Part shown: positions 1 through 64,000 of the stretch, one piece after another
How positions within the stretch are numbered: position 1 is the stretch's first letter
Layout: each line of letters starts with the position of its first letter
Source: Conexibacter sp. DBS9H8
Lineage (GTDB): Bacteria > Actinomycetota > Thermoleophilia > Solirubrobacterales > Solirubrobacteraceae
Direction of reading: 5' to 3'
DNA: 64,000 nt
Assembly: GCF_023330685.1 (NCBI RefSeq)
Contig: NZ_CP097128.1
Span: 930,001-994,000, forward strand
Program-made: the position numbers and the translations under genes
The notes under the pieces: model-generated
Databases searched by the model: none
What the model was told of the DNA's origin: nothing
Seen by the model: only the letters and a program-made list of their open reading frames with translations

Positions 1-119
1 ACTACGTTCCCAACCACGCCAAACCGCTCTGCCGCGACCGCCCTCGCATCGGCCTGTCGAACTCGTTCGGCTTCGGGGGCCACAACGTCACCCTGTGCCT
101 GGAGGGAACGCCGGCGTGA
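1..119 (+). CDS. Beta-ketoacyl-ACP synthase (KAS II / FabF type), C-terminal end only
   Basis: The window opens inside this gene. About 38 codons remain, in the frame beginning at base 3, ending in TGA at 117-119. The fragment carries the active-site His-Lys neighbourhood residues NHAKP near its start and then SNSFGFGGHN, the signature of the C-terminal thiolase-fold half of condensing enzymes, where the Phe-Gly-Gly-His stretch lies beside the catalytic pocket. Its stop codon overlaps the GTG of the next gene by four bases, so the ketosynthase and the carboxyltransferase are translationally coupled. Whether this is a housekeeping FabF or the ketosynthase of a dedicated lipid or polyketide pathway cannot be told from 38 residues; the downstream genes favour a dedicated pathway. 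Confidence 0.85.
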   Translation, partial: YVPNHAKPLCRDRPRIGLSNSFGFGGHNVTLCLEGTPA

Positions 120-1570
120 GCTCCCTCAAGCTCGCACCCCGGCCGGCGGAGACGCTCGGGCCGATCGAACGGCTGGAGACGCTGTGCGATCCCGGGTCGC
201 TGCACTTCGTCCGCGGTGATGTCGTCTCGCGCCGGATGGGCGGCCGCGCGGTCGCCGGCGACGGTGTCATCGGAGCGACCGGCCGGGTCGACGGACGGCC
301 CGTCGCCTGCTTCGCCCAGGACCGCTCGTTCCTCGGCGGGTCGCTGGGGGAGGCGCATGCGGACACGATCTGCCGGGTGCTGCGGTTGGCCGGCCACGCC
401 CAGATTCCGGTGGTCGGGTTCGTCGAGTCCGCGGGCGCGCGGCTGCAGGAGGGGGTCGCCGCCCTGTGTGGCTACGGGCGGATCTTCCACGCCCACACCC
501 AGCTGTCCGGCGTCGTTCCGCAGATCAGCGTGATCTGCGGCGCCTCAGCCGGTGGTGGCTCCTACGCCCCGGCGTTGACAGACTTCGTGGTGATGACCCG
601 GCGCGCATCGATGTTCCTGACCGGACCGGGGATCGTGCGGGAGGTGACGGGGGAGGACGTCGACGCCGCCACGCTCGGCGGACCCAAGGTGCATGAGCGC
701 AACGGTGTCTGCCAGATCGTCTGTGAGGACGACGTGGACGCCGCCCTCACGGTCCGCGACCTGCTCGATCACCTTCCCCAACACGCGGAGGCGAGCATCA
801 GCCGCTGGCCGGCGGCCGAACCGCGACCCGGCCGTCCGGATGCGGCCGTTCCCGACGAGCCGCGGAAGGTCTACGACATCCGTGATGTCATCCCGACGCT
901 CGTTGACGGTGGCCGCCTGCTCGAGCTCAACGGCCGGTGGGGGCGCAACATGGTCACCGCGATGGCCCGGATCGACGGCCACGCGGTCGGGGTGGTCGCC
1001 AACAACCCCCGCTACCTCGGCGGGGTCATGGACGCGGACTCGGCCACCAAGGCCGCGCGGTTCGTCCGCACCTGTGACCTGTTCGGGGTGCCGCTGCTCG
1101 TCCTCGTCGACACCCCCGGCTTTCTCCCGGGAACCCGGCAGGAGGGTGGCGGGGTGATCCGGCATGGAGCGAAGCTCGTCCACGCGTTCGCGGCCGCGAC
1201 GGTGCCCCGGATCACCGTCGTGCTGCGCAAGGCGTTCGGCGGGGCCTTCATCGCGATGAACAGCCGGGACCTCGGTGCCGACCTGGTGCTCGCCTGGCCG
1301 ACGGCGGAGATCGGCGTCATGGGACCCCAACAGGCCGTCGATCTCGTGCACCGCCGTGAGATCGCGGCCGCGGCCGATCCGACCGTCGCCCGGGACCGGT
1401 TCGCCCGGGCCTATGCCGCCGAACATCTGAGCGCCGCGTCCGCCGCGGCTGAGGGCGTGATCGACGAGATCATCACACCGTCACAGACCCGGGCCCGGGT
1501 GATCGCGGCCCTGGAGACTCTGTCAACCCCGAGGCGGCCCTTGCGCCCGAACCGGAACATCCCCCTGTGA
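116..1570 (+). CDS. Acyl-CoA carboxylase carboxyltransferase (beta) subunit, AccD/PccB family
   Basis: This 484-residue protein has two crotonase-like carboxyltransferase domains. The N-terminal domain contains CFAQDRSFLGGSLGEAHAD and a Gly-rich oxyanion segment (GASAGGGSYAPAL). The C-terminal domain contains NNPRYLGGVMDADSATKAA, VDTPGFLPG and KAFGGAFIAMNS. The family transfers a carboxyl group from carboxybiotin to acetyl-, propionyl- or longer acyl-CoA and needs a separate biotinylated alpha subunit, which is not in this window. I chose GTG 116 because it makes a GTGA overlap with the ketosynthase stop; a GTG at 95 is in frame but would overlap further. The gene ends in another GTGA overlap with the SDR. 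Length is close to the usual 500-530. Substrate is unknown. The context suggests it supplies an (alkyl)malonyl extender to the adjacent ketosynthase. Confidence 0.9.
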   Translation: MSSLKLAPRPAETLGPIERLETLCDPGSLHFVRGDVVSRRMGGRAVAGDGVIGATGRVDGRPVACFAQDRSFLGGSLGEAHADTICRVLRLAGHAQIPVVGFVESAGARLQEGVAALCGYGRIFHAHTQLSGVVPQISVICGASAGGGSYAPALTDFVVMTRRASMFLTGPGIVREVTGEDVDAATLGGPKVHERNGVCQIVCEDDVDAALTVRDLLDHLPQHAEASISRWPAAEPRPGRPDAAVPDEPRKVYDIRDVIPTLVDGGRLLELNGRWGRNMVTAMARIDGHAVGVVANNPRYLGGVMDADSATKAARFVRTCDLFGVPLLVLVDTPGFLPGTRQEGGGVIRHGAKLVHAFAAATVPRITVVLRKAFGGAFIAMNSRDLGADLVLAWPTAEIGVMGPQQAVDLVHRREIAAAADPTVARDRFARAYAAEHLSAASAAAEGVIDEIITPSQTRARVIAALETLSTPRRPLRPNRNIPL

Positions 1571-2652
1571 GCACGATGTCAGAGCCGACGCTGAGCGACC
1601 GACCGATCCTCCTCACGGGCGCGACCGGGTTCGTCGGCATGGAACTGCTCGTGCGCCTGCTCGAGCGCACCGACCGAACCGTCATCACGCTCGTCCGCGC
1701 CGCTGATGACGCGACCGCGCACGCCCGGATCGAGCGGGTCCTCGAGACCTTGTTCCCGCCCGACCTCATCCCCCACGGGCGCGTCCGCGCCGTCGCCGCC
1801 GATCTCGAGGCGCCGGGAATGGGGCTGAGCACCTCCGTCCGCGACCGCCTCGCCGATGAGATCGACACCGTCGTCCACTCCGCCGCGTCGATCCAGTTCA
1901 CGCTGCCGATCGAGCAGGCCCGCGCGATCAACGTCGGCGGCACCCGGCAGGTGCTCGAGCTTGCCGCGCGGGCGGCCCACCTCGACCGTGTCGTCCACGT
2001 CTCAACCGCCTATGTCGCCGGCGACCGCCCCGGGGTCTGTCACGAGCATGAGGTCGACATCGGTCAGCGGCCACGCAACACATATGAGCAGACCAAACTG
2101 GAGGCGGAGCGTCTCGTCAGCGCCAGCGGTCTGCCCGCGGCGATCCTCCGTCCCAGCATCGTCGTCGGGGATTCCCACACCGGGTGGACCCCGGCCTTCA
2201 ACGTCATCTACTGGCCGATCCAGGCCTTCGCCCGCGGTCTGCTGCCGTGCGTCCCCGCCGACCCGGATGGTCGCGCGGACATCGTCCCGGTTGACGCCGT
2301 CGCCAACGCGCTGCACGAGTTGACCGTCGGGACCCGCCGGACGGGGACCTATCACGTCGTCGCCGGGGATCAGGCGATCACCGCCTCCGCCCTCGCCGCG
2401 CTCGCCGCCGACGCCTTCGGTCAGGACCGACCGTCCTTTGTCGAGCCGGGCACCGCCCCGGAGGTGGAGGATTTCGCCGGCCCCTACCTGCCCTACTTCC
2501 GGGTCCGGGGGACCTTTGACGCGACCCGCGGGCACTCACTCGGGTTCAAACCCCCGGCCCTGGAGACGTACTTCGGCGCGCTGATGCGCTATGCGTCCGC
2601 GGCACGCTGGGGCAAGCGGCCCCGGGCGCGCTGGGAGTCACTCGCCGTGTAG
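1567..2652 (+). CDS. NAD(P)-dependent extended SDR, thioester-reductase / fatty acyl reductase-like
   Basis: The 361-residue protein starts with a Rossmann fold. The GATGFVG nucleotide-binding motif lies at about residues 18-24, followed by HSAAS around residue 100 and the catalytic pair Tyr173 and Lys177 (YEQTK). This arrangement fits the NAD-binding_4 (male-sterility) branch that includes thioester reductase domains and fatty acyl-CoA reductases, though epimerases share the motifs. The GTG start overlaps the carboxyltransferase stop by four bases, so it is probably the last gene of a ketosynthase-carboxyltransferase-reductase operon. A plausible role is reductive release or reduction of an acyl thioester made by the upstream enzymes; that is inference from order. 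The nearest alternative is a generic sugar or steroid SDR. Confidence 0.75.
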   Translation: MSTMSEPTLSDRPILLTGATGFVGMELLVRLLERTDRTVITLVRAADDATAHARIERVLETLFPPDLIPHGRVRAVAADLEAPGMGLSTSVRDRLADEIDTVVHSAASIQFTLPIEQARAINVGGTRQVLELAARAAHLDRVVHVSTAYVAGDRPGVCHEHEVDIGQRPRNTYEQTKLEAERLVSASGLPAAILRPSIVVGDSHTGWTPAFNVIYWPIQAFARGLLPCVPADPDGRADIVPVDAVANALHELTVGTRRTGTYHVVAGDQAITASALAALAADAFGQDRPSFVEPGTAPEVEDFAGPYLPYFRVRGTFDATRGHSLGFKPPALETYFGALMRYASAARWGKRPRARWESLAV

Positions 2653-2686
2653 CTGAGCCTCCCCGCCGACTACCATCCCGGCCGTC

Positions 2687-3835
2687 ATGGCTGAACCGAG
2701 TGAGTCGACGGTGGCGATGGTCGGCGCCGGCCAGCTCGCCCGGATGGCCTGGCAGGCGGCGATCTCCCTTGACCTCGGGCTCGTCTGTCTCGGCGAGCCC
2801 GGGGACGCGGCGATCCGGGCCGGCGCCCAGCTGCTCACCGGGTCCGCGAAGGATCCGGCTGCGCTGGGCGAGCTCGCCGGGCGCGGGGACGTTCTCACCT
2901 TCGAGCATGAGCTCGTCGACCTCGACACCGTCCGCGCGCTCGAGGCGGCGGGGGTGGCGGTCCGCCCGAGCGCCGCGGTGCTCGAGCTCGCCGCTGACAA
3001 GCTTCACCAGCGCCGGACCCTGTCAGAGCGCCCCGGCCTCTCCGTCCCCGCGTTCGCTCCCGCTCCAAACCCGGAGGCGGTCGTCGACTTCGTCGACCAG
3101 TTCGGCGCGCCGGTCGTGCTCAAGGCCGTCCGCGGCGGCTATGACGGCCGCGGGGTGTGGATGTGTCCGGACCCGGAGGCGGTGGCCGCCGCATTCGCCG
3201 ACGCGGCCGCCGGCGGCCTCACCCTGTACGTGGAGGAGGCCGTCGACCTGGCCGGGGAGGCGGCGATCATCGTCGCCCGTTCCCCCTCCGGACAGGTCGC
3301 CGTCTTCCCGCTCGTCGACACCCGCCAGGTCGACGGGATGTGCCGGGAGGTCGTCCTCCCCTCCCGGGTCGACCCCGCGACCGCCGAGCAGGCCCACACG
3401 CTGGCGACCCGGCTTGCCGAGGCGGTCGGGCTTGAGGGGCTGATGGCGATCGAGCTGTTCCTCACCGCCGACGGTGGCCTGCTGATCAACGAGCTCGCCC
3501 TCCGCACCCACAACACCGGCCACATCCACACGGAGGCGGCCGTCACCTCCCAGTTCGAGCAGCACCTCCGCGCCGTCCTGGACCTGCCCCTCGGCGACCC
3601 GTCCCCGCGCGCCCCCGCCGCCGCGATGGTCAACATCGTCGGGCCGCCCGACGGCTCCGACCCCGCCGACCGGCGCGCACACGCGCTCGCGGTCCCGGGC
3701 GCCCACGTCCACCTCTACGGCAAGACCGCGCGGCCGGGCCGCAAGCTCGGGCACGTCACCGTCTGTGACGACACCCCGGAGGACGCGCTCGCCCGCGCCC
3801 GGGAGGCGGCCGCTAGGCTGGAGGGGCATGCCTGA
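2687..3835 (+). CDS. purK: N5-carboxyaminoimidazole ribonucleotide synthase
   Basis: The protein (382 residues) is an ATP-grasp enzyme that converts AIR, bicarbonate and ATP to N5-CAIR in de novo purine synthesis. The N-terminal preATP-grasp fold begins with [10 protein letters not shown]. The ATP-grasp core contains [16 protein letters not shown] around residues 143-158. The family-typical segment [17 protein letters not shown], followed by [17 protein letters not shown], lies near residue 270-305. In many PurK proteins the first part reads NE-A-RPHNSGH, so RTHNTGH is a mild variant. Start is ATG 2687, 34 bases after the SDR stop. The 3' end overlaps purE by eight bases, the usual purK-purE coupling. 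Confidence 0.95.
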
Positions 3836-4322
3836 GCCGCGGGTGGGAGTCGTGATGGGATCCGACAGTGACCTGGCGGTGATGGCGGCCGCCGCCGAGG
3901 TGCTCGCCGAGCTGGAGATCCCCGCCGAGCTGCGGGTGCTCTCCGCCCACCGCACCCCCGTGGACATGCTCGCCTACGGTCAGGGCGCCGAGGCGCGCGG
4001 GCTCGGCGTGATCATCGCCGGGGCCGGCGGCGCCGCGCACCTGCCCGGGATGCTCGCCGCGGTCACCCCGCTGCCGGTGATCGGCGTGCCCGTCGCCCTC
4101 AAGGTGCTCGACGGACTCGACAGCCTCCTGTCGATCGTGCAGATGCCCCGCGGCGTCCCGGTCGCGACCGTCGCGATCGACAACGCCCGCAACGCCGGCC
4201 TGCTCGCCGCCCGGATCCTCGGGGTCGCCGACCCTGAACTGCGCGAGCGCCTCCGCGCCTTCGCCGACACGCAGGCCGACGCCGCCCGGGCGGCGGACGC
4301 ACGCGTGCAGGCCGGCGCCTGA
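3828..4322 (+). CDS. purE: N5-carboxyaminoimidazole ribonucleotide mutase
   Basis: This 164-residue class I PurE isomerises N5-CAIR to CAIR, the step after PurK. Near the N-terminus it shows [10 protein letters not shown], the phosphate-binding loop, then SAHRTP with the catalytic His, and [11 protein letters not shown] chose ATG 3828 rather than an upstream in-frame start at 3765 because it gives the canonical PurE N-terminus just before the MGSDSD loop, has the GAGGGG sequence directly upstream, and overlaps the purK stop by only eight bases. Length matches the family. Confidence 0.95.
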
Positions 4323-4472
4323 GCGCCGATCCGGGGGGGTCGATCTGACCTCGCCGAAGACCGACGAGAAGCCTGCCGGGGCACATGAGGCCGGTCAGGG
4401 CGCCGTGCCCACCGGCCCGGCCCAACGGTTTCATCTCTGACCAACCATTCAAGCTCTCGGCCCTGGGAGCCG

Positions 4473-6533
4473 ATGGCTGGGGAACGGCCCCCCGGGATCC
4501 CTCGACCGCCCCATCCTATGACCGCGCTCAACCGCCGCAGTGAGCTGACGCTCGCACCCTCGCCTCCGCCGCAGTCCGCTGCGGGTTTCTGGCAGGCGAC
4601 GGTTGACGCCCTCGTGGCGAACGTCGCGGTGCTGGACCGTCACGGCGTGATCGTCGCCGTGAACGACGGTTGGGCGCAGTTCGCCATCGACAACGGTGCG
4701 CGCTGTGCGACGAGCCGCCCCGGAGACGGGGTCGGGGTCGGGGTCGGGGCTGACTATCTCGGGGTGTGCGCGGCGGCGAGCGTGAGCGAGCCACTGGCCG
4801 CCGAGGTCCACCGGGCGCTCGAGGACATCCTCGGCGGGCGGCGCGACGGGTTCCGGTTCGAGTATCCCTGCCACGCGGCCGGTCAGGAGCGCTGGTTCGC
4901 GATGCGCATCACGCCGTTCGTGGGCGGCGGCGAGATCTCCGGTGCGGTGGTGGTGCACCATGACATCACGGCTCGCCGGCGGGCGGAACGGTCGGTCGCC
5001 GAACACGCGTCGCTGCTGGACGCAGCCGACGCGGCGGTGATCGCCACCGATCTGGACGGGGTCGTGACGCACTGGACCGCGGCGGCGCAGCGGCTGTATG
5101 GCTGGTCCGCCGGCGAGGTGATCGGCCGGTCGCTCTCTCAGTTCGGGGTCGTGCCCGGGGGCCTGGACGGGAGCGCCGGGGGTCTCCGCGGGGCGGTTGA
5201 GGCCGGGCAGCGGGAGTGGCGCTTTGCCGCGCGCCACAAGGACGGCAGCAGCTTTCCGGTGTACGCGCGAGAGACGGTGCTGGAGGATCCGGACGGACGG
5301 CCGGCCGGCCATGTTCGTGTCCTGATCGATCTCAGTGATCGGGTCGCGATCGAGCAGGAGCTGCGAGGCACCCGGGACTTCCTCGACACGGTCACCCAGA
5401 CGATGGCCGACGGTCTCTACGTCCTCGATGAGGCCGGACGCCTCGTCTTCATCAACGAGGCGGCCGAGCGGATGTTCGGCTGGAGCCGGGAGGAGCTGAT
5501 CGGGCAGGTGATGCATGACCTGACCCACAGCCGGCGGGAGGACGGCAGCCCGCTCCGCTGCGAGGACAGTCCGATCACCCGGGCGCGGGCGACCGGAACG
5601 GCGGTACGCGTCGACAGTGACGTGTTCATCCGCCGGGACGGGACGCTGCTGCCGGTGACCTACTCGGCGGCGCCGTGCGAGCTGCCCACCGGCGGGGTCG
5701 GGTGGGTGGTCGTGTTCAACGACATCACCGAGCGCAAGGAACGGGAGGAACGGCTGCGGCGCGAACTGGAGGCACTCGATTGGGTGACGCGCATCCGCAC
5801 CGCCCTTGATGAGGAGCGGTTCGTGCTCTACGCCCAGCCGATCATCGACCTCAGCTCCGGGGAGACGGTGCAGCACGAACTCCTCATCCGGATGCTCGCA
5901 GACGACGGGAGCGTGATCGCCCCCGACAAGTTCCTCCCGACCGCGGAGCGGTTCGGCCTCATCCGTGAGATCGACCGGTACGTGATCGAGCGGGGCGTGC
6001 GCTACGCGGCGGCGGGACACCTGGTGGAGCTGAACCTGTCCGCCGCGTCCCTCGGTGACGCGGACCTCAGCGACTTCGTCCACCGCCGGTTGCTCGAGCA
6101 TGCGGTCGACCCGCGGCGGCTCGTGTTCGAGATCACGGAGACGGCGCTGCTCGAGAACGAGGCGGCGGCGATCCGGTTCGCGAATGAGATCAACGCGCTC
6201 GGCTGTGAGGTCGCCCTCGATGACTTCGGGACGGGCTACGGAAGCTTCCACTACCTCAAGCGGCTTCCCGCCCAGACCCTGAAGATCGACCGCGAGTTCG
6301 TCGCCGACCTGGACGGCGACCCGGCCAACCGGCACGTCGTGGACGCGATCGTCCGGCTCGCCAGGGCGCTGGGGAAACGCACGATCGCGGAGGGCGTGGA
6401 GGATGAGGCGACCCATGCGATCCTCCGGGGGCTCAACGTCGACTGCGTCCAGGGGTATCTGTTCGCCCGTCCGGCTCCGGCCGATGACGTCTTCCACATG
6501 CCGTCTCCCGGACCGAGGACACTGCTGCCATGA
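4473..6533 (+). CDS. PAS-PAS-PAS-EAL cyclic-di-GMP phosphodiesterase
   Basis: The 686-residue protein lacks membrane segments and a GGDEF domain. Three PAS-like sensor domains start near residues 38, 178 and 302; the last two carry the typical [10 protein letters not shown]-type or [10 protein letters not shown] core. The EAL domain runs from about 445 to 675. Metal and substrate residues look complete: HELLIRM (the EAL Glu near residue 469), [35 protein letters not shown] and QGYLFARP. It should hydrolyse c-di-GMP to pGpG in the cytoplasm under control of PAS ligands or redox/light cofactors, which cannot be named from sequence. CTGGGAG lies five bases before ATG 4473. Its stop overlaps the next gene in ATGA. 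Confidence 0.9.
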
Positions 6534-7039
6534 CCAACGATGCGTCCCGCGACGATCTCGAGACCGATCAACGGATCGCCGACCTGGAAATGGCGGTCGT
6601 CGACCGCCAGCAGGCGATCGCCGACAGCACCCAGGACTCCCTCGATCACCAACAGCAACAGCTCGACGCCCGCGAGTCCCGTGACGGCGTCCGCGCCAGT
6701 CCGATTTCCGAGCGCGACCAGGCGATCCTCGATCGAGCCCAGGCGCGGGTGGATGCCCAACAGGATCAGCTCGAAAGCATCTATGACGGGCGTGACGCCT
6801 ACCAGGATCTGCTCGACGCCCAATACCGCGAGCTGTCCGACGCTCAGCCTGCCTCCCTGCCCGACCACAGCTTCAGTGCCGCCGCCGATCCCGGCCTCAC
6901 GGCAGCACGCCAGCGCCGGCTCGAGCAGCTCCGCGACCGGGCGGCCGCCGCCCAGATCCGAGCCGAGAAGGCACGCCAACGCGCCGAGGCGGCGAGCCGG
7001 CGGGCGACGGAGGCCGACCGGCGCGAGGACGAAGGCTGA
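6530..7039 (+). CDS. Small soluble coiled-coil protein, translationally coupled to the EAL protein
   Basis: I do not recognise a family. The 169-residue product is very rich in Asp, Glu, Arg, Gln and Ala with long helical heptad-like stretches: about residues 8-80 (for example DLEMAVVDRQQAIADS) and 125-169, an Arg/Ala/Glu helix. Between them is a short Pro-containing break. There is no signal peptide, membrane segment or Cys. The ATG overlaps the phosphodiesterase stop (ATGA), so the two are made together, and the protein is a good candidate for a binding partner or adaptor of the PAS-EAL protein. It ends back-to-back (TGATCA) with the stop of the glucan operon on the other strand. Confidence 0.7.
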   Translation: MTNDASRDDLETDQRIADLEMAVVDRQQAIADSTQDSLDHQQQQLDARESRDGVRASPISERDQAILDRAQARVDAQQDQLESIYDGRDAYQDLLDAQYRELSDAQPASLPDHSFSAAADPGLTAARQRRLEQLRDRAAAAQIRAEKARQRAEAASRRATEADRREDEG

Positions 7040-8254
7040 TCAGGCCAGAGCGGGGGTGACCGCCGCCCCGGCGCTCAGCAGCTCCGCGTAGACCCCCTCG
7101 GTCTGGCCGGCTACCTGGCGCCAGTCAAAGCGGGCGGCGTGGGCCCGCCCGGCGGCGGCCATCGCCGCCCGGCGGGCGGGCGCGTCAAGCAGGCCGGCGA
7201 GCGCGCCGGTGAGGGCGCGAACGTCCCCGGGCGGGACCCGCACGGCGACCCCGGGGGCGTCGGTCACCTCGCGCAGACCGCCGGTGTCGGTGACGATCAC
7301 CGGACAGCCGCAGGCCATCGCCTCGAGCGGGACGATCCCGAAGGGCTCATACAGGGACGGGACGACGGTCACGTCGGCGGCGCGGTAGAGGCCGTGGAGG
7401 GTGTCGTCGTCCACTCGGCCGAGGAAGACGCCCGCCTCGCGCAGCCCGAGGCTCTCCGCCTGGGCGTGCAGCTCCGCCTCCGCCGTGCCGGTCCCGGCGA
7501 GCAGGAACCGGACGGGGCGTCCGGCGGCGACGAGCGCGGCGATCGCCTCGAGGCTGACGTGGAAGCCCTTCTCATAGACGAGCCGGCCGACGAGCAGCAC
7601 GAGCGGCTCCCCGCCGGGGGCGTGGCGGCGTCGCAGCGCTGCGACGTCGGTGCCGGGGGCCACCTCAAGCTCAGCCGGGGCGATCCCGTTCGGGATCGCG
7701 CTCACCCGTCCGGGGGCGAGCCCGAACACGCGGCGGACATGGCCGGCCATGTACTCCGAGCAGCAGATCACGTGACCGGCGGTGCGGACCATCCGCCGCT
7801 CCGCGCGGTGGATCGCCCGCTGCGGGTGGGTGTGGACCCAGCCGTTGTGGCGCCCGAACTCGGTCGCGTGCACGGTGACGAGCCACGGGAGGTCATGCGC
7901 GGCGGCGAGCGCCTCTGCGGCGGGGGCGACCATCCAGTCGTGGGAGTGGATGAGATCGAAGCGGCCGCCGCCGGCCAGCGCGGCACCGCGGGCAAACAGC
8001 CGCTCGTTGAGCTCACCGACCCAGGCCATGAACCCGTCGAGGTCGGCGCTGAACGGGGCGATCGGCACCCGGTGCACGTGCACCGGTCCGCGCCCGGACG
8101 CCTCGGGCTCCCCGGCGTCCTCGGTCCCGGCCCGGGTGAGCACCGACACGTCGTGCCCGGCGGCGGCGAGGCCGGCGGCGAGCTGGGTGACGTGGCGGCC
8201 GAGGCCGCCCTCGATCACGGGCGGATACTCCCAGGAGAGAAGCAGGACCCGCAT
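7040..8254 (-). CDS. GT4 glycosyltransferase, glycogen synthase / maltose-1-phosphate synthase-like (GlgM/GlgA actinobacterial type)
   Basis: This 404-residue GT-B enzyme begins MRVLLLSWEYPPVIEGGLG, the donor-side glycine loop seen in the actinobacterial GT4 'glycogen synthase' group. The retaining GT4 signature EPFGIVPLEAMACG is near residue 305-320. In mycobacteria the related GlgM joins ADP-glucose and glucose-1-phosphate to give maltose-1-phosphate for GlgE; others in the family extend alpha-1,4-glucan. As the last gene of a glgE operon, a GlgM-like role is plausible but unproven. It starts eight bases after the treY stop. No glgC (ADP-glucose pyrophosphorylase) lies in the window. Confidence 0.82.
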   Translation of the reverse strand: MRVLLLSWEYPPVIEGGLGRHVTQLAAGLAAAGHDVSVLTRAGTEDAGEPEASGRGPVHVHRVPIAPFSADLDGFMAWVGELNERLFARGAALAGGGRFDLIHSHDWMVAPAAEALAAAHDLPWLVTVHATEFGRHNGWVHTHPQRAIHRAERRMVRTAGHVICCSEYMAGHVRRVFGLAPGRVSAIPNGIAPAELEVAPGTDVAALRRRHAPGGEPLVLLVGRLVYEKGFHVSLEAIAALVAAGRPVRFLLAGTGTAEAELHAQAESLGLREAGVFLGRVDDDTLHGLYRAADVTVVPSLYEPFGIVPLEAMACGCPVIVTDTGGLREVTDAPGVAVRVPPGDVRALTGALAGLLDAPARRAAMAAAGRAHAARFDWRQVAGQTEGVYAELLSAGAAVTPALA

Positions 8255-8262
8255 CAGGGGGT

Positions 8263-10128
8263 TCAGCGTACCTTGACGGCGCTCACCGAGCCGGGGGCGA
8301 GCCCGACGGTCACCTCCACCCGGTCCCCGCGGCAGAAGGCGACCGTTCCCGCGGGCGCGGGGATGGCCTGGTAGGCGCCGGCGGGCCCGAACGCCTCGGG
8401 CAGGCGGGCGCGGAGGGCGAGCAGCTCACGGATCCGGGCGAGCTTGGGCTCGGGCGTGGGGGTGGTGAGGGCGGCCTGCCGGGCCGCCCAGTCGACCGGC
8501 CGGCGGTTGTCCGGGTCGACGAGGGCGCGGAAGGTCAGCTCGTCCCCCTGGTAGATGTCCGGGACGCCGGGGCAGGTCAGCTTGAGGACCACCCACGCCT
8601 GCGAGATCTGAGCGCCGAGCGGCTCGACGTCGGCGAGCAGCGCCGCCAGCTCCGTGCCGAAGGCCGGGTCATCGGCGAGGCCGGCGACCCACGCCTGGGC
8701 GGCCCGCTCATAGGCCTCATCCGGGGTGATCCAGTTGCTGTGGCGTTTGGCTTCGCGCAGCGCCTTGACGAGGTACGCGTCGATCCGCGGGCGGTGCTCG
8801 GGGGTGGGGGGGAACCCGACGAGCGTCTGGAGGATGAAGTAACGGTCGATCAGGTCGGGTCCGTCCGCCTCGGCCCGGGCCTCGGTCCCCGCCCCGGTCC
8901 CGGCGTCGACCCCGAGCCAGCGTCGGGCAAACCGGTCCCACGCCTGCGGGAACCAGGTGAGGGCGACGATCCGGGCGCGGACGTCCGCGGAGCGCTTCGC
9001 GTCGTGGGTCATCGTCGTCAACAGCCCCTCGGGGTGGCGGAGGGCCCGTTCGGCATTGTGGGCGTGGAAGGCGCCGACGGGGAGGGAGAACCGCTCCGGG
9101 CTGCCGCCGACCTCGTTGAGGGCGATCAGCCGCGCGTAGCGGTAGAAGGCGGTGTCCTCCACCCCCTTGGCCATCACCGCCGGGGCGGTCTGGGCAAACC
9201 GGGTGAGGAACTCGCCGGCGTGCGGTGGCGGGTAGCTGCGATACACCGGCTGGCTCGTGAGGGCGACGGCGATCGCCTCCGCGCCCGGGGCGCCGTCGAT
9301 CCGCGCGAGCCGGTCGACCTCCGCGGTGAACGTGGACGTCGCGACCGCCAGCTTGGCCTCCCACGCCCAGGCGCTGAAGGGCCGCCGGTCTGCGGCGACG
9401 TCGCGCCACAGCGCGTCGAAGGTCGCCTCCGCCGCCGGGTCGGGGTTGACCGACAGGGCGGTCAGGTCGTTGAGGAACTCATAGCCGACGGTGCCCGACA
9501 CCGGCCAGCTGTCGGGCAGACGCTCGTCCGCGGCGAGGATCTTCTCCACCCACACCCGCGTCGCGCCGGCGTCCCGGAGGCGGCGCAGGTACGCCTCAGG
9601 GTCGGCAAGCCCGTCCGGATGGTCGACCCTGAGCCCGTCCACGAGCCCGTCGCCGACGAGGGCGAGCAGCCGCGCATGGGTGGCGACGAACACGTCCTCC
9701 CGTTCGACCCGGATCGCCGCGAGGTCGTCAACGTCGAAGAAGCGTCGCCAGGCGCCCGTCGCCGGGTCGATGTCAAAGAACGTCGCGCGCAGCTCCGGGT
9801 CGGCCCAGAACCGGTTCTCCTCCGCGGCGCCCATGTGGTTGGGGACGACGTCGAGGATCAGTCCGAGCCCGGCGGTGTGGGCGGTGCCGACGAGGGCACG
9901 GAAGCCGTCCTCACCGCCGAGGTCGTCCGAGAGCCGGGACGGGTCGACCACGTCATAGCCGTGGGTCGAGCCCGGCCGGGCCTGCAGGCAGGGGGACAGG
10001 TAGAGGTGCGAGACCCCGAGCTCCGCGAGGTAGGGAACGAGCTCGGCGGCGGCGGCGAACCCGAAGGCAGGGGTGAGCTGGAGCCGGTAGGTGGCGCGCA
10101 GCTCACGGGGGGATGGTGTCGGGGGCAT
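8263..10128 (-). CDS. treY: Maltooligosyltrehalose synthase
   Basis: The GH13 enzyme of 621 residues rearranges the reducing-end alpha-1,4 bond of a maltodextrin to an alpha,alpha-1,1 bond, making maltooligosyltrehalose. It opens with ATYRLQLTPAFGF, and SHLYLSPCLQARPGSTHGYD follows, both diagnostic of TreY. GLRVDHPDG near residue 165 carries the nucleophile Asp and VEKIL the acid/base Glu. Many TreY proteins have 700-800 residues, so this is a compact version, with shorter loops in the middle; the C-terminal domain (GDELTFRALVDPDNRRPVDW) is present. It begins 15 bases after the debranching enzyme stop. Confidence 0.93.
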   Translation of the reverse strand: MPPTPSPRELRATYRLQLTPAFGFAAAAELVPYLAELGVSHLYLSPCLQARPGSTHGYDVVDPSRLSDDLGGEDGFRALVGTAHTAGLGLILDVVPNHMGAAEENRFWADPELRATFFDIDPATGAWRRFFDVDDLAAIRVEREDVFVATHARLLALVGDGLVDGLRVDHPDGLADPEAYLRRLRDAGATRVWVEKILAADERLPDSWPVSGTVGYEFLNDLTALSVNPDPAAEATFDALWRDVAADRRPFSAWAWEAKLAVATSTFTAEVDRLARIDGAPGAEAIAVALTSQPVYRSYPPPHAGEFLTRFAQTAPAVMAKGVEDTAFYRYARLIALNEVGGSPERFSLPVGAFHAHNAERALRHPEGLLTTMTHDAKRSADVRARIVALTWFPQAWDRFARRWLGVDAGTGAGTEARAEADGPDLIDRYFILQTLVGFPPTPEHRPRIDAYLVKALREAKRHSNWITPDEAYERAAQAWVAGLADDPAFGTELAALLADVEPLGAQISQAWVVLKLTCPGVPDIYQGDELTFRALVDPDNRRPVDWAARQAALTTPTPEPKLARIRELLALRARLPEAFGPAGAYQAIPAPAGTVAFCRGDRVEVTVGLAPGSVSAVKVR

Positions 10129-10142
10129 CGGCAGGCTCCCTG

Positions 10143-12293
10143 TCAGCTCACCCGTTTGAGGACGACCATCGACCGGTGGATCAGCTCCACCGGCGTGTCC
10201 GTGTCATAGACGCTCGAGCCCGCCAGCGCCCCCGGGGCCATCGTCGAGATCTCCAGCGCCCAGCGCATCCGTTCGTACCGGCGCGGGAGGTGAAAGTCGA
10301 CGTTGTCCGCGCACGCGTTGAACAGGAGCAGGAAGCTCGCGTCGGTGATCCGCTCGCCCTGGGGGCCGAGGTTGGGGATCGCCTCACCGTTGAGGAACAG
10401 GCCGAAGGCGTGATCGGGCCCGTCCCAGTCGGCGGGCTCCATCTTCTCCCCGTCGGGCCGGAACCACCAGGCGTCGGCGAGGTCGGACTCCCCGACGGCC
10501 CCGCCCGGGTCGTCGTTGACGTTCGAGCCGACGAGGAACGCCTGACGCCGGAACACCGGGTGCTCGCGGCGCAGGCGGATGAGCCGCCGGGTGAACGCGT
10601 GCAGGCTCTCGGCCTCCTCGGTCCACTCCCAGTCAAACCAGGAGGTCTCATTGTCCTGGCACCACGCGTTGTTGTTGCCGCCCTGGGTGCGGTTGGACTC
10701 ATCCCCGCCGAGCAGCATCGGGGTGCCCTGGGACAGCATCAGGGTGGCGAGGAAGTTCCGTTGCTGGCGGGCGCGGAGGGAGCGGATCGCCGCGTCATCG
10801 GTCGGTCCCTCCACCCCGCAGTTCCAGGAGCGGTTGTCATCGGTCCCGTCCCGGTTGTCCTCGAGGTTCGCCTCATTGTGCTTGTCGTTGTAGGCGACGA
10901 GGTCCGCCAGGGTGAACCCGTCATGGGCGGTGACGAAGTTGATGGAGGCGAACGGGTCCCGCCCGTCGGACTGATACAGGTCCGAGGAGCCCGCGAGGCG
11001 CTGGGCGAACGCCCCGCAACTCGCCTCCCCGCGCCAGAAGTCCCGCACCGTGTCCCGGTAGATGCCGTTCCATTCAGACCACAGCACCGGGAAGTTGCCG
11101 ACCTGATAGCCGCCCGGGCCGACGTCCCACGGTTCCGCGATCAGCTTCACCTGGGAGAGGATCGGGTCCTGGTGGATGATGTCGAAGAAGCTCGAGAGCC
11201 GGTCGACGTCGAAGAACTCGCGGGCGAGCGCGGAGGCGAGGTCGAAGCGGAACCCGTCGACGTGGCATTCGAGCACCCAGTAGCGCAGCGAGTCCATGAT
11301 CAGACGCAGGACGCTCGGGTGGACCGGGTTGAGACTGTTGCCGGTCCCGGTGAAGTCCATGTAGCGGCGCTTGTCGTCGGGGACGAGCCGGTAGTAGGAG
11401 GCGTTGTCCACCCCCTTGAAGGACAGCATCGGCCCGAGCTCGTTGCCCTCGGCGGTGTGGTTGTAGACGACGTCGAGGATCACCTCGATCTCCGCCCGGT
11501 GCAGCGCCTTGACCATCCCCTTGAACTCCCGCACCTGCTCACCGCGGCGACCGGTCGCCGCGTACTCGGAGTGGGGGGCGAGATACCCGATCGTCGAGTA
11601 ACCCCAGTAGTTGGTCAGGTCACGGTCGGCGAGGAACGACTCATCCGCGATGTGGTGGATCGGCAGCAGCTCGACGGCGGTCACCCCGAGGTCGGTGAGG
11701 TAGCGGATCGCCGTGTGGGAGGCGAGCGCGGCGTAGGTGCCGCGCAGGTCCGCCCGGACCCCGCTGTGGCGGCGGGTGAACCCGCGGACGTGCACCTCAT
11801 AGATGACGGTGTCCGCGAGCGGGGTCCGCGGCGGCCGGTCGCCCTCCCAGTTGAACGCGTCGTCGATGACGACGCACTTGGGGACCGCGCGGGCGTCATC
11901 GGCCCCGTCCGCGGTGAGGTCGGCGTCCGGGTTCTCGGGGGCGGGGACGTAGGGCAGGAGGTTGGCGTCCTCATGGAAGTTGACGACCCCGTCGATCGCC
12001 TTCGCGTTCGGGTCGATCAGCAGCTTGGCCGGGTTGAAGCGGTGACCGTTGACGGGGTCGTAGGGGCCGTGCACCCGGAAGCCGTAGCGCTGGCCGGGGC
12101 CGATCCCCGGCAGGTAGCAGTGCCAGCTCATCGCCCGGCGCTGGGTGACCGGCACCCGCGTCTCCGTTCCGTCCTCATCGAACAGGCACAGCGTCACCGC
12201 CTGAGCGTGCTCGCTGAACAGGCTGAAGTTCGTGCCCTGCCCGTCCCAGGTCGCCCCGAGCGGGAACGGGCGCCCCGGCCACACCTCCGTCAT
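10143..12293 (-). CDS. treX: Glycogen debranching enzyme (TreX/GlgX, isoamylase type)
   Basis: The protein of 716 residues is a GH13 isoamylase-type debranching enzyme that cleaves alpha-1,6 branches in glycogen, giving linear chains for TreY and MalQ. An N-terminal CBM48-like domain (GATWDGQGTNFSLFSEHA) is followed by the catalytic barrel with VDGFRFDLAS (nucleophile Asp), LIAEPWDVGPGGYQVG (acid Glu) and NFVTAHDGFTLADLVAYN. Length matches GlgX/TreX. Its ATG overlaps the treZ stop by four bases. TreX and GlgX are names for the same family; the neighbourhood with treY and treZ favours TreX. Confidence 0.95.
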   Translation of the reverse strand: MTEVWPGRPFPLGATWDGQGTNFSLFSEHAQAVTLCLFDEDGTETRVPVTQRRAMSWHCYLPGIGPGQRYGFRVHGPYDPVNGHRFNPAKLLIDPNAKAIDGVVNFHEDANLLPYVPAPENPDADLTADGADDARAVPKCVVIDDAFNWEGDRPPRTPLADTVIYEVHVRGFTRRHSGVRADLRGTYAALASHTAIRYLTDLGVTAVELLPIHHIADESFLADRDLTNYWGYSTIGYLAPHSEYAATGRRGEQVREFKGMVKALHRAEIEVILDVVYNHTAEGNELGPMLSFKGVDNASYYRLVPDDKRRYMDFTGTGNSLNPVHPSVLRLIMDSLRYWVLECHVDGFRFDLASALAREFFDVDRLSSFFDIIHQDPILSQVKLIAEPWDVGPGGYQVGNFPVLWSEWNGIYRDTVRDFWRGEASCGAFAQRLAGSSDLYQSDGRDPFASINFVTAHDGFTLADLVAYNDKHNEANLEDNRDGTDDNRSWNCGVEGPTDDAAIRSLRARQQRNFLATLMLSQGTPMLLGGDESNRTQGGNNNAWCQDNETSWFDWEWTEEAESLHAFTRRLIRLRREHPVFRRQAFLVGSNVNDDPGGAVGESDLADAWWFRPDGEKMEPADWDGPDHAFGLFLNGEAIPNLGPQGERITDASFLLLFNACADNVDFHLPRRYERMRWALEISTMAPGALAGSSVYDTDTPVELIHRSMVVLKRVS

Positions 12294-14077
12294 CGCGCCG
12301 CCGTCTCGTCGACGAGCACCGCGCCGCCCCAGGCCGGCAGGGTGAGCGTCCCGCGGGCGACGCTGACCGCCGGGTCGGAGCCGAGCGCGAGCCGTCGCCC
12401 GGTGGCCAGGTGGGTGACGGTCTCAGGGCCGAAGTTGGCGACGAGCGTCCAGCCGGGCCGGGTCACCGTCAGCTGCCGGGCATCCTCATCCCACTCCAGG
12501 CCGGTCGGGTCGCCGAGGTCGAGCTCACCGCGGAGGGACAGCAGCGCCCGGTAGAGGGCGGCGAGCTGCGGGTCCTCGCGGCGGGTGAGGGTGGAGGCGG
12601 CGAACGTGTCGGGGGCCATCGGGTCGGGGATCTCGCTGCCGAAGGAGGCAAACGCGGCGAACTCGGCGCGCCGGCCCTGCCGGGTCGCCTCGGCGATCTT
12701 CGGGTCGATGTGGTCGCAGAAGAACTGAAACGGCGCGTCCTCCCCGTACTCCTCCCCCATGAACAGCATCGGCACGTACCCGGACAGCAGGGTGAGCATC
12801 GCCGCGAGCGGCCGGGCGGGGGCAGCCAGCCGGTCCCCGAAGGCGCGGTTGCCGACCTGATCGTGGTTCTGGGTGCAGACGACGAAGGCGTGGCGGGGCA
12901 GGTCCCCGGCGGGGGCGCCGATCACCCGGTCCCGGACGGGGGAGTAGACGCCGTCATAGACGAAGGGGCGCCCGAGCGCCTTGGCGAGGTCCCCGACGGC
13001 CCCGAAGTCGGCGTAGTAGCCCTCATGCTCGTCGGTGAGCAGCGTGCGGACGGCGTGGTGGAAGTCATCGGCCCAGCTCGCGTCGGTACCCCAGCCCCCA
13101 CGGTCGGGCGGGCGCATCACCTTCGGGTCATTGAGCGCCGACTCGGCGATCACGACCGTCCGCACGTCGATCGCCTTGACCCGCCGGCTGAGCTCGGCGA
13201 CGAGATGCTCACAGGAGGCGTCGAAGATCGCGTGGACGGCGTCAAGGCGCAGCCCGTCCACCCCGAAGTCCCCGACCCAGCGCTCCGCCGATTGACAGAC
13301 CCACTCCCGCACGGGGTCAGCCCCGGCGTCGTCATAGTTGAGCGCCCGGCCCCACGGGGTTTCGTAACGGTCGGTGAAGTAGGGCCCGAACGCCTCGAGC
13401 GCCTTGACCCCGGAGGCGCCGACGTGGTTGTAGACGACGTCCAGGATCACCGCCAGCCCGCAGGCGTGGGCGGCCTCCACGAGGGCGAGGAACCCGTCCG
13501 GGCCACCGTAGGTCGATTGGGCCGCCGACAGGTACACCCCGTCATAGCCCCAGCCGCGGGCGCCGGGGAACTCGCCGATCGGCATCACCTCGATCGCGGT
13601 CACCCCGAGCTCGGCGAGGCCGGCGAGATACGGGATCGCCCCGGTGAACGTCCCAGCCTCTGAGAAGGTGCCGATGTGCAGCTCGTAGATCACCTGCTCG
13701 GCCAGCGGGGCGGGCGAGAACCTGCCGGTCTGCGCGGGTCCTGGGGCGGGGGGCGCCCAGACGCGGCTGGGGCCGCGCAGCCCGGTCGGCTGGCTCGCGC
13801 TCGCCGGGTCCGGCAGGCGCCGGCCGTTGACCTGAAAGCGGTAGTCGGTGCCCGCCGGGGCGGTCGTGGTGAGGGTGTAGACGCCGTAGCCGGCGGGCGC
13901 CATCGCCTCCGCGCGGACCCGCCGGCCGTTGCCGAGGATGACCGCGACCCCGTCCCGGGCGGCCGGGGCCCACACCCGGAAGGCGGTCTCCTCGGCGCTG
14001 ACGGGATGGGCCCCGAGGCGCTCCAGCCACGGGAGCGGTGAGGGGGCGGCCCGGTGGCCGCCCGCCTCAGTGACCAT
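12290..14077 (-). CDS. treZ: Malto-oligosyltrehalose trehalohydrolase
   Basis: This 595-residue GH13 enzyme releases free trehalose from the maltooligosyltrehalose made by TreY. An N-terminal beta-sandwich (ETAFRVWAPAARDGVAV) precedes the barrel, which shows GYDGVYLSAAQSTYGGPDG, VYNHVGASG, VDGLRLDAVHAI with the nucleophile Asp, and VIAESALNDPK with the acid Glu. The FMGEEYGE segment near residue 445 is typical for TreZ. Start is ATG 14077, overlapping the glgB stop by 11 bases. Confidence 0.94.
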   Translation of the reverse strand: MVTEAGGHRAAPSPLPWLERLGAHPVSAEETAFRVWAPAARDGVAVILGNGRRVRAEAMAPAGYGVYTLTTTAPAGTDYRFQVNGRRLPDPASASQPTGLRGPSRVWAPPAPGPAQTGRFSPAPLAEQVIYELHIGTFSEAGTFTGAIPYLAGLAELGVTAIEVMPIGEFPGARGWGYDGVYLSAAQSTYGGPDGFLALVEAAHACGLAVILDVVYNHVGASGVKALEAFGPYFTDRYETPWGRALNYDDAGADPVREWVCQSAERWVGDFGVDGLRLDAVHAIFDASCEHLVAELSRRVKAIDVRTVVIAESALNDPKVMRPPDRGGWGTDASWADDFHHAVRTLLTDEHEGYYADFGAVGDLAKALGRPFVYDGVYSPVRDRVIGAPAGDLPRHAFVVCTQNHDQVGNRAFGDRLAAPARPLAAMLTLLSGYVPMLFMGEEYGEDAPFQFFCDHIDPKIAEATRQGRRAEFAAFASFGSEIPDPMAPDTFAASTLTRREDPQLAALYRALLSLRGELDLGDPTGLEWDEDARQLTVTRPGWTLVANFGPETVTHLATGRRLALGSDPAVSVARGTLTLPAWGGAVLVDETAAR

Positions 14078-15983
14078 CGGGCATCAGCCAGAGCGCCCCG
14101 AGCGGCGGCAGGGTGAGGGCGACGGACTGGTCCTGGCGATGCCACGGGATCGGCTCGGTCGCCAGCGCCGCCGGGTTGGTGACGCCGCTGCCGCCGTAGG
14201 CGTGCTCGTCGCTGTTGAGCGCCTCGCGCCAGACGCCGGGGCGGGGCAGGCCGATCCGGTAGCCGTGGCGGGGGACGGGGCTGAGGTTGAGGACGCAGAC
14301 GAGCTGGCGGGCGCCGCCGAGGGAGCGGCGGACGTAGGCGACGACGTTGTTGTCGGCGTCGTTGGCCTCCAGCCACTCAAACCCGGCCGGGTCGCCGTCG
14401 AGCTCCCACAGCGCCGGTTCGGCGACGTAGAGGCGGTTGAGCTCACGGACGAGGCTCTGGACGCCGGCGTGGTCGGCGTGCTCGAGCAGATGCCAGGGGA
14501 GGGAGGTCTCGTGGTTCCACTCGGTCGGCTGGGCGAGCTCGGTGCCCATGAACAGCAGCTTCTTGCCCGGGTGGGCCCACATGTGCGCGTACAGGGTGCG
14601 GAGGTTCGCGAGCTTCTGCCAGTGGTCGCCGGCCATCTTCTGATACAGCGACCCCTTGCCGTGGACGACCTCGTCGTGGGAGAGTGGCAGGATGTAGTTC
14701 TCCGAGAACGCGTACATCAGGCTGAAGGTGAGCTGATGGTGGCGGTAGCGGCGGTAGATCGGGTCCTGGGCGAAGTATTCGAGCGTGTCGTGCATCCAGC
14801 CCATGTTCCATTTGAACCCGAACCCGAGCCCGCCGAGGTAGGTCGGCCGTGACACGCCCGGCCAGGCGGTCGACTCCTCCGCGGCGGAGATGACGCCCGG
14901 CTCGACGGCGTGGATCAGCTCGTTGAGCTCCTTGAGGAAGGAGACGGCCTCGAGGTTCTCGCGGCCGCCGTGGATGTTGGGCACCCACTCGCCGTCGGCC
15001 CGTGAGTAGTCGAGGTAGAGCATGGAGGCGACCGCGTCCACCCGCAGGCCGTCGGCGTGGAACTCCGACAGCCAGTAGCGGGCGTTGGCGATCAGGAAGT
15101 TACGCACCTCCCGGCGGCCGAAGTCGAACACGAGCGTCCCCCAGTCGGGGTGGGCGCCCCGGCGCGGGTCGGCGTACTCATACAGCGGCCCCCCGTCGAA
15201 CTCGGCGAGGGCGAACGCGTCACGGGGGAAGTGGGCGGGCACCCAGTCCAGCAGCACCCCGACGCCGCGCTCGTGCAGGCGTTCGATCATCGCCTTGAGG
15301 TCGTCGGCGCTGCCGAAGCGCGGGGTCGGCGCGAAGTAGGAGGTGACCTGGTAGCCCCAGGAGCCGGCGAACGGGTGGGCCATCACCGGCAGCAGCTCGA
15401 CGTGGGTGAAACCGAGGTCGCAGACGTAGTCGGCGAGCTCGTCGGCGAGCTCAAGGTAGCTGAGTGACCGGTTCTGCTCCAGCGGGTTGCGCCGCCAGGA
15501 GCCGAGGTGGACCTCATAGACGCTGAGCGGGCGGGCGTGCGGGGCCCCGGCGGACCGGCGCGCGGCCCAGCGGGCCTCCGAGTCGGCCCACACGTGCCGG
15601 GAGGCGGTGACGACGCTTGCGGTCTTCGGCGGCATCTCCGTCGCCTGGGCCCACGGGTCGGCCTTCAGGTTGACCTGCCCGTTCGCCCCACAGACCGCGT
15701 ACTTGTAGTTCTCGCCCTCGAGCGGGTGGGGGTGAAAGAGCTCCCACAGGCCGTCGGCGAGCGGTCGCATCGGGTCCGCGCCGACCTCCCAGCCGTTGAA
15801 GTCGCCGACGACGCTGACCGCCAGCGCGTTCGGGGCCCAGACAAGGAACGCGGTGCCGTCGACGCCGTCATGGGTGCGCAGGTGCGCGCCCATCAGCTCA
15901 TGCGCGCGCTCGTGGCGGCCCTCGTTGAGCAGGTGCAGGTCCAGTTCGCCGACCAGCGGCGAGTAGCTGCGCACCCCGCTCAT
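14067..15983 (-). CDS. glgB: 1,4-alpha-glucan branching enzyme
   Basis: The 638-residue enzyme introduces alpha-1,6 branches into the linear glucan extended by GlgE. The CBM48 domain has FLVWAPNALAVSVVGDFNGW; the barrel has YEVHLGSWRR, ADGLRVDAVASMLYLDYSR (nucleophile Asp), ISAAEESTAWPGV (acid Glu) and LSHDEVVHGKGSL. It has one N-terminal beta-domain rather than two, so it is shorter than the ~730-residue mycobacterial GlgB, a known subtype. It overlaps the maltokinase stop by four bases (ATGA). Confidence 0.96.
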   Translation of the reverse strand: MSGVRSYSPLVGELDLHLLNEGRHERAHELMGAHLRTHDGVDGTAFLVWAPNALAVSVVGDFNGWEVGADPMRPLADGLWELFHPHPLEGENYKYAVCGANGQVNLKADPWAQATEMPPKTASVVTASRHVWADSEARWAARRSAGAPHARPLSVYEVHLGSWRRNPLEQNRSLSYLELADELADYVCDLGFTHVELLPVMAHPFAGSWGYQVTSYFAPTPRFGSADDLKAMIERLHERGVGVLLDWVPAHFPRDAFALAEFDGGPLYEYADPRRGAHPDWGTLVFDFGRREVRNFLIANARYWLSEFHADGLRVDAVASMLYLDYSRADGEWVPNIHGGRENLEAVSFLKELNELIHAVEPGVISAAEESTAWPGVSRPTYLGGLGFGFKWNMGWMHDTLEYFAQDPIYRRYRHHQLTFSLMYAFSENYILPLSHDEVVHGKGSLYQKMAGDHWQKLANLRTLYAHMWAHPGKKLLFMGTELAQPTEWNHETSLPWHLLEHADHAGVQSLVRELNRLYVAEPALWELDGDPAGFEWLEANDADNNVVAYVRRSLGGARQLVCVLNLSPVPRHGYRIGLPRPGVWREALNSDEHAYGGSGVTNPAALATEPIPWHRQDQSVALTLPPLGALWLMPDGH

Positions 15984-17230
15984 GCCGCCAGCAGCGCTTC
16001 GATGCCCGCGACCGGGATCGACACCCAGTCGGGACGGTGGTCAAGTTCATATCCGAGCTCGTAGATCGCCTTCTCGAGCTCGAAGATGCCGAGCAGGTTG
16101 TCGATCGCGGCGCTGCCGGAGGGCAGCAGGCTCGGGTCGACCGCGTCCAGGTAGGCGGACAGGAACGCCTCCCGGGCGGCCGTCTCGATCCCGTCCGGGG
16201 CGGTCTCGCCCGCCAGCCCGACGGCGGCGACCGCGTAGGCGAAGGAGCGCAGCATGCTCGCGACGTCCCGCAGCGGGGAGCGTTTCATCCGCCGCTGGGA
16301 GAGCGACCGGGCGGGCTCGCCCTCGAAGTCGAGCAGCACCCAGCTGCCGTCGGGGCGGGCGAGGGTCTGGCCGAGGTGGTAGTCGCCGTGGAGGCGGACC
16401 ATCTTTCCGATCGCGCTGATCTGCGGCCAGGCGGCGAGCCGTTCGCGGACGTCGGCGCCGCGTCCGCTCAGCGGGGCGAGCGCCGGATTGTCGGGGAGGG
16501 CGAGGAACATCCGCTCGATGTCCTCGTCGACCTTGGCGCGCAGCAGCGCGACGGACTCGTTCGAGGGTTCCTCCGGGGCAAAGGCCGGGTCGTCATGGTC
16601 GGTGGCGAGGACGCTGTGCAGCGTCGCGGTCGCCTCCCCGAGCGAGGCGGCGCGGGCGAGGAAGCTGTCGGGCGCGGTCGGGATCTCGGCGAGGGCGAGC
16701 TGCCAGCCGTCGTGCCCGTCGGGAATGAGGTCCTGGAGCACCCCGAGGGTGCACGCGAGCGCCGGGCTCTCATACTCATACCAGCCCCGCAGCGTCGCGA
16801 TGTGGGGGTAGTGCCGGGCGCTCAGGAAGCGCAGCATCTCCAGCTCCGGGTTGATGCCCGCCTCGAGCCGGCGGAACACCTTCAGCACGTAGGTGTCATC
16901 GACGATCACCGACGTGTTCGACTGTTCGGCGCCGACCGGGGCGAGCGCCGGGCGCGCCAGCGCCGTGTCCCCGAGCAGGCTGCGGAAGCAGAACAGGCCG
17001 TGCTCGGTGCGGTGCTCGCCGGCGGCGGCGATCGCATCGGGGACCCCGGCGGACAGGGCCGGGACGAGCTGGTAGAGGGCGTGGGTGCCGTTGGTGAAGG
17101 AGACGGCGATCAGGCGCAGCTCCTCACCGCCGGGGAGCGGGGCGGCGTCGAGCTCCTGCACCCGGGCGATCTCCAGGCTCTTTGACGCATACCAGCGCTG
17201 CTGGATCAGCCAGTCGGTCAGCTCACTCAT
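15980..17230 (-). CDS. mak: Maltokinase
   Basis: Mak/Pep2 phosphorylates maltose (from TreS) with ATP to maltose-1-phosphate, the GlgE donor. The 416-residue protein starts [18 protein letters not shown], a typical Mak start (QQRWFASK in many homologues). It has the phosphotransferase [10 protein letters not shown] motif near residue 280 and [17 protein letters not shown] near 300. ATG 17230 is the right start: it lies in an eight-base overlap with the treS stop, and the longer in-frame extension upstream is low-complexity shadow of treS. In several actinobacteria TreS and Mak are fused; here they are separate but overlapping. Confidence 0.94.
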
Positions 17231-19022
17231 CGCCGGGCTCCAGGGTGAACCAGTAGAACCCGCGAGGGGCGAGGGTGAGCAGGTACGGGAGCTGGCCGAT
17301 CCGCGGGAACCGGGTGCGGCCGAGCATCTCGACCGGGTGGGTGCCCTCCATCGCCGACAGGTCGAGCTCGACGAACTGGGCGGCCCGGGAGAGGTTGTGG
17401 ACGCAGAGGACGACGTCCTCCTCATAGCGGCGGATCAGCGCGAAGATCCGCGGGTTGTCGGAGGCGAGCGGCTCGTAGCTGCCCAGTCCGAAGACGGGGT
17501 GCTCCTTGCGCAGGGCGATGAACCGGTGCATCCAGCGCAGCAGTGAGGTGGGGGTGCGCAGCTCCGCCTCCACGTTGACGGCCTGGTAGCCGTAGACGGG
17601 GTCCATCAGCGGCGGCGCGTACAGCTGGGCGAAGTCAGCCCGGGAGAACCCGCCGTTGCGGTCCGGGGTCCACTGCATCGGGGTCCGCACGCCGTCACGG
17701 TCACCGAGGAACACGTTGTCTCCCATCGCGATCTCATCACCGTAGTAGAGAACGGGCGAGCCCGGTAGGGCGAACAGGATCGCGGTCATCAGCTCGATCT
17801 CATCGCGACCGTTGTCGAGCAGCGGCGCGAGCCGGCGGCGGATCCCGACGTTCAGCTTCATCCGCGGGTCCTTGGCGTACTCGGCGTACATGTAGTCGCG
17901 CTCCTCGTCCGTGACCATCTCGAGCGTCAGCTCGTCATGGTTGCGGAGGAACAGCCCCCACTGGCAGGATTCGGGGATCGCCGGGGTCTGCTCGAGGATC
18001 TCATAGATCGGGGTGGCCTCCTCCCGGCGGATCGCCATGAACATCCGCGGCATCACCGGGAAGTGGAAGGCCATCTGGCACTCGTCCCCGTCCCCGAAGT
18101 ACTCGACGACGTCTGCGGGCCACTGGTTCGCCTCAGCGAGCAGCACCCGGTCCGGGTAGTTGGCCTCGATCTCGGTCCGCACCCGCTTCAGGTACGCGTG
18201 GGTTTCGGGGAGGTTCTCACAGTTGGTCCCCTCCCGTTCGAACAGGTACGGGACGGCGTCGAGGCGGAACCCGTCCAGACCGAGGTCGAGCCAGAAGCGC
18301 AGCACCTCCAGCATCGCCGCCGCCACGTCCGGGTTGTCGTAGTTGAGGTCGGGCTGGTGGGAGAAGAACCGGTGCCAGTAGTAGGCGCCCGCGACCGGGT
18401 CATAGGTCCAGTTCGACTGCTCGGTGTCGACGAAGATGATCCGCGCGTCCCGGTAGCGCTCGGGGGAGTCCGACCACACGTACCAGTCGCGTTTGGGCCC
18501 GTCGGGCCCCTCGGAGCGGGACGCCTGGAACCACGGGTGCTCACTCGAGGTGTGGTTCATCACGAGGTCGGCGATCACCCGCATCTCCCGGGCGTGGGCG
18601 GCGTCGATCAGCTGCTTGATGTCGTCGACGTTGCCGTAGTCGGGGTGGACCTTGAGGAAGTCGGCGATGTCATAGCCGCCGTCCCGCAGCGGCGACTCGT
18701 AGAAGGGCAGCAGCCAGATGCAGTCGATCCCGAGCCATTGCAGGTAGTCGAGCTTCTCGGTGAGGCCGCGCACGTCCCCGGATCCGTCCCCGTTGGCGTC
18801 GAAGAACCCGCGGATGTGGATCTCGTAGAAGACGGCCCGCTTGAACCACAGCGGGTCGCCCTCGAACCACTGGCTCGTCTGGGCAAAGCCGGGGGCGGCG
18901 GCAGCGGGGTCGCGCGGGGGCGGGCCGGGGGTGGGGCCGACCTGCGGGGTCGCCGGGGTGGGCCGTGGGGCGGACCGTGGGGTGGGCCGGCCCGCCGGGT
19001 CGGGGGAGACCGCGCCGCTCAC
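17223..19022 (-). CDS. treS: Trehalose synthase (maltose alpha-D-glucosyltransferase)
   Basis: The GH13 enzyme of 599 residues interconverts trehalose and maltose. The first ~45 residues are Pro/Ala-rich and disordered, followed by [20 protein letters not shown], the TreS signature. [18 protein letters not shown] holds the nucleophile Asp, LLAEANQWP the acid Glu, and [16 protein letters not shown] the third carboxylate. I chose GTG 19022 because it makes a GTGA overlap with the glgE stop; an in-frame ATG at 19088 would lie well inside glgE. It feeds maltose to Mak, whose start overlaps its 3' end. Confidence 0.95.
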
Positions 19023-20908
19023 CGTTCGAGCACCGCCACGTGCGCGTCCCCGGGTTCGAGGGCGACGTAGTTGCGGCCGATCCGCCACTGGAAGTGGGTG
19101 GCGCCGACGACGTCGGCGACCCCGAACACCGGGGCAGTCCCGAGTTCGGCGGGGACGACGCAGAGCCCCTCCTGGCGGTGGTGGGGGTCGAGGTTGACGA
19201 TGCAGATGACCGTGTTGGTGCCCGTCTGCTTCGCGTAGGCGATCAGCTGGTCGTTCTCGGTCTCCAGGAACGTCAGGTTGTCGAGGCGCTGCAGAGCCGG
19301 GTTGGCTGCGCGGGCATGGTTGAGCCGGCCGATCAGGCCGAGCAGCGGTCCTTCCAGGCGGCGCGGTTTGATCTCGTACTTCTCCGAGTGCAGGTACTCC
19401 TCCGACCCTTCGGCGACGGCGACGTTCTCCGCGTTCTCAAAGCCGCTGTAGATCCCGTAGCTCGGGCTGAGGGTGGCGGCGAGGACGAGCCGGGCCGCGA
19501 ACGCCGGCAGGCCGCCGTGCTGGAGGGAGGCGTGGAGGATGTCGGGCGTGTTGGCAAAGAAGTTCGGCCGGAAGTACTCCCGTTCGGGGCCGTGGGCGAG
19601 CTCGGTGAGGTACTCGGTCAGCTCCCACTTCGCGTTGCGCCAGGTGAAGTACGTGTAGGACTGGCTGAAGCCGACCTTGGCGAGGTGCTGCATCACCCGC
19701 CGGCGGGTGAACGCCTCAGCGAGGAAGATCACGTCCTGATCCCGGTTGTGGACCTCTGCGATCAGCCACGCCCAGAACGCGGCGGGTTTGGTGTGCGGGT
19801 TGTCGACCCGGAAGATCTTCACCCCGCAGTCGACCCAGCCGAGGACGATCTCCAGCAGGGCGGCCCACAGTGCCTCCCACTCCGTGGTGTCCCAGTTGAC
19901 GTTGTAGATGTCCTGGTACTTCTTGGGCGGGTTCTCCGCGTACTTGAGGCTCCCGTCCGGGCGGCGGTGAAACCACTCCGGGTGCTCGGTCAGCCACGGA
20001 TGGTCGGCGCTGCACTGGATCGCGAAGTCGAGGGCGACCTCCATCCCCAGTTCGGCGGCGGCGGTGCTGAGCGCTCGCAGGTCCGCGACGGTTCCCAGTT
20101 CGGGGTGCACCGCCTCATGGCCGCCGGTCGCATCCCCGATCGCCCACGGGGAGCCGGGGTCGCCCGGGGCGGCCTGCAGGGTGTTGTTGGCCCCCTTGCG
20201 GTTCGTCAATCCGATCGGGTGGATCGGCGGCAGGTAGAGGACGTCAAAGCCCAGTTCGGCGAAGGCGGGCAGCTGTGCGCGGACCCCGGCCAGGCCCCCC
20301 CAGGAGCGGGGGAACAGCTCATACCAGCTGCCGTAGCGGGCGCGGATCCGGTCGACGCGCAGCGGCAGGGGTCCGAGGCTCGCGCCGCCGGTGCGCCGCG
20401 CCGGGCCGTCCGGGATCGTGGCGGGGTCGAGCAGGGCCGCCCAGTCGGGCGCGTCGGCGTCGATGGTGATCCCAAGCAGGCGCTCGCCCTCTGACAGCTC
20501 GCCGCGCAGGTCACTCTGGCCGGCCTCCCGTTTGCGGGTCAGCTCCTGCTGCCAGGTGGCGACCGGGTCGACCCACGCGTCAATCATGTACTCCCAGTCC
20601 CCGACCGCGTCGACGCTGAAGTGGCCAGCCCAGCGGACCCCGTCGTGGTGGGCGTCGACCGGTGTCAGGGGCGCCTCCCCCCACGGGTCGGTCCCGACCC
20701 GGCGGAAGCGGACGGCCGCGCCGAGCCGGTCGTGGCCGTCTCTGAAGATGTCGGCGCTGACGGTCACGTCGTCCCCGACGCAGCGTTTGGGCGCATAGCG
20801 GCCACCGTCGACGGCGGGCGCCGGTGCCTCGATCACGATCCGTGGGGGGGCGTTCACCGACCCGGAAGTAAACCGGGTTCCCTCCGGGGCCGTGACGGTC
20901 GCGCGCAT
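19019..20908 (-). CDS. glgE: Alpha-1,4-glucan:maltose-1-phosphate maltosyltransferase
   Basis: GlgE transfers maltosyl units from maltose-1-phosphate to the non-reducing end of alpha-1,4-glucan. The 629-residue GH13_3 protein has the GlgE N-terminal domain ([20 protein letters not shown]), the long linker with VAEREYGSWYE-like residues ([14 protein letters not shown]), and the catalytic [20 protein letters not shown], where the Asp is the nucleophile, followed by FLAEAFTRR with the acid Glu. It is the first gene of the minus-strand glucan operon, and its start is only 49 bases from the divergent malQ start, so promoters for both must lie in or overlap that gap. Confidence 0.96.
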
Positions 20909-20957
20909 GCCCCCTTTCTGCCCTCCTCATCGTGCGCTAAACACCCCAGGCGAGCCG

Positions 20958-22229
20958 ATGCCCGCCCCGCCCCCCACCCCGGCCGCCGAGCGCGCCGCCG
21001 GCGTGCAGTGCCACATCACCTCCCTGCCCGGCGGTCGCCTCGGCGCGCCCGCCTTCACGTTCGTCGACTGGCTCGCCGCTGCCCGCCAGCGCTGGTGGCA
21101 GGTGCTGCCCCTCGCCCCGCCGGACCGCTACGGCTCCCCGTACAAGGCCCGGTCGGCCTTCGCGATCTGGCCGGGGCTGCTCGCGGCCCCGCGGGCGCGG
21201 GTGAGCGCGGCCGAGCGGATCGACTTCACCGACCGGCACGCCTACTGGATCACCGACTGGGCCCGGCTCGAGCGCGGGCGGCGTGATGAGGTCGTCGCCG
21301 ACCAGGTCCGCGCCGAGCGGGAGTGGACGGCGCTGCGCACCTACGCCCACGACCGCGGCGTCGCTCTGTGCGGGGACCTTGCCATCTACGTGGCTCCGGG
21401 GAGCGCCGACCATCGCGCCCACCCGGAGCTGTTCCAGGACGGGGCGGTCGCAGGGGCGCCCCCGGACGCCTTCACCGCCCGCGGGCAGCTGTGGGGCAAC
21501 CCGCTCTATGACTGGGGCCGGCTGGCCGCGCAGCGGTACGAATGGTGGGTGAGGCGCCTCGCCCACACCCTCGCGCTCGTCGACGCCGCCCGCCTCGACC
21601 ACTTCCGCGGCTTCGTCGCCTACTGGTCGGTGCCCGCCGGGGACCCCGACGCCCGCGGCGGCCGCTGGCGCCGCGGACCGGGCCGGGCGCTGTTTGACGC
21701 CTTCTCCGCCCAGCTCGGGGACGCGCTTGCGCTGATCGCCGAGGACCTCGGGGTGATCACCCCGGCGGTCGAGCGCCTCCGGGACGACCTCGGCCTCCCG
21801 GGCATGCTCGTCCTCCAGTTCGGCTTCAGCGCCGGGGACCGCCACAGCCCGCACGCCCCCGCCAACCATCCCGAGCACCGCTGGGTCTACACGGGCACCC
21901 ACGACCACGACACCGCCCGCGGCTGGTTCGAGAGCCTCGATCAGGCGACCGCCGACCGGGTCACCCGCGCGGCGACGGGGGCGAGCGTCGCCCTCGGCCT
22001 GCGGCTGCCCGCCCAGTCGTGGTGGCGGCTGATCAGCCTCGCCCACGCCTCCCCGGCGAAGGTCGCGATGGTCCAGGCCCAGGACGTCCTCGGCCTCGGA
22101 TCGGAGGCGCGGATGAACGATCCGGGCCGGCCGGGCGGCAACTGGCGCTGGCAGATGCCCGCGCGGGCGCTCGGCGCCGCCGACGCCGGCCGGCTCGCGG
22201 AGATCACCGAGGCGTCCGGCCGCGGCTGA
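20958..22229 (+). CDS. malQ: 4-alpha-glucanotransferase (amylomaltase)
   Basis: MalQ (GH77) transfers alpha-1,4-glucan segments between maltodextrins. Motifs in order: GVQCHITSLPG near the start, LAPPDRYGSPYKARSAFA, LWGNPLYDWGRLA, RLDHFRGFVAYW (nucleophile Asp), LIAEDLGVITP (acid Glu) and GTHDHDTARGW. At 423 residues it is shorter than the usual ~500, with the region after the N-terminal third reduced. ATG 20958 was chosen; the frame is open further upstream to a GTG at 20892 but that would overlap glgE. It is divergent from the glucan operon and would disproportionate the linear chains released by TreX. Confidence 0.93.
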   Translation: MPAPPPTPAAERAAGVQCHITSLPGGRLGAPAFTFVDWLAAARQRWWQVLPLAPPDRYGSPYKARSAFAIWPGLLAAPRARVSAAERIDFTDRHAYWITDWARLERGRRDEVVADQVRAEREWTALRTYAHDRGVALCGDLAIYVAPGSADHRAHPELFQDGAVAGAPPDAFTARGQLWGNPLYDWGRLAAQRYEWWVRRLAHTLALVDAARLDHFRGFVAYWSVPAGDPDARGGRWRRGPGRALFDAFSAQLGDALALIAEDLGVITPAVERLRDDLGLPGMLVLQFGFSAGDRHSPHAPANHPEHRWVYTGTHDHDTARGWFESLDQATADRVTRAATGASVALGLRLPAQSWWRLISLAHASPAKVAMVQAQDVLGLGSEARMNDPGRPGGNWRWQMPARALGAADAGRLAEITEASGRG

Positions 22230-22471
22230 CTCCCGTCGGCGTCCGGCCCCGCCCGCGCGGCCCGCCGCCGGCCCGCCCGGGCGGCCCGAGATTGCCGGGT
22301 TTGGGTCGTTCTCAAGGGGGAGCGCCGCTTCACGCGTCGGCGGCCAGGGCCCCTCACCCCGCCCTCAACGGCCCTCATCTCGCCCCCGGGCCCTTCCCCT
22401 CACCCCGCCCCGGGCCTTCGCCAGGCCCGCGTGGCCCTCACCCCGCCGCCGGGGTCTCGTAGGATGGCCCC
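22230..22471. other. Non-coding gap with three copies of a 13-base C-rich repeat
   Basis: I see no gene between malQ and the methyltransferase. The element CCCTCACCCCGCC occurs at 22351-22363, 22397-22409 and 22435-22447, with a weaker copy around 22371. The last copy ends 24 bases before the GTG start. Spacing is irregular. It may be a regulatory array or just skewed composition. Confidence 0.4.
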
Positions 22472-23464
22472 GTGCCGATCGAGATCTTCTCCGACACCGT
22501 CTGGCAGATGGCCTGGGGCGAACGGGCGGCGCTGACGGGCCTGCTCTCCCAGCTCACCCCCGCCCGGGCGATCGAGATCGGGTCGATGGAGGGCGCCTGC
22601 CTGCGCCAGATCGCCGCCCACAGCGGGGAGGTCCACTCCTTCGACCTCACCCCCCCGACCCTGCCCCAGCCCGCCAACGTCACCCTCCACACCGGTGACT
22701 CCCATCAGCTGCTCCCCGGCGTGCTCGCCCAGTTCGCCGCCGCCGGTGAGAACGTCGACTTCATCCTCGTCGACGGCGACCACTCCCCGGAGGGGGTGCG
22801 CCAGGACCTGGAGGACCTGCTCGACTCCCCGGCGGTCGCCCACAGCGTCATCCTCATCCACGACACCGCCAACGAGCGGGTCCGCCAGGGCGTCGACGCC
22901 GTCCGCTTCGCCGCCTGGCCGAAGGTCACCTACGTCGACCTCGACTGGGTGCCCGGCCGGATGTTCGCCGAGCCGTCCCTGCGGGATGAGCTGTGGTACG
23001 GGCTCGGGCTCGTGCTCGTCGACGCGAGCGCCGACGCGCTCGCTCGGCCCGAGGTGTTCGAGCCCCGCTACCGGCCGACCGCGCCGCTGCTCGGCCTCGC
23101 CAAGACGCTGTGGCTCGCCCGGGAGGCCGCCCGCCTCGCGGACCCGGACGGCGACCCCGTCGGCGTGCTCACCGCCGAGCTGGAGGCCGCCCGGGCAGAG
23201 ACGGCGGCGCTGCGCCTGCGCGCCCTCGCCCTCCAGGACGAGCTCGTCCACCTCCGCCAGGTCCAGGAGCACCTCGACGGCTGCACCGCCCAGCTGCAGG
23301 AGACCCGGGCCGAGCTGTCGGCGGCCCGGGACGGGCACGCCCACGAGCGGGAGCGCCGGGAGGAGCTCGACCGGATCCTCACGGAGGTGTTCGCCTCCCC
23401 GAGCTGGAAGCTGACCGGACCGCTGCGGGCGGCCAAGGGCGCCCTCGGCCCCCGGCGCGGCTGA
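22472..23464 (+). CDS. Class I SAM-dependent methyltransferase with C-terminal coiled coil
   Basis: The 330-residue protein has a Rossmann methyltransferase domain (Methyltransf_24 type). AIEIGSMEGACLRQIA at about residues 30-45 is the SAM-binding loop, HSFDL the acidic end of strand 2, and FILVDGDHSPEGV the strand-4 motif common to this family. From about 235 to 305 there is a Glu/Ala/Arg/Leu coiled coil, and the end reads SPSWKLTGPLRAAK, a motif often found at the C-terminus of surface-polysaccharide glycosyltransferases and methyltransferases. The start is GTG 22472. It heads a cluster with a glycosyltransferase fusion and a double methyltransferase, so it probably methylates a glycan, but the acceptor is unknown. 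Confidence 0.8.
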   Translation: MPIEIFSDTVWQMAWGERAALTGLLSQLTPARAIEIGSMEGACLRQIAAHSGEVHSFDLTPPTLPQPANVTLHTGDSHQLLPGVLAQFAAAGENVDFILVDGDHSPEGVRQDLEDLLDSPAVAHSVILIHDTANERVRQGVDAVRFAAWPKVTYVDLDWVPGRMFAEPSLRDELWYGLGLVLVDASADALARPEVFEPRYRPTAPLLGLAKTLWLAREAARLADPDGDPVGVLTAELEAARAETAALRLRALALQDELVHLRQVQEHLDGCTAQLQETRAELSAARDGHAHERERREELDRILTEVFASPSWKLTGPLRAAKGALGPRRG

Positions 23465-23486
23465 GGCGTCCGGCCCTCGTCTGCTC

Positions 23487-25508
23487 GTGCGGATCGCGCT
23501 CGTCTCCCGGGAGGTGCACCCGCTCTGTGGCGGGGGGATCGGCCGCTACGTCGCCGCCGCCGCGGCGCTGCTGGCCGAGATCGCGGAGGTGACGATCTTC
23601 ACCACCGACGTCTACACCGCCCGTCACGCCGAGCTTGTCGCCGCCGCCGACCCGGCGCTGCCGCCGCCCGGCGTGGAGATCGTGTTCGTGCCCGAGCCGA
23701 CCCCGGAGGAGACCGAGGTCGCCTACACGGTGATGCACCCCTACAGCGCCCGGGTGCTCGATGCCCTCAAGGCCCACTACGGCTCGGCGCCGCCGGAGCT
23801 GATCGAGTTCTGTGACTACCTGGGGGAGGGGTTCGTCACCCTCCAGGCCGCCCACACCCTCGACCCGTTCCTCGCCCGCACCCACCTCGCCGTGCGGATC
23901 CACACGACCGCCGAGCTGTGTGACCTGCTCAACGGCTACTGCCCGTCCGCCTTCTCCGCCCGGGCGATCTATGAGTTCGAGCGCTTCTGTCTCAGACACG
24001 CCGACCACGTCATCTTCCAGGGCGGGGACATCCTCGCCACCTACGAACGCTTCTACGGGGCTGCCGCGATCGCCCCCGCCACCCGCATCCGCTACCCGTT
24101 CACCGGCCCGAGCGCCGGTCCGGACCCCGACTTCGATCCGTCCGGACGGCCCCTGTCCCTGCTCTACCTCGGCCGGCTGGAGCGGCGCAAGGGGGTGCTC
24201 GCCCTCGCCGGCGCGGTCGCCGGCCTGCCCCGGGAGGACCTCTCCCTCACCTTCGCCGGGGCCGACACCACAACCGCCCCGCTCGGCGGGTCGGTCGCCG
24301 CCAACCTCGAGCTCGCGATCGCCGATGATCCGCGGATGGCGCTGCTCGGCGGGGTGCACCCGACCGAGCTGCCCGCGCTCATCCGCGCCCACGACGTGAT
24401 CGTGATCCCGTCCGCATGGGAGTGCTGGCCCTACGCGGCGCTGGAGCCCCTGCACCTCAACCGGCCGGTGCTCGCCACCCCGGTCGGCGGGCTCGTCGAG
24501 ATCGTCCAGGGCGGGGTGAGCGGCTGGCAGGCGGCGGGAACCGACGCCGCCGCCCTGGAGGAGGCGCTGATCACCGTGCTCGAGGACCGGGCGGGGCTTG
24601 CGGAGATGGTCGTCTCCGGCGCGCCGCTCGCTCACGCCCGCTCCCTCGCCCCCGATCAGGAGATCCTCGACGCCTACCGGCGCCTGCTCGCCACCCCGCT
24701 CACCCGCCCGGTCGCCGCCCCCGCCCGCCCCGCCGCCCCGGACCCGACCGCCGCGGCCCCGGCTGACCCGGCCCGCCCGCGGGCCGCGGAGGTGCCGCTC
24801 GTCTCCGCGATCGTCCCCTACTTCCAGGCCGAGGCGCACGTCCGCGCGACCGTCGACTCGCTGCTGGCTCAGACCCATCCGCGGATGGAGATCGTCCTCG
24901 TCAACGACGGCTCCTTCACCGACGCCGACTGGATCCTCGCGGAGCTGTCGGCCCGCTTCCCGGTGCTCGTGGTCACCCAGATGAACCAGGGTCTCGGCGC
25001 GGCCCGGAACTTCGGGATCGGCCAGAGCGTCGGCCCCTACATCCTCCCCCTCGACGCCGACAACGTGATCGCCCCCGACTTCACCGCCCGGGCCGTCGCG
25101 GTGCTCGAGGCCCGCCCGGAGGTCGCCTACGTCACCCCCTGGTCGCGCTACATCGGCACGGACGGGAACCCGTGGCCGGAACCGAACGTCGGCTACGCCC
25201 CGCTCGGGAACTGGTCGAGCCTGCTGGTGGAGGACAACGTCGCCGGGGACGCCGCCGCGCTGTGGCGCCGGCGCCTGTTCGATCTCGGGTTCCGCTACAG
25301 CGAGGAGCTGACGAGCTTCGAGGACTGGGCGCTCTACCGTCACCTCGCCGCCGCCGGCCACCACGGCGCGGTGATCCCCGAACGGCTGCTCGGCTACCGC
25401 CTCCGCGACGATTCGATGCAGGCGACCGTCGCCCGGCCCCACCGGGCGCGGCTGCTCGGGGAGATCAACGCCCACGTGAGAGCAAGGGGGATGCGATGGA
25501 CTGCGTAG
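23487..25508 (+). CDS. Bifunctional glycosyltransferase: GT4 (GT-B) fused to GT2 (GT-A)
   Basis: The 673-residue protein joins two glycosyltransferases. Residues 1 to about 405 are GT4-like: the N-terminal GGGIGRYVAAAA loop, LYLGRLERRKGV, and SAWECWPYAALEPLHLNRPV in place of the classical EPFG-x-x-x-x-E. A Pro/Ala-rich linker at about 410-432 leads to a GT2 domain: VSAIVPYFQAEAHVRATVDS, VLVNDGSFTDAD, QMNQGLGAARNFGIG and PLDADNVI, the DxD-like metal site. Two domains imply two successive sugar additions. The start is GTG 23487, 22 bases after the methyltransferase; the 3' end overlaps the next gene by 13 bases. Donor and acceptor are unknown. Confidence 0.85.
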   Translation: MRIALVSREVHPLCGGGIGRYVAAAAALLAEIAEVTIFTTDVYTARHAELVAAADPALPPPGVEIVFVPEPTPEETEVAYTVMHPYSARVLDALKAHYGSAPPELIEFCDYLGEGFVTLQAAHTLDPFLARTHLAVRIHTTAELCDLLNGYCPSAFSARAIYEFERFCLRHADHVIFQGGDILATYERFYGAAAIAPATRIRYPFTGPSAGPDPDFDPSGRPLSLLYLGRLERRKGVLALAGAVAGLPREDLSLTFAGADTTTAPLGGSVAANLELAIADDPRMALLGGVHPTELPALIRAHDVIVIPSAWECWPYAALEPLHLNRPVLATPVGGLVEIVQGGVSGWQAAGTDAAALEEALITVLEDRAGLAEMVVSGAPLAHARSLAPDQEILDAYRRLLATPLTRPVAAPARPAAPDPTAAAPADPARPRAAEVPLVSAIVPYFQAEAHVRATVDSLLAQTHPRMEIVLVNDGSFTDADWILAELSARFPVLVVTQMNQGLGAARNFGIGQSVGPYILPLDADNVIAPDFTARAVAVLEARPEVAYVTPWSRYIGTDGNPWPEPNVGYAPLGNWSSLLVEDNVAGDAAALWRRRLFDLGFRYSEELTSFEDWALYRHLAAAGHHGAVIPERLLGYRLRDDSMQATVARPHRARLLGEINAHVRARGMRWTA

Positions 25509-27667
25509 AGCGGCTCACCTTCGAGGCCGCCCAGGAGGACACGATGCTCGCCGCCGAGCACCGCCACCGCTACCGCTTCGCCGCCGGGTTCGCGGCCGGT
25601 CAGACGGTGCTCGACCTGTGCTGTGGCAGCGGCTATGGCAGCGCCATCCTCGCCGAGACCGCCGCGGAGGTGACCGGCGTCGACGCGGACGTCGCGACGA
25701 TCGAGACGGCGCGCAGGACCGTCGCGGCCACCCGGCCGAACGTCCGCTTCGAGGCTGCGGACGCGCTCGCCTACCTGCGCGGCCCCGCCGCCGCGGCCGT
25801 CCCCGAGCTGATCGTCTGCTTTGAGGGGCTCGAGCACCTCCCCGACCTCGACGCCACCCTCACCGTCCTCGGCCACCGGGCGCAGGACGGTGCCCGGCTG
25901 CTGCTGTCGGTCCCCAACGACCGCCTCACCGGCGTGACCAACCCCTTCCACGTCACCGTGTTCGGCTATGACGAGGCGCGGGAGCTGGCGGCCCGCTTCC
26001 CCGGCGCCGAGCTGCTGCCCCAGTTCCTCGCGGAGGGGTCACTGATCGCCCCGCCGGGGGCGGACGGGGTGACGGTCACCCTTGCGGGGGCGCCCGCCCC
26101 CGAGCCGGCGTATGCCAACCACTTCCTGATCACCGTCGGCTTCTCCGCCGCCGAGGTGTCCGCCGCCGTGCACGGGGAGATGAGCCTGGCGGCCAACCCG
26201 ATCTTCAACCGCTGGTCAGAGGGGCTCAAGCTCGGCGTGTGGGGGCTGCGGCGCGAGAACGCCCGGCTCGCCCGCCGCCACCTCGGCCAGGGCGGCTCGG
26301 CGGCCGCGGCGGCGGTCGCCCGCCAGGCCGAGCTGGAGGAGCGCGTCCGCGGTCTCAGCCATGAGCTGCGCGTCGCCCAGGAGCGCGCCGCGCAGCTCGA
26401 GCTCCAGCACGCCGCCGCCGCGGGCGCGGCCGCGTTCGGGACCGGCCTGCCGCCGGAGGCGGCGCTGGAGACGGCGATTCTCGCCACCCCGGCCCGCGGG
26501 TTGGCGCTGGCCGCCGGGGAGGACCCGAACAGCTGGGAGAGCCGCCGCCGCCGAGCGGAGGGGTTCCTGCTCCCCTGGATCGCCAAGAACGTCGAGCTGG
26601 ACGGGGCGACGGTGCTCGAGTACGGCTGTGGCAACGGGCCCGTCGCCTGCGCCTTCGCGCCCCGGGTGCGGCGCCACATCGGCGTCGACATCGACGCGGA
26701 CGCGGTCAGTGAGGGTCGCGCCCACGTCCAGCAGCGCGGCCTCACCAACCTCGAGCTGGCCCACCACCCGCTGGAGCAGATCCTGGAGGCGGTGGCCGCC
26801 CACCGCGGGGAGGTGGATGTCTTCCTGCTCTATGCGGTGCTCGAGCACCTCACCCCGCAGGAACGCGTGGCGGTCCTCACGCTCGCCCGCGATGTCGTCC
26901 GCCCCGGCGGGGTGATCGTCGTCGCCGAAACCCCCAACCGGCTGATCAGCTTTGACCATCACACCGGCCAGATCCCCTACCTGCACATGCTGCCCGCCGA
27001 GGTCGCCCTCGCCTACGCTCGTCACTCACCGCGCCGGGATTTCACCGATGCGATCAGCGCCGCCGCCGCCGAGGGTCCCGCGGAGGCCGCTGAGGCGCTC
27101 ACCCGCTGGGGGCGTGGGGTCAGCTTCCATGAGTTCGAGCTCGTCTTCGGCGACCTCGCCGGGCACGTGATCGCCTCCAGCTATGACCCGCTCCTGTTCG
27201 GTGAGCGGCCCGTCCACGCTGATGACGTGACCCTGTCCCGCTACCTCGGGCGGATGCGCCCCGACCTGGCGCCCAACTGGTCCCGCTACTGGCTCGACGT
27301 GATCCTCACCCCCGCCCCGCGCGAACGCCGCCCGCCGCTTTTGACCCCGTGGGTGGCGGACACGTGCGCGAGCACCGCGGTCGGCTGGAGCGCGGAGGAG
27401 CGCCTCATCCTCACCCGCCCCGGCGCCGAGCTCGTCATCGACCTGCCCGCCCCGACGGAGCGGATCGTGCTCGGGTCGGTCACCTCCCACGGTGACCCGG
27501 TCATCCTCACCGTGAGGACCCTCGCCGGGGACTGTCAGGTCATCCACCACCGCGAGGGGCCCGGCGGTCACGCCTACAGCTCCGTCACCGTCGCCCCCGG
27601 CACCCGGCGGGTGAGCGTGCAGAGCAGCGGGGTGTGTGAGCTCGTGTTCGTCGGCTATGAGCGGTGA
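25496..27667 (+). CDS. Tandem SAM-dependent methyltransferase protein with central coiled coil
   Basis: The 723-residue protein contains two class I methyltransferase domains. The first has VLDLCCGSGYGSAILA near residue 37 and CFEGLEHLPDLD near 105. A coiled coil at about 275-305 separates it from the second, with VLEYGCGNGPVACAFA near 372 and LLYAVLEHLTPQERV near 445. The C-terminal ~110 residues form a beta-rich region of unknown type. ATG 25496 follows AAGGGGGATGCG, a good ribosome site; the frame is open further upstream but lies inside the glycosyltransferase gene. It is the last gene of the glycan cluster. Two different methylations of one glycan, or one active and one structural domain, are both possible. 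Confidence 0.82.
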   Translation: MDCVERLTFEAAQEDTMLAAEHRHRYRFAAGFAAGQTVLDLCCGSGYGSAILAETAAEVTGVDADVATIETARRTVAATRPNVRFEAADALAYLRGPAAAAVPELIVCFEGLEHLPDLDATLTVLGHRAQDGARLLLSVPNDRLTGVTNPFHVTVFGYDEARELAARFPGAELLPQFLAEGSLIAPPGADGVTVTLAGAPAPEPAYANHFLITVGFSAAEVSAAVHGEMSLAANPIFNRWSEGLKLGVWGLRRENARLARRHLGQGGSAAAAAVARQAELEERVRGLSHELRVAQERAAQLELQHAAAAGAAAFGTGLPPEAALETAILATPARGLALAAGEDPNSWESRRRRAEGFLLPWIAKNVELDGATVLEYGCGNGPVACAFAPRVRRHIGVDIDADAVSEGRAHVQQRGLTNLELAHHPLEQILEAVAAHRGEVDVFLLYAVLEHLTPQERVAVLTLARDVVRPGGVIVVAETPNRLISFDHHTGQIPYLHMLPAEVALAYARHSPRRDFTDAISAAAAEGPAEAAEALTRWGRGVSFHEFELVFGDLAGHVIASSYDPLLFGERPVHADDVTLSRYLGRMRPDLAPNWSRYWLDVILTPAPRERRPPLLTPWVADTCASTAVGWSAEERLILTRPGAELVIDLPAPTERIVLGSVTSHGDPVILTVRTLAGDCQVIHHREGPGGHAYSSVTVAPGTRRVSVQSSGVCELVFVGYER

Positions 27668-27751
27668 GGCGTGAGCGGCCCGGCCAGGCCAGGCCGCATG
27701 GAGGTGGAGGGGCGGGAGAGCCTTCGCGTGTCACTGATCGTCGGCAGACGG

Positions 27752-27768
27752 TCATACTTCTGGTATGA
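27752..27768. promoter_or_regulatory. Inverted repeat over the antitoxin start codon, candidate operator
   Basis: TCATAC and GTATGA form perfect six-base arms separated by TTCTG. The right arm contains the ATG of the ribbon-helix-helix antitoxin. Short palindromes at this place are typical operators for antitoxin autoregulation; function is inferred. Confidence 0.45.
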
Positions 27769-28001
27769 AGACTGCGGTGTCGATCCCCGACGATCTGTTT
27801 GAGCGCGCAGACCAGCTCGCCAGCAGGCTGGGCAAGAGCCGCAGTGAGCTCTACCGGGAGGCGCTCGCCGACTACGTCGCGCGCCGCGACACGGGAGCCG
27901 TCACCGCGGCCCTGAACGAGGTTGCCGACGGCCTGGCAACTGAGCGCCACGGCTTCTCAGCTGAGGCTGCGCGACGCGCGCTCGCACGCGACGAATGGTG
28001 A
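27765..28001 (+). CDS. Ribbon-helix-helix antitoxin (MazE/VapB-like)
   Basis: The 78-residue protein has an N-terminal ribbon-helix-helix DNA-binding fold: MKTAVSIPDDLFERADQL supplies the beta strand and first helix, followed by LGKSRSELYREALADYV. The C-terminal half (from about 50) would wrap the toxin. Its stop overlaps the start of a broken mazF-like gene by seven bases, the usual antitoxin-toxin arrangement. The antitoxin reads intact while its toxin does not, so it may persist as an orphan regulator or as an anti-addiction remnant. Confidence 0.85.
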   Translation: MKTAVSIPDDLFERADQLASRLGKSRSELYREALADYVARRDTGAVTAALNEVADGLATERHGFSAEAARRALARDEW

Positions 28002-28239
28002 TCAGCCAGGGCGACGTCTGTTGGGCGTCGCTGGAGTCTCCCACCGGCTCGGGCCCGGGTTTCGCCGGCCCGTTGTGGTCGTCCAGGGCGATAGCTTCAA
28101 CGCGAGCCGAATCTCCACAACCGTCGTGGTGCCGCTCACGAGCAACCTCCGTCTGGCCGCAGCTCCCGACAACGTCGTGCTCGACGCAACCGGCACGGCC
28201 GATCGGCTGCTCGAGGCTGACCGGAATCGTCCCTATTGA
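27995..28239 (+). pseudogene. Broken MazF/PemK-like endoribonuclease toxin
   Basis: The first frame reads MVISQGDVCWASLESPTGSG, the MazF start. The match then continues only in the minus-one frame: PGFRRPVVVVQGDSFNASR and VVVPLTSNLRLA. The switch is at about 28049-28057 and is explained by loss of one G from a run now reading TCGGGCCC. The second frame stops at 28237-28239 after DRLLEADRNRPY, without the conserved Pro-Arg-Asp-Ser-Val segment and C-terminal helix of MazF. So there are two lesions, a frameshift and a C-terminal truncation or deletion. Two sequences that fit the X-XXY-YYZ frameshift heptamer form lie exactly there (GGGCCCG, GGGTTTC), so programmed slippage is a remote alternative. 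Confidence 0.75.
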
Positions 28240-28469
28240 TGGGCGGCCTGTATGTCGACACCTCGGCATTGGGGCGCGTGCTGCTCGCGGAGCCTGACGC
28301 TGCAACGATCATCGACGCGATCGACCCGCAGGCCGCGGTCGAGCTGCACAAGGAGGGAACGATCGAGGCCGTGCTGACCTTCGATCATCAGCTTCAAGCT
28401 GGCTGTACCCACCATGACCTACGACTGGCGGTCACCCGAGATTCCGGGGTTGATCGGCCTGCTCGCTGA
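28239..28469 (+). pseudogene. Internally deleted VapC (PIN domain) toxin remnant
   Basis: The 76-codon frame starts MGGLYVDTSALGRVLLAEPD, the classic VapC N-terminus with the first metal-binding Asp. It then jumps to IEAVLTFDHQLQAG, which matches the C-terminal Asp-containing strand of PIN domains. The ~80 residues in between, with the middle Glu and Asp ligands, are missing. The start overlaps the mazF remnant stop (TGATG). No cognate vapB precedes it. It looks like the result of a deletion that joined two toxin-antitoxin modules. Confidence 0.65.
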
Positions 28470-28544
28470 CCACCTCAGGTTCGTCACGCGCGTTTCGCCG
28501 GCGACCGCGTTCTCCGTCTGCCCCAGGATCCGCTGAACGCCGGG

Positions 28545-28575
28545 CCGGGGTGCAGGCAGGTCGCCCGCACCCCGG
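28545..28575. terminator. Bidirectional hairpin between the toxin remnants and the delta-60 gene
   Basis: CCGGGGTGC (28545-28553) pairs with GCACCCCGG (28567-28575) around a 13-base loop. It lies 20 bases past the stop of the minus-strand secreted protein gene. There is no T-run, as is common in high-GC genomes. Confidence 0.5.
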
Positions 28576-28594
28576 AGTCCGTCGTTGCTTGGCT

Positions 28595-30880
28595 CTAGCC
28601 GCGCAGCAGCAGGTTCCGCCGTGCGAAGACGGCCGGGCCGCTGATGTTCGGCCGGATGATCACGAGCAGCTGCACCCCGGTGAGCCCGTGACGGCTGGCG
28701 AGGGCGCGGGCGTCCTTGATCGGGGCGGTGATGAACAGGTGCAGCAGGCCGCGGCGGTTGAGGTGCCCGCGGCCGGAGGCGACCGTCGTCACTCCGCGGC
28801 CGAGGTGCAACGCCCGGGACAGCGGCGCGGACAGCTTCAGCGCCCCGTACACGTTGCAGGTCGCGCTGCAGGTGACGCCGACGATGAGACGGCGGTTGTG
28901 CAGCACGTCGATGTGGCTGATCCGCAGCGAGGTCTTCAGCCGCGGGGCGGTCTTGAAGCTCCGTTCGGCGCCGTAGACGGTGCCGTCCGCGTTGGTCGCC
29001 ACGAGCCGGTAGTGGTAGACGGTGCCCGGGGCAAGCCGGCTCATCAGAACCGGGAAGGTCCTGACGCTGCTCGTCTCCGCCGCGAGCTTGAACGTCGCGG
29101 TGTGCAGCCCGTTGCGGATGGTCTTGCCGTACTGGATCGTGTAGGTGGTCGCCAGCCCGTCCGGGTTGACCATCCCGACGCTGCGGGCAGACGCCTCACC
29201 GACCTTGAACGTGCCGCCGGTGCTCACCGTCGGCTTCGCCCCGCCGGGTGGCGGGGCCGACGGACCGGTCGGGGTGGTGAAGCTCATGTCCGCCCCGTCC
29301 ACGGTCCCGTCGGCGTTGGTGGCGACGATCCGGTAGTGGTAGGTCGTCCCGGGGGCCAGCCCGGTGAGGGTGGCGTTCAGCACCGTCGCGCTCGTGCCCG
29401 CCCCGGCGTTCTCGATGGTGGTCTCTGAGCTGTAGGCGGTGCTCGTCCCGTACTGGAACGCGTACGTGGTGTCCAGCCCGTCCGGGTTGACTGTGCCGGT
29501 CACCGTCGCGCTGTTGCTCGTCAGCGCACTCACGCTGCCGGTGCTCACCGCGGGCGCGGATCCGGCGCCGATCACCGGCGGCGGGCCGTTGCCGACGAAG
29601 CTGGCGACAAAGCCGCCGGCGGAGCCGGCGTTGGCCGCACACGGGTACGGGTCCGGGGTTGCCGTCGGCGTGTAGCCGACCGTGTAGATCGTCCCGTCCG
29701 GGGCGACCGTCATCCCGCAGGCCTCATACGGCGTGCTGCTCGACCCGACCGGTGCGATCGTCGTGCCACCGCTGCCAAACCCGCTGTCGAAGCTGCCGTT
29801 GCTCGACAGGCCCCAGACCGCGCCGCTGTAGTTCGTCGCCGAGGTCTCGAACTGGCCGGTTCCGACGACCGTGTCGCCGCCCGCGAGGGCGACGCCGTAG
29901 GCGCCGACGGCCGAGTCCGGGTTGTGGTTGGATGCCGCCGGGATCACCGCGACCCCGCCGTTGGCGAAGCTCGAGTCCAGGCTGCCGGAGGGGGTGTAGC
30001 GGAGGATGAGCGCGTTCTGTCCGCCGTAGTCGACGCCGGAGACGATGATCTCGTCCCCGGGGGCGATCGCCACCGACTGGAAGTCGGTGTAGCCGGAGGA
30101 GCCGCCCGCGGGCGTGTAGTGGTAGGGGGCGGCGGAGAACGATCCGTCGTTTGACCCGTTCGCGTTGAAGATGCCGACGACGCCGTTGGTGATCCCCTGG
30201 GTCGTCGTCTGGCTGCCGACGTAGGCGATCTGGCCGCTCGGCTCGGCCGCGAGGCCGTTGATCTGCGCGTAGCCGCCGCCGAAGGCGGTGAAGCCGGTGC
30301 TGACCGTCTGGATGCCGCCGCTGCCGAAGGCGCCGTTGAGCGCCCCGGAGGGGGTGAACTCGACGGCGACCGCCTGGGTGTCGGGCGGGTTCTCGGCGCC
30401 CCCGACGACGATGTCGCCGCCCGGGGCGATCGTGATCGCGTTCGCGGTCCCCGACTGGCCGGTGAGCGCGGTCGCGAGGCCGCCGGAGCCGAAGCTCGAG
30501 TCGGGCGCCAGGGCGCCACTGAGCCGTTCGGCGAAGATGCCGCTGCCGCCGTTCCCGGCGATGACGACCTCCCCGTTGGACTGGACGGCGACGGCGCGGG
30601 CGACGCCGCTCCCGCCGGTGTAGCTGGCCAGCTGGGTGCCGCCGGGGCTCAGCTCCTCGACGTAGACCTTGCCGCCGGACTGCCCGGCGGCGTACACGTC
30701 ACCGGCGGAGTTGGCGGCCACCGCGAACAGCTGCGCGCTGGTGGCCGAGAGCCCGGAGCCGTTGAACCCCGGGTTGAGGTTGCCGAATCCCTGTGCGGCG
30801 GCGCCGCTGGGGGCGGCGAGCGCCGCGGTGAGGACCGCGGCGACGCCGATCCCGGTGATCCGGGTTGATCGTCGTGTCAT
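28595..30880 (-). CDS. Secreted delta-60 repeat / FN3-like domain protein
   Basis: The 761-residue protein has a signal peptide (MTRRSTRITGIGVAAVLTAA, cleaved after about AAAQG). Residues ~30-445 hold delta-60-type repeats, each with a Gly-rich SFGSGG core, an APGGDIVVGG or APDGTIYTVG strand and a GALDPSFG-like end, expected to form a beta-propeller-like fold. Two FN3-like modules follow, each with TVNPDGLDTTYAFQYG or MVNPDGLATTYTIQYG and LAPGTTYHYRIVATNADGT. The last ~100 residues are a basic beta domain (TCSATCNVYGALKL) with a Cys pair. I chose ATG 30880, preceded by AGGAAG. It lies downstream of a paralogue in the same direction. Function is unknown, presumably cell-surface binding. Confidence 0.85.
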   Translation of the reverse strand: MTRRSTRITGIGVAAVLTAALAAPSGAAAQGFGNLNPGFNGSGLSATSAQLFAVAANSAGDVYAAGQSGGKVYVEELSPGGTQLASYTGGSGVARAVAVQSNGEVVIAGNGGSGIFAERLSGALAPDSSFGSGGLATALTGQSGTANAITIAPGGDIVVGGAENPPDTQAVAVEFTPSGALNGAFGSGGIQTVSTGFTAFGGGYAQINGLAAEPSGQIAYVGSQTTTQGITNGVVGIFNANGSNDGSFSAAPYHYTPAGGSSGYTDFQSVAIAPGDEIIVSGVDYGGQNALILRYTPSGSLDSSFANGGVAVIPAASNHNPDSAVGAYGVALAGGDTVVGTGQFETSATNYSGAVWGLSSNGSFDSGFGSGGTTIAPVGSSSTPYEACGMTVAPDGTIYTVGYTPTATPDPYPCAANAGSAGGFVASFVGNGPPPVIGAGSAPAVSTGSVSALTSNSATVTGTVNPDGLDTTYAFQYGTSTAYSSETTIENAGAGTSATVLNATLTGLAPGTTYHYRIVATNADGTVDGADMSFTTPTGPSAPPPGGAKPTVSTGGTFKVGEASARSVGMVNPDGLATTYTIQYGKTIRNGLHTATFKLAAETSSVRTFPVLMSRLAPGTVYHYRLVATNADGTVYGAERSFKTAPRLKTSLRISHIDVLHNRRLIVGVTCSATCNVYGALKLSAPLSRALHLGRGVTTVASGRGHLNRRGLLHLFITAPIKDARALASRHGLTGVQLLVIIRPNISGPAVFARRNLLLRG

Positions 30881-30923
30881 TGGCTTCCTTCGCTCGGGGC
30901 TGGGTCGATCTGCGTGGCGGGGC

Positions 30924-30949
30924 GTTCGTCCGCGCATCAGCGGACGAAC
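30924..30949. terminator. Perfect hairpin spanning the stop codon of the upstream delta-60 gene
   Basis: GTTCGTCCGC (30924-30933) and GCGGACGAAC (30940-30949) form a perfect ten-pair stem with a six-base loop that contains the minus-strand TGA stop (30937-30939). It could attenuate read-through into the second delta-60 gene or stabilise the upstream message. There is no T-tract. Confidence 0.5.
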
Positions 30950-32751
30950 TCGACGAACCGGCGGTTGCTGCGGGCCCGCACCTGCTTGGCCGTCGGCTGG
31001 GCGGACACCGTCACGACCCAGCGGGTGTTCGGGTGCTTGAAGAACGCCCGCTTGAGCCCGGGCCCGAAGTGGAACACGAACCGGTGCCGGCCGCCGGTGC
31101 GCAGGAACGCCCGTTCGGTCAGCTTGAGCGGCCGGAACTGCTCGACAAAGCGACAGCGCCGCCGGCCCCGGAACTTGCGGCAGACGCGCACGCGCGTCTT
31201 GATCTGTAGGTGCCGGGCCGCGCCCGCGTTCGTTCCGAGGGTCACCGTCAGTCGGCAGCCCTCGTTACAGGCGGCGTTCAGGCTCAGGCCGGACCGGCTG
31301 AGGGTCTTGGCGACGTAGCGCCGGCCGATCCCGGTGACGGTCAGCTTCAGCGCCGGCGGTGCCGCCGGGTGCGTCGGGGTGGTCGTCGTCGTCTGGGGGG
31401 AGCCGACGCCGGGGATGACGCTGATCAGGCTCGTCGTCGTGTTCGTGCTGCTCGTCGCCGTGCCGGCGGCGATCAGCGCCCCCGCACCCGGGTCAAGGGC
31501 GGCGCCCGCGTAGGCGCTGTTGGTCCCGCCCGGAAGGCTCAACAGGGCGACGCCGTGATTGCCGAAGCTCTGGTCCAGCGCGCCGGCCGGGGTGAACGCC
31601 CACACGGTGCCGTACGTCGTCGCCGTCGAGTTGTCATACACGCCGGGGACGAGCAGGTCACCGTTGGGGCCGAGGATCAGCCCCATCCCGCCGGGCACCC
31701 CGGTGTTCGTCTCCAGCCAGTTGTTCGCCGACGGGGTGTGGACGACGCCGCCGGAGCCGAAGGCGCCGTTGCGGGCTCCGGACGGGGTGAAGCTCGCCGC
31801 GAACGTGTCCGCGACCTCACCGTCGTTCGTCGCGTTCCCGGCCGCGTAGATCGTCCCGTTCGAGCTGACGGCGACGCCGTTGACGCTCGAGTACTGCCCG
31901 CTGCCGAGCGCGTACTGGGAGACCGAGGCCCCGGAACCGTTGAAGCTTGTGTCGAGCGTGCCGATCGCGGTGAGCCGGCCGACGACCCCGAGGGTCGACT
32001 GCCCGTTCGGGGCGGCCGAGCCGCCGAAGACGATCTCACCGTTGGACTGCAGGGTGAGGGCCTGGATGTTCGCGTACTGGCCGAGCTGGAGGACCGACAC
32101 GCCGTCGGTCCCGAACGCCATGTCGGGAGAGCCGTTCGCGGTCAGTTCGGCGACCGTCGCGTACGGGACGGCGGTGAGGTCGCTGCTGCCGCCGACCACG
32201 ATGTTGCCGTCGGGCTCGAGCGCGACCGCGTCCCCGGCACCCTCGTTGTTGACCTCGAGGTCCTGGGCCCCGCCGCTGCCAAAGCCGGTGTCGAGGCTGC
32301 CGTTCGCGTTGAAGCGCTCGACCACCATGCCGTGTGTGCTGACGCCGCCCGAACCGGTTCCCTCACCGACGACGACGATCTGCCCGTTCGGCTGGATGGC
32401 GACCGCCTTGGCGATCGAGCCGGCCGCGCCGGTGAGGGCCGGACCGGTGACGATCCCGCCGGCCCCGAAGCTCGGGTCCAGCGCGCCGGTCGCCGTGTAG
32501 CGCTCGACCAGCAGCTGGGGGGTGCCCTTGACGAGCAGGTCCCCGACGGCGACGATCTCCCCGTTGGGCTGGACCGCGTCGGCGTAGAACGCGGTGTTGG
32601 CAGGCCCGGCGATCGTCGCGTGGGGGCTGAGCCCGCCAACCGAGCCGCCCGTTCCCGCCGCCAAGGCGACGCCGGCACCGGCGCTCACCGCAGCGAGGCT
32701 GACGCCGAGGACCGCCCCGGCTCGCCGCGCCTGTAAAAGACCGTTTCTCAT
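30937..32751 (-). CDS. Secreted delta-60 repeat protein
   Basis: The 604-residue product has a signal peptide (MRNGLLQARRAGAVLGVSLA, cleavage near ALAAG). Residues ~50-440 contain repeated delta-60 blocks: QPNGEIVAVGDLLVKG, YTATGALDPSFGAGG and QPNGQIVVVGEGTG are examples. A Thr/Pro linker (TTTTTPTHPAAPP) follows, then a basic C-terminal beta domain with Cys residues (NAACNEGCRLTVTL) and the tail RRFVEFVR. It is a paralogue of the next gene downstream but lacks FN3 modules. The pair is probably co-transcribed with 56 bases between them. The start ATG follows CAGGGAACG. Confidence 0.85.
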   Translation of the reverse strand: MRNGLLQARRAGAVLGVSLAAVSAGAGVALAAGTGGSVGGLSPHATIAGPANTAFYADAVQPNGEIVAVGDLLVKGTPQLLVERYTATGALDPSFGAGGIVTGPALTGAAGSIAKAVAIQPNGQIVVVGEGTGSGGVSTHGMVVERFNANGSLDTGFGSGGAQDLEVNNEGAGDAVALEPDGNIVVGGSSDLTAVPYATVAELTANGSPDMAFGTDGVSVLQLGQYANIQALTLQSNGEIVFGGSAAPNGQSTLGVVGRLTAIGTLDTSFNGSGASVSQYALGSGQYSSVNGVAVSSNGTIYAAGNATNDGEVADTFAASFTPSGARNGAFGSGGVVHTPSANNWLETNTGVPGGMGLILGPNGDLLVPGVYDNSTATTYGTVWAFTPAGALDQSFGNHGVALLSLPGGTNSAYAGAALDPGAGALIAAGTATSSTNTTTSLISVIPGVGSPQTTTTTPTHPAAPPALKLTVTGIGRRYVAKTLSRSGLSLNAACNEGCRLTVTLGTNAGAARHLQIKTRVRVCRKFRGRRRCRFVEQFRPLKLTERAFLRTGGRHRFVFHFGPGLKRAFFKHPNTRWVVTVSAQPTAKQVRARSNRRFVEFVR

Positions 32752-33089
32752 ACAATCGTTCCCTGGTTCGGAGTCCGGGCCGAGGCCCGCCAGCGTGCGC
32801 CTCCCAAACTAACCGACCGAGCGACCGGCGGCAGCAACAGACGTCGCCCTCCGCAGTGCGGCAGGGCGGCAAGCGCCTCATCCTTACCAACGGGCCGCCA
32901 GGAGCGGAGTTGCGTCGCAGCGACGCAACTTTGGTCAGAGGGCCTGCAAACTCGCAAGCAAACCTCACTTTCGCCCCCGGGTTCTGCTACAACCTGGCCT
33001 GTCCGGCTCTACCGACCTCCTGCCAACGGAGCAGGTTGGGTGGGAGGCCAGGGCTGCTAGAGAACGAAAACCAACAGGAGGATCTCCTT
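32752..33089. promoter_or_regulatory. Divergent intergenic region between two surface-protein genes, with central palindrome
   Basis: No gene is visible. The main structure is a perfect inverted repeat with 11-base arms around a single A at 32908-32930 (AGTTGCGTCGC, then GCGACGCAACT). It sits about midway, near 160 bases from each start codon. For the plus-strand gene an extended -10-like TGCTACAAC lies at 32985-32993. The palindrome is a candidate operator for both genes; a transcription-terminating or insulating hairpin is the alternative. Confidence 0.5.
33076..33089 (+). promoter_or_regulatory. Strong Shine-Dalgarno that can pair with CTCCT before the start
   Basis: AGGAGG (33076-33081) lies eight bases before ATG 33090, the best ribosome site in the window, and fixes the start. 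AGGAG can also pair with CTCCT (33084-33088) across three bases, a small hairpin that would hide the site. Whether that stem forms is not known. Confidence 0.5.
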
Positions 33090-34856
33090 ATGGCTTCACG
33101 ACTGAACCGGGCGCGGGCAATGCGCACGGCGGTCGCGGTGGCAGCAGTAGCCGCACCTTTGGCTGCGGCGGGGTCGGCACAGGCCGCTATTGCGGGCGCG
33201 TCGCCGTCTTCTACCACCAACCTGCCTGATCTTGTGAGTGCGACGGCGACAAGCGCCTCGACGATCCAGGTCTGCTACGACAAGGCCCTCACGTCCGTCG
33301 TCCAAGGCGACTTCGTGGTGAGCAACTACCTCAGCGGCGACACCATCAGCCCATACAGCAAGGGGCTCGTCCCCACGGCTGCGACGATCGACAGCGCGAA
33401 CAACAAGTGCGTCGACCTGACCATCAACGAGCTCGGCGGCAACTCCGTTCTTGGCGATGGAACGATCGTCACTGGTGTCGCTGGCGCGGTCACTTCGTCA
33501 GGTGGATCTAGCCTCGCCGACTCGACGACGCTAACCAGCTCTCAGAGCCAAACCGGTACCGAGGGTCACACCGCCGGGCCGGATCTCTCATCGGTCAAGG
33601 TCGGAACGTCGGACTCCACCGCTGCGACGGTCCCCCCGACAGCCGGCGGGACGAACACGCTCGTGTACACCTTCGACAAGAACGTCGATCCTAACAACAT
33701 CACTCCGGCTGACTTCGGCTTCGAGTACGTCAATAACGGTGGTACGACACCGACGACCGTCACAGAACTTGGAACGAGCGTCCAGTCTGTCACGGGCAAT
33801 GTTGTGACGATCAACTTTAACCCAACCACGGGAGCCGCTCCAACGGCTTCCGCAACTGAGGCGTTCGTGGAGAACTCCACCTCAGCAGCGGTTTATTCTG
33901 CGAACAACGGGAACACTGCCGACGAGGTTGGGGGCCAGAACGGCAACTTCTCGATCGGTGGCGTCTCGACGATTCCGTCCCTTGTTAGCGCGACCCTGAA
34001 CTCCGGGTACACGTCGGTCACCTACACGTTCGACCACCCGGTCGGTAGCGCGGTGGCGACTGCGTTCCATGTCGCTCTCTCTGATGGCTCGCAGCTCAGT
34101 GGTGTAACCGACACGATCAGCGGGAACACGGTTACCGTGAACTTCCCTGGCACCACCACCGCCGGCGTCACGACTGGAGCGCTCTCGCCTGTGGCCGAGT
34201 ACGCGACTCTCGCGACGGTCGATGCGAACGCGGTCAGCACCTCGACCACGGCACCGACCCCAGGCGGCGCCGTCACCGCCAGTACGCCCGGTGCTGCGCC
34301 GATTGGCGGTAACGCCGGTCTGTTCGCCCGTGGGTACACGACCGGTCCTGACGTTCAGGCCGTCGTGAGTGAGGGGACCAACCAGCTTGGTCAGCCCCAG
34401 TTCCTCGTCTACCTGGATCAGCGCGTCGGCGCCGCTCCCGGGACGAACTTCGTGGGCTCGACCGACGCTGCGGCTCCCACTACTGGCAACAGCATTAACC
34501 TGCTGAGTTCGACGGGTGCTGTCGTCGACACTGAGCCGACCGTGACGGTCGGCCCGAGTTCGGGCCCCGGTCAGCAGCAGGTTCTGCTGACATTTACCCA
34601 GACCCAGACGTTCTTCGCCGGTAGCGGGACTCAGGTTCAGTTCCCGGAGGGGATCTTCACCACGGCACTAGGCCCCAACTCCGGTACCGGTGACACGAAT
34701 GGCGTCAACGTCCCGCAGATCGACTCGATCACCGCGACGGCCGCTCACGCCAAGGGCATCAAGATGCACAAGGCGACCAAGAAGCACGTCGCCCGCAAGC
34801 GCGTTGCTCGCAAGCACATCGCTCGCAAGCACGTCACCAAGAAGCACGGCCGCTAG
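33090..34856 (+). CDS. Secreted surface protein with Lys/Arg/His-rich C-terminal tail
   Basis: I do not recognise a named family. The 588-residue product has a clear signal peptide (MASRLNRARAMRTAVAVAAV, cleavage after SAQA). The mature part is rich in Thr, Ser, Gly, Asn and Val and reads as beta-sandwich repeats: LVSATATSASTIQVCYD near 45 and LVSATLNSGYTSVTYTFD near 295 are related, and a NTLVYTFDKNVDP copy lies between. The tail repeats ARKH/AxKK units (KKHVARKRVARKHIARKH) and would stick to anionic wall polymers. Codons end in T more often (GCT, GTT, GGT) than in the neighbours, which with the strong ribosome site hints at high expression or a different origin. An S-layer-like or adhesin role is possible. 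Confidence 0.75.
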   Translation: MASRLNRARAMRTAVAVAAVAAPLAAAGSAQAAIAGASPSSTTNLPDLVSATATSASTIQVCYDKALTSVVQGDFVVSNYLSGDTISPYSKGLVPTAATIDSANNKCVDLTINELGGNSVLGDGTIVTGVAGAVTSSGGSSLADSTTLTSSQSQTGTEGHTAGPDLSSVKVGTSDSTAATVPPTAGGTNTLVYTFDKNVDPNNITPADFGFEYVNNGGTTPTTVTELGTSVQSVTGNVVTINFNPTTGAAPTASATEAFVENSTSAAVYSANNGNTADEVGGQNGNFSIGGVSTIPSLVSATLNSGYTSVTYTFDHPVGSAVATAFHVALSDGSQLSGVTDTISGNTVTVNFPGTTTAGVTTGALSPVAEYATLATVDANAVSTSTTAPTPGGAVTASTPGAAPIGGNAGLFARGYTTGPDVQAVVSEGTNQLGQPQFLVYLDQRVGAAPGTNFVGSTDAAAPTTGNSINLLSSTGAVVDTEPTVTVGPSSGPGQQQVLLTFTQTQTFFAGSGTQVQFPEGIFTTALGPNSGTGDTNGVNVPQIDSITATAAHAKGIKMHKATKKHVARKRVARKHIARKHVTKKHGR

Positions 34857-34870
34857 TCCCAAGGGCCACA

Positions 34871-34900
34871 CCTGGCCGGCGCTTCCGGGCGCCGGCCAGG
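34871..34900 (+). terminator. Strong GC hairpin after the surface protein gene
   Basis: CCTGGCCGGCGC and GCGCCGGCCAGG form a perfect 12-pair stem with a six-base loop, starting 14 bases after the stop codon. No T-run follows, an intrinsic-terminator form often seen in high-GC actinobacteria. Confidence 0.75.
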
Positions 34901-34919
34901 GCGCAGTACACCTGAGATC

Positions 34920-34949
34920 ACGGCCGTCGCGGGCAACCGCGGCGGCCGT
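34920..34949 (+). terminator. Second hairpin, followed by a pyrimidine tract
   Basis: ACGGCCG-T-CGCGG pairs with CCGCG-G-CGGCCGT (one T-G wobble) around GCAA, followed by TTCTCCTTCCC. With the hairpin just upstream it makes a tandem terminator after the surface protein gene. Confidence 0.6.
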
Positions 34950-35102
34950 TCTCCTTCCCGGAACGGACCGGCCCGGGTCCGCGGCGGTCTGCCCCACACC
35001 CTCAATGGCCGGGCCCCCGAGTGGCCCACCGCGGCCGGCGCTCCTGATCGGCCACCGCAGCGCCCGCGCAACCGCCGCACCCCCACCGCGTTAACACTCT
35101 CA

Positions 35103-36782
35103 ATGCACCGACCCTTCTCCCTCCCCGCGCCCTCCTCGCGCCGCCTGCGCCGCCTCGGGCTGCTCACCGCGCTGCTCGCCTGCGCCGGTGCGACCCCCGC
35201 CCTCGCGAGCGCCAGTGCCGCCGGATCGGCCGCTCCGAGTGCGACCCCGGCCGGCGCCACCCCCGCCGCCCTCAGCGCCAACCCATTCGCCGCCCCCGCG
35301 AGCGCCGGGGTCACGCTCACACCGGTCAGCGCCCCCGGGACCGTCCCCACCGGCGGGCTGCGCTCCGGTCAGCTGCGCCGCGCGGCCGCCTCCGGGTCGG
35401 CGCGCCCCTACAGCCCCGCGGGGATCCGCCAGGCCTACGGGTTCCCCGCCCGCGGGGCCGCCCGCCAGAAGGTCGCGATCATCTCCGCCTACAACGACCC
35501 GTCCGTCGCCGGTGACCTGGCCGCCTATGACCGCTACTTCCACCTGCCCGCCTGCACCCTCACGAACGGGTGCCTGAGCATCCACAACGAGCAGGGCAAG
35601 AGCAGTCCGCTGCCGGTCACCGACCCGACCCGCAGTGAGTGGGAGACGGAGACCTCACTGGGCACCCAGACGGTGCACGGGATCTGTGAGAGCTGCCAGA
35701 TCATGCTGTTTGAGGCGAACACGCCGACCTCCCCGGACCTGTCCGCCACCGTCAACGCGGCCGCAAAGGCGGGCGCGACGGTGATCGTCACCACCTTCGA
35801 GCCCGTCGAGTCCTCCTCCGACACCGACTACGCCCTCGACTTCAGCCACGCCCACACCGCGATCGTGTCGGCGACCGGGGAGGCGCTCAACGCGACCTAC
35901 GGCTACAGCGGGGCGATCAACTTCCCCTCCTCCCTCCCGGACGTCCTCGCCGTCGGCGGCACCGTCCTGCACACCCGTCCGAACGGGACCTACGCCTCCG
36001 AGCAGGCGTGGTCAGACACCGTCAGCGGCTGTGCGCTGTTCTCGACCGCCGCGCCGTGGCAGGCCGGGTACGCGAGCGCGGTCGGCTGCGGGCAGATGCG
36101 GGCGGTCGCCGACCTGTCGGCGGTCTCCGACCCCGGCGTGTACACCTACGCGAGCCACATCACCACCCCCGGCGGCCCGTGGTATCAGGCGACCGGCACG
36201 AGCGTGGCCGCCCCGATCATCGCCGCGGCGATCGGCCTCGCCGGCAGCCTCGGCAGCCAGGAGGCGCCGCTCGTCTACGCCCACGCGAAGGCCGAGCAGT
36301 CGGCGCTGCATCACATCACGACCGGGAAGACGAGCCCGACCTGTCACTCCCGGATCTGTGAGGCCGGCCCCCGCTACAACGGCCCGACCGGCCTCGGCAC
36401 CCCCAACGGCCTCACCGTCTTCCTCCCCCACGGCGGGGCGCTCCCGACCGTCCACCCGGACGTGCACGTCACCACCGCCCGGGCGGGTGCGAGCCGCGCC
36501 TGGCGGGTCACCCTCAGCGTCGACAACGCGCTCGCGATCCCCGTCTTCGGCCACCTCGCGCTGCTCGAGCGCGCCGGGCGCCGGCTGATCCGCATCACCG
36601 GACAGGCGATCACCCTGTCCCCGCTCAGCCGCACCCGCGAGAGCCTGCTCATCCCCGGCTTCCGCCGGGGGGCGCTCGCCCGCGCCGGGACGCTCAGGCT
36701 GACCGCCCGCCTGCTCCTCCACGGCGTCGGCGGCCCGCACGCGACCGTCAGCCGGTTGGTGACCGTCCGCTTCCCCCGCTGA
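35103..36782 (+). CDS. Secreted S53 (sedolisin) family protein, probably without protease activity
   Basis: The 559-residue protein has a signal peptide (RRLGLLTALLACAGATPALA) and a Pro/Ala-rich linker. The subtilisin-like S53 domain begins near residue 100 with RPYSPAGIRQAYGFPARG. The Ser motif ATGTSVAAP has Ser367. The Glu/Asp pair of S53 enzymes normally reads E-x-S-L-D; here it is Glu183-Thr-Ser-Leu-Gly187, so the Asp is Gly. The oxyanion Asp, normally in SSGDSG, aligns with Glu260 (SATGEAL). The C-terminal calcium-site Asp of the DVTxG motif also appears changed (ITTGKT). A basic beta domain of ~130 residues follows. It may be a catalytically dead binding protein. Alignment was done by eye. 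Confidence 0.8.
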   Translation: MHRPFSLPAPSSRRLRRLGLLTALLACAGATPALASASAAGSAAPSATPAGATPAALSANPFAAPASAGVTLTPVSAPGTVPTGGLRSGQLRRAAASGSARPYSPAGIRQAYGFPARGAARQKVAIISAYNDPSVAGDLAAYDRYFHLPACTLTNGCLSIHNEQGKSSPLPVTDPTRSEWETETSLGTQTVHGICESCQIMLFEANTPTSPDLSATVNAAAKAGATVIVTTFEPVESSSDTDYALDFSHAHTAIVSATGEALNATYGYSGAINFPSSLPDVLAVGGTVLHTRPNGTYASEQAWSDTVSGCALFSTAAPWQAGYASAVGCGQMRAVADLSAVSDPGVYTYASHITTPGGPWYQATGTSVAAPIIAAAIGLAGSLGSQEAPLVYAHAKAEQSALHHITTGKTSPTCHSRICEAGPRYNGPTGLGTPNGLTVFLPHGGALPTVHPDVHVTTARAGASRAWRVTLSVDNALAIPVFGHLALLERAGRRLIRITGQAITLSPLSRTRESLLIPGFRRGALARAGTLRLTARLLLHGVGGPHATVSRLVTVRFPR

Positions 36783-36850
36783 GGGGACGCGGCAGCCATC
36801 TCTCGCAGCGATGAACCGAAATTTGCTGGAATAAGCGGCTTAATCGCGGT

Positions 36851-37981
36851 ATGTTGCCCGGTCCCACCCGAGGATTGGACCGTTTCGTGCTCAGCCTCAC
36901 CGACAGCCGTTGGCCTGACCGTCTCCAGCGCGTCTGTGAGCAGCGCCGGATCACCCCGCTCTTCCAGCCGATCGTCGATCTCCCCCGCGGGGTCGTCGCA
37001 GGCTATGAGGCCTTCAGCGACTTCGGGGATGCGGAGACCCCCTCCCCGGAGGCGTGGTTCGCTGCCGCCGCCCTGCACGGCTACGGGCCGCGGCTGGAGG
37101 CCCTCGCCCTCGAGGCGATCCTCACCCACCGGGCCGACCTGCCGCCGAACACGTTCCTGTCCGTCAACGTCAGCCCGGAGGGCCTGCAGTCCGTCGAGGT
37201 GACGCTCGCCCTCAGCGGGCCGGACTCCCTCGCCGGGGTGGTGATCGAGATCACCGAACAGACCCCGGTCGCCGACTACCCGGCGTTCCTCGCCGCCCTC
37301 GACGGGATCCGCGCCCGGGGGGCGCTGATCGCCGTCGATGACACCGGCGCAGGCTACTCGGGGATCTCCCACCTGCTCGCCGTCCGGCCGCACTTCGTCA
37401 AGCTCGACCGCGGGGTCGTCACCGGCCTCGACCGCGACCCCCAGCGGGTCGCCGCCGTCGCGGCGATCGGCGCCTTCGCGGACGAGCTCGACGCCTGGAT
37501 CATCGCCGAGGGCGTCGAGTTCCCCGCCGAGCTGCAGCGCCTCATCGACCTGCGCGTCCCGCTCGTCCAGGGCTACCTGCTCGGCCGGCCCGCCCCGTCG
37601 ATGCAGAGCCTCCCGCCGCTCACCGGCCGGGAGCTGCGTGAGCGCGCCGCGACCCGGCGGGACGGACGTCTCGGCGCCCTCGCCCGCCCCGCCCCGGCCG
37701 GGGCCGAGCTGCCCGCCCACCTCCCGGAGACGACGGTCCTCACCGACGCCGCCGGGCGGCCCGTCCAGGTCGCCGTGCCCCGGCCCGGCGGCCATCCCAG
37801 CCTCCACCCGGCGATGTGCGTCCTCGCCCACGAGCGGGTCGCCGACGTCAGCCTCCGCGCGAGCGCCCGCGGCAGTGAGGACCGCTACAGCCCGCTCTGT
37901 CTCGTCGATGACCGCCACCGCCTGATCGGCGTGATCCCGGTGGAGGCGCTCCTGGAATCACTCGCCCGCACCCGGCCCTGA
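36851..37981 (+). CDS. EAL-domain c-di-GMP phosphodiesterase with C-terminal CBS-like module
   Basis: The 376-residue cytoplasmic protein has an EAL domain at about residues 30-255. FQPIVDL, YEAF (the EAL Glu near residue 55), NVSPEGL, EITEQ, VDDTGAGYSG, KLDRG, AEGVEF and VQGYLLGRPAP are all in order, so the metal-binding residues of the family appear present. The C-terminal ~100 residues, ending PLCLVDDRHRLIGVIPVEAL, resemble the second half of a CBS domain, a possible nucleotide sensor. A small palindrome TAAGC-G-GCTTA (36832-36842) precedes the start. The 3' end overlaps the convergent SGNH gene by 24 bases. Confidence 0.88.
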   Translation: MLPGPTRGLDRFVLSLTDSRWPDRLQRVCEQRRITPLFQPIVDLPRGVVAGYEAFSDFGDAETPSPEAWFAAAALHGYGPRLEALALEAILTHRADLPPNTFLSVNVSPEGLQSVEVTLALSGPDSLAGVVIEITEQTPVADYPAFLAALDGIRARGALIAVDDTGAGYSGISHLLAVRPHFVKLDRGVVTGLDRDPQRVAAVAAIGAFADELDAWIIAEGVEFPAELQRLIDLRVPLVQGYLLGRPAPSMQSLPPLTGRELRERAATRRDGRLGALARPAPAGAELPAHLPETTVLTDAAGRPVQVAVPRPGGHPSLHPAMCVLAHERVADVSLRASARGSEDRYSPLCLVDDRHRLIGVIPVEALLESLARTRP

Positions 37982-38680
37982 GCGCATGCGCCGCCGCGCG
38001 GCGCGCTCGAGCAGGCTGAAGCGGACCCCGCGGCGCAGGGTCGCCAGGTCATCCTGAAGGCGCCCCAGCCACGTCCGGGCCGGGGCAATCAGCGTGCTCG
38101 GGTGCACCCGGCAGACGAGGCCGTCTCCGGCGAGGAGGGTGAGGGCCCGTTCGGCGATCGCCACCTGCCCGAACGCCGTCGGGTGGATGTGGTCGGCCAT
38201 CATCAGGTTGCGGGCACCGAAGTCGGTCAGGTCGAGCACGAGCGCCCCGTGGGCGGCGGCGACCCGGGTGATCGCCGCGTTCACCTGCGCGATCCGGCGC
38301 GGGTGCGGCGGGCGGCCCATCCGGGCGGGGATCGTCGCCGTCAACGTCCGCGCACAGCGCCGGGCGAGCCACTCCAGCGCGGTGGAGAAGGCGGCCTCAA
38401 AGGCCGCCTGATCCCAGTCCGGTCTGCGGATGTCGTTCGTGCCGATGTAGAGGCAGCCAAGCTCAAAGCGGGCGTCCGGGTCGGCGTGGGCGGCCTCAAA
38501 GCGGGGGAGCTGCACCGCGAGCACGTCCTGAACGGTCGCGCCGTCGACCGCGTAGGGGGTGTAGGGGAGCCCGAGCCCGCGGGCGGTCCACAGCGCCCAG
38601 GACTGCAACGCCACCCCCTGCTGGATCTCCCCGCCGGCGTTGGTGATGCTGTCGCCGAGGGCGAGCACGCCCGCCCCCAC
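37958..38680 (-). CDS. SGNH/GDSL-family hydrolase
   Basis: The 240-residue protein shows the block I motif LALGDSITNAGG with the nucleophile Ser near residue 9, the block III YIGTNDIRRPDWD, and DHIHPTAFGQ near residue 190 with the catalytic Asp and His. Family members are esterases or lipases, often acting on acylated sugars. No signal peptide is visible. I chose GTG 38680: it follows GGGAGGG six bases upstream and is two bases past the citrate synthase stop. It is probably co-transcribed with the citrate synthase gene; no functional link is obvious. Confidence 0.85.
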   Translation of the reverse strand: MGAGVLALGDSITNAGGEIQQGVALQSWALWTARGLGLPYTPYAVDGATVQDVLAVQLPRFEAAHADPDARFELGCLYIGTNDIRRPDWDQAAFEAAFSTALEWLARRCARTLTATIPARMGRPPHPRRIAQVNAAITRVAAAHGALVLDLTDFGARNLMMADHIHPTAFGQVAIAERALTLLAGDGLVCRVHPSTLIAPARTWLGRLQDDLATLRRGVRFSLLERAARRRMRSGPGAGE

Positions 38681-38682
38681 GC

Positions 38683-39783
38683 TCAGCCCTCCCCGGGCTC
38701 GGGCCCAGGCAGCGGCCGCGGGGCCGCCCCGACGTACTTGGCGGTCGGGCGGATCACCCGCGCCTCCCGGTTCTGCTCGAGGATGTGAGCGGACCAGCCC
38801 GCGACGCGCGCGCACCCGAACATCGCGGTGAACAGGTCGCCGGGGACGGCGGCGAAGTCGAGCAGCACCGCCGCCCAGAACTCGACGTTGGTGGCGATCA
38901 CCCGGCCGGGCCGGCGGGCGGCCAGCTCGGTCAGCGCCGCCGCCTCGAGCGCCTCGGCGGCCGCGACCCGCGGCGCGCCCAGCTCGCGGGCAAAGCGGCG
39001 CATCACCTTCGCGCGCGGGTCATCGGCGCGGTAGATCCGGTGCCCGAACCCCATCAGCCGCTCCCCGCGGTCGAGCTTGGCCCGCACGTAGGTGAGCGCG
39101 TCATCGGCGGCGGCGACCTCATCAAGCATCGCCAGCACCCGGCTGGGGGCGCCGCCGTGCAACGGGCCCGACAGGACGGCGACCGCACCCGACAGGGCGG
39201 CGGCGACGTCGGCGCCGGTGGAGGCGATCGTCCGGGCGGCAAAGGTCGAGGAGCTGTTGCCGTGCTCGGCCGCCGTCGTCCAGTAGGCGTCGATCGCGCG
39301 GACATGAGCGGGGTCAGCCTCCCCGCGCCAGCGCAGCAGGAACCGCTCCGCACTCGACCCGCCGGCCGCGACCGTCGCCTCCGGTACCGCCGGCACCTCG
39401 GCCCCGCGGGCGGACTGGGCGACCGCGGACAGAGCGACCGCGGAGGCGCGGGCGAGGTCGTCCCGAGCCTGCGCCGGGGAGCTCTCCAGCAGCGGTGGAA
39501 GCCCCCACAACGGGGCGAGGGTCGCCAGCGTCGCCTGCAGGTCGACGCGCGGATCGCCCGTGCGGATCGTCAGGGTGAACGGGTCGGCCGCAGGCAGCCC
39601 CGGGGTCAGGCGCCCGTCGACGAGCAGCCCCCACACCTGCTCGAAGGGCACCCGGCCGGCCAGCTCCTCGATGTCGACCCCGCGGTAGCGCAGCGCCGAG
39701 GCGTCCCGATCCGGTTCGGCGATCTCCGTGGCGAAGGCGACCACCCCCTCCAGGCCGGATTGCACTTCGTCAAAGACACTCAT
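38683..39783 (-). CDS. Citrate synthase family protein (actinobacterial CitA-like)
   Basis: The 366-residue protein matches the short type II citrate synthases. It starts SVFDEVQSGLEGVVAFAT, then SALRYRGVDIEELAG. EHGNSSSTFAARTIASTGAD near 190 contains the first catalytic His region, GPLHGGAPSRVLAMLDE the second His, and MGFGHRIYRADDPRA the third, with substrate Arg residues. Methylcitrate synthases share these motifs, so 2-methylcitrate activity is possible. ATG 39783 is used; a GTG two codons upstream (39789) also fits. It is divergent from the amidase gene, with 22 bases between starts. Confidence 0.88.
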   Translation of the reverse strand: MSVFDEVQSGLEGVVAFATEIAEPDRDASALRYRGVDIEELAGRVPFEQVWGLLVDGRLTPGLPAADPFTLTIRTGDPRVDLQATLATLAPLWGLPPLLESSPAQARDDLARASAVALSAVAQSARGAEVPAVPEATVAAGGSSAERFLLRWRGEADPAHVRAIDAYWTTAAEHGNSSSTFAARTIASTGADVAAALSGAVAVLSGPLHGGAPSRVLAMLDEVAAADDALTYVRAKLDRGERLMGFGHRIYRADDPRAKVMRRFARELGAPRVAAAEALEAAALTELAARRPGRVIATNVEFWAAVLLDFAAVPGDLFTAMFGCARVAGWSAHILEQNREARVIRPTAKYVGAAPRPLPGPEPGEG

Positions 39784-39805
39784 CCCCACAGGCTACGCTC
39801 GCTCT

Positions 39806-41278
39806 GTGCCGGAGGCGCCCCTGCTCACCCGCCCCGCCCTCGAGCTCGCCGGGCTGATCCGGGCCGGGGAGATCACCGCGACGGAGCTGACCGCGCTCAG
39901 CCTCGAGGCGATCGCCGCCCGCGACCCGGCGATCAACGCATGCACCCACGTCGCGGCCGACACCGCGGCCACCGCGGCCGCGGTGATCGGAGCCGGGGAC
40001 CGGCGCCCCTTCGCCGGGGTTCCGATCGCGATCAAGGACAACCGGGCGGTCGCCGGAATGCCGCTGACCGCCGGCTCGGCGCTGTTCGGCAACCACGTTC
40101 CGGACCTCGACGCCCACGTCATCGCGCGGCTGCGGGCCGCCGGCTTTGTCATCGTCGCCAAGACGGCGCTGCCCGAGCTGGGGATCCTGTCGACCTGCGA
40201 GCCCGCCCGGGGCGGGCCGACCGCCAACCCGTGGCAGCTCGAGCACAGCCCGGGCGGCTCCAGCGGCGGTTCGGCCGCCGCGGTCGCCGCCGGGATGGTG
40301 CCCCTCGCCCACGGCAACGACGGCGGCGGGTCAATCCGAATCCCGGCCGCCTGCTGCGGCCTCGTCGGCCTCAAACCCGCCCGCGGACGGATCTCCGCCG
40401 GGCCCGAAGCGGGCGACAGCTTCCTCGCCACCGACGGGGTGCTCACCCGCACCGTCGCGGACACCGCCGCCCTGCTGGACGTCCTCGCCGGCTATGAGCG
40501 CGGGGATGCGACCTGGGCGCCGCCGCTGGAGCCCGGGCGGCGCTTTATCGACGCGGCGGCGGAGGCGGCGACGCCCGCCCCCGGGCTGGCGGTCGGGCTC
40601 GTCCTCGACCCCGCCCTCCCCGCGGACGGCCTGCACCCGATCTGTGCCGCGGCCGTCGCCCGGGTCGGCTCCCAGCTGGAGGCCCTCGGCCACCACGTCG
40701 AGCCGCTCACCCTCGACTGGTCGCCACCGGACCTGCTCGACGACTTCACCGCCGCGTTCGGGCCGCTGATCGCAATGGGGGTGCGGGCCGGCGCCGAGCT
40801 CGCCGGGCGCCCCGCCCGGCCCGAGGATGTCGAGGCGCTCACCTGGGCGATCTACCGGCACGCCGAGACGCTCTCGAGCCTCGACCACCTCGCCGCCCAG
40901 GCCCGCCTGGAGGCCCTCGCCCGGCGGATCGTCGTCGCCGTCGGCGCAGTCGACGTCGTCCTCACCCCCGCCCTCGCTCAGCGCCCGCCCCGGACCGGGC
41001 AGATCCACGGCCGCGGCGGCCCCGGACATGCGCCGTGGTGCGACTACCGGGCCTCCGGGGCGTTCACCCCCTACACGGCGATCGTCAACGTCTGTGGCCT
41101 GCCGGCGATCACCCTGCCCGTGGACGTCGCCGCCGACGGGCTGCCCGTCGGCGTGCAGCTGATCGGTCAGCCGGCGGGGGAGTGGGAGCTGCTCGCCCTC
41201 GCCGCCGCGCTCGAACGGGGCTGGCCGTGGCGGGAGCGGATGCTCGCCCCGATCCTCGGGGCGGCCCCGGGGACCTGA
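39806..41278 (+). CDS. Amidase signature family enzyme
   Basis: The 490-residue protein has the Ser-cisSer-Lys triad of amidase signature enzymes: Lys in PIAIKDNRAVAG near residue 75, the cis-Ser in HSPGGSSGGSAAAVAAGM, and the nucleophile Ser in DGGGSIRIPAACCGLVGLKP near 175. The C-terminus has VCGLPAITLPVDVAADGLPVG, also typical. The family includes GatA, but no gatC or gatB is adjacent, so it is likelier a catabolic or secondary amidase. GTG 39806 is the first plausible start outside the divergent citrate synthase gene; AGGCTACGC lies upstream without a clear ribosome site. Confidence 0.88.
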   Translation: MPEAPLLTRPALELAGLIRAGEITATELTALSLEAIAARDPAINACTHVAADTAATAAAVIGAGDRRPFAGVPIAIKDNRAVAGMPLTAGSALFGNHVPDLDAHVIARLRAAGFVIVAKTALPELGILSTCEPARGGPTANPWQLEHSPGGSSGGSAAAVAAGMVPLAHGNDGGGSIRIPAACCGLVGLKPARGRISAGPEAGDSFLATDGVLTRTVADTAALLDVLAGYERGDATWAPPLEPGRRFIDAAAEAATPAPGLAVGLVLDPALPADGLHPICAAAVARVGSQLEALGHHVEPLTLDWSPPDLLDDFTAAFGPLIAMGVRAGAELAGRPARPEDVEALTWAIYRHAETLSSLDHLAAQARLEALARRIVVAVGAVDVVLTPALAQRPPRTGQIHGRGGPGHAPWCDYRASGAFTPYTAIVNVCGLPAITLPVDVAADGLPVGVQLIGQPAGEWELLALAAALERGWPWRERMLAPILGAAPGT

Positions 41279-41295
41279 TCTGCGGGCACTCTGCG

Positions 41296-41301
41296 TAGAA
41301 T
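41296..41301 (+). promoter_or_regulatory. Candidate -10 element for the ferredoxin gene
   Basis: TAGAAT lies 50 bases before the ferredoxin ATG in the 73-base gap after the amidase gene. No good -35 hexamer is seen 16-18 bases upstream, so the assignment is weak. Confidence 0.35.
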
Positions 41302-41351
41302 CACGCCCTCGTTCGCGGCACCCGACCATCAGAAGGAAGACAGAGACACCC

Positions 41352-41615
41352 ATGGCCTACGTCATCGCCGAGCCCTGCATTGGCACCAAGGACAACTCGT
41401 GCGTTGAGGTCTGTCCGGTCGACTGCATCCACCCGACGCCGGATGAGCCCGACTACGACAAGGTCGAGCAGCTCTACATCGACGCGGAGGAGTGCATCGA
41501 CTGCGACGCCTGCGTGGAGGCCTGCCCGGTCGACGCGTGCTTTGCCGAGGATCAGCTGCCCGACGAGTGGCAGAAGTTCGCCGGGATCAACGCGGAGTTC
41601 TTCCGCAAGCGCTGA
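41352..41615 (+). CDS. fdxA: Ferredoxin, 7Fe ([3Fe-4S][4Fe-4S]) type
   Basis: This 87-residue electron carrier starts MAYVIAEPCIGTKDNSC. Cysteines are at 9, 17, 21, 25, 48, 51, 54, 58 and 63. The spacing Cys9-x7-Cys17-x3-Cys21-Pro rather than CxxCxxC at the first site indicates a [3Fe-4S] cluster there, with Cys58; Cys21, 48, 51 and 54 would hold the [4Fe-4S] cluster. This matches mycobacterial and Azotobacter-type 7Fe ferredoxins. AGAAGGAAG lies 13-21 bases before the ATG. It stands alone in its own unit. Confidence 0.93.
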   Translation: MAYVIAEPCIGTKDNSCVEVCPVDCIHPTPDEPDYDKVEQLYIDAEECIDCDACVEACPVDACFAEDQLPDEWQKFAGINAEFFRKR

Positions 41616-41651
41616 CACCCGGCCTGGGCCGGGGGGGGCGGGCCGACCGGC

Positions 41652-42683
41652 CTACGCGCCCGCGGGCGCGCTGGCACGGTCAGCGTCGGTGGCCTTGAGC
41701 ACGCCGGCGCGGTTCTTGTGGTCAGCCTCGTAGGCGGCGACCCGCCGGGCGAGCCCGTCATCGCCGGCGCGCAGAACGGCCTGGATCTCGGTGACGGTCA
41801 GCTCGTCATATCCGGGCCACGGCTCGGTGCCCCGGAGCGTGGAGATCCGCTGGGTCAGGGTGGACCGGTTCTGGTGCCGCCGCTCGTAGGCGTCGATCGT
41901 GGCCAGATCGACCTGGGAGAGGCGGCCGAGCTTGGCGGCGATCTCATCGACGGTCAGTGAGTCGTAGTGGGCGATCGCCAGGTCGTCCTCGCCGGCCAGC
42001 GCGCCCATGACCTCACCCTCCAGCCGTGCCACGCCCGGCAGTCGGCGCGCCCGGCGGGCGAACCGCTGGGTCGCCGCCACCGCCCGGCCGGCGGTGCGCC
42101 TGGCCGCGCGACGGGCGTCCTGCACCGCCTCTCCGGCACCGGTCGTCGCGCTGTCATAGGAGGGATCCCCGTCAACGGCGGCGACCATCGCCTCAGTGAG
42201 CTGGGGCAGCACCCCGATGATCTGAGCGAGCATTCGCTCCTCCTCCGCGCGGATCGCGCCGGCAAGCTCGGCGGTCTCCGGATCGCCGACCCGGCGGGCG
42301 AGACGCTCGATGACCGTGTACATGGCGATCTCCAGCGACTCGCTCGCACATGCGTCCCGGGCGTTCTTGAGGACCTTCTCCTCCCCGCCGGAGCCGCGCA
42401 ACAGGTCAAACGGGGTCTTCCCGAGCGCCAGCGCCTGGCCGGTGATGTTCTCCATCAGAGCAACGGCGGCGCTCAGCGGGCGCCCGCCGCCGCTGAACTC
42501 GCCGAGCCGTTGAGCGAGCCGTGAGGAGTGCTGACGGGTCTCCTCGAGGTGGGCGCTGAGCGCCGTGCGGTACTCCCCTCGTGGCGTCATCGCGATCTGA
42601 GCCTCCAGGACGCGGGTGAGCGCGTCCTCGACGGCCCGGGCCTCAGTCAGGTACTGCCGGAGTTTCTGCTGTGCCGCAATCAT
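41652..42683 (-). CDS. DUF892 (YciE/YciF ferritin-like) protein with C-terminal repeats
   Basis: The 343-residue protein has an N-terminal four-helix ferritin-like region of the DUF892 family, about residues 1-165 (helices LTEARAVEDALTRVLEAQIA and EIAMTPRGEY-like, KNARDACASESLEIAMYTVI, GAIRAEEERMLAQIIGVL). An Ala/Arg-rich linker follows. The C-terminus carries two similar ~55-residue units, each starting YDSLTVDEIAAKL or YDELTVTEIQAVL and containing AYERRHQNR or AYEADHKNR. DUF892 proteins are linked to stress responses and may bind metal. ATG 42683 is chosen; a TTG four codons upstream is possible. Confidence 0.8.
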   Translation of the reverse strand: MIAAQQKLRQYLTEARAVEDALTRVLEAQIAMTPRGEYRTALSAHLEETRQHSSRLAQRLGEFSGGGRPLSAAVALMENITGQALALGKTPFDLLRGSGGEEKVLKNARDACASESLEIAMYTVIERLARRVGDPETAELAGAIRAEEERMLAQIIGVLPQLTEAMVAAVDGDPSYDSATTGAGEAVQDARRAARRTAGRAVAATQRFARRARRLPGVARLEGEVMGALAGEDDLAIAHYDSLTVDEIAAKLGRLSQVDLATIDAYERRHQNRSTLTQRISTLRGTEPWPGYDELTVTEIQAVLRAGDDGLARRVAAYEADHKNRAGVLKATDADRASAPAGA

Positions 42684-43031
42684 CAGGACATCCAATCTCG
42701 TCAGAAGAGGTGGGCGGCCCGCCGTCGATACGACCGACTGACGGCGTCAACGGGGCCATCCGGGGTCACACCCAGTGCTACCCCGAATCGCCGCGGCCCA
42801 CGCGACGGGGTCGCTGATCGGCCCCGCGGGAAACGGTCGGGCGCTGTTCCGGGAACGTGTTCGCTCATACGTCCGTCGAGTCGCCGGGCGGCCTGAGCGG
42901 TCGCTCCCAGCCGGCGCCCGGTCGGGTCCGCGTCAGAAACGGCCGCGCCGACGTGGTGGCGGACCCGGTGTTGGCCCCCGGGCCAAGCCATCCGGTCCCC
43001 GGGGCCAAGCAAGAACCGTCCGTGCGCGCCG
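42684..43031. promoter_or_regulatory. Divergent intergenic region with a palindrome upstream of the GGDEF/HD-GYP gene
   Basis: No gene is seen in about 350 bases. TTGGCCC-CC-GGGCCAA at 42971-42986 is a perfect 7-base-arm palindrome, and GGCCAAGC recurs at 42981-42988 and 43003-43010 beside CCCCGGGG. These lie 20-60 bases before the plus-strand start and may be a regulator site. Confidence 0.35.
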
Positions 43032-44912
43032 ATGAGGCGAGGGATGCCCCTTTCCCGATGCGACCTGCTTGACAGCTACACGGATATCGTGGGGGCGACG
43101 ACGGTCGGTGACTGCAAGCAGCGCATCGAGACACACGCCCGCCTGCTGTTCGGGGCACGACAGGTGACCGTCCGTCTCTGTGACGGTCGTGACAGGGCGC
43201 CCGGGCTCGTGCTCGTCGCCCGCGAACGGCTCGTCGGGACGATGCAGCTCGCCTGGCCGGAAGGGTGGGAGCCCGACTCAGAGACCGACGCCGAACTGCT
43301 CGCCGCCTTCACCGCCCACGCCGCGATCGCGCTCGACAACGTCCGGCTGCTTGAGGAGCATCACCGGCGCGCCCGCTCCGATCCCCTGACGGGCCTGCTG
43401 AACCGTGGCGAGTTCCAGGAGACCCTCGCGCGTCTGCTCACGTCCGACCCGACGGGCCCGGAGTGGCCTGTCGGCCTCATCGTCATGGATCTCGACCGCT
43501 TCAAGGCGATCAACGACGGCGGTGGGCACGCCGCCGGGGACCGGCTCCTGCGCGCGACCGCGGCGGCGCTGACCGGCGTGTGTCGCGCCTCCGATTCCGT
43601 CTTCCGGCTCGGCGGTGATGAGTTCGCGGTCGTCCTGCCCGGCGCCGGCGCAGCGGATGCGACGGTCATCGCCGAGCGGGCCGCCGCGGCGATCGCTCGC
43701 CTGGACGGGTCATCGGGCGTCTCCTGGGGTGTGGCCAGCGTGCCCGACGATGCGATGACCCGGGACGCGCTCGTCCGGATCGCCGATGCCAACATGTACG
43801 CGCACAAGGGACGCCCGCAGACGGCCGCCAGGATCCATGATCGTGACGGCACCGAGCGACTTGAAGTCGCCTGCCGGCTCGCGTCGCGACTGACCGAGCT
43901 GCGTGACCCGCGCGCGATCGCGGAAGCGGTCGTTCACGAGCTCCATGCCGCGTTCGGCTACTACCTCGCCGTCATCCACCGCCTCGATGAGGACGGGATG
44001 CTTCGGATCCTCGCCGGGGCGGGACCGCTGACGGAGGAGGACCACAACTTCCTTGCCTGGGTGCAGCCGGTCAGCTGCGGCGTCAACGGGCGCGTCGTAC
44101 GCAGCGCGCAGTCGGCTCTCGTCAACGACACGCGACTCGATCCGGACTACCTCGGCACGGACGCCAGCGTCAACCCGGGGTCGGAGCTGGCGGTCCCGAT
44201 CCTCATCGACGGCACCGTGTGGGGTGTGCTCAACCTCGAACAGCTCGCCACGCATGCCTTCGCTGAGGATGACGTGCTGCTCGCTGAGACGGTGGTGGCC
44301 CAGGCGGCTGCGGCGCTGCACCGCTGCGCGCTGCTCGAGGACATGGAGGGGTCATTCGGCACGACTCTCGCGCTGCTCTGTGACGCGCTCGAGACAAAGG
44401 ACCCCTACACCGCCAACCATGCCCAGCACGTTGCCGACATCGCCGAGCAGACGGCGGTGCGGATGGATCTGGCCGATCCCCAGCGTCGCGCCCTGCGCTT
44501 CTGTGCGCTGCTACATGACATCGGCAAGCTCGGGATCCGCACGGAGCTGCTGACCAAGCCCTCAGCGCTGACCCCCGAGGAATATGAGGAGGTCAAGCAG
44601 CACTCGGTGATCGGCGCCGCGCTGCTCACACGCGTGCCCCTGCTCGTTGACATCGCGCCGCTCGTCGGCGCTGTCCACGAGCGATGGGACGGCCGCGGAT
44701 ACCCGCACGGCCTGAGCGGATCACAGATTCCCATCGAATCCCGGATCGTCGCAGTCTGCGACGCGTGGCACGCGATGGTCTCGGACCGCCCCTACCGCCG
44801 GGCGCTGTCCAGTGAGGATGCGCTCGCCGAGCTCCAGCGACACGCCGGCTCCCAGTTCGACCCCGCCGTCGTTCGCGCGTTCGTCACCGGCAAGCCGGCC
44901 GCTGCGCCGTGA
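43032..44912 (+). CDS. GAF-GGDEF-GAF-HD-GYP bifunctional c-di-GMP synthase / phosphodiesterase
   Basis: The 626-residue protein joins four domains. A GAF-like region spans about 10-112. The GGDEF domain (about 115-265) has DPLTGLLNR, MDLDRFKAIND and an intact FRLGGDEFAVVLP, with RASD five residues before GGDEF, the inhibitory I-site. A second GAF domain spans about 280-435. The HD-GYP domain (about 440-620) has NHAQHVADIA, LLHDIGKLGI near 493 and HERWDGRGYPHGLSG near 552. Both catalytic motifs look complete, so it could make and break c-di-GMP. No membrane segment. The start at 43032 has no clear ribosome site; ATG 43044 is an alternative. Confidence 0.9.
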   Translation: MRRGMPLSRCDLLDSYTDIVGATTVGDCKQRIETHARLLFGARQVTVRLCDGRDRAPGLVLVARERLVGTMQLAWPEGWEPDSETDAELLAAFTAHAAIALDNVRLLEEHHRRARSDPLTGLLNRGEFQETLARLLTSDPTGPEWPVGLIVMDLDRFKAINDGGGHAAGDRLLRATAAALTGVCRASDSVFRLGGDEFAVVLPGAGAADATVIAERAAAAIARLDGSSGVSWGVASVPDDAMTRDALVRIADANMYAHKGRPQTAARIHDRDGTERLEVACRLASRLTELRDPRAIAEAVVHELHAAFGYYLAVIHRLDEDGMLRILAGAGPLTEEDHNFLAWVQPVSCGVNGRVVRSAQSALVNDTRLDPDYLGTDASVNPGSELAVPILIDGTVWGVLNLEQLATHAFAEDDVLLAETVVAQAAAALHRCALLEDMEGSFGTTLALLCDALETKDPYTANHAQHVADIAEQTAVRMDLADPQRRALRFCALLHDIGKLGIRTELLTKPSALTPEEYEEVKQHSVIGAALLTRVPLLVDIAPLVGAVHERWDGRGYPHGLSGSQIPIESRIVAVCDAWHAMVSDRPYRRALSSEDALAELQRHAGSQFDPAVVRAFVTGKPAAAP

Positions 44913-45022
44913 AGCGGTGTGGGAGCGCCGGCATTGAGATCCACCGCCGGGAACCTCCGGGGGACCCGTGCCCGCGCACCTGCTCGCCCGCTGCCGGCCA
45001 CCGCCTCCCGCAGCTCCACGCG

Positions 45023-45061
45023 CCGCTTCCGTCAGCGCGCCTGCACCGGCCCCGGAAGCGG
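45023..45061 (+). promoter_or_regulatory. Inverted repeat upstream of the FN3-like secreted protein gene
   Basis: CCGCTTCCG (45023-45031) and CGGAAGCGG (45053-45061) are perfect nine-base arms around 21 bases, ending 23 bases before the ATG. It may be a leader hairpin or the terminator of the upstream gene. Confidence 0.35.
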
Positions 45062-45084
45062 TGAACTTCCCTAGACTCCGGAAG

Positions 45085-46740
45085 ATGAAGCGCCTTGTCC
45101 TGATGGTCGTCGCGCTCGCGGCGACGGTCGGTCTGCTCAGCGCCCCGGCGGCGCTTGCCGCGACCGCCAGCGGCACCCCGACGGTCACCACCGGGCCGGC
45201 CTCACAGGTCACGCCGACGACGGCGACCGTGTCCGGGACGGTCAATCTCAACGGCGCCTCCACCTCGACGGCGTCGCTGTCGAGCACCTGTTACTTCGCC
45301 TACGGGACGACGACGAGCTACGGGTCGACCGCCCCGTGTGCGACCGCGCCGAGCGCGACGGGCACCTCGACGGTCACCGCCAACCTGAGCAACCTCACCG
45401 GCGGGCAGGTCTACCACTACGAGCTGGAGATCGTCACCGGCGGCCTGCTCGGCGTCGGCGCCACGACCACCGGCGGCGGGGATGCGAGCTTCATCACCCC
45501 GAGTGCGTCGGTGCCGCCGCAGCTGGCCACCACCGCGGTCAGCGACCTCGGCGGCAGCGGCGTGACCCTCAACGGGACGGTCAACCCGGAGCAGTGGGGC
45601 ATCAGCTCCTGCTCCTTCAGCTACGCGGCCAACGGCGCTGCGGCGACCGTCGTCAACTGCGCGAACCTGCCGAGCCCGGGGGCGACCACCCAGCCGGTGT
45701 CCGCGCCCGTCACCGGCCTCAGCCCCGGCACGACCTACACCTACGACCTGATGATCGTCTACGGAGCCGGGAAGGGAACGACCCTGTCGACGGCCAGCAG
45801 CGGCTCCTTCACCACGCTCGCGGCGACGATCGGCACCCCGGCGAACCTCACCTCCACCTCCGCGACCCTCAACGGCACCGTCGACCCGGAGGGGCAGACC
45901 GTCACCGCCTGCGCCTTCTACTACGGCGTCTCCGGACCGCAGCTGCAGACCGTCCCCTGCACCCTCGCGGCCGACCAGATCACCGGCACCAGCCCGGTCG
46001 CAGTCAACGCGAACGTCACCGGCCTGACCGCGAACACGAAGTACATCGACACGGTCGTCCTCACCACCGCCCAGGGACCGGTGATCGCCACCCCGGCGAC
46101 CTTCACCACCCCGCCCGTGCCGCCGCAGCCGAGTGCGACGACCCTGGCCGCGACCGGGGTCGGTCCGACCGCCGCGACGCTGCGGGCGACCGTCAACGCC
46201 AAGGGGCAGGGGGTCCGCGCCTGCGAGTTCGAATGGGGCATCAACCCCTTCAGCGCCGGCTCGACCCCCGGCACGGACCTCGCGGTCACCCAGCTGTGTG
46301 GCAACACCCCCGCCGACACCGGCGCCCAGACGGTGACGGCCAGCCTCCGCGGGCTCGCCCCCCACACCCGCTACTACTTCCGGGTCCTGTTCCTCACCTA
46401 CGGCGGCTACGTCGTCGCCAACGCTCGGTCCTTTGTCACTCCCGCTGCCGGCCACGGCGGACGCGTCCCGGCCCTGCCGAACACCCGGATCCTCGCCGCG
46501 AGCATCAGCCCCGCCGCCCACACCGCCCGCTTCCGGCTCGGCGCCTCCGGCCCGCGGGCGACCCGCTTTGTCTGCGCCCTCGCCCCGGTCCGCCACGGCA
46601 AGGCCGGCCCCGCCCACTTCCACGCCTGCCGTGCGCCGGTCACCTACCGCCGTCTGCGTCCCGGGCTCTATCAGTTCTCGGTGCGGGCGGGCGACGCCCA
46701 CGGCTACGGCCCGGTCCGCACCCGCCGGTTCCGGATCTGA
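45085..46740 (+). CDS. Secreted protein with repeated FN3-like domains
   Basis: The 551-residue protein has a signal peptide (MKRLVLMVVALAATVGLLSA, cleaved near ALAA). Four repeats of about 100 residues follow, each with a TVSGTVNLNG, TLNGTVNPEQWG, TLNGTVDPEGQ or TLRATVNAKGQG strand, a CxF-x-YG segment and a GLSPGTTYTYDL-like end. Each module holds a Cys pair (for example CYFAYG to CATAP), so disulfides are likely. The basic C-terminal ~100 residues (HTARFRLGASGPRATRFVCA) resemble bacterial Ig-like 'tail' modules. The modules match those in the protein at 28595-30880. CCGGAAG precedes the ATG. The role is presumably extracellular adhesion or scaffolding. Confidence 0.82.
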   Translation: MKRLVLMVVALAATVGLLSAPAALAATASGTPTVTTGPASQVTPTTATVSGTVNLNGASTSTASLSSTCYFAYGTTTSYGSTAPCATAPSATGTSTVTANLSNLTGGQVYHYELEIVTGGLLGVGATTTGGGDASFITPSASVPPQLATTAVSDLGGSGVTLNGTVNPEQWGISSCSFSYAANGAAATVVNCANLPSPGATTQPVSAPVTGLSPGTTYTYDLMIVYGAGKGTTLSTASSGSFTTLAATIGTPANLTSTSATLNGTVDPEGQTVTACAFYYGVSGPQLQTVPCTLAADQITGTSPVAVNANVTGLTANTKYIDTVVLTTAQGPVIATPATFTTPPVPPQPSATTLAATGVGPTAATLRATVNAKGQGVRACEFEWGINPFSAGSTPGTDLAVTQLCGNTPADTGAQTVTASLRGLAPHTRYYFRVLFLTYGGYVVANARSFVTPAAGHGGRVPALPNTRILAASISPAAHTARFRLGASGPRATRFVCALAPVRHGKAGPAHFHACRAPVTYRRLRPGLYQFSVRAGDAHGYGPVRTRRFRI

Positions 46741-46801
46741 GGCTTCGGCCACCTACGGGACAGTTTCCAATAGCCGCAGCACCTGGCGATTGGGGAACCG
46801 A

Positions 46802-46830
46802 AAGGCGGGGTCTGCACAGCTGCCCGCCTT
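46802..46830 (+). terminator. Hairpin terminator after the FN3-like gene
   Basis: AAGGCGGG (46802-46809) pairs with CCCGCCTT (46823-46830), followed by CTTGTGTC. It lies 62 bases after the stop codon. Confidence 0.6.
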
Positions 46831-46878
46831 CTTGTGTCAATGCCCGCCCTTCCCTGCAGCGAGCTGACCTTTCGACTC

Positions 46879-46898
46879 GCCCCGAAAATCTGCGGGGC
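46879..46898 (-). terminator. Hairpin at the stop codon of abiEii
   Basis: GCCCCG and CGGGGC pair across AAAATCTG immediately past the TAG of the minus-strand toxin gene. Short stem, so moderate confidence. Confidence 0.45.
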
Positions 46899-47653
46899 TA
46901 CGAGCCGCCGGCGGCCACGATGCTGGCGATGAGGCTGTTAGCCCAGATGATCGCTTCCGTTATGTCGGGGATCACGCTGAGTCCTTCGGCAGCGCTCGCG
47001 TAGACGAGGGTTGCCTCTTCATCGAGGATCTGAAGATCGACGAGATCGTGTGCTCGCTCGTTCTGACCGGTTCGCTTACTCACCGATGTGCATGCGTGCA
47101 GCTTCTGGGCGACCTGGTGTTCGGCCGCCATGACGGGAACAGCCTCAGGTTCGGGCAGGCCGAGTTCAGCGAAGAGATCAATGATGTCCCGTGCGAGCCG
47201 CTTCTCGGCCGTTTCTGTGCTTCCGACCTCGTCGCGCCCCAGCTCGAACTTGATCTTCGCGAAGGGCTTCTTCTTGTACTCCAGGTGAATCTCGAAGCGC
47301 TGCATCGCGTAGTCGTCCGGGACGTCTTCGGGTGCCCGGGCTTCGAGTTCGGTGAGCGTGCCAGTGAAGTCGTTCCAGCCAGCTTCAAGCGCAGCGCTGA
47401 GCTGTTTGACGTAGTCGGCAAGTTCGACCTTCGCTGCGCGCGCGGCGTCGAAGTCCGGGGTAAATCGGCTGGCCGACTCCCCGACTCGCAGTTTCATCGC
47501 CGTGCCGCCCTTGACCACGCCGGGTGGCATCAACTGACCGACGATGGTGTTTGCCACCGTGCGATGAACACGTTGGGCGGTCGTCCCGTGCGCGTTGGCG
47601 TAGACGCCGATCCGCTGGTTCAGGTTGTTGAGCTTGCCGGGCGGTTTGGGCAT
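46898..47653 (-). CDS. abiEii: AbiEii/AbiGii nucleotidyltransferase toxin (type IV toxin-antitoxin)
   Basis: The 251-residue protein has the nucleotidyltransferase motif VVKGGTAMKLR near residue 50 followed by SRFTPDFDAAR, the two acidic residues after the GG loop that define the AbiEii/AbiGii (DUF1814) family. Later EHQVAQKLHACT and RAHDLVDLQIL match the family motif with conserved Lys and Asp. Such toxins nucleotidylate cell targets such as tRNA acceptor ends and can block phage. The start is adjacent to the antitoxin stop (TAGATG). GC content is lower than in the flanking genes, consistent with transfer. Confidence 0.88.
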   Translation of the reverse strand: MPKPPGKLNNLNQRIGVYANAHGTTAQRVHRTVANTIVGQLMPPGVVKGGTAMKLRVGESASRFTPDFDAARAAKVELADYVKQLSAALEAGWNDFTGTLTELEARAPEDVPDDYAMQRFEIHLEYKKKPFAKIKFELGRDEVGSTETAEKRLARDIIDLFAELGLPEPEAVPVMAAEHQVAQKLHACTSVSKRTGQNERAHDLVDLQILDEEATLVYASAAEGLSVIPDITEAIIWANSLIASIVAAGGS

Positions 47654-48205
47654 CTACTTGCCGTTCTCGATGGCAAGCACCACTCCATCGAGTTCCTTCA
47701 ACGGCAGCAGGCCTCGTTGAGCCGCATCGCGAGCGGCCTCGACCAACCGGTCGCGCATCACCGTTCCCCGGCAATCCAGCAGCGCCTGGGTGATCGTGGT
47801 GCCGGGGATGCCGTCGAAGTACTGACGTTCGGTTTCCGGAGCTGTATCGCGGACCACCTCGATGAACTCGGGGAGCTGTCGCCGCGGGCGACGACGAACC
47901 CCAACCCGGATCTTGCGAGGATTGACGAGAGCCAAGTTGTTGAGAGCGAGCACGGCGTCGCCCACAAGATGAGCGTCTTCCCCGACGCGGAGGACCGCTT
48001 CCAAGAACTGTTCCCTCCCCGTGTAGGGGAAGTCCTCAAAGCGGTAGAGGCCATGAGCGATGTGCTCAATACCTCCGCGCTGGGTGAGTTTGCGCAACTC
48101 CTGTGCGGGCACACCGAGCTCGCCGGCATCGCCGGTCGTGACGTATCCGAGCCGATCAGCCGCGCGTTCACGCAGAGTCCGTCGGTATGTCGTCGCAAGT
48201 GCCAT
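47654..48205 (-). CDS. abiEi: AbiEi antitoxin / autoregulator (type IV toxin-antitoxin)
   Basis: The 183-residue protein has an N-terminal winged helix: YVTTGDAGELGVPAQELRKL then GIEHIAHGLYRF, the usual AbiEi start. The C-terminal part, with AVLALNNLALVNP and GIPGTTITQALLDCRG, is the conserved antitoxin domain. It directly precedes abiEii. AbiEi proteins repress their own operon by binding inverted repeats upstream; a fitting repeat lies at 48226-48241. Confidence 0.87.
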   Translation of the reverse strand: MALATTYRRTLRERAADRLGYVTTGDAGELGVPAQELRKLTQRGGIEHIAHGLYRFEDFPYTGREQFLEAVLRVGEDAHLVGDAVLALNNLALVNPRKIRVGVRRRPRRQLPEFIEVVRDTAPETERQYFDGIPGTTITQALLDCRGTVMRDRLVEAARDAAQRGLLPLKELDGVVLAIENGK

Positions 48206-48247
48206 ACCTTCAAAATAGCAGAACAGTCCCGAAAACGGGACGGTTTT
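48206..48247 (-). promoter_or_regulatory. abiE promoter and operator region
   Basis: GTCCCG-AAAA-CGGGAC (48226-48241) is a perfect hairpin or operator 21 bases upstream of the abiEi ATG. A second inverted pair AAAAC (48232-48236) and GTTTT (48243-48247) overlaps it. On the minus strand TGCTATTTT, an extended -10-like element, lies between operator and start, then GAAGG. This fits negative autoregulation by AbiEi, by inference. Confidence 0.5.
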
Positions 48248-48742
48248 GTAAGTCTGAGATCGGGGACATTAGCTGTGTGGTGGTCACGGCTAACAAGCAC
48301 CAAGCGGCGGCGTACGCGGACACGGGCGTACTCGCCGAGGATGCCCAGGAGGTACGGCGAAGCCGCCGAGCGCACCGGACTTGGGGAGCCCTGCCGCCGT
48401 CAAGACGGCCACGCGACTCGCCACCCGATACCCCCGCGTCGCCGCACGACGGCCAGCAGCTCACTCTCCAAGCAGACTGCGGCCTCCCGACAAGGGAGGC
48501 TCAGTTCTTCCCCGAACTGCCCAGAAGTCGGCGCAGGCCGTCAGGAATCGCCAGCAAAAGCGAATTGAACCCCGGTCCGCACCGTCCAGAAGGTCCCCGT
48601 GAAGCAGAACAGACGCCCTTCAATCCATATTGAAAAGAGAAGCGTCTCACTGTCGATACGTGGCTCAACGGTGACCTGACCACAGTCGCGGCCGCCCGAA
48701 GCCGCGCGGCGCGGGTGGATTGCGTAGACGTGGGAATCTACA
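48248..48742. other. Non-coding stretch between two toxin-antitoxin modules
   Basis: About 500 bases without a convincing gene in either strand. Just before the plus-strand antitoxin, GTAGA (48724-48728) and TCTAC (48737-48741) form an inverted repeat, part of the imperfect ATTGcGTAGA...TCTACAAT, a likely operator for that module. Confidence 0.45.
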
Positions 48743-49000
48743 ATGTGGGCTATGTCAGCGACGACGACCATCCGGGTCAGTGAGCGCGCACGCGATCGGA
48801 TCAACCAGCTCGCTCGCGCCGCCTCCCAGACCACCATCGAATATGTCGACCAGATGGTGAACCGTCTCATGGACGAAGAGCTCCTGAACGCGATCGTCGC
48901 GTCACTCGACGATCCAGGACTCGCCGAGGATGCGGCAGAGTTGGACGGAACGTTGATGGACGGTCTCGACCCCAACGAGGACTTCAGCGCGTGGCGCTAG
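48743..49000 (+). CDS. Antitoxin of a MazEF-like module (ribbon-helix-helix type)
   Basis: The 85-residue protein has TTTIRVSERARDRINQLA at the N-terminus, a ribbon-helix-helix strand and helix, then a long acidic C-terminus (DDPGLAEDAAELDG...DPNEDFSAW) expected to neutralise the toxin. ATG 48743 is used; ATG 48752 is equally possible. Its stop overlaps the toxin start by ten bases. A palindrome directly upstream is a candidate operator. Confidence 0.85.
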   Translation: MWAMSATTTIRVSERARDRINQLARAASQTTIEYVDQMVNRLMDEELLNAIVASLDDPGLAEDAAELDGTLMDGLDPNEDFSAWR

Positions 49001-49338
49001 CGCACCCACCACGTCAGGGGGAGGTGTGGTGCTGTGTGCTCGACCCGGTGGTCGGCAGTGAGATCGCCAAGACCCGGCCCGTCCTCATCGTGAGCGTCGA
49101 TGAGATGAACGTGCACCGGGCACGACGGTCGATCGTCGTCCCGCTCACGAGCACGCAACGGCCGGCGGGAGTCCCGATCGAACTCGAGGTCAAGGGAGTC
49201 CCGCGGGTCAGCTATGCCGAGGCCTATCACGTGCGGACCGTCAGCCACGATCGGATGACGACCCGGTTGGGAACCGCGAGTCAGGAGGCGAGGCGGGCCG
49301 TCTCGGCCCAGCTCGAACTTCTCACCCGTACAGCGTGA
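48991..49338 (+). CDS. MazF/PemK-family endoribonuclease toxin
   Basis: The 115-residue protein shows RQGEVWCCVLDPVVGSEIAK, then KTRPVLIVSVDEMN and IVVPLTSTQRPAGVPIELE, the ordered MazF/PemK core, and AEAYHVRTVSHDRM in place of the usual D-S-x-x-x-x-x-Q-x-R-x-x-D. The arginine and Ser/Thr positions of the RNA cleavage site are present. It is intact, unlike the mazF remnant near 28 kb. Start GTG 48991 lies within the antitoxin gene, the standard coupling. The family cleaves single-stranded RNA at short specific motifs. Confidence 0.87.
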   Translation: MALAHPPRQGEVWCCVLDPVVGSEIAKTRPVLIVSVDEMNVHRARRSIVVPLTSTQRPAGVPIELEVKGVPRVSYAEAYHVRTVSHDRMTTRLGTASQEARRAVSAQLELLTRTA

Positions 49339-49348
49339 TCAGCCTCAC

Positions 49349-49547
49349 GGCTCAGACCATCGGCAGCGACATCCCGACCGGCTTGGCCGGCGCCGCCACC
49401 GACGCCATCGGCAGCACGGCGGTGTCCATCGCGATCAGGCGCTTGGCTGCGCTCGTGAGCGCAGCCGCGGCAGCGTCCTCGGGCGCGGACAGGACGACGG
49501 GCAGCCCGCCGTCTGACTGCTCACGCAGGGCGAGGGTGAGCGGCACC
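49349..49547. repeat. Direct repeat, left copy (duplicate of the mrp 3' end)
   Basis: These 199 bases align without gaps to 52594-52792 at a constant offset of 3245. By eye I count about 11 mismatches (~94% identity); 49357-49447 is identical. It brackets the GH35 gene together with the right copy and ends just before that gene's promoter. Confidence 0.9.
49352..49546 (-). pseudogene. Truncated mrp fragment (last 64 codons)
   Basis: The minus-strand frame reads PLTLALREQSDGGLPVV at its start and ends KPVGMSLPMV then TGA. It equals the C-terminus of the intact Mrp at 52597-53727 except three residues, for example Leu for Phe in VVLSAP and a final Val for Ala. Most of the DNA differences are silent. 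No ATPase domain precedes it, so it cannot function alone. Confidence 0.9.
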
Positions 49548-49563
49548 GGGGAAGCGGCTCACT

Positions 49564-49592
49564 TTGACATCCCCGGTCACTGCGCCTAGCCT
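49564..49592 (+). promoter_or_regulatory. Sigma-70-type promoter for the GH35 gene
   Basis: TTGACA (49564-49569) is a perfect -35 hexamer; TAGCCT (49587-49592) follows after 17 bases as the -10. It begins 17 bases inside the repeat boundary and gives a leader of about 60 bases to the GTG start. Confidence 0.6.
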
Positions 49593-49660
49593 CCGGCGAG
49601 GCTGACCGCGGCGCTGCCCTGCCGGGTTGAGCGGGTCGGTCGGTACGGGAGAGGTTGGCG

Positions 49661-52513
49661 GTGCGGGAGATCAGCAGGCGAACGTTCGTCAAGGCGGCTG
49701 GGGCGGCTGGCGCGCTCCTGCTCGCAGGTCCCGCACCCGCGCGTGGCTTGCCAGGACCGCCGGCCGGGCGCCGCCTCCGGCCACGTCCCCGACCGGTTCC
49801 CGTCGGACCCCGTCCCTATCTGCTCGACACGCCGGTGTTCGGCGGGGAACTGCAGTACTTCCGCACAGACCCGGCGACGCTTCCGGACCGGCTCGCCCTC
49901 TGCCGGGAAGCGGCCTTCAGCGTGATCCAGACCTACGTCCCCTGGAACGTCCACGAGTTCTCGAGGGGGACGCTCGACTTTCAGGGCAGGACCCATCCAA
50001 TCCTGCCCAACGATCATCACCTCGACCCGTTCCAGTTCGGCGACTCGGTCGGGACCGGGGGGGTCAACACCTACGATCTCGGTCTGCAGGTCAACACCGA
50101 CCTTGAGACCTTTCTCGGGGCGTGTCGCGATTCCGGTTTCTCGGTCATCTTGAGGCCGGGACCGTTCATCTCCGACGAGTGGCGCAACGGAGGGATACCG
50201 GACTGGTTTCTCCAGGGCGCGCCCGCGGACACCTTCGAGTACGGTGCGGACGGCACCCCCCTGCTGGTCAGCCCGCCCTGGAGCAGCCCGCCCGCGGTCG
50301 CGGCGCTGCTCGGCGGCATGTCGCTGTACTACTTCCCCTCACCCAGCTACGCCTCCCCCTACTACCTGAGCGCCGTTCAGCAGTGGCTCCAGGGCTTCGC
50401 GGCGTTCGTTCGGCCCTGGCTGCACAGCAACGGCGGGCCGGTCGTCGCCGTCCAGGTCGACGATGAGACCTGCTTCTACTATCACTTCGGCGCCTTCGAG
50501 GTTGACTACAACCCGGCGATGGTCGCCCGCTACACGGCCGTGACGGGCCAACCGCCGCCGCGAGCCTGGCCGTCGCCGGCCCAGGGAATCGCCTCGCTGC
50601 GGCCCGCCTTTGCCTGGCAGCGGTTCAAAGCCGATCAGATCGGCACGTTTCTCGGCACGCTCGCGGGCGAGCTGCGCGCCGCCGGCGTCGACGTCCCGAT
50701 CACGCACGAGATGGAGCTGTCGCTGACCCCGCCGGCTGACTTCGCGGCTGACGCGGCGGCGGTGCTGCTCGCCCCCGAGCTCTATCCGGGCGCTGACGGC
50801 CCGGAGGCGATGCCGCTCATCGAGCTGACCGCCCAGTCGGCCCGAGCCGCGCAGCGCAACCGGACAAACGTCTGGTCGGCCGAGACCCAAGAGGGTGACA
50901 TGCTGCTGTCCAGCCTGCTGCTCGGAGAGGGGATCATCGGCTCGATCCAGTTCAACTACCAGCAGGGTGTCCCCGACGATGCGGTCGGCGTCAGCGGCCG
51001 GCTCGGTCAGGCCCTGCGGACCGCCGGCCGTCGCCTGACCGAGTGCCGGCGACGGGCCGACGTCGCGATCGTCTGGGACAACGACCTCGCCCACGCGCCC
51101 GTTGACTCTCAGCAGTGGGGGTTTGTCACAGATGTCAACGCGGTCATCGAGCATCACGTTCCGGCGCTCGCGACGCTGCTGCTGCGCGCCGGATACGCCT
51201 TCGACCTGCTGGACACGAGCGCAGCCGCCCCGGAAGATTACCTCGACTACCGGACGATCTTGCTCGCGTCTGCCGACATCCTGCCCCGCAGCGCACAGGT
51301 CAGCCTGGCTCGCTACGTGCGCCGGGGTGGACATCTCGTCTGCTGGGCCCAGCCGCCAAGCCTCGACGAGGACCTCGAGCCGTGTGCGATCCTCGCCCAG
51401 GCGTGCTTCGGCGAGCCCGTCGCCACCTTCTACCCCGAGCCGGCCCAGGAGATCGATGTGCTCGGTCACCCGGTGACGACCTATCTGGGGGTGCAGACGT
51501 TCTCCCTCTCCGCGCGGGCTGAGGCGATCGCTTCACGCGCCGGCGCACCGTGCGGTTACCGCCGCAGGGTCGGTCAGGGAGAGGCGGTGCTGCTCGGCAG
51601 CTGGCCGGCGGCTTACAACATCGCCTCCCGGTCAGGAGCGGTGCTCGAGGAGGTGCCCGGATCGGCCGCGGCCGATCCCGTCACCCAACTCGGACAGGTG
51701 GCCACCCTCGCCGGGAAGTACTTCGGTCCGCAGGCCGCGGCGGCGGTCCCCGCCGCGCTGACCAACGGCCCCGCGCAGACCTTCATCGTCTACGAGTACA
51801 CCAACCAGCGCCGCAGCAGCACCTATGTGCTCGCCGGCGGCGCGATCGCCTACTGGAACGGCGATCAGGTCGTCGGCCTGGTGCAGATCACCGCGGCGTC
51901 GGACGGAACCCCCCAGGTTCTCAACGAGATTCCCTACTGTCCGCCTGACGCCGCCCACGTCACCGCCATCCGGGCGCTCGTCGGTGCCCCGCCGGCGATT
52001 GAGAGCGTCGACCCGCGGATCCAGGCTCGGGTGCTCGATGCCCCCGACGGACAGGGCGCGACGGTGGTCGCCAACAACCGCTGGCCGGTGCCGGTCCCCC
52101 TCCGGCTCCGCACGCGCGTGGGAGCCAGAACAGTCGTGCTGCCGAGCCGGGGAGAGCTGACGCTGCCCGCAGAAACCGGGATCGTGCTGCCCGTCGACTA
52201 CGAGCTTCCCAACCAGGGGCGTCTGCTGTGGGCGACCGCACAGCTCCAGGGGGTGACTGCGCCGAACCGCTTGGCGGTCGCTCTGGCCCTGTGGGCCCCG
52301 GACACGGCCGAGATCGTTCTGCGGCTCCCGGGGCGCCTGCGGGTTGTGACTCTGGACGGCGCGCCGATCCGCCCGGTCCGGTCCGACGGCCGGGCCGTCA
52401 GCGTCGTCGTCGGCGCCGGCAGCCACACGCTGGAGGTGCGCTGGAACGAGCCGCGGCACCGGGCCAGGCGCCACCGCCGGGCCTGTGCTCGGCGGTGGCG
52501 GTCGGTGCGCTAG
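49661..52513 (+). CDS. Tat-exported GH35 beta-galactosidase-like glycosidase
   Basis: The 950-residue protein begins with a twin-arginine signal, SRRTFVKAAGAAGALLLAG. The catalytic barrel follows: GGELQYFRTDP near residue 60, then IQTYVPWNVHEFSRGTLDF with the GH35-typical W-N-x-H-E, and ILRPGPFISDEWRNGGIPDW. The acid/base motif, usually Q-V/I-E-N-E-Y, reads QVDDETC, so the acid Glu is kept but its Asn neighbour is Asp. The nucleophile may be the Glu in WSAETQEGD; this is less sure. Residues ~480 onward are beta domains. GTG 49661 follows GGGAGAGG; a TTG two codons upstream also fits. It lies between the two mrp repeats. Confidence 0.82.
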   Translation: MREISRRTFVKAAGAAGALLLAGPAPARGLPGPPAGRRLRPRPRPVPVGPRPYLLDTPVFGGELQYFRTDPATLPDRLALCREAAFSVIQTYVPWNVHEFSRGTLDFQGRTHPILPNDHHLDPFQFGDSVGTGGVNTYDLGLQVNTDLETFLGACRDSGFSVILRPGPFISDEWRNGGIPDWFLQGAPADTFEYGADGTPLLVSPPWSSPPAVAALLGGMSLYYFPSPSYASPYYLSAVQQWLQGFAAFVRPWLHSNGGPVVAVQVDDETCFYYHFGAFEVDYNPAMVARYTAVTGQPPPRAWPSPAQGIASLRPAFAWQRFKADQIGTFLGTLAGELRAAGVDVPITHEMELSLTPPADFAADAAAVLLAPELYPGADGPEAMPLIELTAQSARAAQRNRTNVWSAETQEGDMLLSSLLLGEGIIGSIQFNYQQGVPDDAVGVSGRLGQALRTAGRRLTECRRRADVAIVWDNDLAHAPVDSQQWGFVTDVNAVIEHHVPALATLLLRAGYAFDLLDTSAAAPEDYLDYRTILLASADILPRSAQVSLARYVRRGGHLVCWAQPPSLDEDLEPCAILAQACFGEPVATFYPEPAQEIDVLGHPVTTYLGVQTFSLSARAEAIASRAGAPCGYRRRVGQGEAVLLGSWPAAYNIASRSGAVLEEVPGSAAADPVTQLGQVATLAGKYFGPQAAAAVPAALTNGPAQTFIVYEYTNQRRSSTYVLAGGAIAYWNGDQVVGLVQITAASDGTPQVLNEIPYCPPDAAHVTAIRALVGAPPAIESVDPRIQARVLDAPDGQGATVVANNRWPVPVPLRLRTRVGARTVVLPSRGELTLPAETGIVLPVDYELPNQGRLLWATAQLQGVTAPNRLAVALALWAPDTAEIVLRLPGRLRVVTLDGAPIRPVRSDGRAVSVVVGAGSHTLEVRWNEPRHRARRHRRACARRWRSVR

Positions 52514-52593
52514 CCGGACCGGCCTCCGGCGCTCTGGACGGCGAACCGGTCGCAGCGACGCCCGGCGCTGGAAGCCGGCCAGGACCGAACCGC

Positions 52594-52792
52594 GGCTCAG
52601 GCCATCGGCAGCGACATCCCGACCGGCTTGGCCGGCGCCGCCACCGACGCCATCGGCAGCACGGCGGTGTCCATCGCGATCAGGCGCTTGGCGGCGCTCG
52701 TGAGGGCCACGGCGGCCGCGTCCTCGGGCGCGGAGAAGACGACCGGCAGACCGCCGTCTGACTGCTCACGCAGGGCGAGGGTGAGCGGCACC
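52594..52792. repeat. Direct repeat, right copy (3' end of the intact mrp)
   Basis: Partner of 49349-49547. It begins three bases before the mrp stop codon complement and reaches 66 codons into mrp. Confidence 0.9.
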
Positions 52793-53727
52793 TGGGCGAG
52801 CAGGGGGACGTCGAGGTCCTCGGCGAGCAGGCGGCCGCCGCCCTCCCCGAAGATCGGGTAGGAAACACCCTCGGGGTTGGTGAAACCGGACATGTTCTCG
52901 ATCACGCCGCAGATCTCCAGCTCGAGCTTGGTTGCCATCTCCGCCGACCGCCGGGCGACGGTCTGGGCGACCGCCTGCGGGGTGGTGACGATGATGAACT
53001 TCGCCTGCGGAAGCAGCTGGGCGAGGGTCATCGAGACGTCGCCGGTGCCGGGGGGCAGGTCGATCAGCAGGTAGTCCAGGCGCCCCCACTCGACATCCTC
53101 GAGGAACTGCTGGAGGGCCTTGTGCAGCATCGGGCCGCGCCAGACGACGGCGGCCTCCTCCTCCACGAAGAAGCCGATCGAGACGACCTTGATCCCCTCC
53201 GGGCCGACAAGCGGCTCGATCTTGCGGGCCGCGTTCGCGTGCGCGCGGCCGCCGGAGAGACCGAACATCCGCGGCTGGGAGTAGCCCCACACGTCCGCGT
53301 CCATCACGCCGACGGACTTGCCCGCCCGTGAGAGGGCGGCGGCGAGGTTCGCGGTGACGCTCGACTTGCCGACCCCGCCCTTGCCCGAGCCGACGCAGAT
53401 GACGTGGGCGACCTCCGCGAGGGCGCCCTCAGGCAGGGTCGCCCGTCCGAGCTTGCCCCGCAGCGCCTGCTTCTCCTGGTCAGAGAGGACGTCGAAGGTG
53501 AGGTTGACCCCGGTCACCCCGTCGATCGCCCGGATCGCCGAGTTGACGCCGTTCTGGAAATGGTCACGGATCGGGCAGCCGGCCGTCGTCAAAGCGACGG
53601 TCACGTCGATGACGCCGTTGGCGTGGATCTCGACGTTGCGGACCATGCCGAGCGTCACGATGTCCTTGTGCAGCTCGGGGTCGATGACGGACCCGAGCGC
53701 CGTGTAGACCTGGTCTCTGGTGGGCAT
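52597..53727 (-). CDS. mrp: Mrp/ApbC family Fe-S cluster carrier ATPase
   Basis: The 376-residue protein has an N-terminal MIP18/DUF59 domain (TALGSVIDPELHKDIVTLGM, residues ~8-30) and a P-loop ATPase with CVGSGKGGVGKSSVTANLAA, DADVWGYSQPRMFG and DYLLIDLPPGTGDV. The Cys-x-x-Cys that follows ENMS in many Mrp proteins is absent (ENMSGFTNPEG), as in other actinobacterial versions. It is thought to carry or assemble Fe-S clusters. ATG 53727 is chosen over a longer frame because it gives the normal Mrp start. Its last 66 codons are duplicated at 49349-49547. Confidence 0.93.
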   Translation of the reverse strand: MPTRDQVYTALGSVIDPELHKDIVTLGMVRNVEIHANGVIDVTVALTTAGCPIRDHFQNGVNSAIRAIDGVTGVNLTFDVLSDQEKQALRGKLGRATLPEGALAEVAHVICVGSGKGGVGKSSVTANLAAALSRAGKSVGVMDADVWGYSQPRMFGLSGGRAHANAARKIEPLVGPEGIKVVSIGFFVEEEAAVVWRGPMLHKALQQFLEDVEWGRLDYLLIDLPPGTGDVSMTLAQLLPQAKFIIVTTPQAVAQTVARRSAEMATKLELEICGVIENMSGFTNPEGVSYPIFGEGGGRLLAEDLDVPLLAQVPLTLALREQSDGGLPVVFSAPEDAAAVALTSAAKRLIAMDTAVLPMASVAAPAKPVGMSLPMA

Positions 53728-53791
53728 ACGACCATTCTCGCAGACGGTGTGCGGCGGAGGCCGGGGGCCCAGTTGGTAGCGTCCCCCGCCT

Positions 53792-55000
53792 ATGTCGCTC
53801 GTCATCACTCCGGTTCGCGGCTTCCGTGAGCTCCAGGCCTTCGTCAAGCTGCCCGAGCGGCTCCACGCCGGCACCCCGTGGATCATCCAGCTGCGCATCG
53901 AACGCTACGCCTACCTGACCCGGGCCACCGGCGCGTTCTTCAAGCACGGCACCGCCCAGTATTTCCTCGCCCGCCGGGACGGGCGGATCGTCGGGCGGAT
54001 CAGCGCCCATGTCAGCCACCGGCTCAACGCCCAGCAGAACACCCGCTGGGGGCTGTTCGGGTTCTTCGACTTCGAGCAGGACCAGGAGATCTGTGACGCG
54101 CTCCTCACCGCCGCCGAAGGGTGGCTGCGCGCCCAGGGCTGTGACCGGATGGTCGGCCCGTTCAGCTTCACCCCCAACGATGAGGCGGGGATCCTGATCA
54201 AGGGCCACCACCTCGAGCCGATGATCCGCCAGGGGTGGAACCCGCCCTACTACCAGACGATGGTGGAGGCGGCCGGGCTCACCAAGGCGATGGACATGTA
54301 CCACTGGGAGCTCGACATCGCCGACCGCACCGAGCGGATGCTGCCGATCCTGCCCCAGCTCGCCCAGGAGGCCCGGGACAAGCACGGCCTGACGGTGCGG
54401 CGGATGACCCGGCGCAGCCTGTGGCGGGACCTTGACCAGTTCATCGAGGTCTACAACGCCGCCTGGGCCAAGAACTGGGGGTTTGTCCCCTACACGAAGG
54501 CGGACAAGCCCGAGCTGTGGGTCGACTACCAGCTCGTCTTCGCCGGCGAGTGGTTCATGATCGTTGAGGGGCCCGGCGGTGAGCTCGTCGCGATGGCCGC
54601 GACGATCCCCGACCCGAACCAGGTCCAGGAGCGGATGAAGGGGCGCCTGCTCCCGTTCGGCTGGTTCTACCTGATCTTCAAACGCCGCTTCATCGACCGC
54701 GCCCGGGTCGGCTTCCTCGGCGTGATGCCCGCCTACCAGCACACCGGCGCGGGTTCCCTGCTGTACATGGAGCACTACGACACCGCCCCGAAGACCAAGA
54801 TCACCCACGGGGAGGCCGGCTGGATCCTGGAGACGAACCGGTCGATGAACCGGGGGCTGGAGGCGATGGGCGGCCACATCACGAAGATCTACCGCGCCTA
54901 TGAGCGCATCTGGGAGGAGGGCGCGGTCCCCGCCGCCCCGCCCGAGCGGATCCGCCGCTACAACCCTCCGGCGCACGTGCTCGAGGCGCCGCCGAGCTGA
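53792..55000 (+). CDS. GNAT-fold-like conserved protein of unknown function
   Basis: The 402-residue protein resembles a conserved bacterial family with an acetyltransferase-like fold. ERLHAGTPWIIQLRIERYAY at the N-terminus is followed by FFKHGTAQYFLARRDGRIVG and FGFFDFEQDQEICDALLTAA, then GPFSFTPNDEAGIL near 125. The second half has VYNAAWAKNWGFVPYTK and FLGVMPAYQHTGAGSLLY, a likely acyl-CoA loop. I cannot name a substrate. It is divergent from mrp, with 64 bases between the starts. Confidence 0.8.
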   Translation: MSLVITPVRGFRELQAFVKLPERLHAGTPWIIQLRIERYAYLTRATGAFFKHGTAQYFLARRDGRIVGRISAHVSHRLNAQQNTRWGLFGFFDFEQDQEICDALLTAAEGWLRAQGCDRMVGPFSFTPNDEAGILIKGHHLEPMIRQGWNPPYYQTMVEAAGLTKAMDMYHWELDIADRTERMLPILPQLAQEARDKHGLTVRRMTRRSLWRDLDQFIEVYNAAWAKNWGFVPYTKADKPELWVDYQLVFAGEWFMIVEGPGGELVAMAATIPDPNQVQERMKGRLLPFGWFYLIFKRRFIDRARVGFLGVMPAYQHTGAGSLLYMEHYDTAPKTKITHGEAGWILETNRSMNRGLEAMGGHITKIYRAYERIWEEGAVPAAPPERIRRYNPPAHVLEAPPS

Positions 55001-55024
55001 TCGGGAGCTGATCCCGAGCAGCTC
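54994..55024 (+). terminator. Hairpin spanning the stop codon of the GNAT-like gene
   Basis: GAGCTG-A-TCGGGA pairs with TCCCGA-G-CAGCTC (12 pairs, one A-G mismatch) around a five-base loop. The TGA stop lies inside the left arm. Confidence 0.6.
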
Positions 55025-55054
55025 ACGTCTGGGTGCTCGGGGCCACCGACAGCT

Positions 55055-55213
55055 TCACGGCGAGGGCGGCGCCGGCGAGAGCACGAGGCGTGCGACCGGG
55101 CGTCCGTGCATCGTCACGATCACCTGGCCGCCGTCGGCCGCCAGGCGCACGTACGCACTGAGGTGGTCGTGGAGTTCGCGCACGCCTGGGACTTCCCGGA
55201 CGCCTGGGTGCAC
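55055..55213 (-). pseudogene. Orphan Phd/YefM-like antitoxin, possibly a remnant
   Basis: The frame contains PGVRELHDHLSAYVRLAADG then QVIVTMHGRPVARLV, the N-terminal DNA-binding half of Phd/YefM antitoxins. The usual C-terminal toxin-binding helix is missing: it stops after SPAPPSP. GTG 55213 is an arbitrary start with no ribosome site. No toxin gene follows in the 55 bases to the next gene. It looks like the trace of a lost toxin-antitoxin pair. Confidence 0.5.
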
Positions 55214-55249
55214 GCGCGATCGACCGGGCAGGGCCGGCCGCTTAAACAC

Positions 55250-55392
55250 CGACGGGGTGCCACTTGCGTGACACCCCGGCGGTTGAGGGAGGAGAGGGTG
55301 CTACATCCGCCGGCGAGGATATGAGGCCGACGAATCCGTCCCGGTGAGTCGCTCTCCTGGGCGACCTGCGGGGGAAGTTCGTGAGAACGAAG
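55250..55392. other. Short gap without visible gene
   Basis: I see no gene or strong site between the Phd-like remnant and the end of the minus-strand 11-residue-repeat protein. Confidence 0.4.
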
Positions 55393-56499
55393 TTAGCCGA
55401 CTGTCGCCGTCCCGAAGGCGATCTTCGTCACACTAGAGCTGAGCAGGGACGCTTGGCGGCTCAGCTGGGCGCCGACAAAGGCCACCGGCTTCTCCAGCTG
55501 GGTCGTGACGAAGCTGACGGGCTTCTCGAGCTGGCTGGAGACAAACGCGGTCGGCTTCTCCAGCTGGCTGGAGACGAACGCCGTCGGCTTCTCCAGCTGG
55601 GCGGAGAGAAAGCTGAGGGGATCATCGAGCTGAACGGTGATCACGCCGCGCTGGCGTTCGAGTTCGCTGCCGAGCTTCGCGGCCCGGCGCTCGAACCCAC
55701 CCGAGAGGGAGGAGAGGTCGCTCTCAATCCGCTTGGCGCGCTCCCGGACGGTCCGTTCGATCTGGCCGGCCTGATCACGGACCCGCCGTTCAATCCGGGC
55801 GCGCTGGTCCCGGACCTGGCGCTCGAGGCCCTCGCGGGCGCTCGCACCGCGCCGCTCGAAGCGCTCGAGCTCCTTGGCCAGGCTCTCCCGGGTCTCGAAC
55901 TTCGCGCCGAGGTCACGCAGGCTCGAGGCGACCTCATCCCGCAGGATCAGGCTCGCTCCGAGTGGCACGAGCATCGCCCGCTCGGCGACGACGGCGGCCT
56001 GGGCGACCGGGGTGCGCGCCTGGGTCGAGTCGCTCGGCGCCCGGGGCGGGGCGGCCGCGCCGGTGCGGGACCCGGGGGCTGGCTTCGGGCCCGCGCTCGC
56101 TCGCTTGGTGGCGGCCGGCTTGGCGCTGGTCGTCCGCCTGGTGGTCGCGGAGGTCTTGGCAGCCGTCCGCTTGCTCGCGGCGCCGGTCCCAGCCGTCTCG
56201 GTCGCCTTCGCGCCTGCGGCCGTCGTCTTCTTCGCGGCGGCGGCGGCGCTGCCCTTGCCGGCACGAGCCTTGGCGGTCCCGGTCGGAGCGGCGGCGCTCG
56301 CACGGGGTCGCGGCGTGCGCGCCGCGGCGCTCTGGGTGCCCGTGCCGGCCGCCCCGGCAGCGGCAGTGCGCCGAGGACGGCGGGGGGCGGTCGCCTCCGG
56401 GCTCGCGGGGGTGGCGGCGCCGGTGCTCTCCGGCGTCGTCGTCGCGGTCTCCGGGGCGGTGGATGAGGCGCCGGCCGTGGTCGGTGTGTTCTCAGGCAT
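55393..56499 (-). CDS. Histone-H1-like Ala/Lys/Pro-rich protein with coiled coil and 11-residue repeats
   Basis: I do not recognise a family. Residues 1 to about 165 are low-complexity Ala, Thr, Pro, Lys and Arg (AAAKKTTAAGAKATET), like histone H1 tails. Residues ~175-290 form a charged helix (LAKELERFERRGASAREGLE; RIERRVRDQAGQIERTVRER). About 295-350 has five or six units of 11 residues built on QLEKPTAFVSS, encoded by a 33-base repeat. Eleven-residue helical repeats occur in proteins that coat lipid surfaces, and the Lys/Ala tail resembles the DNA-binding tail of PhaF-type granule proteins, so a granule or nucleoid role is conceivable. Both are analogies only. Start ATG 56499. Confidence 0.7.
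   Translation of the reverse strand: MPENTPTTAGASSTAPETATTTPESTGAATPASPEATAPRRPRRTAAAGAAGTGTQSAAARTPRPRASAAAPTGTAKARAGKGSAAAAAKKTTAAGAKATETAGTGAASKRTAAKTSATTRRTTSAKPAATKRASAGPKPAPGSRTGAAAPPRAPSDSTQARTPVAQAAVVAERAMLVPLGASLILRDEVASSLRDLGAKFETRESLAKELERFERRGASAREGLERQVRDQRARIERRVRDQAGQIERTVRERAKRIESDLSSLSGGFERRAAKLGSELERQRGVITVQLDDPLSFLSAQLEKPTAFVSSQLEKPTAFVSSQLEKPVSFVTTQLEKPVAFVGAQLSRQASLLSSSVTKIAFGTATVG
55462..55626. repeat. Five tandem 33-base coding repeats
   Basis: Units start at 55462, 55495, 55528, 55561 and 55594. Each begins CAGCTGG or GAGCTGG and most end in GGCTTCTC. The central units (55528 and 55561) differ at only three positions by eye. They are in frame and code for the QLEKPxxFVxx repeats. 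Confidence 0.85.
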
Positions 56500-56682
56500 G
56501 TGTCCCGCTCAGCTCGCTTCCGTGGAAGTTCGATTCGGTCAAGGGTGACGTCGACGCCGAGAAACCCCTGCAGGCGTCCGACAGTCGAGATACGCCCCCG
56601 TAGCGTCGCTGTTACAGCCCGCCGGCACCAATGTGCGCTTCCTCACAGAATCCCAACGTTGGCGGTCCGGCCAAGGTGGCGG

Positions 56683-57741
56683 TCAGCCGCCGCGGGCGGC
56701 CGCCGTCCGGGCGAGCCACCCGGCCGGATCCTCGAGCTCGGCCCGGGTCGGCAGGGCCGACGGGGCGGAGAAGAGGTGGGCGAGCGCGGCCGTTCCCGCC
56801 GCCGCGACGATCGCATCACAGAACACCTTTCCGCGCGCGTACTGGGCGAGCTTCAGCTCAAGCCCGAGCAGCCGGCCGATCAGCCGCGAGGGTCCCATCC
56901 GGCCGGTCCGGCGGGCATCGAGGGCGGCCCGCAGCCGCGGCAGGGAGGGCAGCAGCTCGGGGGCGACGGCATCCATCACATGCTCGGCGTGGCCCTCGAT
57001 CACCGCCATCACCGCCTGGATCCGGTCGATCGTCGCCCGCTCGGTCGGGCTCGTCAACGCGCCGATCAGGTCGGCCCGGATGAGGGAGCGCCCGACCCGG
57101 CGGACCCCGGCGGCGGTCGGCAGCGACAGCCGGCGGGGCCGTTCCATCCGGACCTCCGCGGAGGCCATCAGCTCGCCGATCAGGCCGCTGAGGTGCGGTT
57201 TGAGCCAGCCGACGGCGCCGAACTGAACCGCGTGAGTGACCTCATGGAGCATCACCCAGGTGAGGAACTCGTCCGCGTCGGCCCCGAACCCGGCGACCGC
57301 CTTGGTCAGGTTCGGCATCACGAGCAGCAGCCGGGGCGGGTGCGGGTCGGCCTCCTCCACGAGCACGAGCTCGTACTGGCCGAGCACCCGCTGGGCGAGA
57401 TAGCCGACGAGCAGGCCCAGCTCGGTGGAGACGGCCGCGCCGATCGCCAGCTGGGCGGCCGGAGCGGCCGGTCCGAGGCCCCTGCCCGCCCGGGTGAGGA
57501 CAGGCTCCATCAGGGACCGCATCGAGGTGAGGTTCGCGCGCACCCACTCACGCCGGTCGACCGCCTCGGGCGCGGGCAGCGGCGCGTCCGGCACGAGGCC
57601 GGTGTAGGCGACGACCCGACGCTGCGCCTCCGCGGCGATCGTGCTGAGGTCGGGGGTGGTCGGCCGCGGGCCAGCGGGCCCGCGGCCGGCGACGCGGGTG
57701 GCGATCCACTCGGCGACGATCCAGTCGACGAGGTCGCTCAT
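56683..57741 (-). CDS. DUF2342-family zinc metalloprotease
   Basis: The 352-residue protein starts VDWIVAEWIATRVAG and carries LHEVTHAVQFGA with His166, Glu167 and His170, the HExxH zinc site. The later segment AVMAVIEGHAEHVMDAV near 270 supplies the third ligand region (Glu-Gly-His). This matches the actinobacterial DUF2342 'zinc-dependent metalloprotease / F420 biosynthesis-associated' family, whose substrate is unknown. It starts in a one-base TGATG overlap with the inositol-phosphatase-like gene stop. Confidence 0.87.
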   Translation of the reverse strand: MSDLVDWIVAEWIATRVAGRGPAGPRPTTPDLSTIAAEAQRRVVAYTGLVPDAPLPAPEAVDRREWVRANLTSMRSLMEPVLTRAGRGLGPAAPAAQLAIGAAVSTELGLLVGYLAQRVLGQYELVLVEEADPHPPRLLLVMPNLTKAVAGFGADADEFLTWVMLHEVTHAVQFGAVGWLKPHLSGLIGELMASAEVRMERPRRLSLPTAAGVRRVGRSLIRADLIGALTSPTERATIDRIQAVMAVIEGHAEHVMDAVAPELLPSLPRLRAALDARRTGRMGPSRLIGRLLGLELKLAQYARGKVFCDAIVAAAGTAALAHLFSAPSALPTRAELEDPAGWLARTAAARGG

Positions 57742-58592
57742 CAGGATCGGGTGCCGCTGGCGGGGATGAGGGCGAGCTCCTGAACGGTCGCCTCGCTGCG
57801 GGCCGCGACGACCGGTGAGTGGGCGATCACGTCAAGCGGCGCCCCCAACGGCGCGTCGCAGGCGGGGAAGGCGACGGCGCCGCCGCCCTCGCGGACGATC
57901 AGCTGGCCGGCGGCGGCGTCGACGGCCCGGCAGGCGCGCAGGGAGACGAGCCCGTCAAGGCGGCCGGCGGCGACCTGGCACAGTGCGGCGGCGATCGTCC
58001 CGAGCGCACGCAGCCGGTAGGCGCTGGCGGCGAGCGGCTCGGCGGCCGCCGCGACCCAGCGCGGGTCGGCGGACTCGATCCCGAGCACCTCGAGGCGGCC
58101 GGTCGGACCGCGCCGCTCCGGCACGCTCGGGTCCAGCCGCCGGCCATTACAGAACGCGCCCGCACCCTCGCTCGCCCACCACTCCTCCTCCGGGCCGAAG
58201 TCGAACACGTAGCCGAAGCGGACGTCGGACATCAGCGGCCCGTCCGCGACGGCGATCGACAGGGCGTGGTGGGGCAGGCCGCGCTTGGCGTTGAGCGACC
58301 CGTCGATCGGGTCGATGACGACCCGCAGCGGGCCGCCGCCGAAGCTCACCTCCCCGCGCTCCTCCGACACGGCGGTGAAGTCGAGTCCGCCGGCGTGGAG
58401 CGCGTCGAGCTGGGCGAAGATCGCCTCCTCCGCGGCCGCGTCGATCATCAGCGTGTCGTCACCGCCGCTGCCGACGGTGCCCGTCTCGACCGCCCGGTCG
58501 GCGATGCTCGGCAGGCTTTCCAGCAACGAGCGGACGTCCGTGACGGCACTGCGGCAGGCGACGAGCCAGTCACTGGCGAGGATGGAGGCCAC
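57741..58592 (-). CDS. Inositol monophosphatase family phosphatase
   Basis: The 283-residue protein has the Mg-dependent phosphatase motifs: VSEERGE (metal Glu) near residue 85, DPIDGSLNAKRGLP near 105, and CRAVDAAAGQLIVREGGG near 235, where the usual W-D-x-A-A is A-V-D-A-A. Family members act on inositol phosphate, fructose-1,6-bisphosphate, PAP or other small phosphates. GTG 58592 is the likely start, because the frame further upstream runs into the divergent helicase gene. Start codons of the two divergent genes are only 20 bases apart. Confidence 0.85.
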   Translation of the reverse strand: MASILASDWLVACRSAVTDVRSLLESLPSIADRAVETGTVGSGGDDTLMIDAAAEEAIFAQLDALHAGGLDFTAVSEERGEVSFGGGPLRVVIDPIDGSLNAKRGLPHHALSIAVADGPLMSDVRFGYVFDFGPEEEWWASEGAGAFCNGRRLDPSVPERRGPTGRLEVLGIESADPRWVAAAAEPLAASAYRLRALGTIAAALCQVAAGRLDGLVSLRACRAVDAAAGQLIVREGGGAVAFPACDAPLGAPLDVIAHSPVVAARSEATVQELALIPASGTRS

Positions 58593-58612
58593 CGACCTAT
58601 GCTGACAGGAAC

Positions 58613-61600
58613 GTGGGCGCACCCCTCACCGCCACGCCATCCCCGCCCCCTGACCCGGTCCGCCACCGCGGCGGGCCGCTGCTGATCACGGGGGTGTCCG
58701 GCACCGGCAAGAGCACCCTGATCCGGGACCGGTTCACCTTCCTGGTCAGGGAGGGAGCCGCCCCCGAGCGGATCGCCGTGCTCGTCCCGAGCGCGAACCG
58801 GGCCGAGGCGGTCGCGGCCGCGCTCGAACGGACGCTGCCCGGCGGATTCGGGGAGCTCGCCGTCGGCGCGCCCCACCAGCTCGCCGCCGCGCTGCTGGGC
58901 CGCGTCCCCGGATATGGCCACCTGCCCGACGCGGTCCTCAGCGCGAGTGAGCGGCTCGCCCTGCTCAGTGAGCGGATCGACGAGCTCCCGTTGAGCCACC
59001 ACGACCTTGGCGGCAACCCGAGCGCGCTGCTGGCGGGCATCCTGCGCCGCATCGACGTGCTCAAGGCCGCGCTGATCACCGCCGCCCGCTACGACCGCTG
59101 GGCCGCCCAGCTCGACGGGGATGCCGAGCTCGCCGCCGCCGCCCGGACGGGCCGGCTGCCGGTGCACGGCGCGCGCGAACGGGAGTTCGCCGCCCTGTAT
59201 GCCGCCCACGACCGGATCCTCGCCGCCGCCGGCCTGCTCGACCGCGGCGACCTGATCGCCCGGGCGATCCGGGTCGCCTCCGAGCCCGGTCTCGCCCGCG
59301 ACTGCTTTGACCATCTGCTCGTCGACGACGCGCACGAGCTGTCGCTCGCCGCCAGCACCCTCGCCCGGGTGATCGCCGGCCCGCGGCTCACCGTCGCCGG
59401 GGATCCCACCGGCGCGATCGGCGGCCTGCGCGGCGCCGGGGCCGCCCGCCTGGAGAGCTTCGTGACCGCCCACACCCGCCGGGTCGCCCTGCCCGGGCCC
59501 GGCCGCCGCCCGACCCGCCGGTTCTGGGCCGCGGACTCCGAACGTGCCCAGGCCCAGGCGGTCGCCCGGGAGATCGAGGCGCTCCTGTCCCGCCCCGAGG
59601 CGCCGCTGGAGCCCGCCGCGATCGCCGTCGCCGTCCCGTCGGTGACCCGCGACGGGCCGGCCCTCGCCGCCGCCCTCCAGGCCCGCGCGGTGCCCCACCG
59701 CCTCGTCGGGGAGGCCGCGTTCTTCGCCCGCACCGAGATCCGTGACCTGATCGCCTGGCTGCGCCTGCTCAGCGACCCGACCGACGCGCCCGCAGTCGTC
59801 CGCGCGCTCGTCCGGCCGCCCGTCGAGCTGCGCTCCGTCGACGTCGCCCGGGTCACCCAGATCGCCCGCCGGCGCAAGCTTGACATGGTCAGCGCCCTCA
59901 GCGCCGCGACCGAATCCCCGCAGGTGCCGCCGGAGGCGCGCGAGCGGATCCGCGCCTTCCTCGCCCTCCAGCGGGCCGGCGCGGCCGAGATCGACACGAT
60001 CGGCGCCGACCTCTGCGTCCACCGGCTGATCGACCGGCTCGGGCTGCGCCGCCGCCACCTGTTCACCGGTCAGGCTGACGTCGTCGACCAGCTCCGCGCG
60101 CTCGCACGCTTCAGCGCCCTCGCCGCCGCCCACGGCATGCGCAGCCCGCGAGCGCACGCGCGGGACTTCGCCCGCTCGATCGCCGCCGTCGCCGACCAGA
60201 CCGCCCTCGCGGTCGGGGACGGCGACCTGCCGGCGCTGACCGACACCGAGGAGGTGCAGATCGTCGCCCTCGAGGCCTGCGGCGGCCTGTCCGTGCAGGT
60301 CCTGTTTGCGCTCGGCCTTGGGGCCGAGCTCACCGGCGCCGGTGACGTCCCGGTCCCGGACGCGCTGCTGAGCGAGCCCCTTCCCGCCGACGACACCGCC
60401 CCCCGCCACACCCAGCTCGCCACCCGCCTGGAGGCGATCCTCACCCGGGCCACCGACACCGTCGTGCTCGGCTGGGTCCCGACCGCGGGCCGCCCCCATG
60501 AGCTCGTTGAGGCGGCCCGCCGGGAGGCCGGGGCGGAGTGGGAGGAGATCTCCGAGGAGCCCTTCAGCCCGGACGAGAGCCTGCCCGCGAGCTTCCGGAT
60601 GCTCCGCGACGAGCTGATGGCCGGGACGACCCGGGCGGCCGGGCGGCTCGCCGAGCTGCGCCTCGACACCGACCTCGACGTCTCCCACGCCGTCGTGCGT
60701 TACCTCGAGCTGCTCAAGGTCGCGGCGCTGATCGCCCGCCCGGACGGCCAGCCGCTGACCGACGCGCTCGTCGACGTCAACCTGCGGATCGCCTCCGCGA
60801 TCACCGCCGAGCAGCGCGAGATCTTCCACTCCAGCCCGCTGGACGAGCACCTGCTCGACGCCGACCGGGACGTCCGCCGCCGCGCCCGGACCCTCGCCGC
60901 CCGGGATGAGCCGTCCCTCGCCCGCTTCCTGCCCCTGCGCGACGGCGGGGTCATGCTGTCGGCCGGGGACATCGACACCTACCGCAGCTGCCCGCTGAAG
61001 TACAAGTTCGCCCGGGTGTTCCGGATCCCCCAGGAGCCGACCCTGCACCAGCGCTTCGGGATCACCGTCCACCAGGTCCTCGAGCGCTTCCACAACGGCG
61101 AGGGCGGCGCCGGGGCGGACGGATCGCTGGAGCGGATCTCGGACCTGCTTGAGAACGCCTGGCGCCGGCAGGGCTTTGGTGACAGCGCCGAGGAACGCCA
61201 GCTGCGGGTCAAGGCCCAGGTCGCCCTCGAGCGCTTCCACGCCGCCGCGGCCGATCAGAGCGGCGAGCCGGTCTGGTTCGAGCGGTCCTTCAGCTTCCGG
61301 CTCGGCACCCACCTCGTCCGCGGCCGCGTCGACCGGGTCGACCGGCTCCCCGACGGCGGCTATGAGCTGATCGACTACAAGACCGGCCGGCCGCGCAGCC
61401 CCGCTGCGCTCGCCCAGGACGTCCAGCTGTCCCTCTACACCGTCGCGGCGGCGGAGGCGTGGGGGCTCGAGCCCAGCCAGGGCGCCTACTACTACCTGCT
61501 CGATGACGCGAAGGTCGCCGTCCCCGCCGGCGCGGAGCGTTCCGAATGGATCCGTTCCGTCGCGGTCGAGGTCGCCGAGGGAATCCTCGCCCAGGAGTTC

Positions 61601-61672
61601 GAGCCGACCCCGTCCACGGCCGCCTGCGGGTTCTGTGACTACCGGCTCACCTGTCCGGCGGCCGAGCGCTGA
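58613..61672 (+). CDS. UvrD/AdnAB-like helicase fused to Fe-S RecB-type nuclease
   Basis: The 1019-residue protein is a superfamily 1 helicase with a C-terminal PD-(D/E)XK nuclease. Walker A is GVSGTGKSTL near residue 28; motif II is LLVDDAHELSLAAS; motif III is LTVAGDPTGAIGG. The segment where motif V should lie (VQIVALEACGGLSVQVLF) departs from the usual T-I-H-x-x-K-G-L-E. The nuclease has RVDRVDRLPDGGYELIDYKTG and four Fe-S cysteines: 793, 1005, 1008 and 1014. This matches AdnAB/AddAB subunits that process DNA double-strand breaks. No second subunit lies beside it. The start GTG 58613 is nearly back-to-back with the divergent phosphatase gene. Confidence 0.88.
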   Translation: MGAPLTATPSPPPDPVRHRGGPLLITGVSGTGKSTLIRDRFTFLVREGAAPERIAVLVPSANRAEAVAAALERTLPGGFGELAVGAPHQLAAALLGRVPGYGHLPDAVLSASERLALLSERIDELPLSHHDLGGNPSALLAGILRRIDVLKAALITAARYDRWAAQLDGDAELAAAARTGRLPVHGAREREFAALYAAHDRILAAAGLLDRGDLIARAIRVASEPGLARDCFDHLLVDDAHELSLAASTLARVIAGPRLTVAGDPTGAIGGLRGAGAARLESFVTAHTRRVALPGPGRRPTRRFWAADSERAQAQAVAREIEALLSRPEAPLEPAAIAVAVPSVTRDGPALAAALQARAVPHRLVGEAAFFARTEIRDLIAWLRLLSDPTDAPAVVRALVRPPVELRSVDVARVTQIARRRKLDMVSALSAATESPQVPPEARERIRAFLALQRAGAAEIDTIGADLCVHRLIDRLGLRRRHLFTGQADVVDQLRALARFSALAAAHGMRSPRAHARDFARSIAAVADQTALAVGDGDLPALTDTEEVQIVALEACGGLSVQVLFALGLGAELTGAGDVPVPDALLSEPLPADDTAPRHTQLATRLEAILTRATDTVVLGWVPTAGRPHELVEAARREAGAEWEEISEEPFSPDESLPASFRMLRDELMAGTTRAAGRLAELRLDTDLDVSHAVVRYLELLKVAALIARPDGQPLTDALVDVNLRIASAITAEQREIFHSSPLDEHLLDADRDVRRRARTLAARDEPSLARFLPLRDGGVMLSAGDIDTYRSCPLKYKFARVFRIPQEPTLHQRFGITVHQVLERFHNGEGGAGADGSLERISDLLENAWRRQGFGDSAEERQLRVKAQVALERFHAAAADQSGEPVWFERSFSFRLGTHLVRGRVDRVDRLPDGGYELIDYKTGRPRSPAALAQDVQLSLYTVAAAEAWGLEPSQGAYYYLLDDAKVAVPAGAERSEWIRSVAVEVAEGILAQEFEPTPSTAACGFCDYRLTCPAAER

Positions 61673-61678
61673 GGGGGG

Positions 61679-62563
61679 TCAGTGCCCGCCGCGGGGCGGA
61701 TCGCCGCCGCGCTGGCGCAGGAACCGCTGCAGCTCCCGCTCGATGGCGTCCCCGGACAGCATCGGGAACGGCTCCTCCTCCGCGTCATCCCCGGAGGCCT
61801 GCTCGAGCCGTTCCACGAACGCCTGCACGTCCGGGTCCGACTGCACGGCGAGGTTGACCTGGCGCTCATAGTCCGCGCAGGCGACCTCCAGCTCGCCGGC
61901 GTCGACGGCGACGCCGACCATCCCCTCGAGCTTGCGGACGAGCGCGAGGGCGGCCTTCGGGTTCGGGCTCGCGGCGATGTAGTGGGGGACCGCCGCCCAG
62001 ATGCTCGCCGACGGCAGCCCCGTCTGATGACAGGCGTGCTGGAGCACGCCGAGGATCCCCGTCGGGCCCTCATAGGAGGAGCGCTGCAGGGAAAGCCGCT
62101 CGGTGAGGCCGGGGTCGGTGGCGAACCCGGTGACGTGCACCGGACGGGTGTGGGGCACGTCGGCGAGCAGCGCCCCGAGGGTCACCACGAGCTGGACGTC
62201 GAGCGTCTCGGCGAGCTCGATCACGACCTCCGTGAAGGTCCGCCACCGGTACGACGGCTCGGGGCCGATCAGCAGGATCAGGTCCCGCGGGGCGCGGGGC
62301 ACCTTGACCTCGTACACCTCGACGGTCGGCCACTCGATCGAGCGGGTGTCCCCGTCGACGATCTTCACCCGCGGCCGGGTCGCCTGGAAGTCGTAGAACT
62401 CCTCCGGGTCGACGGCGGCGAAGCGGCGGCCCTTGAGCGACTCGCCGACGAAGCTGACCGCCGAGGAGGCGGCATCCGCTGCGTCATTCCAGCCCTTGAA
62501 GGCGCACACGAGCGCGGGGGCGCGCAGGCCGGAGGGACGGTATTCCCATTGCAGCGGATGCAT
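61679..62563 (-). CDS. PAC2-family protein (proteasome-assembly-chaperone-like)
   Basis: The 294-residue protein begins MHPLQWEYRPSGLRAPALVC followed by FKGWNDAADAASSAV, the PAC2 family start. It has ILLIGPEPSYRWRTF near 110, LGALLADVPHTRPV and GPTGILGVLQHAC near 185. Actinobacterial PAC2 proteins are common where a 20S proteasome exists; a chaperone role is inferred from eukaryotic relatives. ATG 62563 is preferred to longer frames. Stops of this gene and the convergent helicase gene are six bases apart. Confidence 0.88.
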   Translation of the reverse strand: MHPLQWEYRPSGLRAPALVCAFKGWNDAADAASSAVSFVGESLKGRRFAAVDPEEFYDFQATRPRVKIVDGDTRSIEWPTVEVYEVKVPRAPRDLILLIGPEPSYRWRTFTEVVIELAETLDVQLVVTLGALLADVPHTRPVHVTGFATDPGLTERLSLQRSSYEGPTGILGVLQHACHQTGLPSASIWAAVPHYIAASPNPKAALALVRKLEGMVGVAVDAGELEVACADYERQVNLAVQSDPDVQAFVERLEQASGDDAEEEPFPMLSGDAIERELQRFLRQRGGDPPRGGH

Positions 62564-62626
62564 ACTCTCACCGTACAGGATGGCCTGGAGGTCCCTGCGG
62601 GGCCGGCGCCGTCCCGGCGGTGCGCG

Positions 62627-63532
62627 ATGATGGCGGCTGAGATGAGCGCCGCGGCGACGATCAGCACCCTGCGGGCCGGCGATGAGGTCGACGGCGTGTT
62701 CGCCTGCGTCCGCAAGGACCGGCTGATGACCCGGACGGGCTCGCCCTACCTCGCCCTCGAGCTGCGCGACCAGACCGGCACCGTGCCCGCCCGTGCCTTC
62801 CGTGACGCCGACCTGCTCGGCGGCCGCTTTGACCGCGGTGACCTCGTCAGCGTCCGCGGCCGGGTCGAACGCTTCCGCGACCAGCTCGTCGTCGAGGTCG
62901 CCGACATCGCCGCCGCCGGGGACCGGGCCGAGGCCGCGCCGGAGGCATTCCTGCCCGTCGCCTTCCGCGACCGGGACGAGCTTGACGGCTTCCTCGAGCA
63001 CCTCGCCGGGGAGGTGTTCGACCCCGGCTATGCGGCGCTGCTGGAGGAGCTGCTCGCGGACGCGGAGCTGCGCGCCCAGTGGCGGCTGGCACCCTGCTCG
63101 CGGGCGGGTCACCACGCCTACCTTGGCGGGCTGCTCGAGCACACCGTCGCGGTCACCACCCTCGCCCGCGAGGCCGCGGACCTGCACCGCCGGCTCGACT
63201 CCGATCTGCTGCTCACCGCGGCGATCGTCCACGACCTCGGCCGGACCGCCGAGTTCACCTACGGGGCGGAGATCGGCCTCACCGACGCCGGCCGGGTCCT
63301 CGGCCACCTCGTCCTCGGCCAGCAGCTGCTCTCCGCCCGCCCGGCCTTCACCGCCCTCGCCGCCGACCGACAGCTCGCGCTGCTGCACTGCCTGCTCACC
63401 CACCACGGGCCCTCCGGCGCGCCCGGCGGCCGGTTCCAGTCCGCAGAAGCGGTCGCCCTCTACCGGCTCAACGCCGTCGACGCGGCGGTCAAGGGGGTGC
63501 TCGAGCACGGTCTTGAGGGCCTGCGTCCCTGA
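62627..63532 (+). CDS. 3'-5' exoribonuclease YhaM-like (OB-fold plus HD domain)
   Basis: The 301-residue protein has an N-terminal OB-fold (ACVRKDRLMTRTGSPYLALE, then DQTGTVPARAF) at ~20-105 and an HD domain with HHAYLGGLLEHTVAV near 165, AIVHDLGRTAEFTY near 200 and CLLTHHG near 255. This two-part design is that of YhaM/CBF1-type 3'-5' exoribonucleases. Start codons ATG at 62627, 62630 and 62642 are all possible; the first is used because GGCGG lies upstream. It diverges from the PAC2 gene, with 63 bases between. Confidence 0.85.
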   Translation: MMAAEMSAAATISTLRAGDEVDGVFACVRKDRLMTRTGSPYLALELRDQTGTVPARAFRDADLLGGRFDRGDLVSVRGRVERFRDQLVVEVADIAAAGDRAEAAPEAFLPVAFRDRDELDGFLEHLAGEVFDPGYAALLEELLADAELRAQWRLAPCSRAGHHAYLGGLLEHTVAVTTLAREAADLHRRLDSDLLLTAAIVHDLGRTAEFTYGAEIGLTDAGRVLGHLVLGQQLLSARPAFTALAADRQLALLHCLLTHHGPSGAPGGRFQSAEAVALYRLNAVDAAVKGVLEHGLEGLRP

Positions 63533-63547
63533 CCGGTGCGCCGCTAG

Positions 63548-64000
<453 letters not shown>

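What the first reader, a model, noticed from the sequence alone, without database searches (positions are those of the whole stretch)
49349..52792. GH35 gene bracketed by a ~199 bp direct repeat of the mrp 3' end
The last ~66 codons of mrp occur twice, 3245 bases apart and in the same orientation, with only the GH35 gene and its own TTGACA promoter between. Integrative elements often enter the 3' end of a conserved gene and restore it with their own copy. The two copies differ by about 11 mostly silent changes, which fits a copy from a related mrp more than a recent tandem duplication. No integrase is inside, so this could be a minimal cargo, a decayed element, or recombination at mrp.
Basis: partly seen in the sequence, partly recalled or inferred. 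Interest (0 to 1): 0.72.

Follow-up and report, generated by a model that had tools for sequence, protein, structure and literature searches.

The report
Duplicated mrp stub beside foreign gene
A foreign sugar-cleaving enzyme gene sits between a core bacterial gene (mrp) and a leftover copy of that gene's last 66 codons, most simply a scar of recombination at a spot where several related species have also gained genes, not a recognisable mobile element.

Summary
The last 66 codons plus stop of mrp occur twice in the same orientation, 3245 bp apart (49348-49551 and 52593-52796, 94% identical), with only a GH35-type glycosidase gene between. GH35 is foreign: at E<=1e-10 no other of 399 class genomes has it. 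In 13 of the 15 same-genus genomes where both genes lie on one contig, mrp is followed within 6-345 bp by a convergent ferredoxin gene; here 11 kb intervenes (DUF892, GGDEF/HD-GYP, fn3, AbiE, MazF-type toxin-antitoxin, mrp stub, GH35). Two congeners carry other cargo between these genes and two more carry other genes beside mrp. So the spot is variable, and I saw no integrase in it. No other of 131 family genomes with an mrp C-terminus carries a partial second copy. The two copies are each other's closest relatives (100% support); most changes lie on the left copy. Best explanation: recombination at mrp (homologous on one side, illegitimate on the other) inserted GH35, pushing the old mrp 3' end and its old neighbour outward, as proposed for T6SS immunity-gene arrays. 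In-place duplication and an integrase event acting in trans are not excluded. The kind of event is known, so interest is low.

The parts
52597..53727 (-). mrp (NUBPL/ApbC-type P-loop ATPase), intact functional copy
   Evidence: PF10609 E=4e-89, PF01883; closest congener 78% aa identity
52593..52796 (-). right copy of the repeat: last 66 codons and stop of mrp plus 4 nt
49348..49551 (-). left copy: truncated mrp 3' end (stub), stop kept, 94% identical
49655..52513 (+). GH35-like glycosidase with Tat signal, distant from archaeal exo-beta-D-glucosaminidase
   Evidence: PF01301, PF22369; best PDB match 5gsm E=7.5e-39; absent at E<=1e-10 from the other class genomes searched
49554..49561 (.). GCGGCTCA, left edge of the GH35 segment; recurs at 52592
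   Evidence: 5 occurrences in 64 kb, chance of an 8-nt match between two random 20-nt stretches 0.008
52592..52599 (.). GCGGCTCA, right edge of the GH35 segment, overlapping the mrp stop codon
48743..49338 (+). putative antitoxin plus PemK/MazF toxin pair; toxin stop 13 nt from the stub's stop
   Evidence: PF02452 E=5e-21 for the toxin, no family hit for the small upstream protein; 72% nt identity to loci in G012 and G024
46898..48205 (-). AbiEii/AbiEi type IV toxin-antitoxin pair, low GC (62-63%)
   Evidence: PF08843, PF13338; PADLOC; GC
41352..41615 (+). ferredoxin gene, usual convergent neighbour of mrp in the genus

Best explanation
The structure is a scar of gene gain by recombination at the mrp locus. 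DNA carrying the GH35 gene next to an mrp 3' end recombined homologously with mrp on one side, while its other end was joined illegitimately inside the old mrp at about codon 311. The cell kept a whole mrp and gained GH35. The old mrp 3' end (204 bp) and its old neighbour (the MazF-type toxin-antitoxin pair) were pushed outward and left behind. Shown: the repeat, the foreign status of GH35, the empty site in congeners, the lack of an integrase. Inferred: the donor DNA, the two-sided mechanism and the order of events.
For: GH35 is lineage-specific: at E<=1e-10 none of the other 398 class genomes has it, among congeners only short 37-47% matches occur, and its nearest relatives are 59% and 48% identical in two actinobacterial MAGs, with no window neighbour gene beside it there. 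In 13 of 15 congeners with both genes on one contig, mrp and ferredoxin lie 6-345 bp apart. G024 (HD-GYP gene) and G004 (formate-THF ligase and a second gene) have other cargo between them, and G003 (NAD-epimerase-like) and G015 (fn3-like) have other genes next to mrp, with no integrase-like gene noticed. So the site gains genes without visible machinery. Whole mrp, GH35, stub, old neighbour is the order expected from displacement. The copy differences resemble divergence between functional alleles: 8/11 third positions (p=0.009 against 1/3); the closest congener pair has 0.76. Precedents: T6SS immunity arrays and Rhs orphan 3' ends, attributed to homology-facilitated illegitimate recombination (PMC5361080); integrase-free hotspots flanked by recombining core genes (PMC5635113).
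Against: No donor or conspecific genome is held, so the intermediate (toxin-antitoxin pair directly beside mrp) and the donor arrangement (mrp next to GH35) were not seen. The asymmetric branches (left 0.069, right 0.003) suggest decay of a stub copied from this very mrp, which needs no donor allele. Published rates of this recombination are low. The 8-bp repeat at the GH35 edges hints at a different short-homology joint.
Confidence: 0.48

Rival explanations
1. In-place duplication. GH35 was already downstream of mrp, and a replication template switch or partial tandem duplication copied 204 bp of the mrp 3' end to the far side of GH35, aided by the short repeat CGGCTCA/GCGGCTCA.
For: Both copies are sisters with 100% support and nearly all changes lie on the left copy. 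CGGCTCA occurs at 49348, 49555 and 52593. No donor allele is required.
Against: 8 of 11 changes at third positions and only 3 transitions are not what neutral decay of a stub should give (p=0.009). Differences are clustered, 10 in 58 bp (p=0.002). The joint at 49551/49552 shows no clear template match.
Confidence: 0.25
2. The toxin-antitoxin block (46898-49551) brought the stub: it was transferred from a close strain in which MazF lay next to mrp, and joined illegitimately beside a GH35 gene already present here.
For: The low-GC AbiE/MazF block ends at the stub (GC 61-64% against 69-72%); the allele-like divergence of the left copy.
Against: MazF-type genes in G012 and G024 are not beside mrp. 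No genome with toxin-antitoxin genes next to mrp was found.
Confidence: 0.15
3. Site-specific integration: an island used the mrp 3' end as attachment site and restored it with its own copy; the integrase acted in trans or was lost.
For: Repeat geometry, homology ending at the stop codon, mrp kept whole, and 12 PF00589 matches elsewhere in the genome.
Against: No recombinase within about 86 kb. No second example in 131 family genomes. Cargo at the same place in congeners has no mrp repeat. No relative of the GH35 protein in viral contigs.
Confidence: 0.1

Closest known systems
Displacement by homology-facilitated illegitimate recombination (T6SS immunity-gene arrays in Vibrio, Rhs/CDI orphan 3' ends; PMC5361080)
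   Same: A conserved gene acts as anchor, new DNA comes in beside it, and the old 3' part and old neighbour remain as a displaced tail.
   Different: Here the anchor is a housekeeping gene, there is one displaced stub rather than an array, and the gained gene is a glycosidase.
Integrase-free transfer hotspots flanked by core genes (Oliveira et al. 2017, PMC5635113)
   Same: Two conserved genes (mrp and ferredoxin) flank content that varies between species, and no mobility genes were found.
   Different: One genome per species is compared here, so turnover within a species and recombination rate in the flanking genes were not measured.
Genomic islands that integrate at the 3' end of a gene and restore it
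   Same: Direct repeat of a gene 3' end with the intact gene at one side.
   Different: No integrase, no second example at mrp, very small cargo, and a repeat whose far copy is the diverged one.

Membership tests
Integrative element at a gene 3' end | Encodes a tyrosine or serine recombinase | tested here: not met
   None among the genes of 41616-52596; nearest PF00589 at C1:892716-893198, about 86 kb from the repeat; PF00239 only at 544823 and 1416885
Integrative element at a gene 3' end | Direct repeat of the target gene end flanks the element and the gene stays whole | tested here: met
Integrative element at a gene 3' end | Same site used by related elements in other genomes | tested here: not met
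   No partial second mrp 3' end in the other 130 family genomes with a match; double matches elsewhere (G005, G374) span most of the query and are in long open frames; cargo in G024 and G004 shows no mrp repeat
Integrative element at a gene 3' end | Excises as a circle | not testable with these tools
   needs DNA or reads
Displacement by homology-facilitated illegitimate recombination | Homology (anchor gene) on one side of the gained DNA | tested here: met
   mrp is intact beside GH35 and its end is repeated on the far side
Displacement by homology-facilitated illegitimate recombination | Non-homologous joint on the other side | tested here: met
   Similarity stops at 49551; sequence from 49552 on does not resemble mrp
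Displacement by homology-facilitated illegitimate recombination | Short microhomology at the illegitimate joint | tested here: inconclusive
   GCGGCTCA lies 2 nt from the joint and at 52592, but the donor sequence is unknown
Displacement by homology-facilitated illegitimate recombination | Donor haplotype and pre-event haplotype exist | not tested
   One genome per species is held; no conspecific available
Integrase-free hotspot between core genes | Conserved flanking genes with variable content and no mobility genes | tested here: met
   Gap 6-345 bp in 13 congeners, 2.1 and 2.6 kb of other genes in two, 11 kb here
Integrase-free hotspot between core genes | Raised homologous recombination in the flanking core genes | not testable with these tools
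   needs several strains of one species

The most novel reading that the evidence does not exclude
The 3.2 kb unit is a minimal cargo element without its own integrase that uses the mrp 3' end as attachment site and is moved in trans by one of the host's other recombinases.
Probability: 0.05. Interest if true: 0.55.

Novelty: new member of a known kind. Interest (0 to 1): 0.2.

Why it matters
It is a fossil of how an uncultured-type actinobacterium can gain a gene next to a housekeeping gene without a visible mobile element, and it marks the mrp-ferredoxin interval as a spot where species of this genus gain genes. It adds an example and does not change any general view.

Tried and rejected
Relative of the GH35 protein in IMG/VR viral contigs: none. 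Other mrp 3' fragments in 146 family and 399 class genomes: none partial in the family; two double hits in distant draft genomes (G198, G254) were not followed. Further copies of the fragment in the own genome: none. Neighbour genes of the window beside the closest GH35 relatives (L059, L060): none. Recombination breakpoint in the functional mrp: similarity to G015 drops after codon 311, but G015 has an unusual mrp end distant from all others, so this says nothing about the window. Strong promoter or terminator around GH35: none found. Papers on islands inserted in mrp: no hit.

Full report
Observation. The window holds a 204-nt direct repeat, 49348-49551 and 52593-52796, 3245 bp apart and 94% identical. 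The right copy is the last 66 codons and the stop of mrp (minus strand, 52597-53727), the left copy a truncated stub with the frame and stop intact. The pair is the only such repeat in the 64 kb apart from an unrelated 33-nt array, and the fragment has no third copy in the 3.64-Mb genome. The only gene between the copies is 49655-52513, a Tat-signal GH35-like glycosidase (PF01301, GLMA_2nd). Its best solved relatives are archaeal exo-beta-D-glucosaminidases and beta-galactosidases, but it is far below the cut-off of the NCBI glucosaminidase model (148 of 1500 bits).

Foreign gene, empty site. In 399 genomes of the class only the own genome has this GH35 gene at E<=1e-10. Among 40 relatives three congeners show short 37-47% matches only. 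The two nearest relatives in GTDB genomes are 59% and 48% identical, in an actinobacterial and a Solirubrobacterales MAG, and no other window gene lies beside them there. In the genus, mrp is normally followed by a convergent 87-aa ferredoxin gene. Of 15 congeners with both genes on one contig, 13 have 6-345 bp between them. In the window the same ferredoxin (41352-41615) is 11 kb away. The interval holds a DUF892 protein, a GGDEF/HD-GYP protein, an fn3 protein, AbiEi/AbiEii, a MazF-type toxin-antitoxin pair, the mrp stub and GH35. The AbiE/MazF part is low in GC (61-64%, against 69-72% around it). G024 and G004 carry other genes between mrp and ferredoxin (an HD-GYP gene; formate-THF ligase with a second gene). 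G003 has an NAD-epimerase-like gene directly after mrp, and G015 a gene whose visible end reads as an fn3-like domain (my reading of the sequence). No integrase-like gene was noticed there, and no mrp repeat was found. The spot is therefore a variable place between two core genes.

No sign of an integrative element. Twelve tyrosine-integrase matches exist in the genome; the nearest is about 86 kb from the repeat. The two serine-recombinase matches are over 400 kb away. A search with the C-terminal 97 residues of mrp over 146 family genomes found a second, partial copy only in the own genome. The second matches in G005 and G374 span most of the query and lie in long open frames. A class-wide search agrees, except for two distant drafts with a second weak match that I did not follow.

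Origin of the two copies. In a tree of the region with 18 congeners the two copies are sisters with full support. The left tip is 0.069 long and the right tip 0.003, and at the differing sites congeners agree more often with the right copy. Both therefore come from this species or a very close strain, and the left copy carries most of the change. Polarity at saturated third positions is weak evidence. Two features do not look like plain decay. Eight of 11 changes are at third codon positions (p=0.009 against one third), close to the 0.76 seen between the two most similar congeners. Ten differences fall within 58 bp (p=0.002) next to a 91-bp identical run. I cannot decide between a displaced native end, an allele from a sister strain, and a copy made in place.

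The joints. An 8-mer, GCGGCTCA, stands 2 nt beyond the inner edge of the left copy (49554) and again at the outer edge of the right copy (52592), overlapping the mrp stop. It occurs five times in 64 kb, and two random 20-nt stretches share an 8-nt match with p about 0.008. This hints at a short-homology joint. It was noticed after the fact and is not proof.

Explanation. The order mrp - GH35 - mrp stub - old neighbour is what displacement by one-sided homologous recombination leaves behind. A published model for Vibrio T6SS immunity arrays and Rhs orphan ends describes the same logic (PMC5361080). Integrase-free hotspots between core genes are common (PMC5635113: half of hotspots lack evidence of mobile elements, 27% lack any mobility protein). 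One-sided recombination itself is rare but real (PMC3240628). I put this at about one half. In-place duplication, arrival of the stub with the toxin-antitoxin block, and an integrase event acting in trans share the rest.

Verdict. Real, lineage-specific, ordinary in kind.

Noticed in passing
55462-55632, inside ORF 55393-56499 (-): A 33-nt repeat (11-residue unit, 4 or more copies) in an Ala/Lys-rich protein next to the GNAT gene; partial homologs sit near mrp in several congeners.
   Followed up: partly
L058 (G015), mrp 3' end near 7446: G015 has an altered mrp C-terminus (ends MSLPVIS instead of MSLPMA) beside the end of an fn3-like gene, possibly another rearrangement at the mrp stop.
   Followed up: partly
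48743-49338; L098 and L099: The MazF-type toxin-antitoxin pair has 72% nt-identical copies in G012 and G024 at other chromosomal places, not beside mrp.
   Followed up: partly
41652-42695: DUF892 protein with DNA-level relatives in G016, G031 and at two places in G011.
   Followed up: no
G374:C1:2440290 and 4951272; G005:C409: G374 has two mrp C-termini in long open frames; G005 has a second, 47% identical mrp homolog, possibly a contaminant.
   Followed up: no
G198 and G254: Two distant draft genomes show two mrp C-terminal matches each, one of each pair in a short open frame; could be contig breaks.
   Followed up: no

Follow-up and report, generated by a model that had tools for sequence, protein, structure and literature searches.

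The described proteins closest to the one reported here join a helical part to a basic or histone-H1-like tail. In PhaF, an N-terminal amphipathic helix is combined with a zipper and with a C-terminus that binds DNA (PMC3574117), and AlgP, whose helical domain is N-terminal and whose H1-like tail is C-terminal, spaces polyphosphate granules in Pseudomonas (PMC9239181). In MLDS, the major droplet protein recruiting DNA to lipid droplets, a basic tail is joined to an apolipoprotein-like helix; the protein bridges droplets and DNA, and the DNA is bound via C-terminal PAKKA motifs (PMC5504291). HBHA affects lipid inclusions and possesses an apolipoprotein-like coil, the apolipoprotein A1/A4/E model being its reported top match (PMC6176652), and it is a nucleoid-associated protein, bending DNA and forming loops in it (PMC10665949). 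In perilipin 4, the 11-mers by which droplets are coated have been interpreted as a 3-11 helix, and 11-mer helices of this type are found in perilipins on lipid droplets and also in apolipoproteins and synuclein (PMC5889406). In our literature search, mainly of non-subscription sources, with lipid droplet, phasin and HBHA/TadA as subjects, no such protein was reported from Solirubrobacter, Thermoleophilia or Solirubrobacterales among the matches listed.

In the window, i.e. the whole stretch of 64,000 nucleotides analysed here from Conexibacter sp. DBS9H8, an open reading frame of 368 amino acids with an ATG start was read at 55393-56499 on the minus strand. An antisense frame is also open (55381-56466, plus strand); the minus strand is taken as the coding one because relatives keep its frame in 110 of the 146 genomes of the host's taxonomic family, searched with residues 165-368 as the query, and the frame proposed by an earlier sequence-only reading of this DNA is thereby confirmed. 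Among the good-quality genomes of this set, 59 of 71 contain a relative of this gene, hereafter the core gene. The host genome, a single contig of 3.64 Mb, contains it in one copy. Additionally, a sample of the phylum gave core matches in 23 of 396 genomes; the strong ones came from the host's own family and from a sister family within its order, and the others were weak (E 1e-5 or worse) and nearly all restricted to the coil. When 84,980 named species genomes were scanned by pattern, 61 loci were obtained; most are titled Solirubrobacterales, Thermoleophilaceae, Conexibacter, Paraconexibacter, Svornostia or Patulibacter, and one, titled Bifidobacterium breve, is probably mislabelled. Judged by its strong matches, the core family is real, conserved and confined to the order Solirubrobacterales. 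No Pfam or NCBIfam model matched the window protein above cut-off and only weak matches were obtained for 50 members, so that the outcome which would have refuted the sequence-only reading, a clear relationship with some described family of different function, did not arise.

In three genomes (G402, G002 and G504) the core family is represented a second time, at another site (L172, L173 and L174), and the N-terminal basic tail is present in L172 and L173 too, the two for which frames were printed. At another locus a partial second copy (L008:2252-2710, G061:C466) is separated from the first by about 0.6 kb and continues into sequence like that of the Mrp neighbour described below in another frame, by assembly error or decaying duplication; it was omitted from the first family alignment, which 50 of 51 sequences entered.

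Of 101 loci, 86 gave a core match at E 1e-8 and were used to count the gene neighbourhood; they are not independent genomes, some contigs having been fetched twice (e.g. L043 and L062). A Mrp/NUBPL-type P-loop NTPase gene (PF10609; 52597-53898, minus strand, downstream of the core gene) is found on the same strand at 81 of the 86 loci, a Zincin_2 (PF10103) metallopeptidase-like gene (56683-57741, minus strand, upstream) at 74, a UvrD/PDDEXK gene at 68 and an inositol monophosphatase-like gene (PF00459; 57741-58622, minus strand) at 54. The genes follow one another as in the window, and those for Mrp, Zincin_2 and the phosphatase share the strand of the core gene; this order is strongly conserved, but the neighbours name no function. 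The neighbourhood of HBHA genes differs from this one. Between the core and Mrp genes, the window contains a GNAT-type gene (53792-55000, plus strand) on the opposite strand, which was found at only 4 of the 86 loci; at loci elsewhere, core and Mrp genes are mostly on one strand and about 1 kb apart. A glycosyl hydrolase family 35-like gene with a sub-cut-off twin-arginine signal match (49655-52513, plus strand) adjoins the conserved cluster.

The protein begins with a low-complexity tail, residues 1-162 (56014-56499, minus strand), rich in Ala, Thr, Pro, Arg and Lys and with a net charge of +19. Its basic part is formed by residues 39-162 (56014-56385), with 15 Arg and 10 Lys (25 basic residues) versus 2 acidic ones, while residues 1-38 contain neither Lys nor Arg and have 4 acidic residues. 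The basic N-terminal tail of the sequence-only reading is thus retained, and the Ala/Lys/Pro composition given to it has to be corrected. With the tails of the relatives taken to start at the frame's first Met and called basic at a net charge of +8 or more, such a tail was found on the N-side in 55 of the 61 named relatives and on the C-side in none of the 61. The exceptions are L065, L091, L108 and L115, with net charges of +5 to +7, and L119 and L120, with −3 and −5. The inversion relative to PhaF-type proteins, noted beforehand for this protein, is therefore a property of the whole family. As a separate observation, the relatives L055 (in G085), L059 (in G087), L119 and L120 have no basic tail.

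The tail is followed by an apolar "neck" helix, AERAMLVPLGASLILRDEV, at residues 163-200 (55900-56013, minus strand), which is the most conserved segment and has an RG motif after it. In the first family alignment and in a second one used for conservation (56 of the 61 named relatives plus the window sequence, with L087, L108, L112, L115 and L117 omitted), the neck Gly and a downstream E-R-R-G belong to the few invariant or near-invariant columns.

Residues 213-355 consist of 13 consecutive 11-mers in a single unbroken register. Seven are charged units (residues 213-289; 55633-55863, minus strand) of the type R-I-E-R-R-V-R-D-Q-A-G, with an x-hydrophobic-E-R pattern conserved across the family, and the last six (residues 290-355; 55435-55632, minus strand), in the same register, are of the QLEKPxAFVSS type, such as Q-L-E-K-P-T-A-F-V-S-S. 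Position 2 of the register is hydrophobic (F, L or I) in 13/13 units, position 3 acidic in 12/13 and position 4 basic in 11/13. The "charged coil" and the QLEKP repeats, which had been described as separate modules, are therefore one array, in which the 11-residue period extends much further than had been noticed. The amphipathic 11-residue periodicity claimed for the C-terminal repeats is supported: the identity at lag 11 over residues 213-355 is 0.417, a value reached by 0 of 5000 shuffles, and the hydrophobic moment peaks at 98.2 degrees, with 0.391 for the coil and 0.290 for the repeats, each reached by 1 of 2000 shuffles. At 102.9 degrees the moment is near nil (0.03 for the coil, 0.01 for the repeats). 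The periodicity fits an 11/3 helix and contains almost nothing of a heptad coil. The apolar faces of the charged and QLEKP parts point to 156 and 125 degrees, i.e. 31 degrees apart, the charged units having few apolar residues, at positions 2 and 6.

The same analysis was extended to 48 of 56 relatives, the others being short or without the RG landmark. The best angle of the family coil is 96-100 degrees in 46 of these 48 sequences, and in the class autocorrelation lag 11 is the strongest (0.502, versus 0.320 for lag 7). In control coils picked by the apolipoprotein model (L193 omitted), the top lag was 11 or 22 in 16 of 29 and the best angle 96-100 degrees in 21 of 29. The 11-residue period is therefore characteristic of the family, yet it is also present in control coils and is not unique to it.

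AlphaFold2, run with a 57-row alignment, predicted a helix at residues 164-200 (pLDDT about 90 or more) and a second at 204-288, with pLDDT above 90 up to about residue 282. Residues 293-342 were of low confidence, with block means of about 45-56, and a helix was placed at 329-361. Without the alignment, residues 268-368 were modelled as a single helix, 269-362, with a mean pLDDT of 70 (70 to 31 over the five models). A helix for the QLEKP units is thus not predicted with confidence, the continuous helix being a weak one; according to these models, the proline-bearing units may be helical. A Foldseek search of the model against the PDB gave 0 matches, which is uninformative for a long helix.

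At the DNA level, the QLEKP units are 33-bp tandem repeats, and proline occupies position 5 in 5/6 of the C-terminal units (290-355), i.e. in five consecutive 11-mers. This proline-bearing type was found in none of the other genomes among the 146 of the same family. The two best matches of the repeat search, L142 and L143 (E 0.001 and 0.002), belong to other genes and were rejected as chance; the remaining matches, with E 0.01 to 0.9, were inspected in part. Among relatives whose C-terminal part is long, the nearest, L004, has 11-mers there (ELERRANAIST etc.) which are not of the QLEKP type. The array could be a lineage-specific expansion of the ancestral 11-mer by replication slippage in DNA of about 70% GC, with no separate function; its restriction to this genome among the 146, the tandem repeats and the units 301 and 312, which differ at only 2/33 bases, argue for such an expansion. 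Against it, the other unit pairs within 301-344 differ at 8-11 of 33 bases, yet Q-L-E-K-P and F-V are kept, and the codons differ in 14 of the 49 same-residue comparisons of units 301-344, so that the array is not wholly a very recent duplication. Base divergence with kept residues suggests selection on the protein, and we regard a functionless expansion as unlikely, although it retains an appreciable chance.

Profile comparisons were then set against the known families. The hhalign probability of the core family versus HBHA-like proteins is 11%, with a score of 27.4, compared with 3% and 5% and scores of 23.0 and 24.4 for reversed decoys. The neck versus the HBHA neck scored above 100 of 100 column-shuffled decoys, with a probability of only 18% over 28 columns. 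Shared ancestry with HBHA is not supported, the full-domain profile being at decoy level and the hint limited to the neck. HBHA-type relatives are present in 57 of 61 genomes of the comparison family; among the 146 genomes here there was 1 weak match, and the host genome has no such relative. The phasin model PF05597 gave no match in the host genome; 8 of 50 members matched it weakly, none above cut-off (best E 0.053). As for the apolipoprotein model PF01442, the window protein reaches 16.9-19.5 bits, versus a curated cut-off of 90, and 34 of 50 members match (best E 1.2e-6). This model is promiscuous, matching at E 0.001 or better in 135 of 296 sampled Actinomycetota genomes and in 7 of 14 controls, never above cut-off; the match is real but uninformative, and apolipoprotein homology was set aside. 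On the strength of these profiles, the core family can be assigned neither to HBHA/MLDS nor to the phasins.

Another small helical family, A4 (L131-L139, e.g. L133:1306-1752, minus strand), has an Ala/Lys/Pro/Arg tail at the C-terminus, a PhaF-like polarity, and occurs in 65 of the 146 genomes, with only 4 of the host's own genus, 3 of these borderline. It was considered as a possible PhaF equivalent and rejected, as the host genome contains no A4 member. The hhalign probability of the core family versus the phasin-like family (A4 proteins and their neighbours L129 and L140) is 0.2%.

PhaC_N, the PHA synthase model, has no match in the host genome; over the 146 genomes it matches in 38 at E<=0.001, with 34 above cut-off and many partial. 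With neither PhaC_N nor PF05597 in the host genome, the reading as a PHA-granule phasin was abandoned as first choice, and PHA granules are unlikely in this host. The wax-ester/TAG synthase WS/DGAT has 4 loci there and matches in 143 of the 146 genomes. Given these genes and the lack of a PhaC_N match, neutral-lipid droplets, which may be present in the host, are likelier than PHA granules as its partner. Only G085, G086 and G087 are without WS/DGAT, and the relative in G085, the one of the three that was matched to a named record (L119), is tail-less, with a net charge of −3; this pairing of tail loss with WS/DGAT loss in one lineage is suggestive only. Polyphosphate kinase is present in the host genome and in 7 of 14 controls.

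From the observed anatomy, periodicity, conservation, tail polarity and WS/DGAT genes without a PhaC match, we infer by analogy that the core protein would bind DNA and lipid, with its type of inclusion, location and linking role following the same analogy. It would be a cytoplasmic linker joining the nucleoid to the surfaces of storage inclusions, most likely TAG/wax-ester droplets, of MLDS/HBHA-like design with inverted polarity, which we tentatively favour as possible, if short of probable. Sequence-independent DNA binding would be the task of the disordered basic tail at the N-terminus. The short apolar neck, together with the long 13-unit amphipathic 11/3 helix, would either rest on the phospholipid monolayer or associate with itself, and in the QLEKPxAFVSS units the residues L2, V9, V/T6, F8 and P5 (register numbering) would make the apolar face wider. 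The protein would work like MLDS/HBHA/TadA and PhaF, with its DNA-binding tail at the opposite end. The link between granule and nucleoid suggested beforehand thus stands as the best analogy, with close functional precedents in MLDS, HBHA, PhaF and AlgP.

The polarity and charge of the tail, the moment peak near 98 degrees with near nil at 103, the alignment of both apolar faces and the same period throughout the family coil speak for such a linker, as do the lipid-coating 11-mers of perilipins (PMC5889406) together with the MLDS/HBHA design. The WS/DGAT genes without PhaC_N favour a droplet linker in particular, and the tail-less relative in the WS/DGAT-less G085 points in the same direction. 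The absence of HBHA-type relatives from the host genome would leave the linker role otherwise unfilled. Against the linker stand the decoy-level HBHA profile score, the 11-residue period of more than half of the control coils and neighbours which are not lipid-storage genes; the prolines and low pLDDT of the QLEKP units argue against one straight helix, WS/DGAT is so nearly universal in the clade that its presence does not discriminate, and the promiscuous PF01442 matches say little.

The main rival is a nucleoid-associated, histone-H1-like organiser of DNA only, in which a right-handed hendecad coiled coil would join two or more tails and no lipid surface would be involved. A hendecad coiled coil has a narrow a/h core, which the few apolar residues of the charged units, at positions 2 and 6, resemble. 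The confident prediction of 204-288 as one long helix and the prevalence of the N-side basic tail among the relatives fit such an organiser, and DNA is bent and looped by HBHA itself (PMC10665949). Members also match the ATP synthase b/b' and V-ATPase G models, but all these stalk-subunit matches are below cut-off. Moreover, the apolar face of the QLEKP units is wider than a coiled-coil core needs, and such an organiser would leave the conserved apolar neck and the invariant Gly in it unexplained; we consider the DNA-only organiser rather doubtful. Polyphosphate granules could take the place of the lipid droplets, since the host has a polyphosphate kinase and a helix with an H1-like tail spaces such granules in the case of AlgP (PMC9239181). 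The polarity of AlgP is opposite, however, a polyanion has no need of a broad apolar amphipathic face, and the kinase is too widespread to discriminate, so that a polyphosphate linker is improbable. Equally improbable is an LEA-like protectant against desiccation or stress, disordered, built of 11-mers and binding DNA and membranes weakly. Group-3 LEA proteins typically show amphipathic 11-mer repeats and low complexity, both of which are found here too, and some of the named hosts are titled as Antarctic or soil-type isolates; nevertheless, the LEA models of Pfam and NCBIfam gave no match, the prediction of the charged helix is highly confident, and locus and neck are highly conserved.

Carrying the droplet-nucleoid linker further, the Solirubrobacterales may have evolved one of their own, independently of HBHA/MLDS and with the tail first, in which a perilipin-like, droplet-coating 11-mer helix was lengthened in the lineage of the host by proline-punctuated units, which may enable it to follow a curved droplet surface; this extended scenario we hold to be unlikely as it stands. 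If the linker reading is true, the joining of inclusions and chromosome through a basic tail and an amphipathic helix has had more than one origin in bacteria, and it makes no difference which part comes first. A droplet-chromosome link would then be a general need for inheriting or using droplets and not a quirk of Rhodococcus/Mycobacterium, and a function would be given to a conserved family of a little-studied soil order which has no Pfam/NCBIfam match passing the cut-off.

The core protein resembles PhaF and AlgP in the combination of an amphipathic or oligomerising helix with an H1-like tail and in the proposed granule-nucleoid link (PMC3574117 and PMC9239181), but these carry the tail at their C-terminus. 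With perilipins, apolipoproteins and alpha-synuclein it shares a long 11-residue run readable as a 3-11 helix (PMC5889406); they lack its proline in five consecutive 11-mers and the joined basic tail. Right-handed hendecad coils such as ATP synthase b have the 11-residue period and the sparse apolar stripe of the charged units, whereas the core protein has no recognised membrane anchor or cut-off match and presents a broad apolar face in its last six units. The helical region of HBHA-like proteins is dominated by lags 18 and 7, not 11, in a set of 33 loci where, in at least two cases (L184/L221 and L206/L220), one gene is present twice. HBHA, TadA and MLDS, which come from the actinobacteria Mycobacterium and Rhodococcus, combine like the core family a short apolar segment, for which the likeness is tentative, a long amphipathic helical region and a basic Ala/Pro/Lys/Arg tail; their tail is C-terminal with Lys-rich PAKKA repeats, whereas that of the core family is N-terminal.
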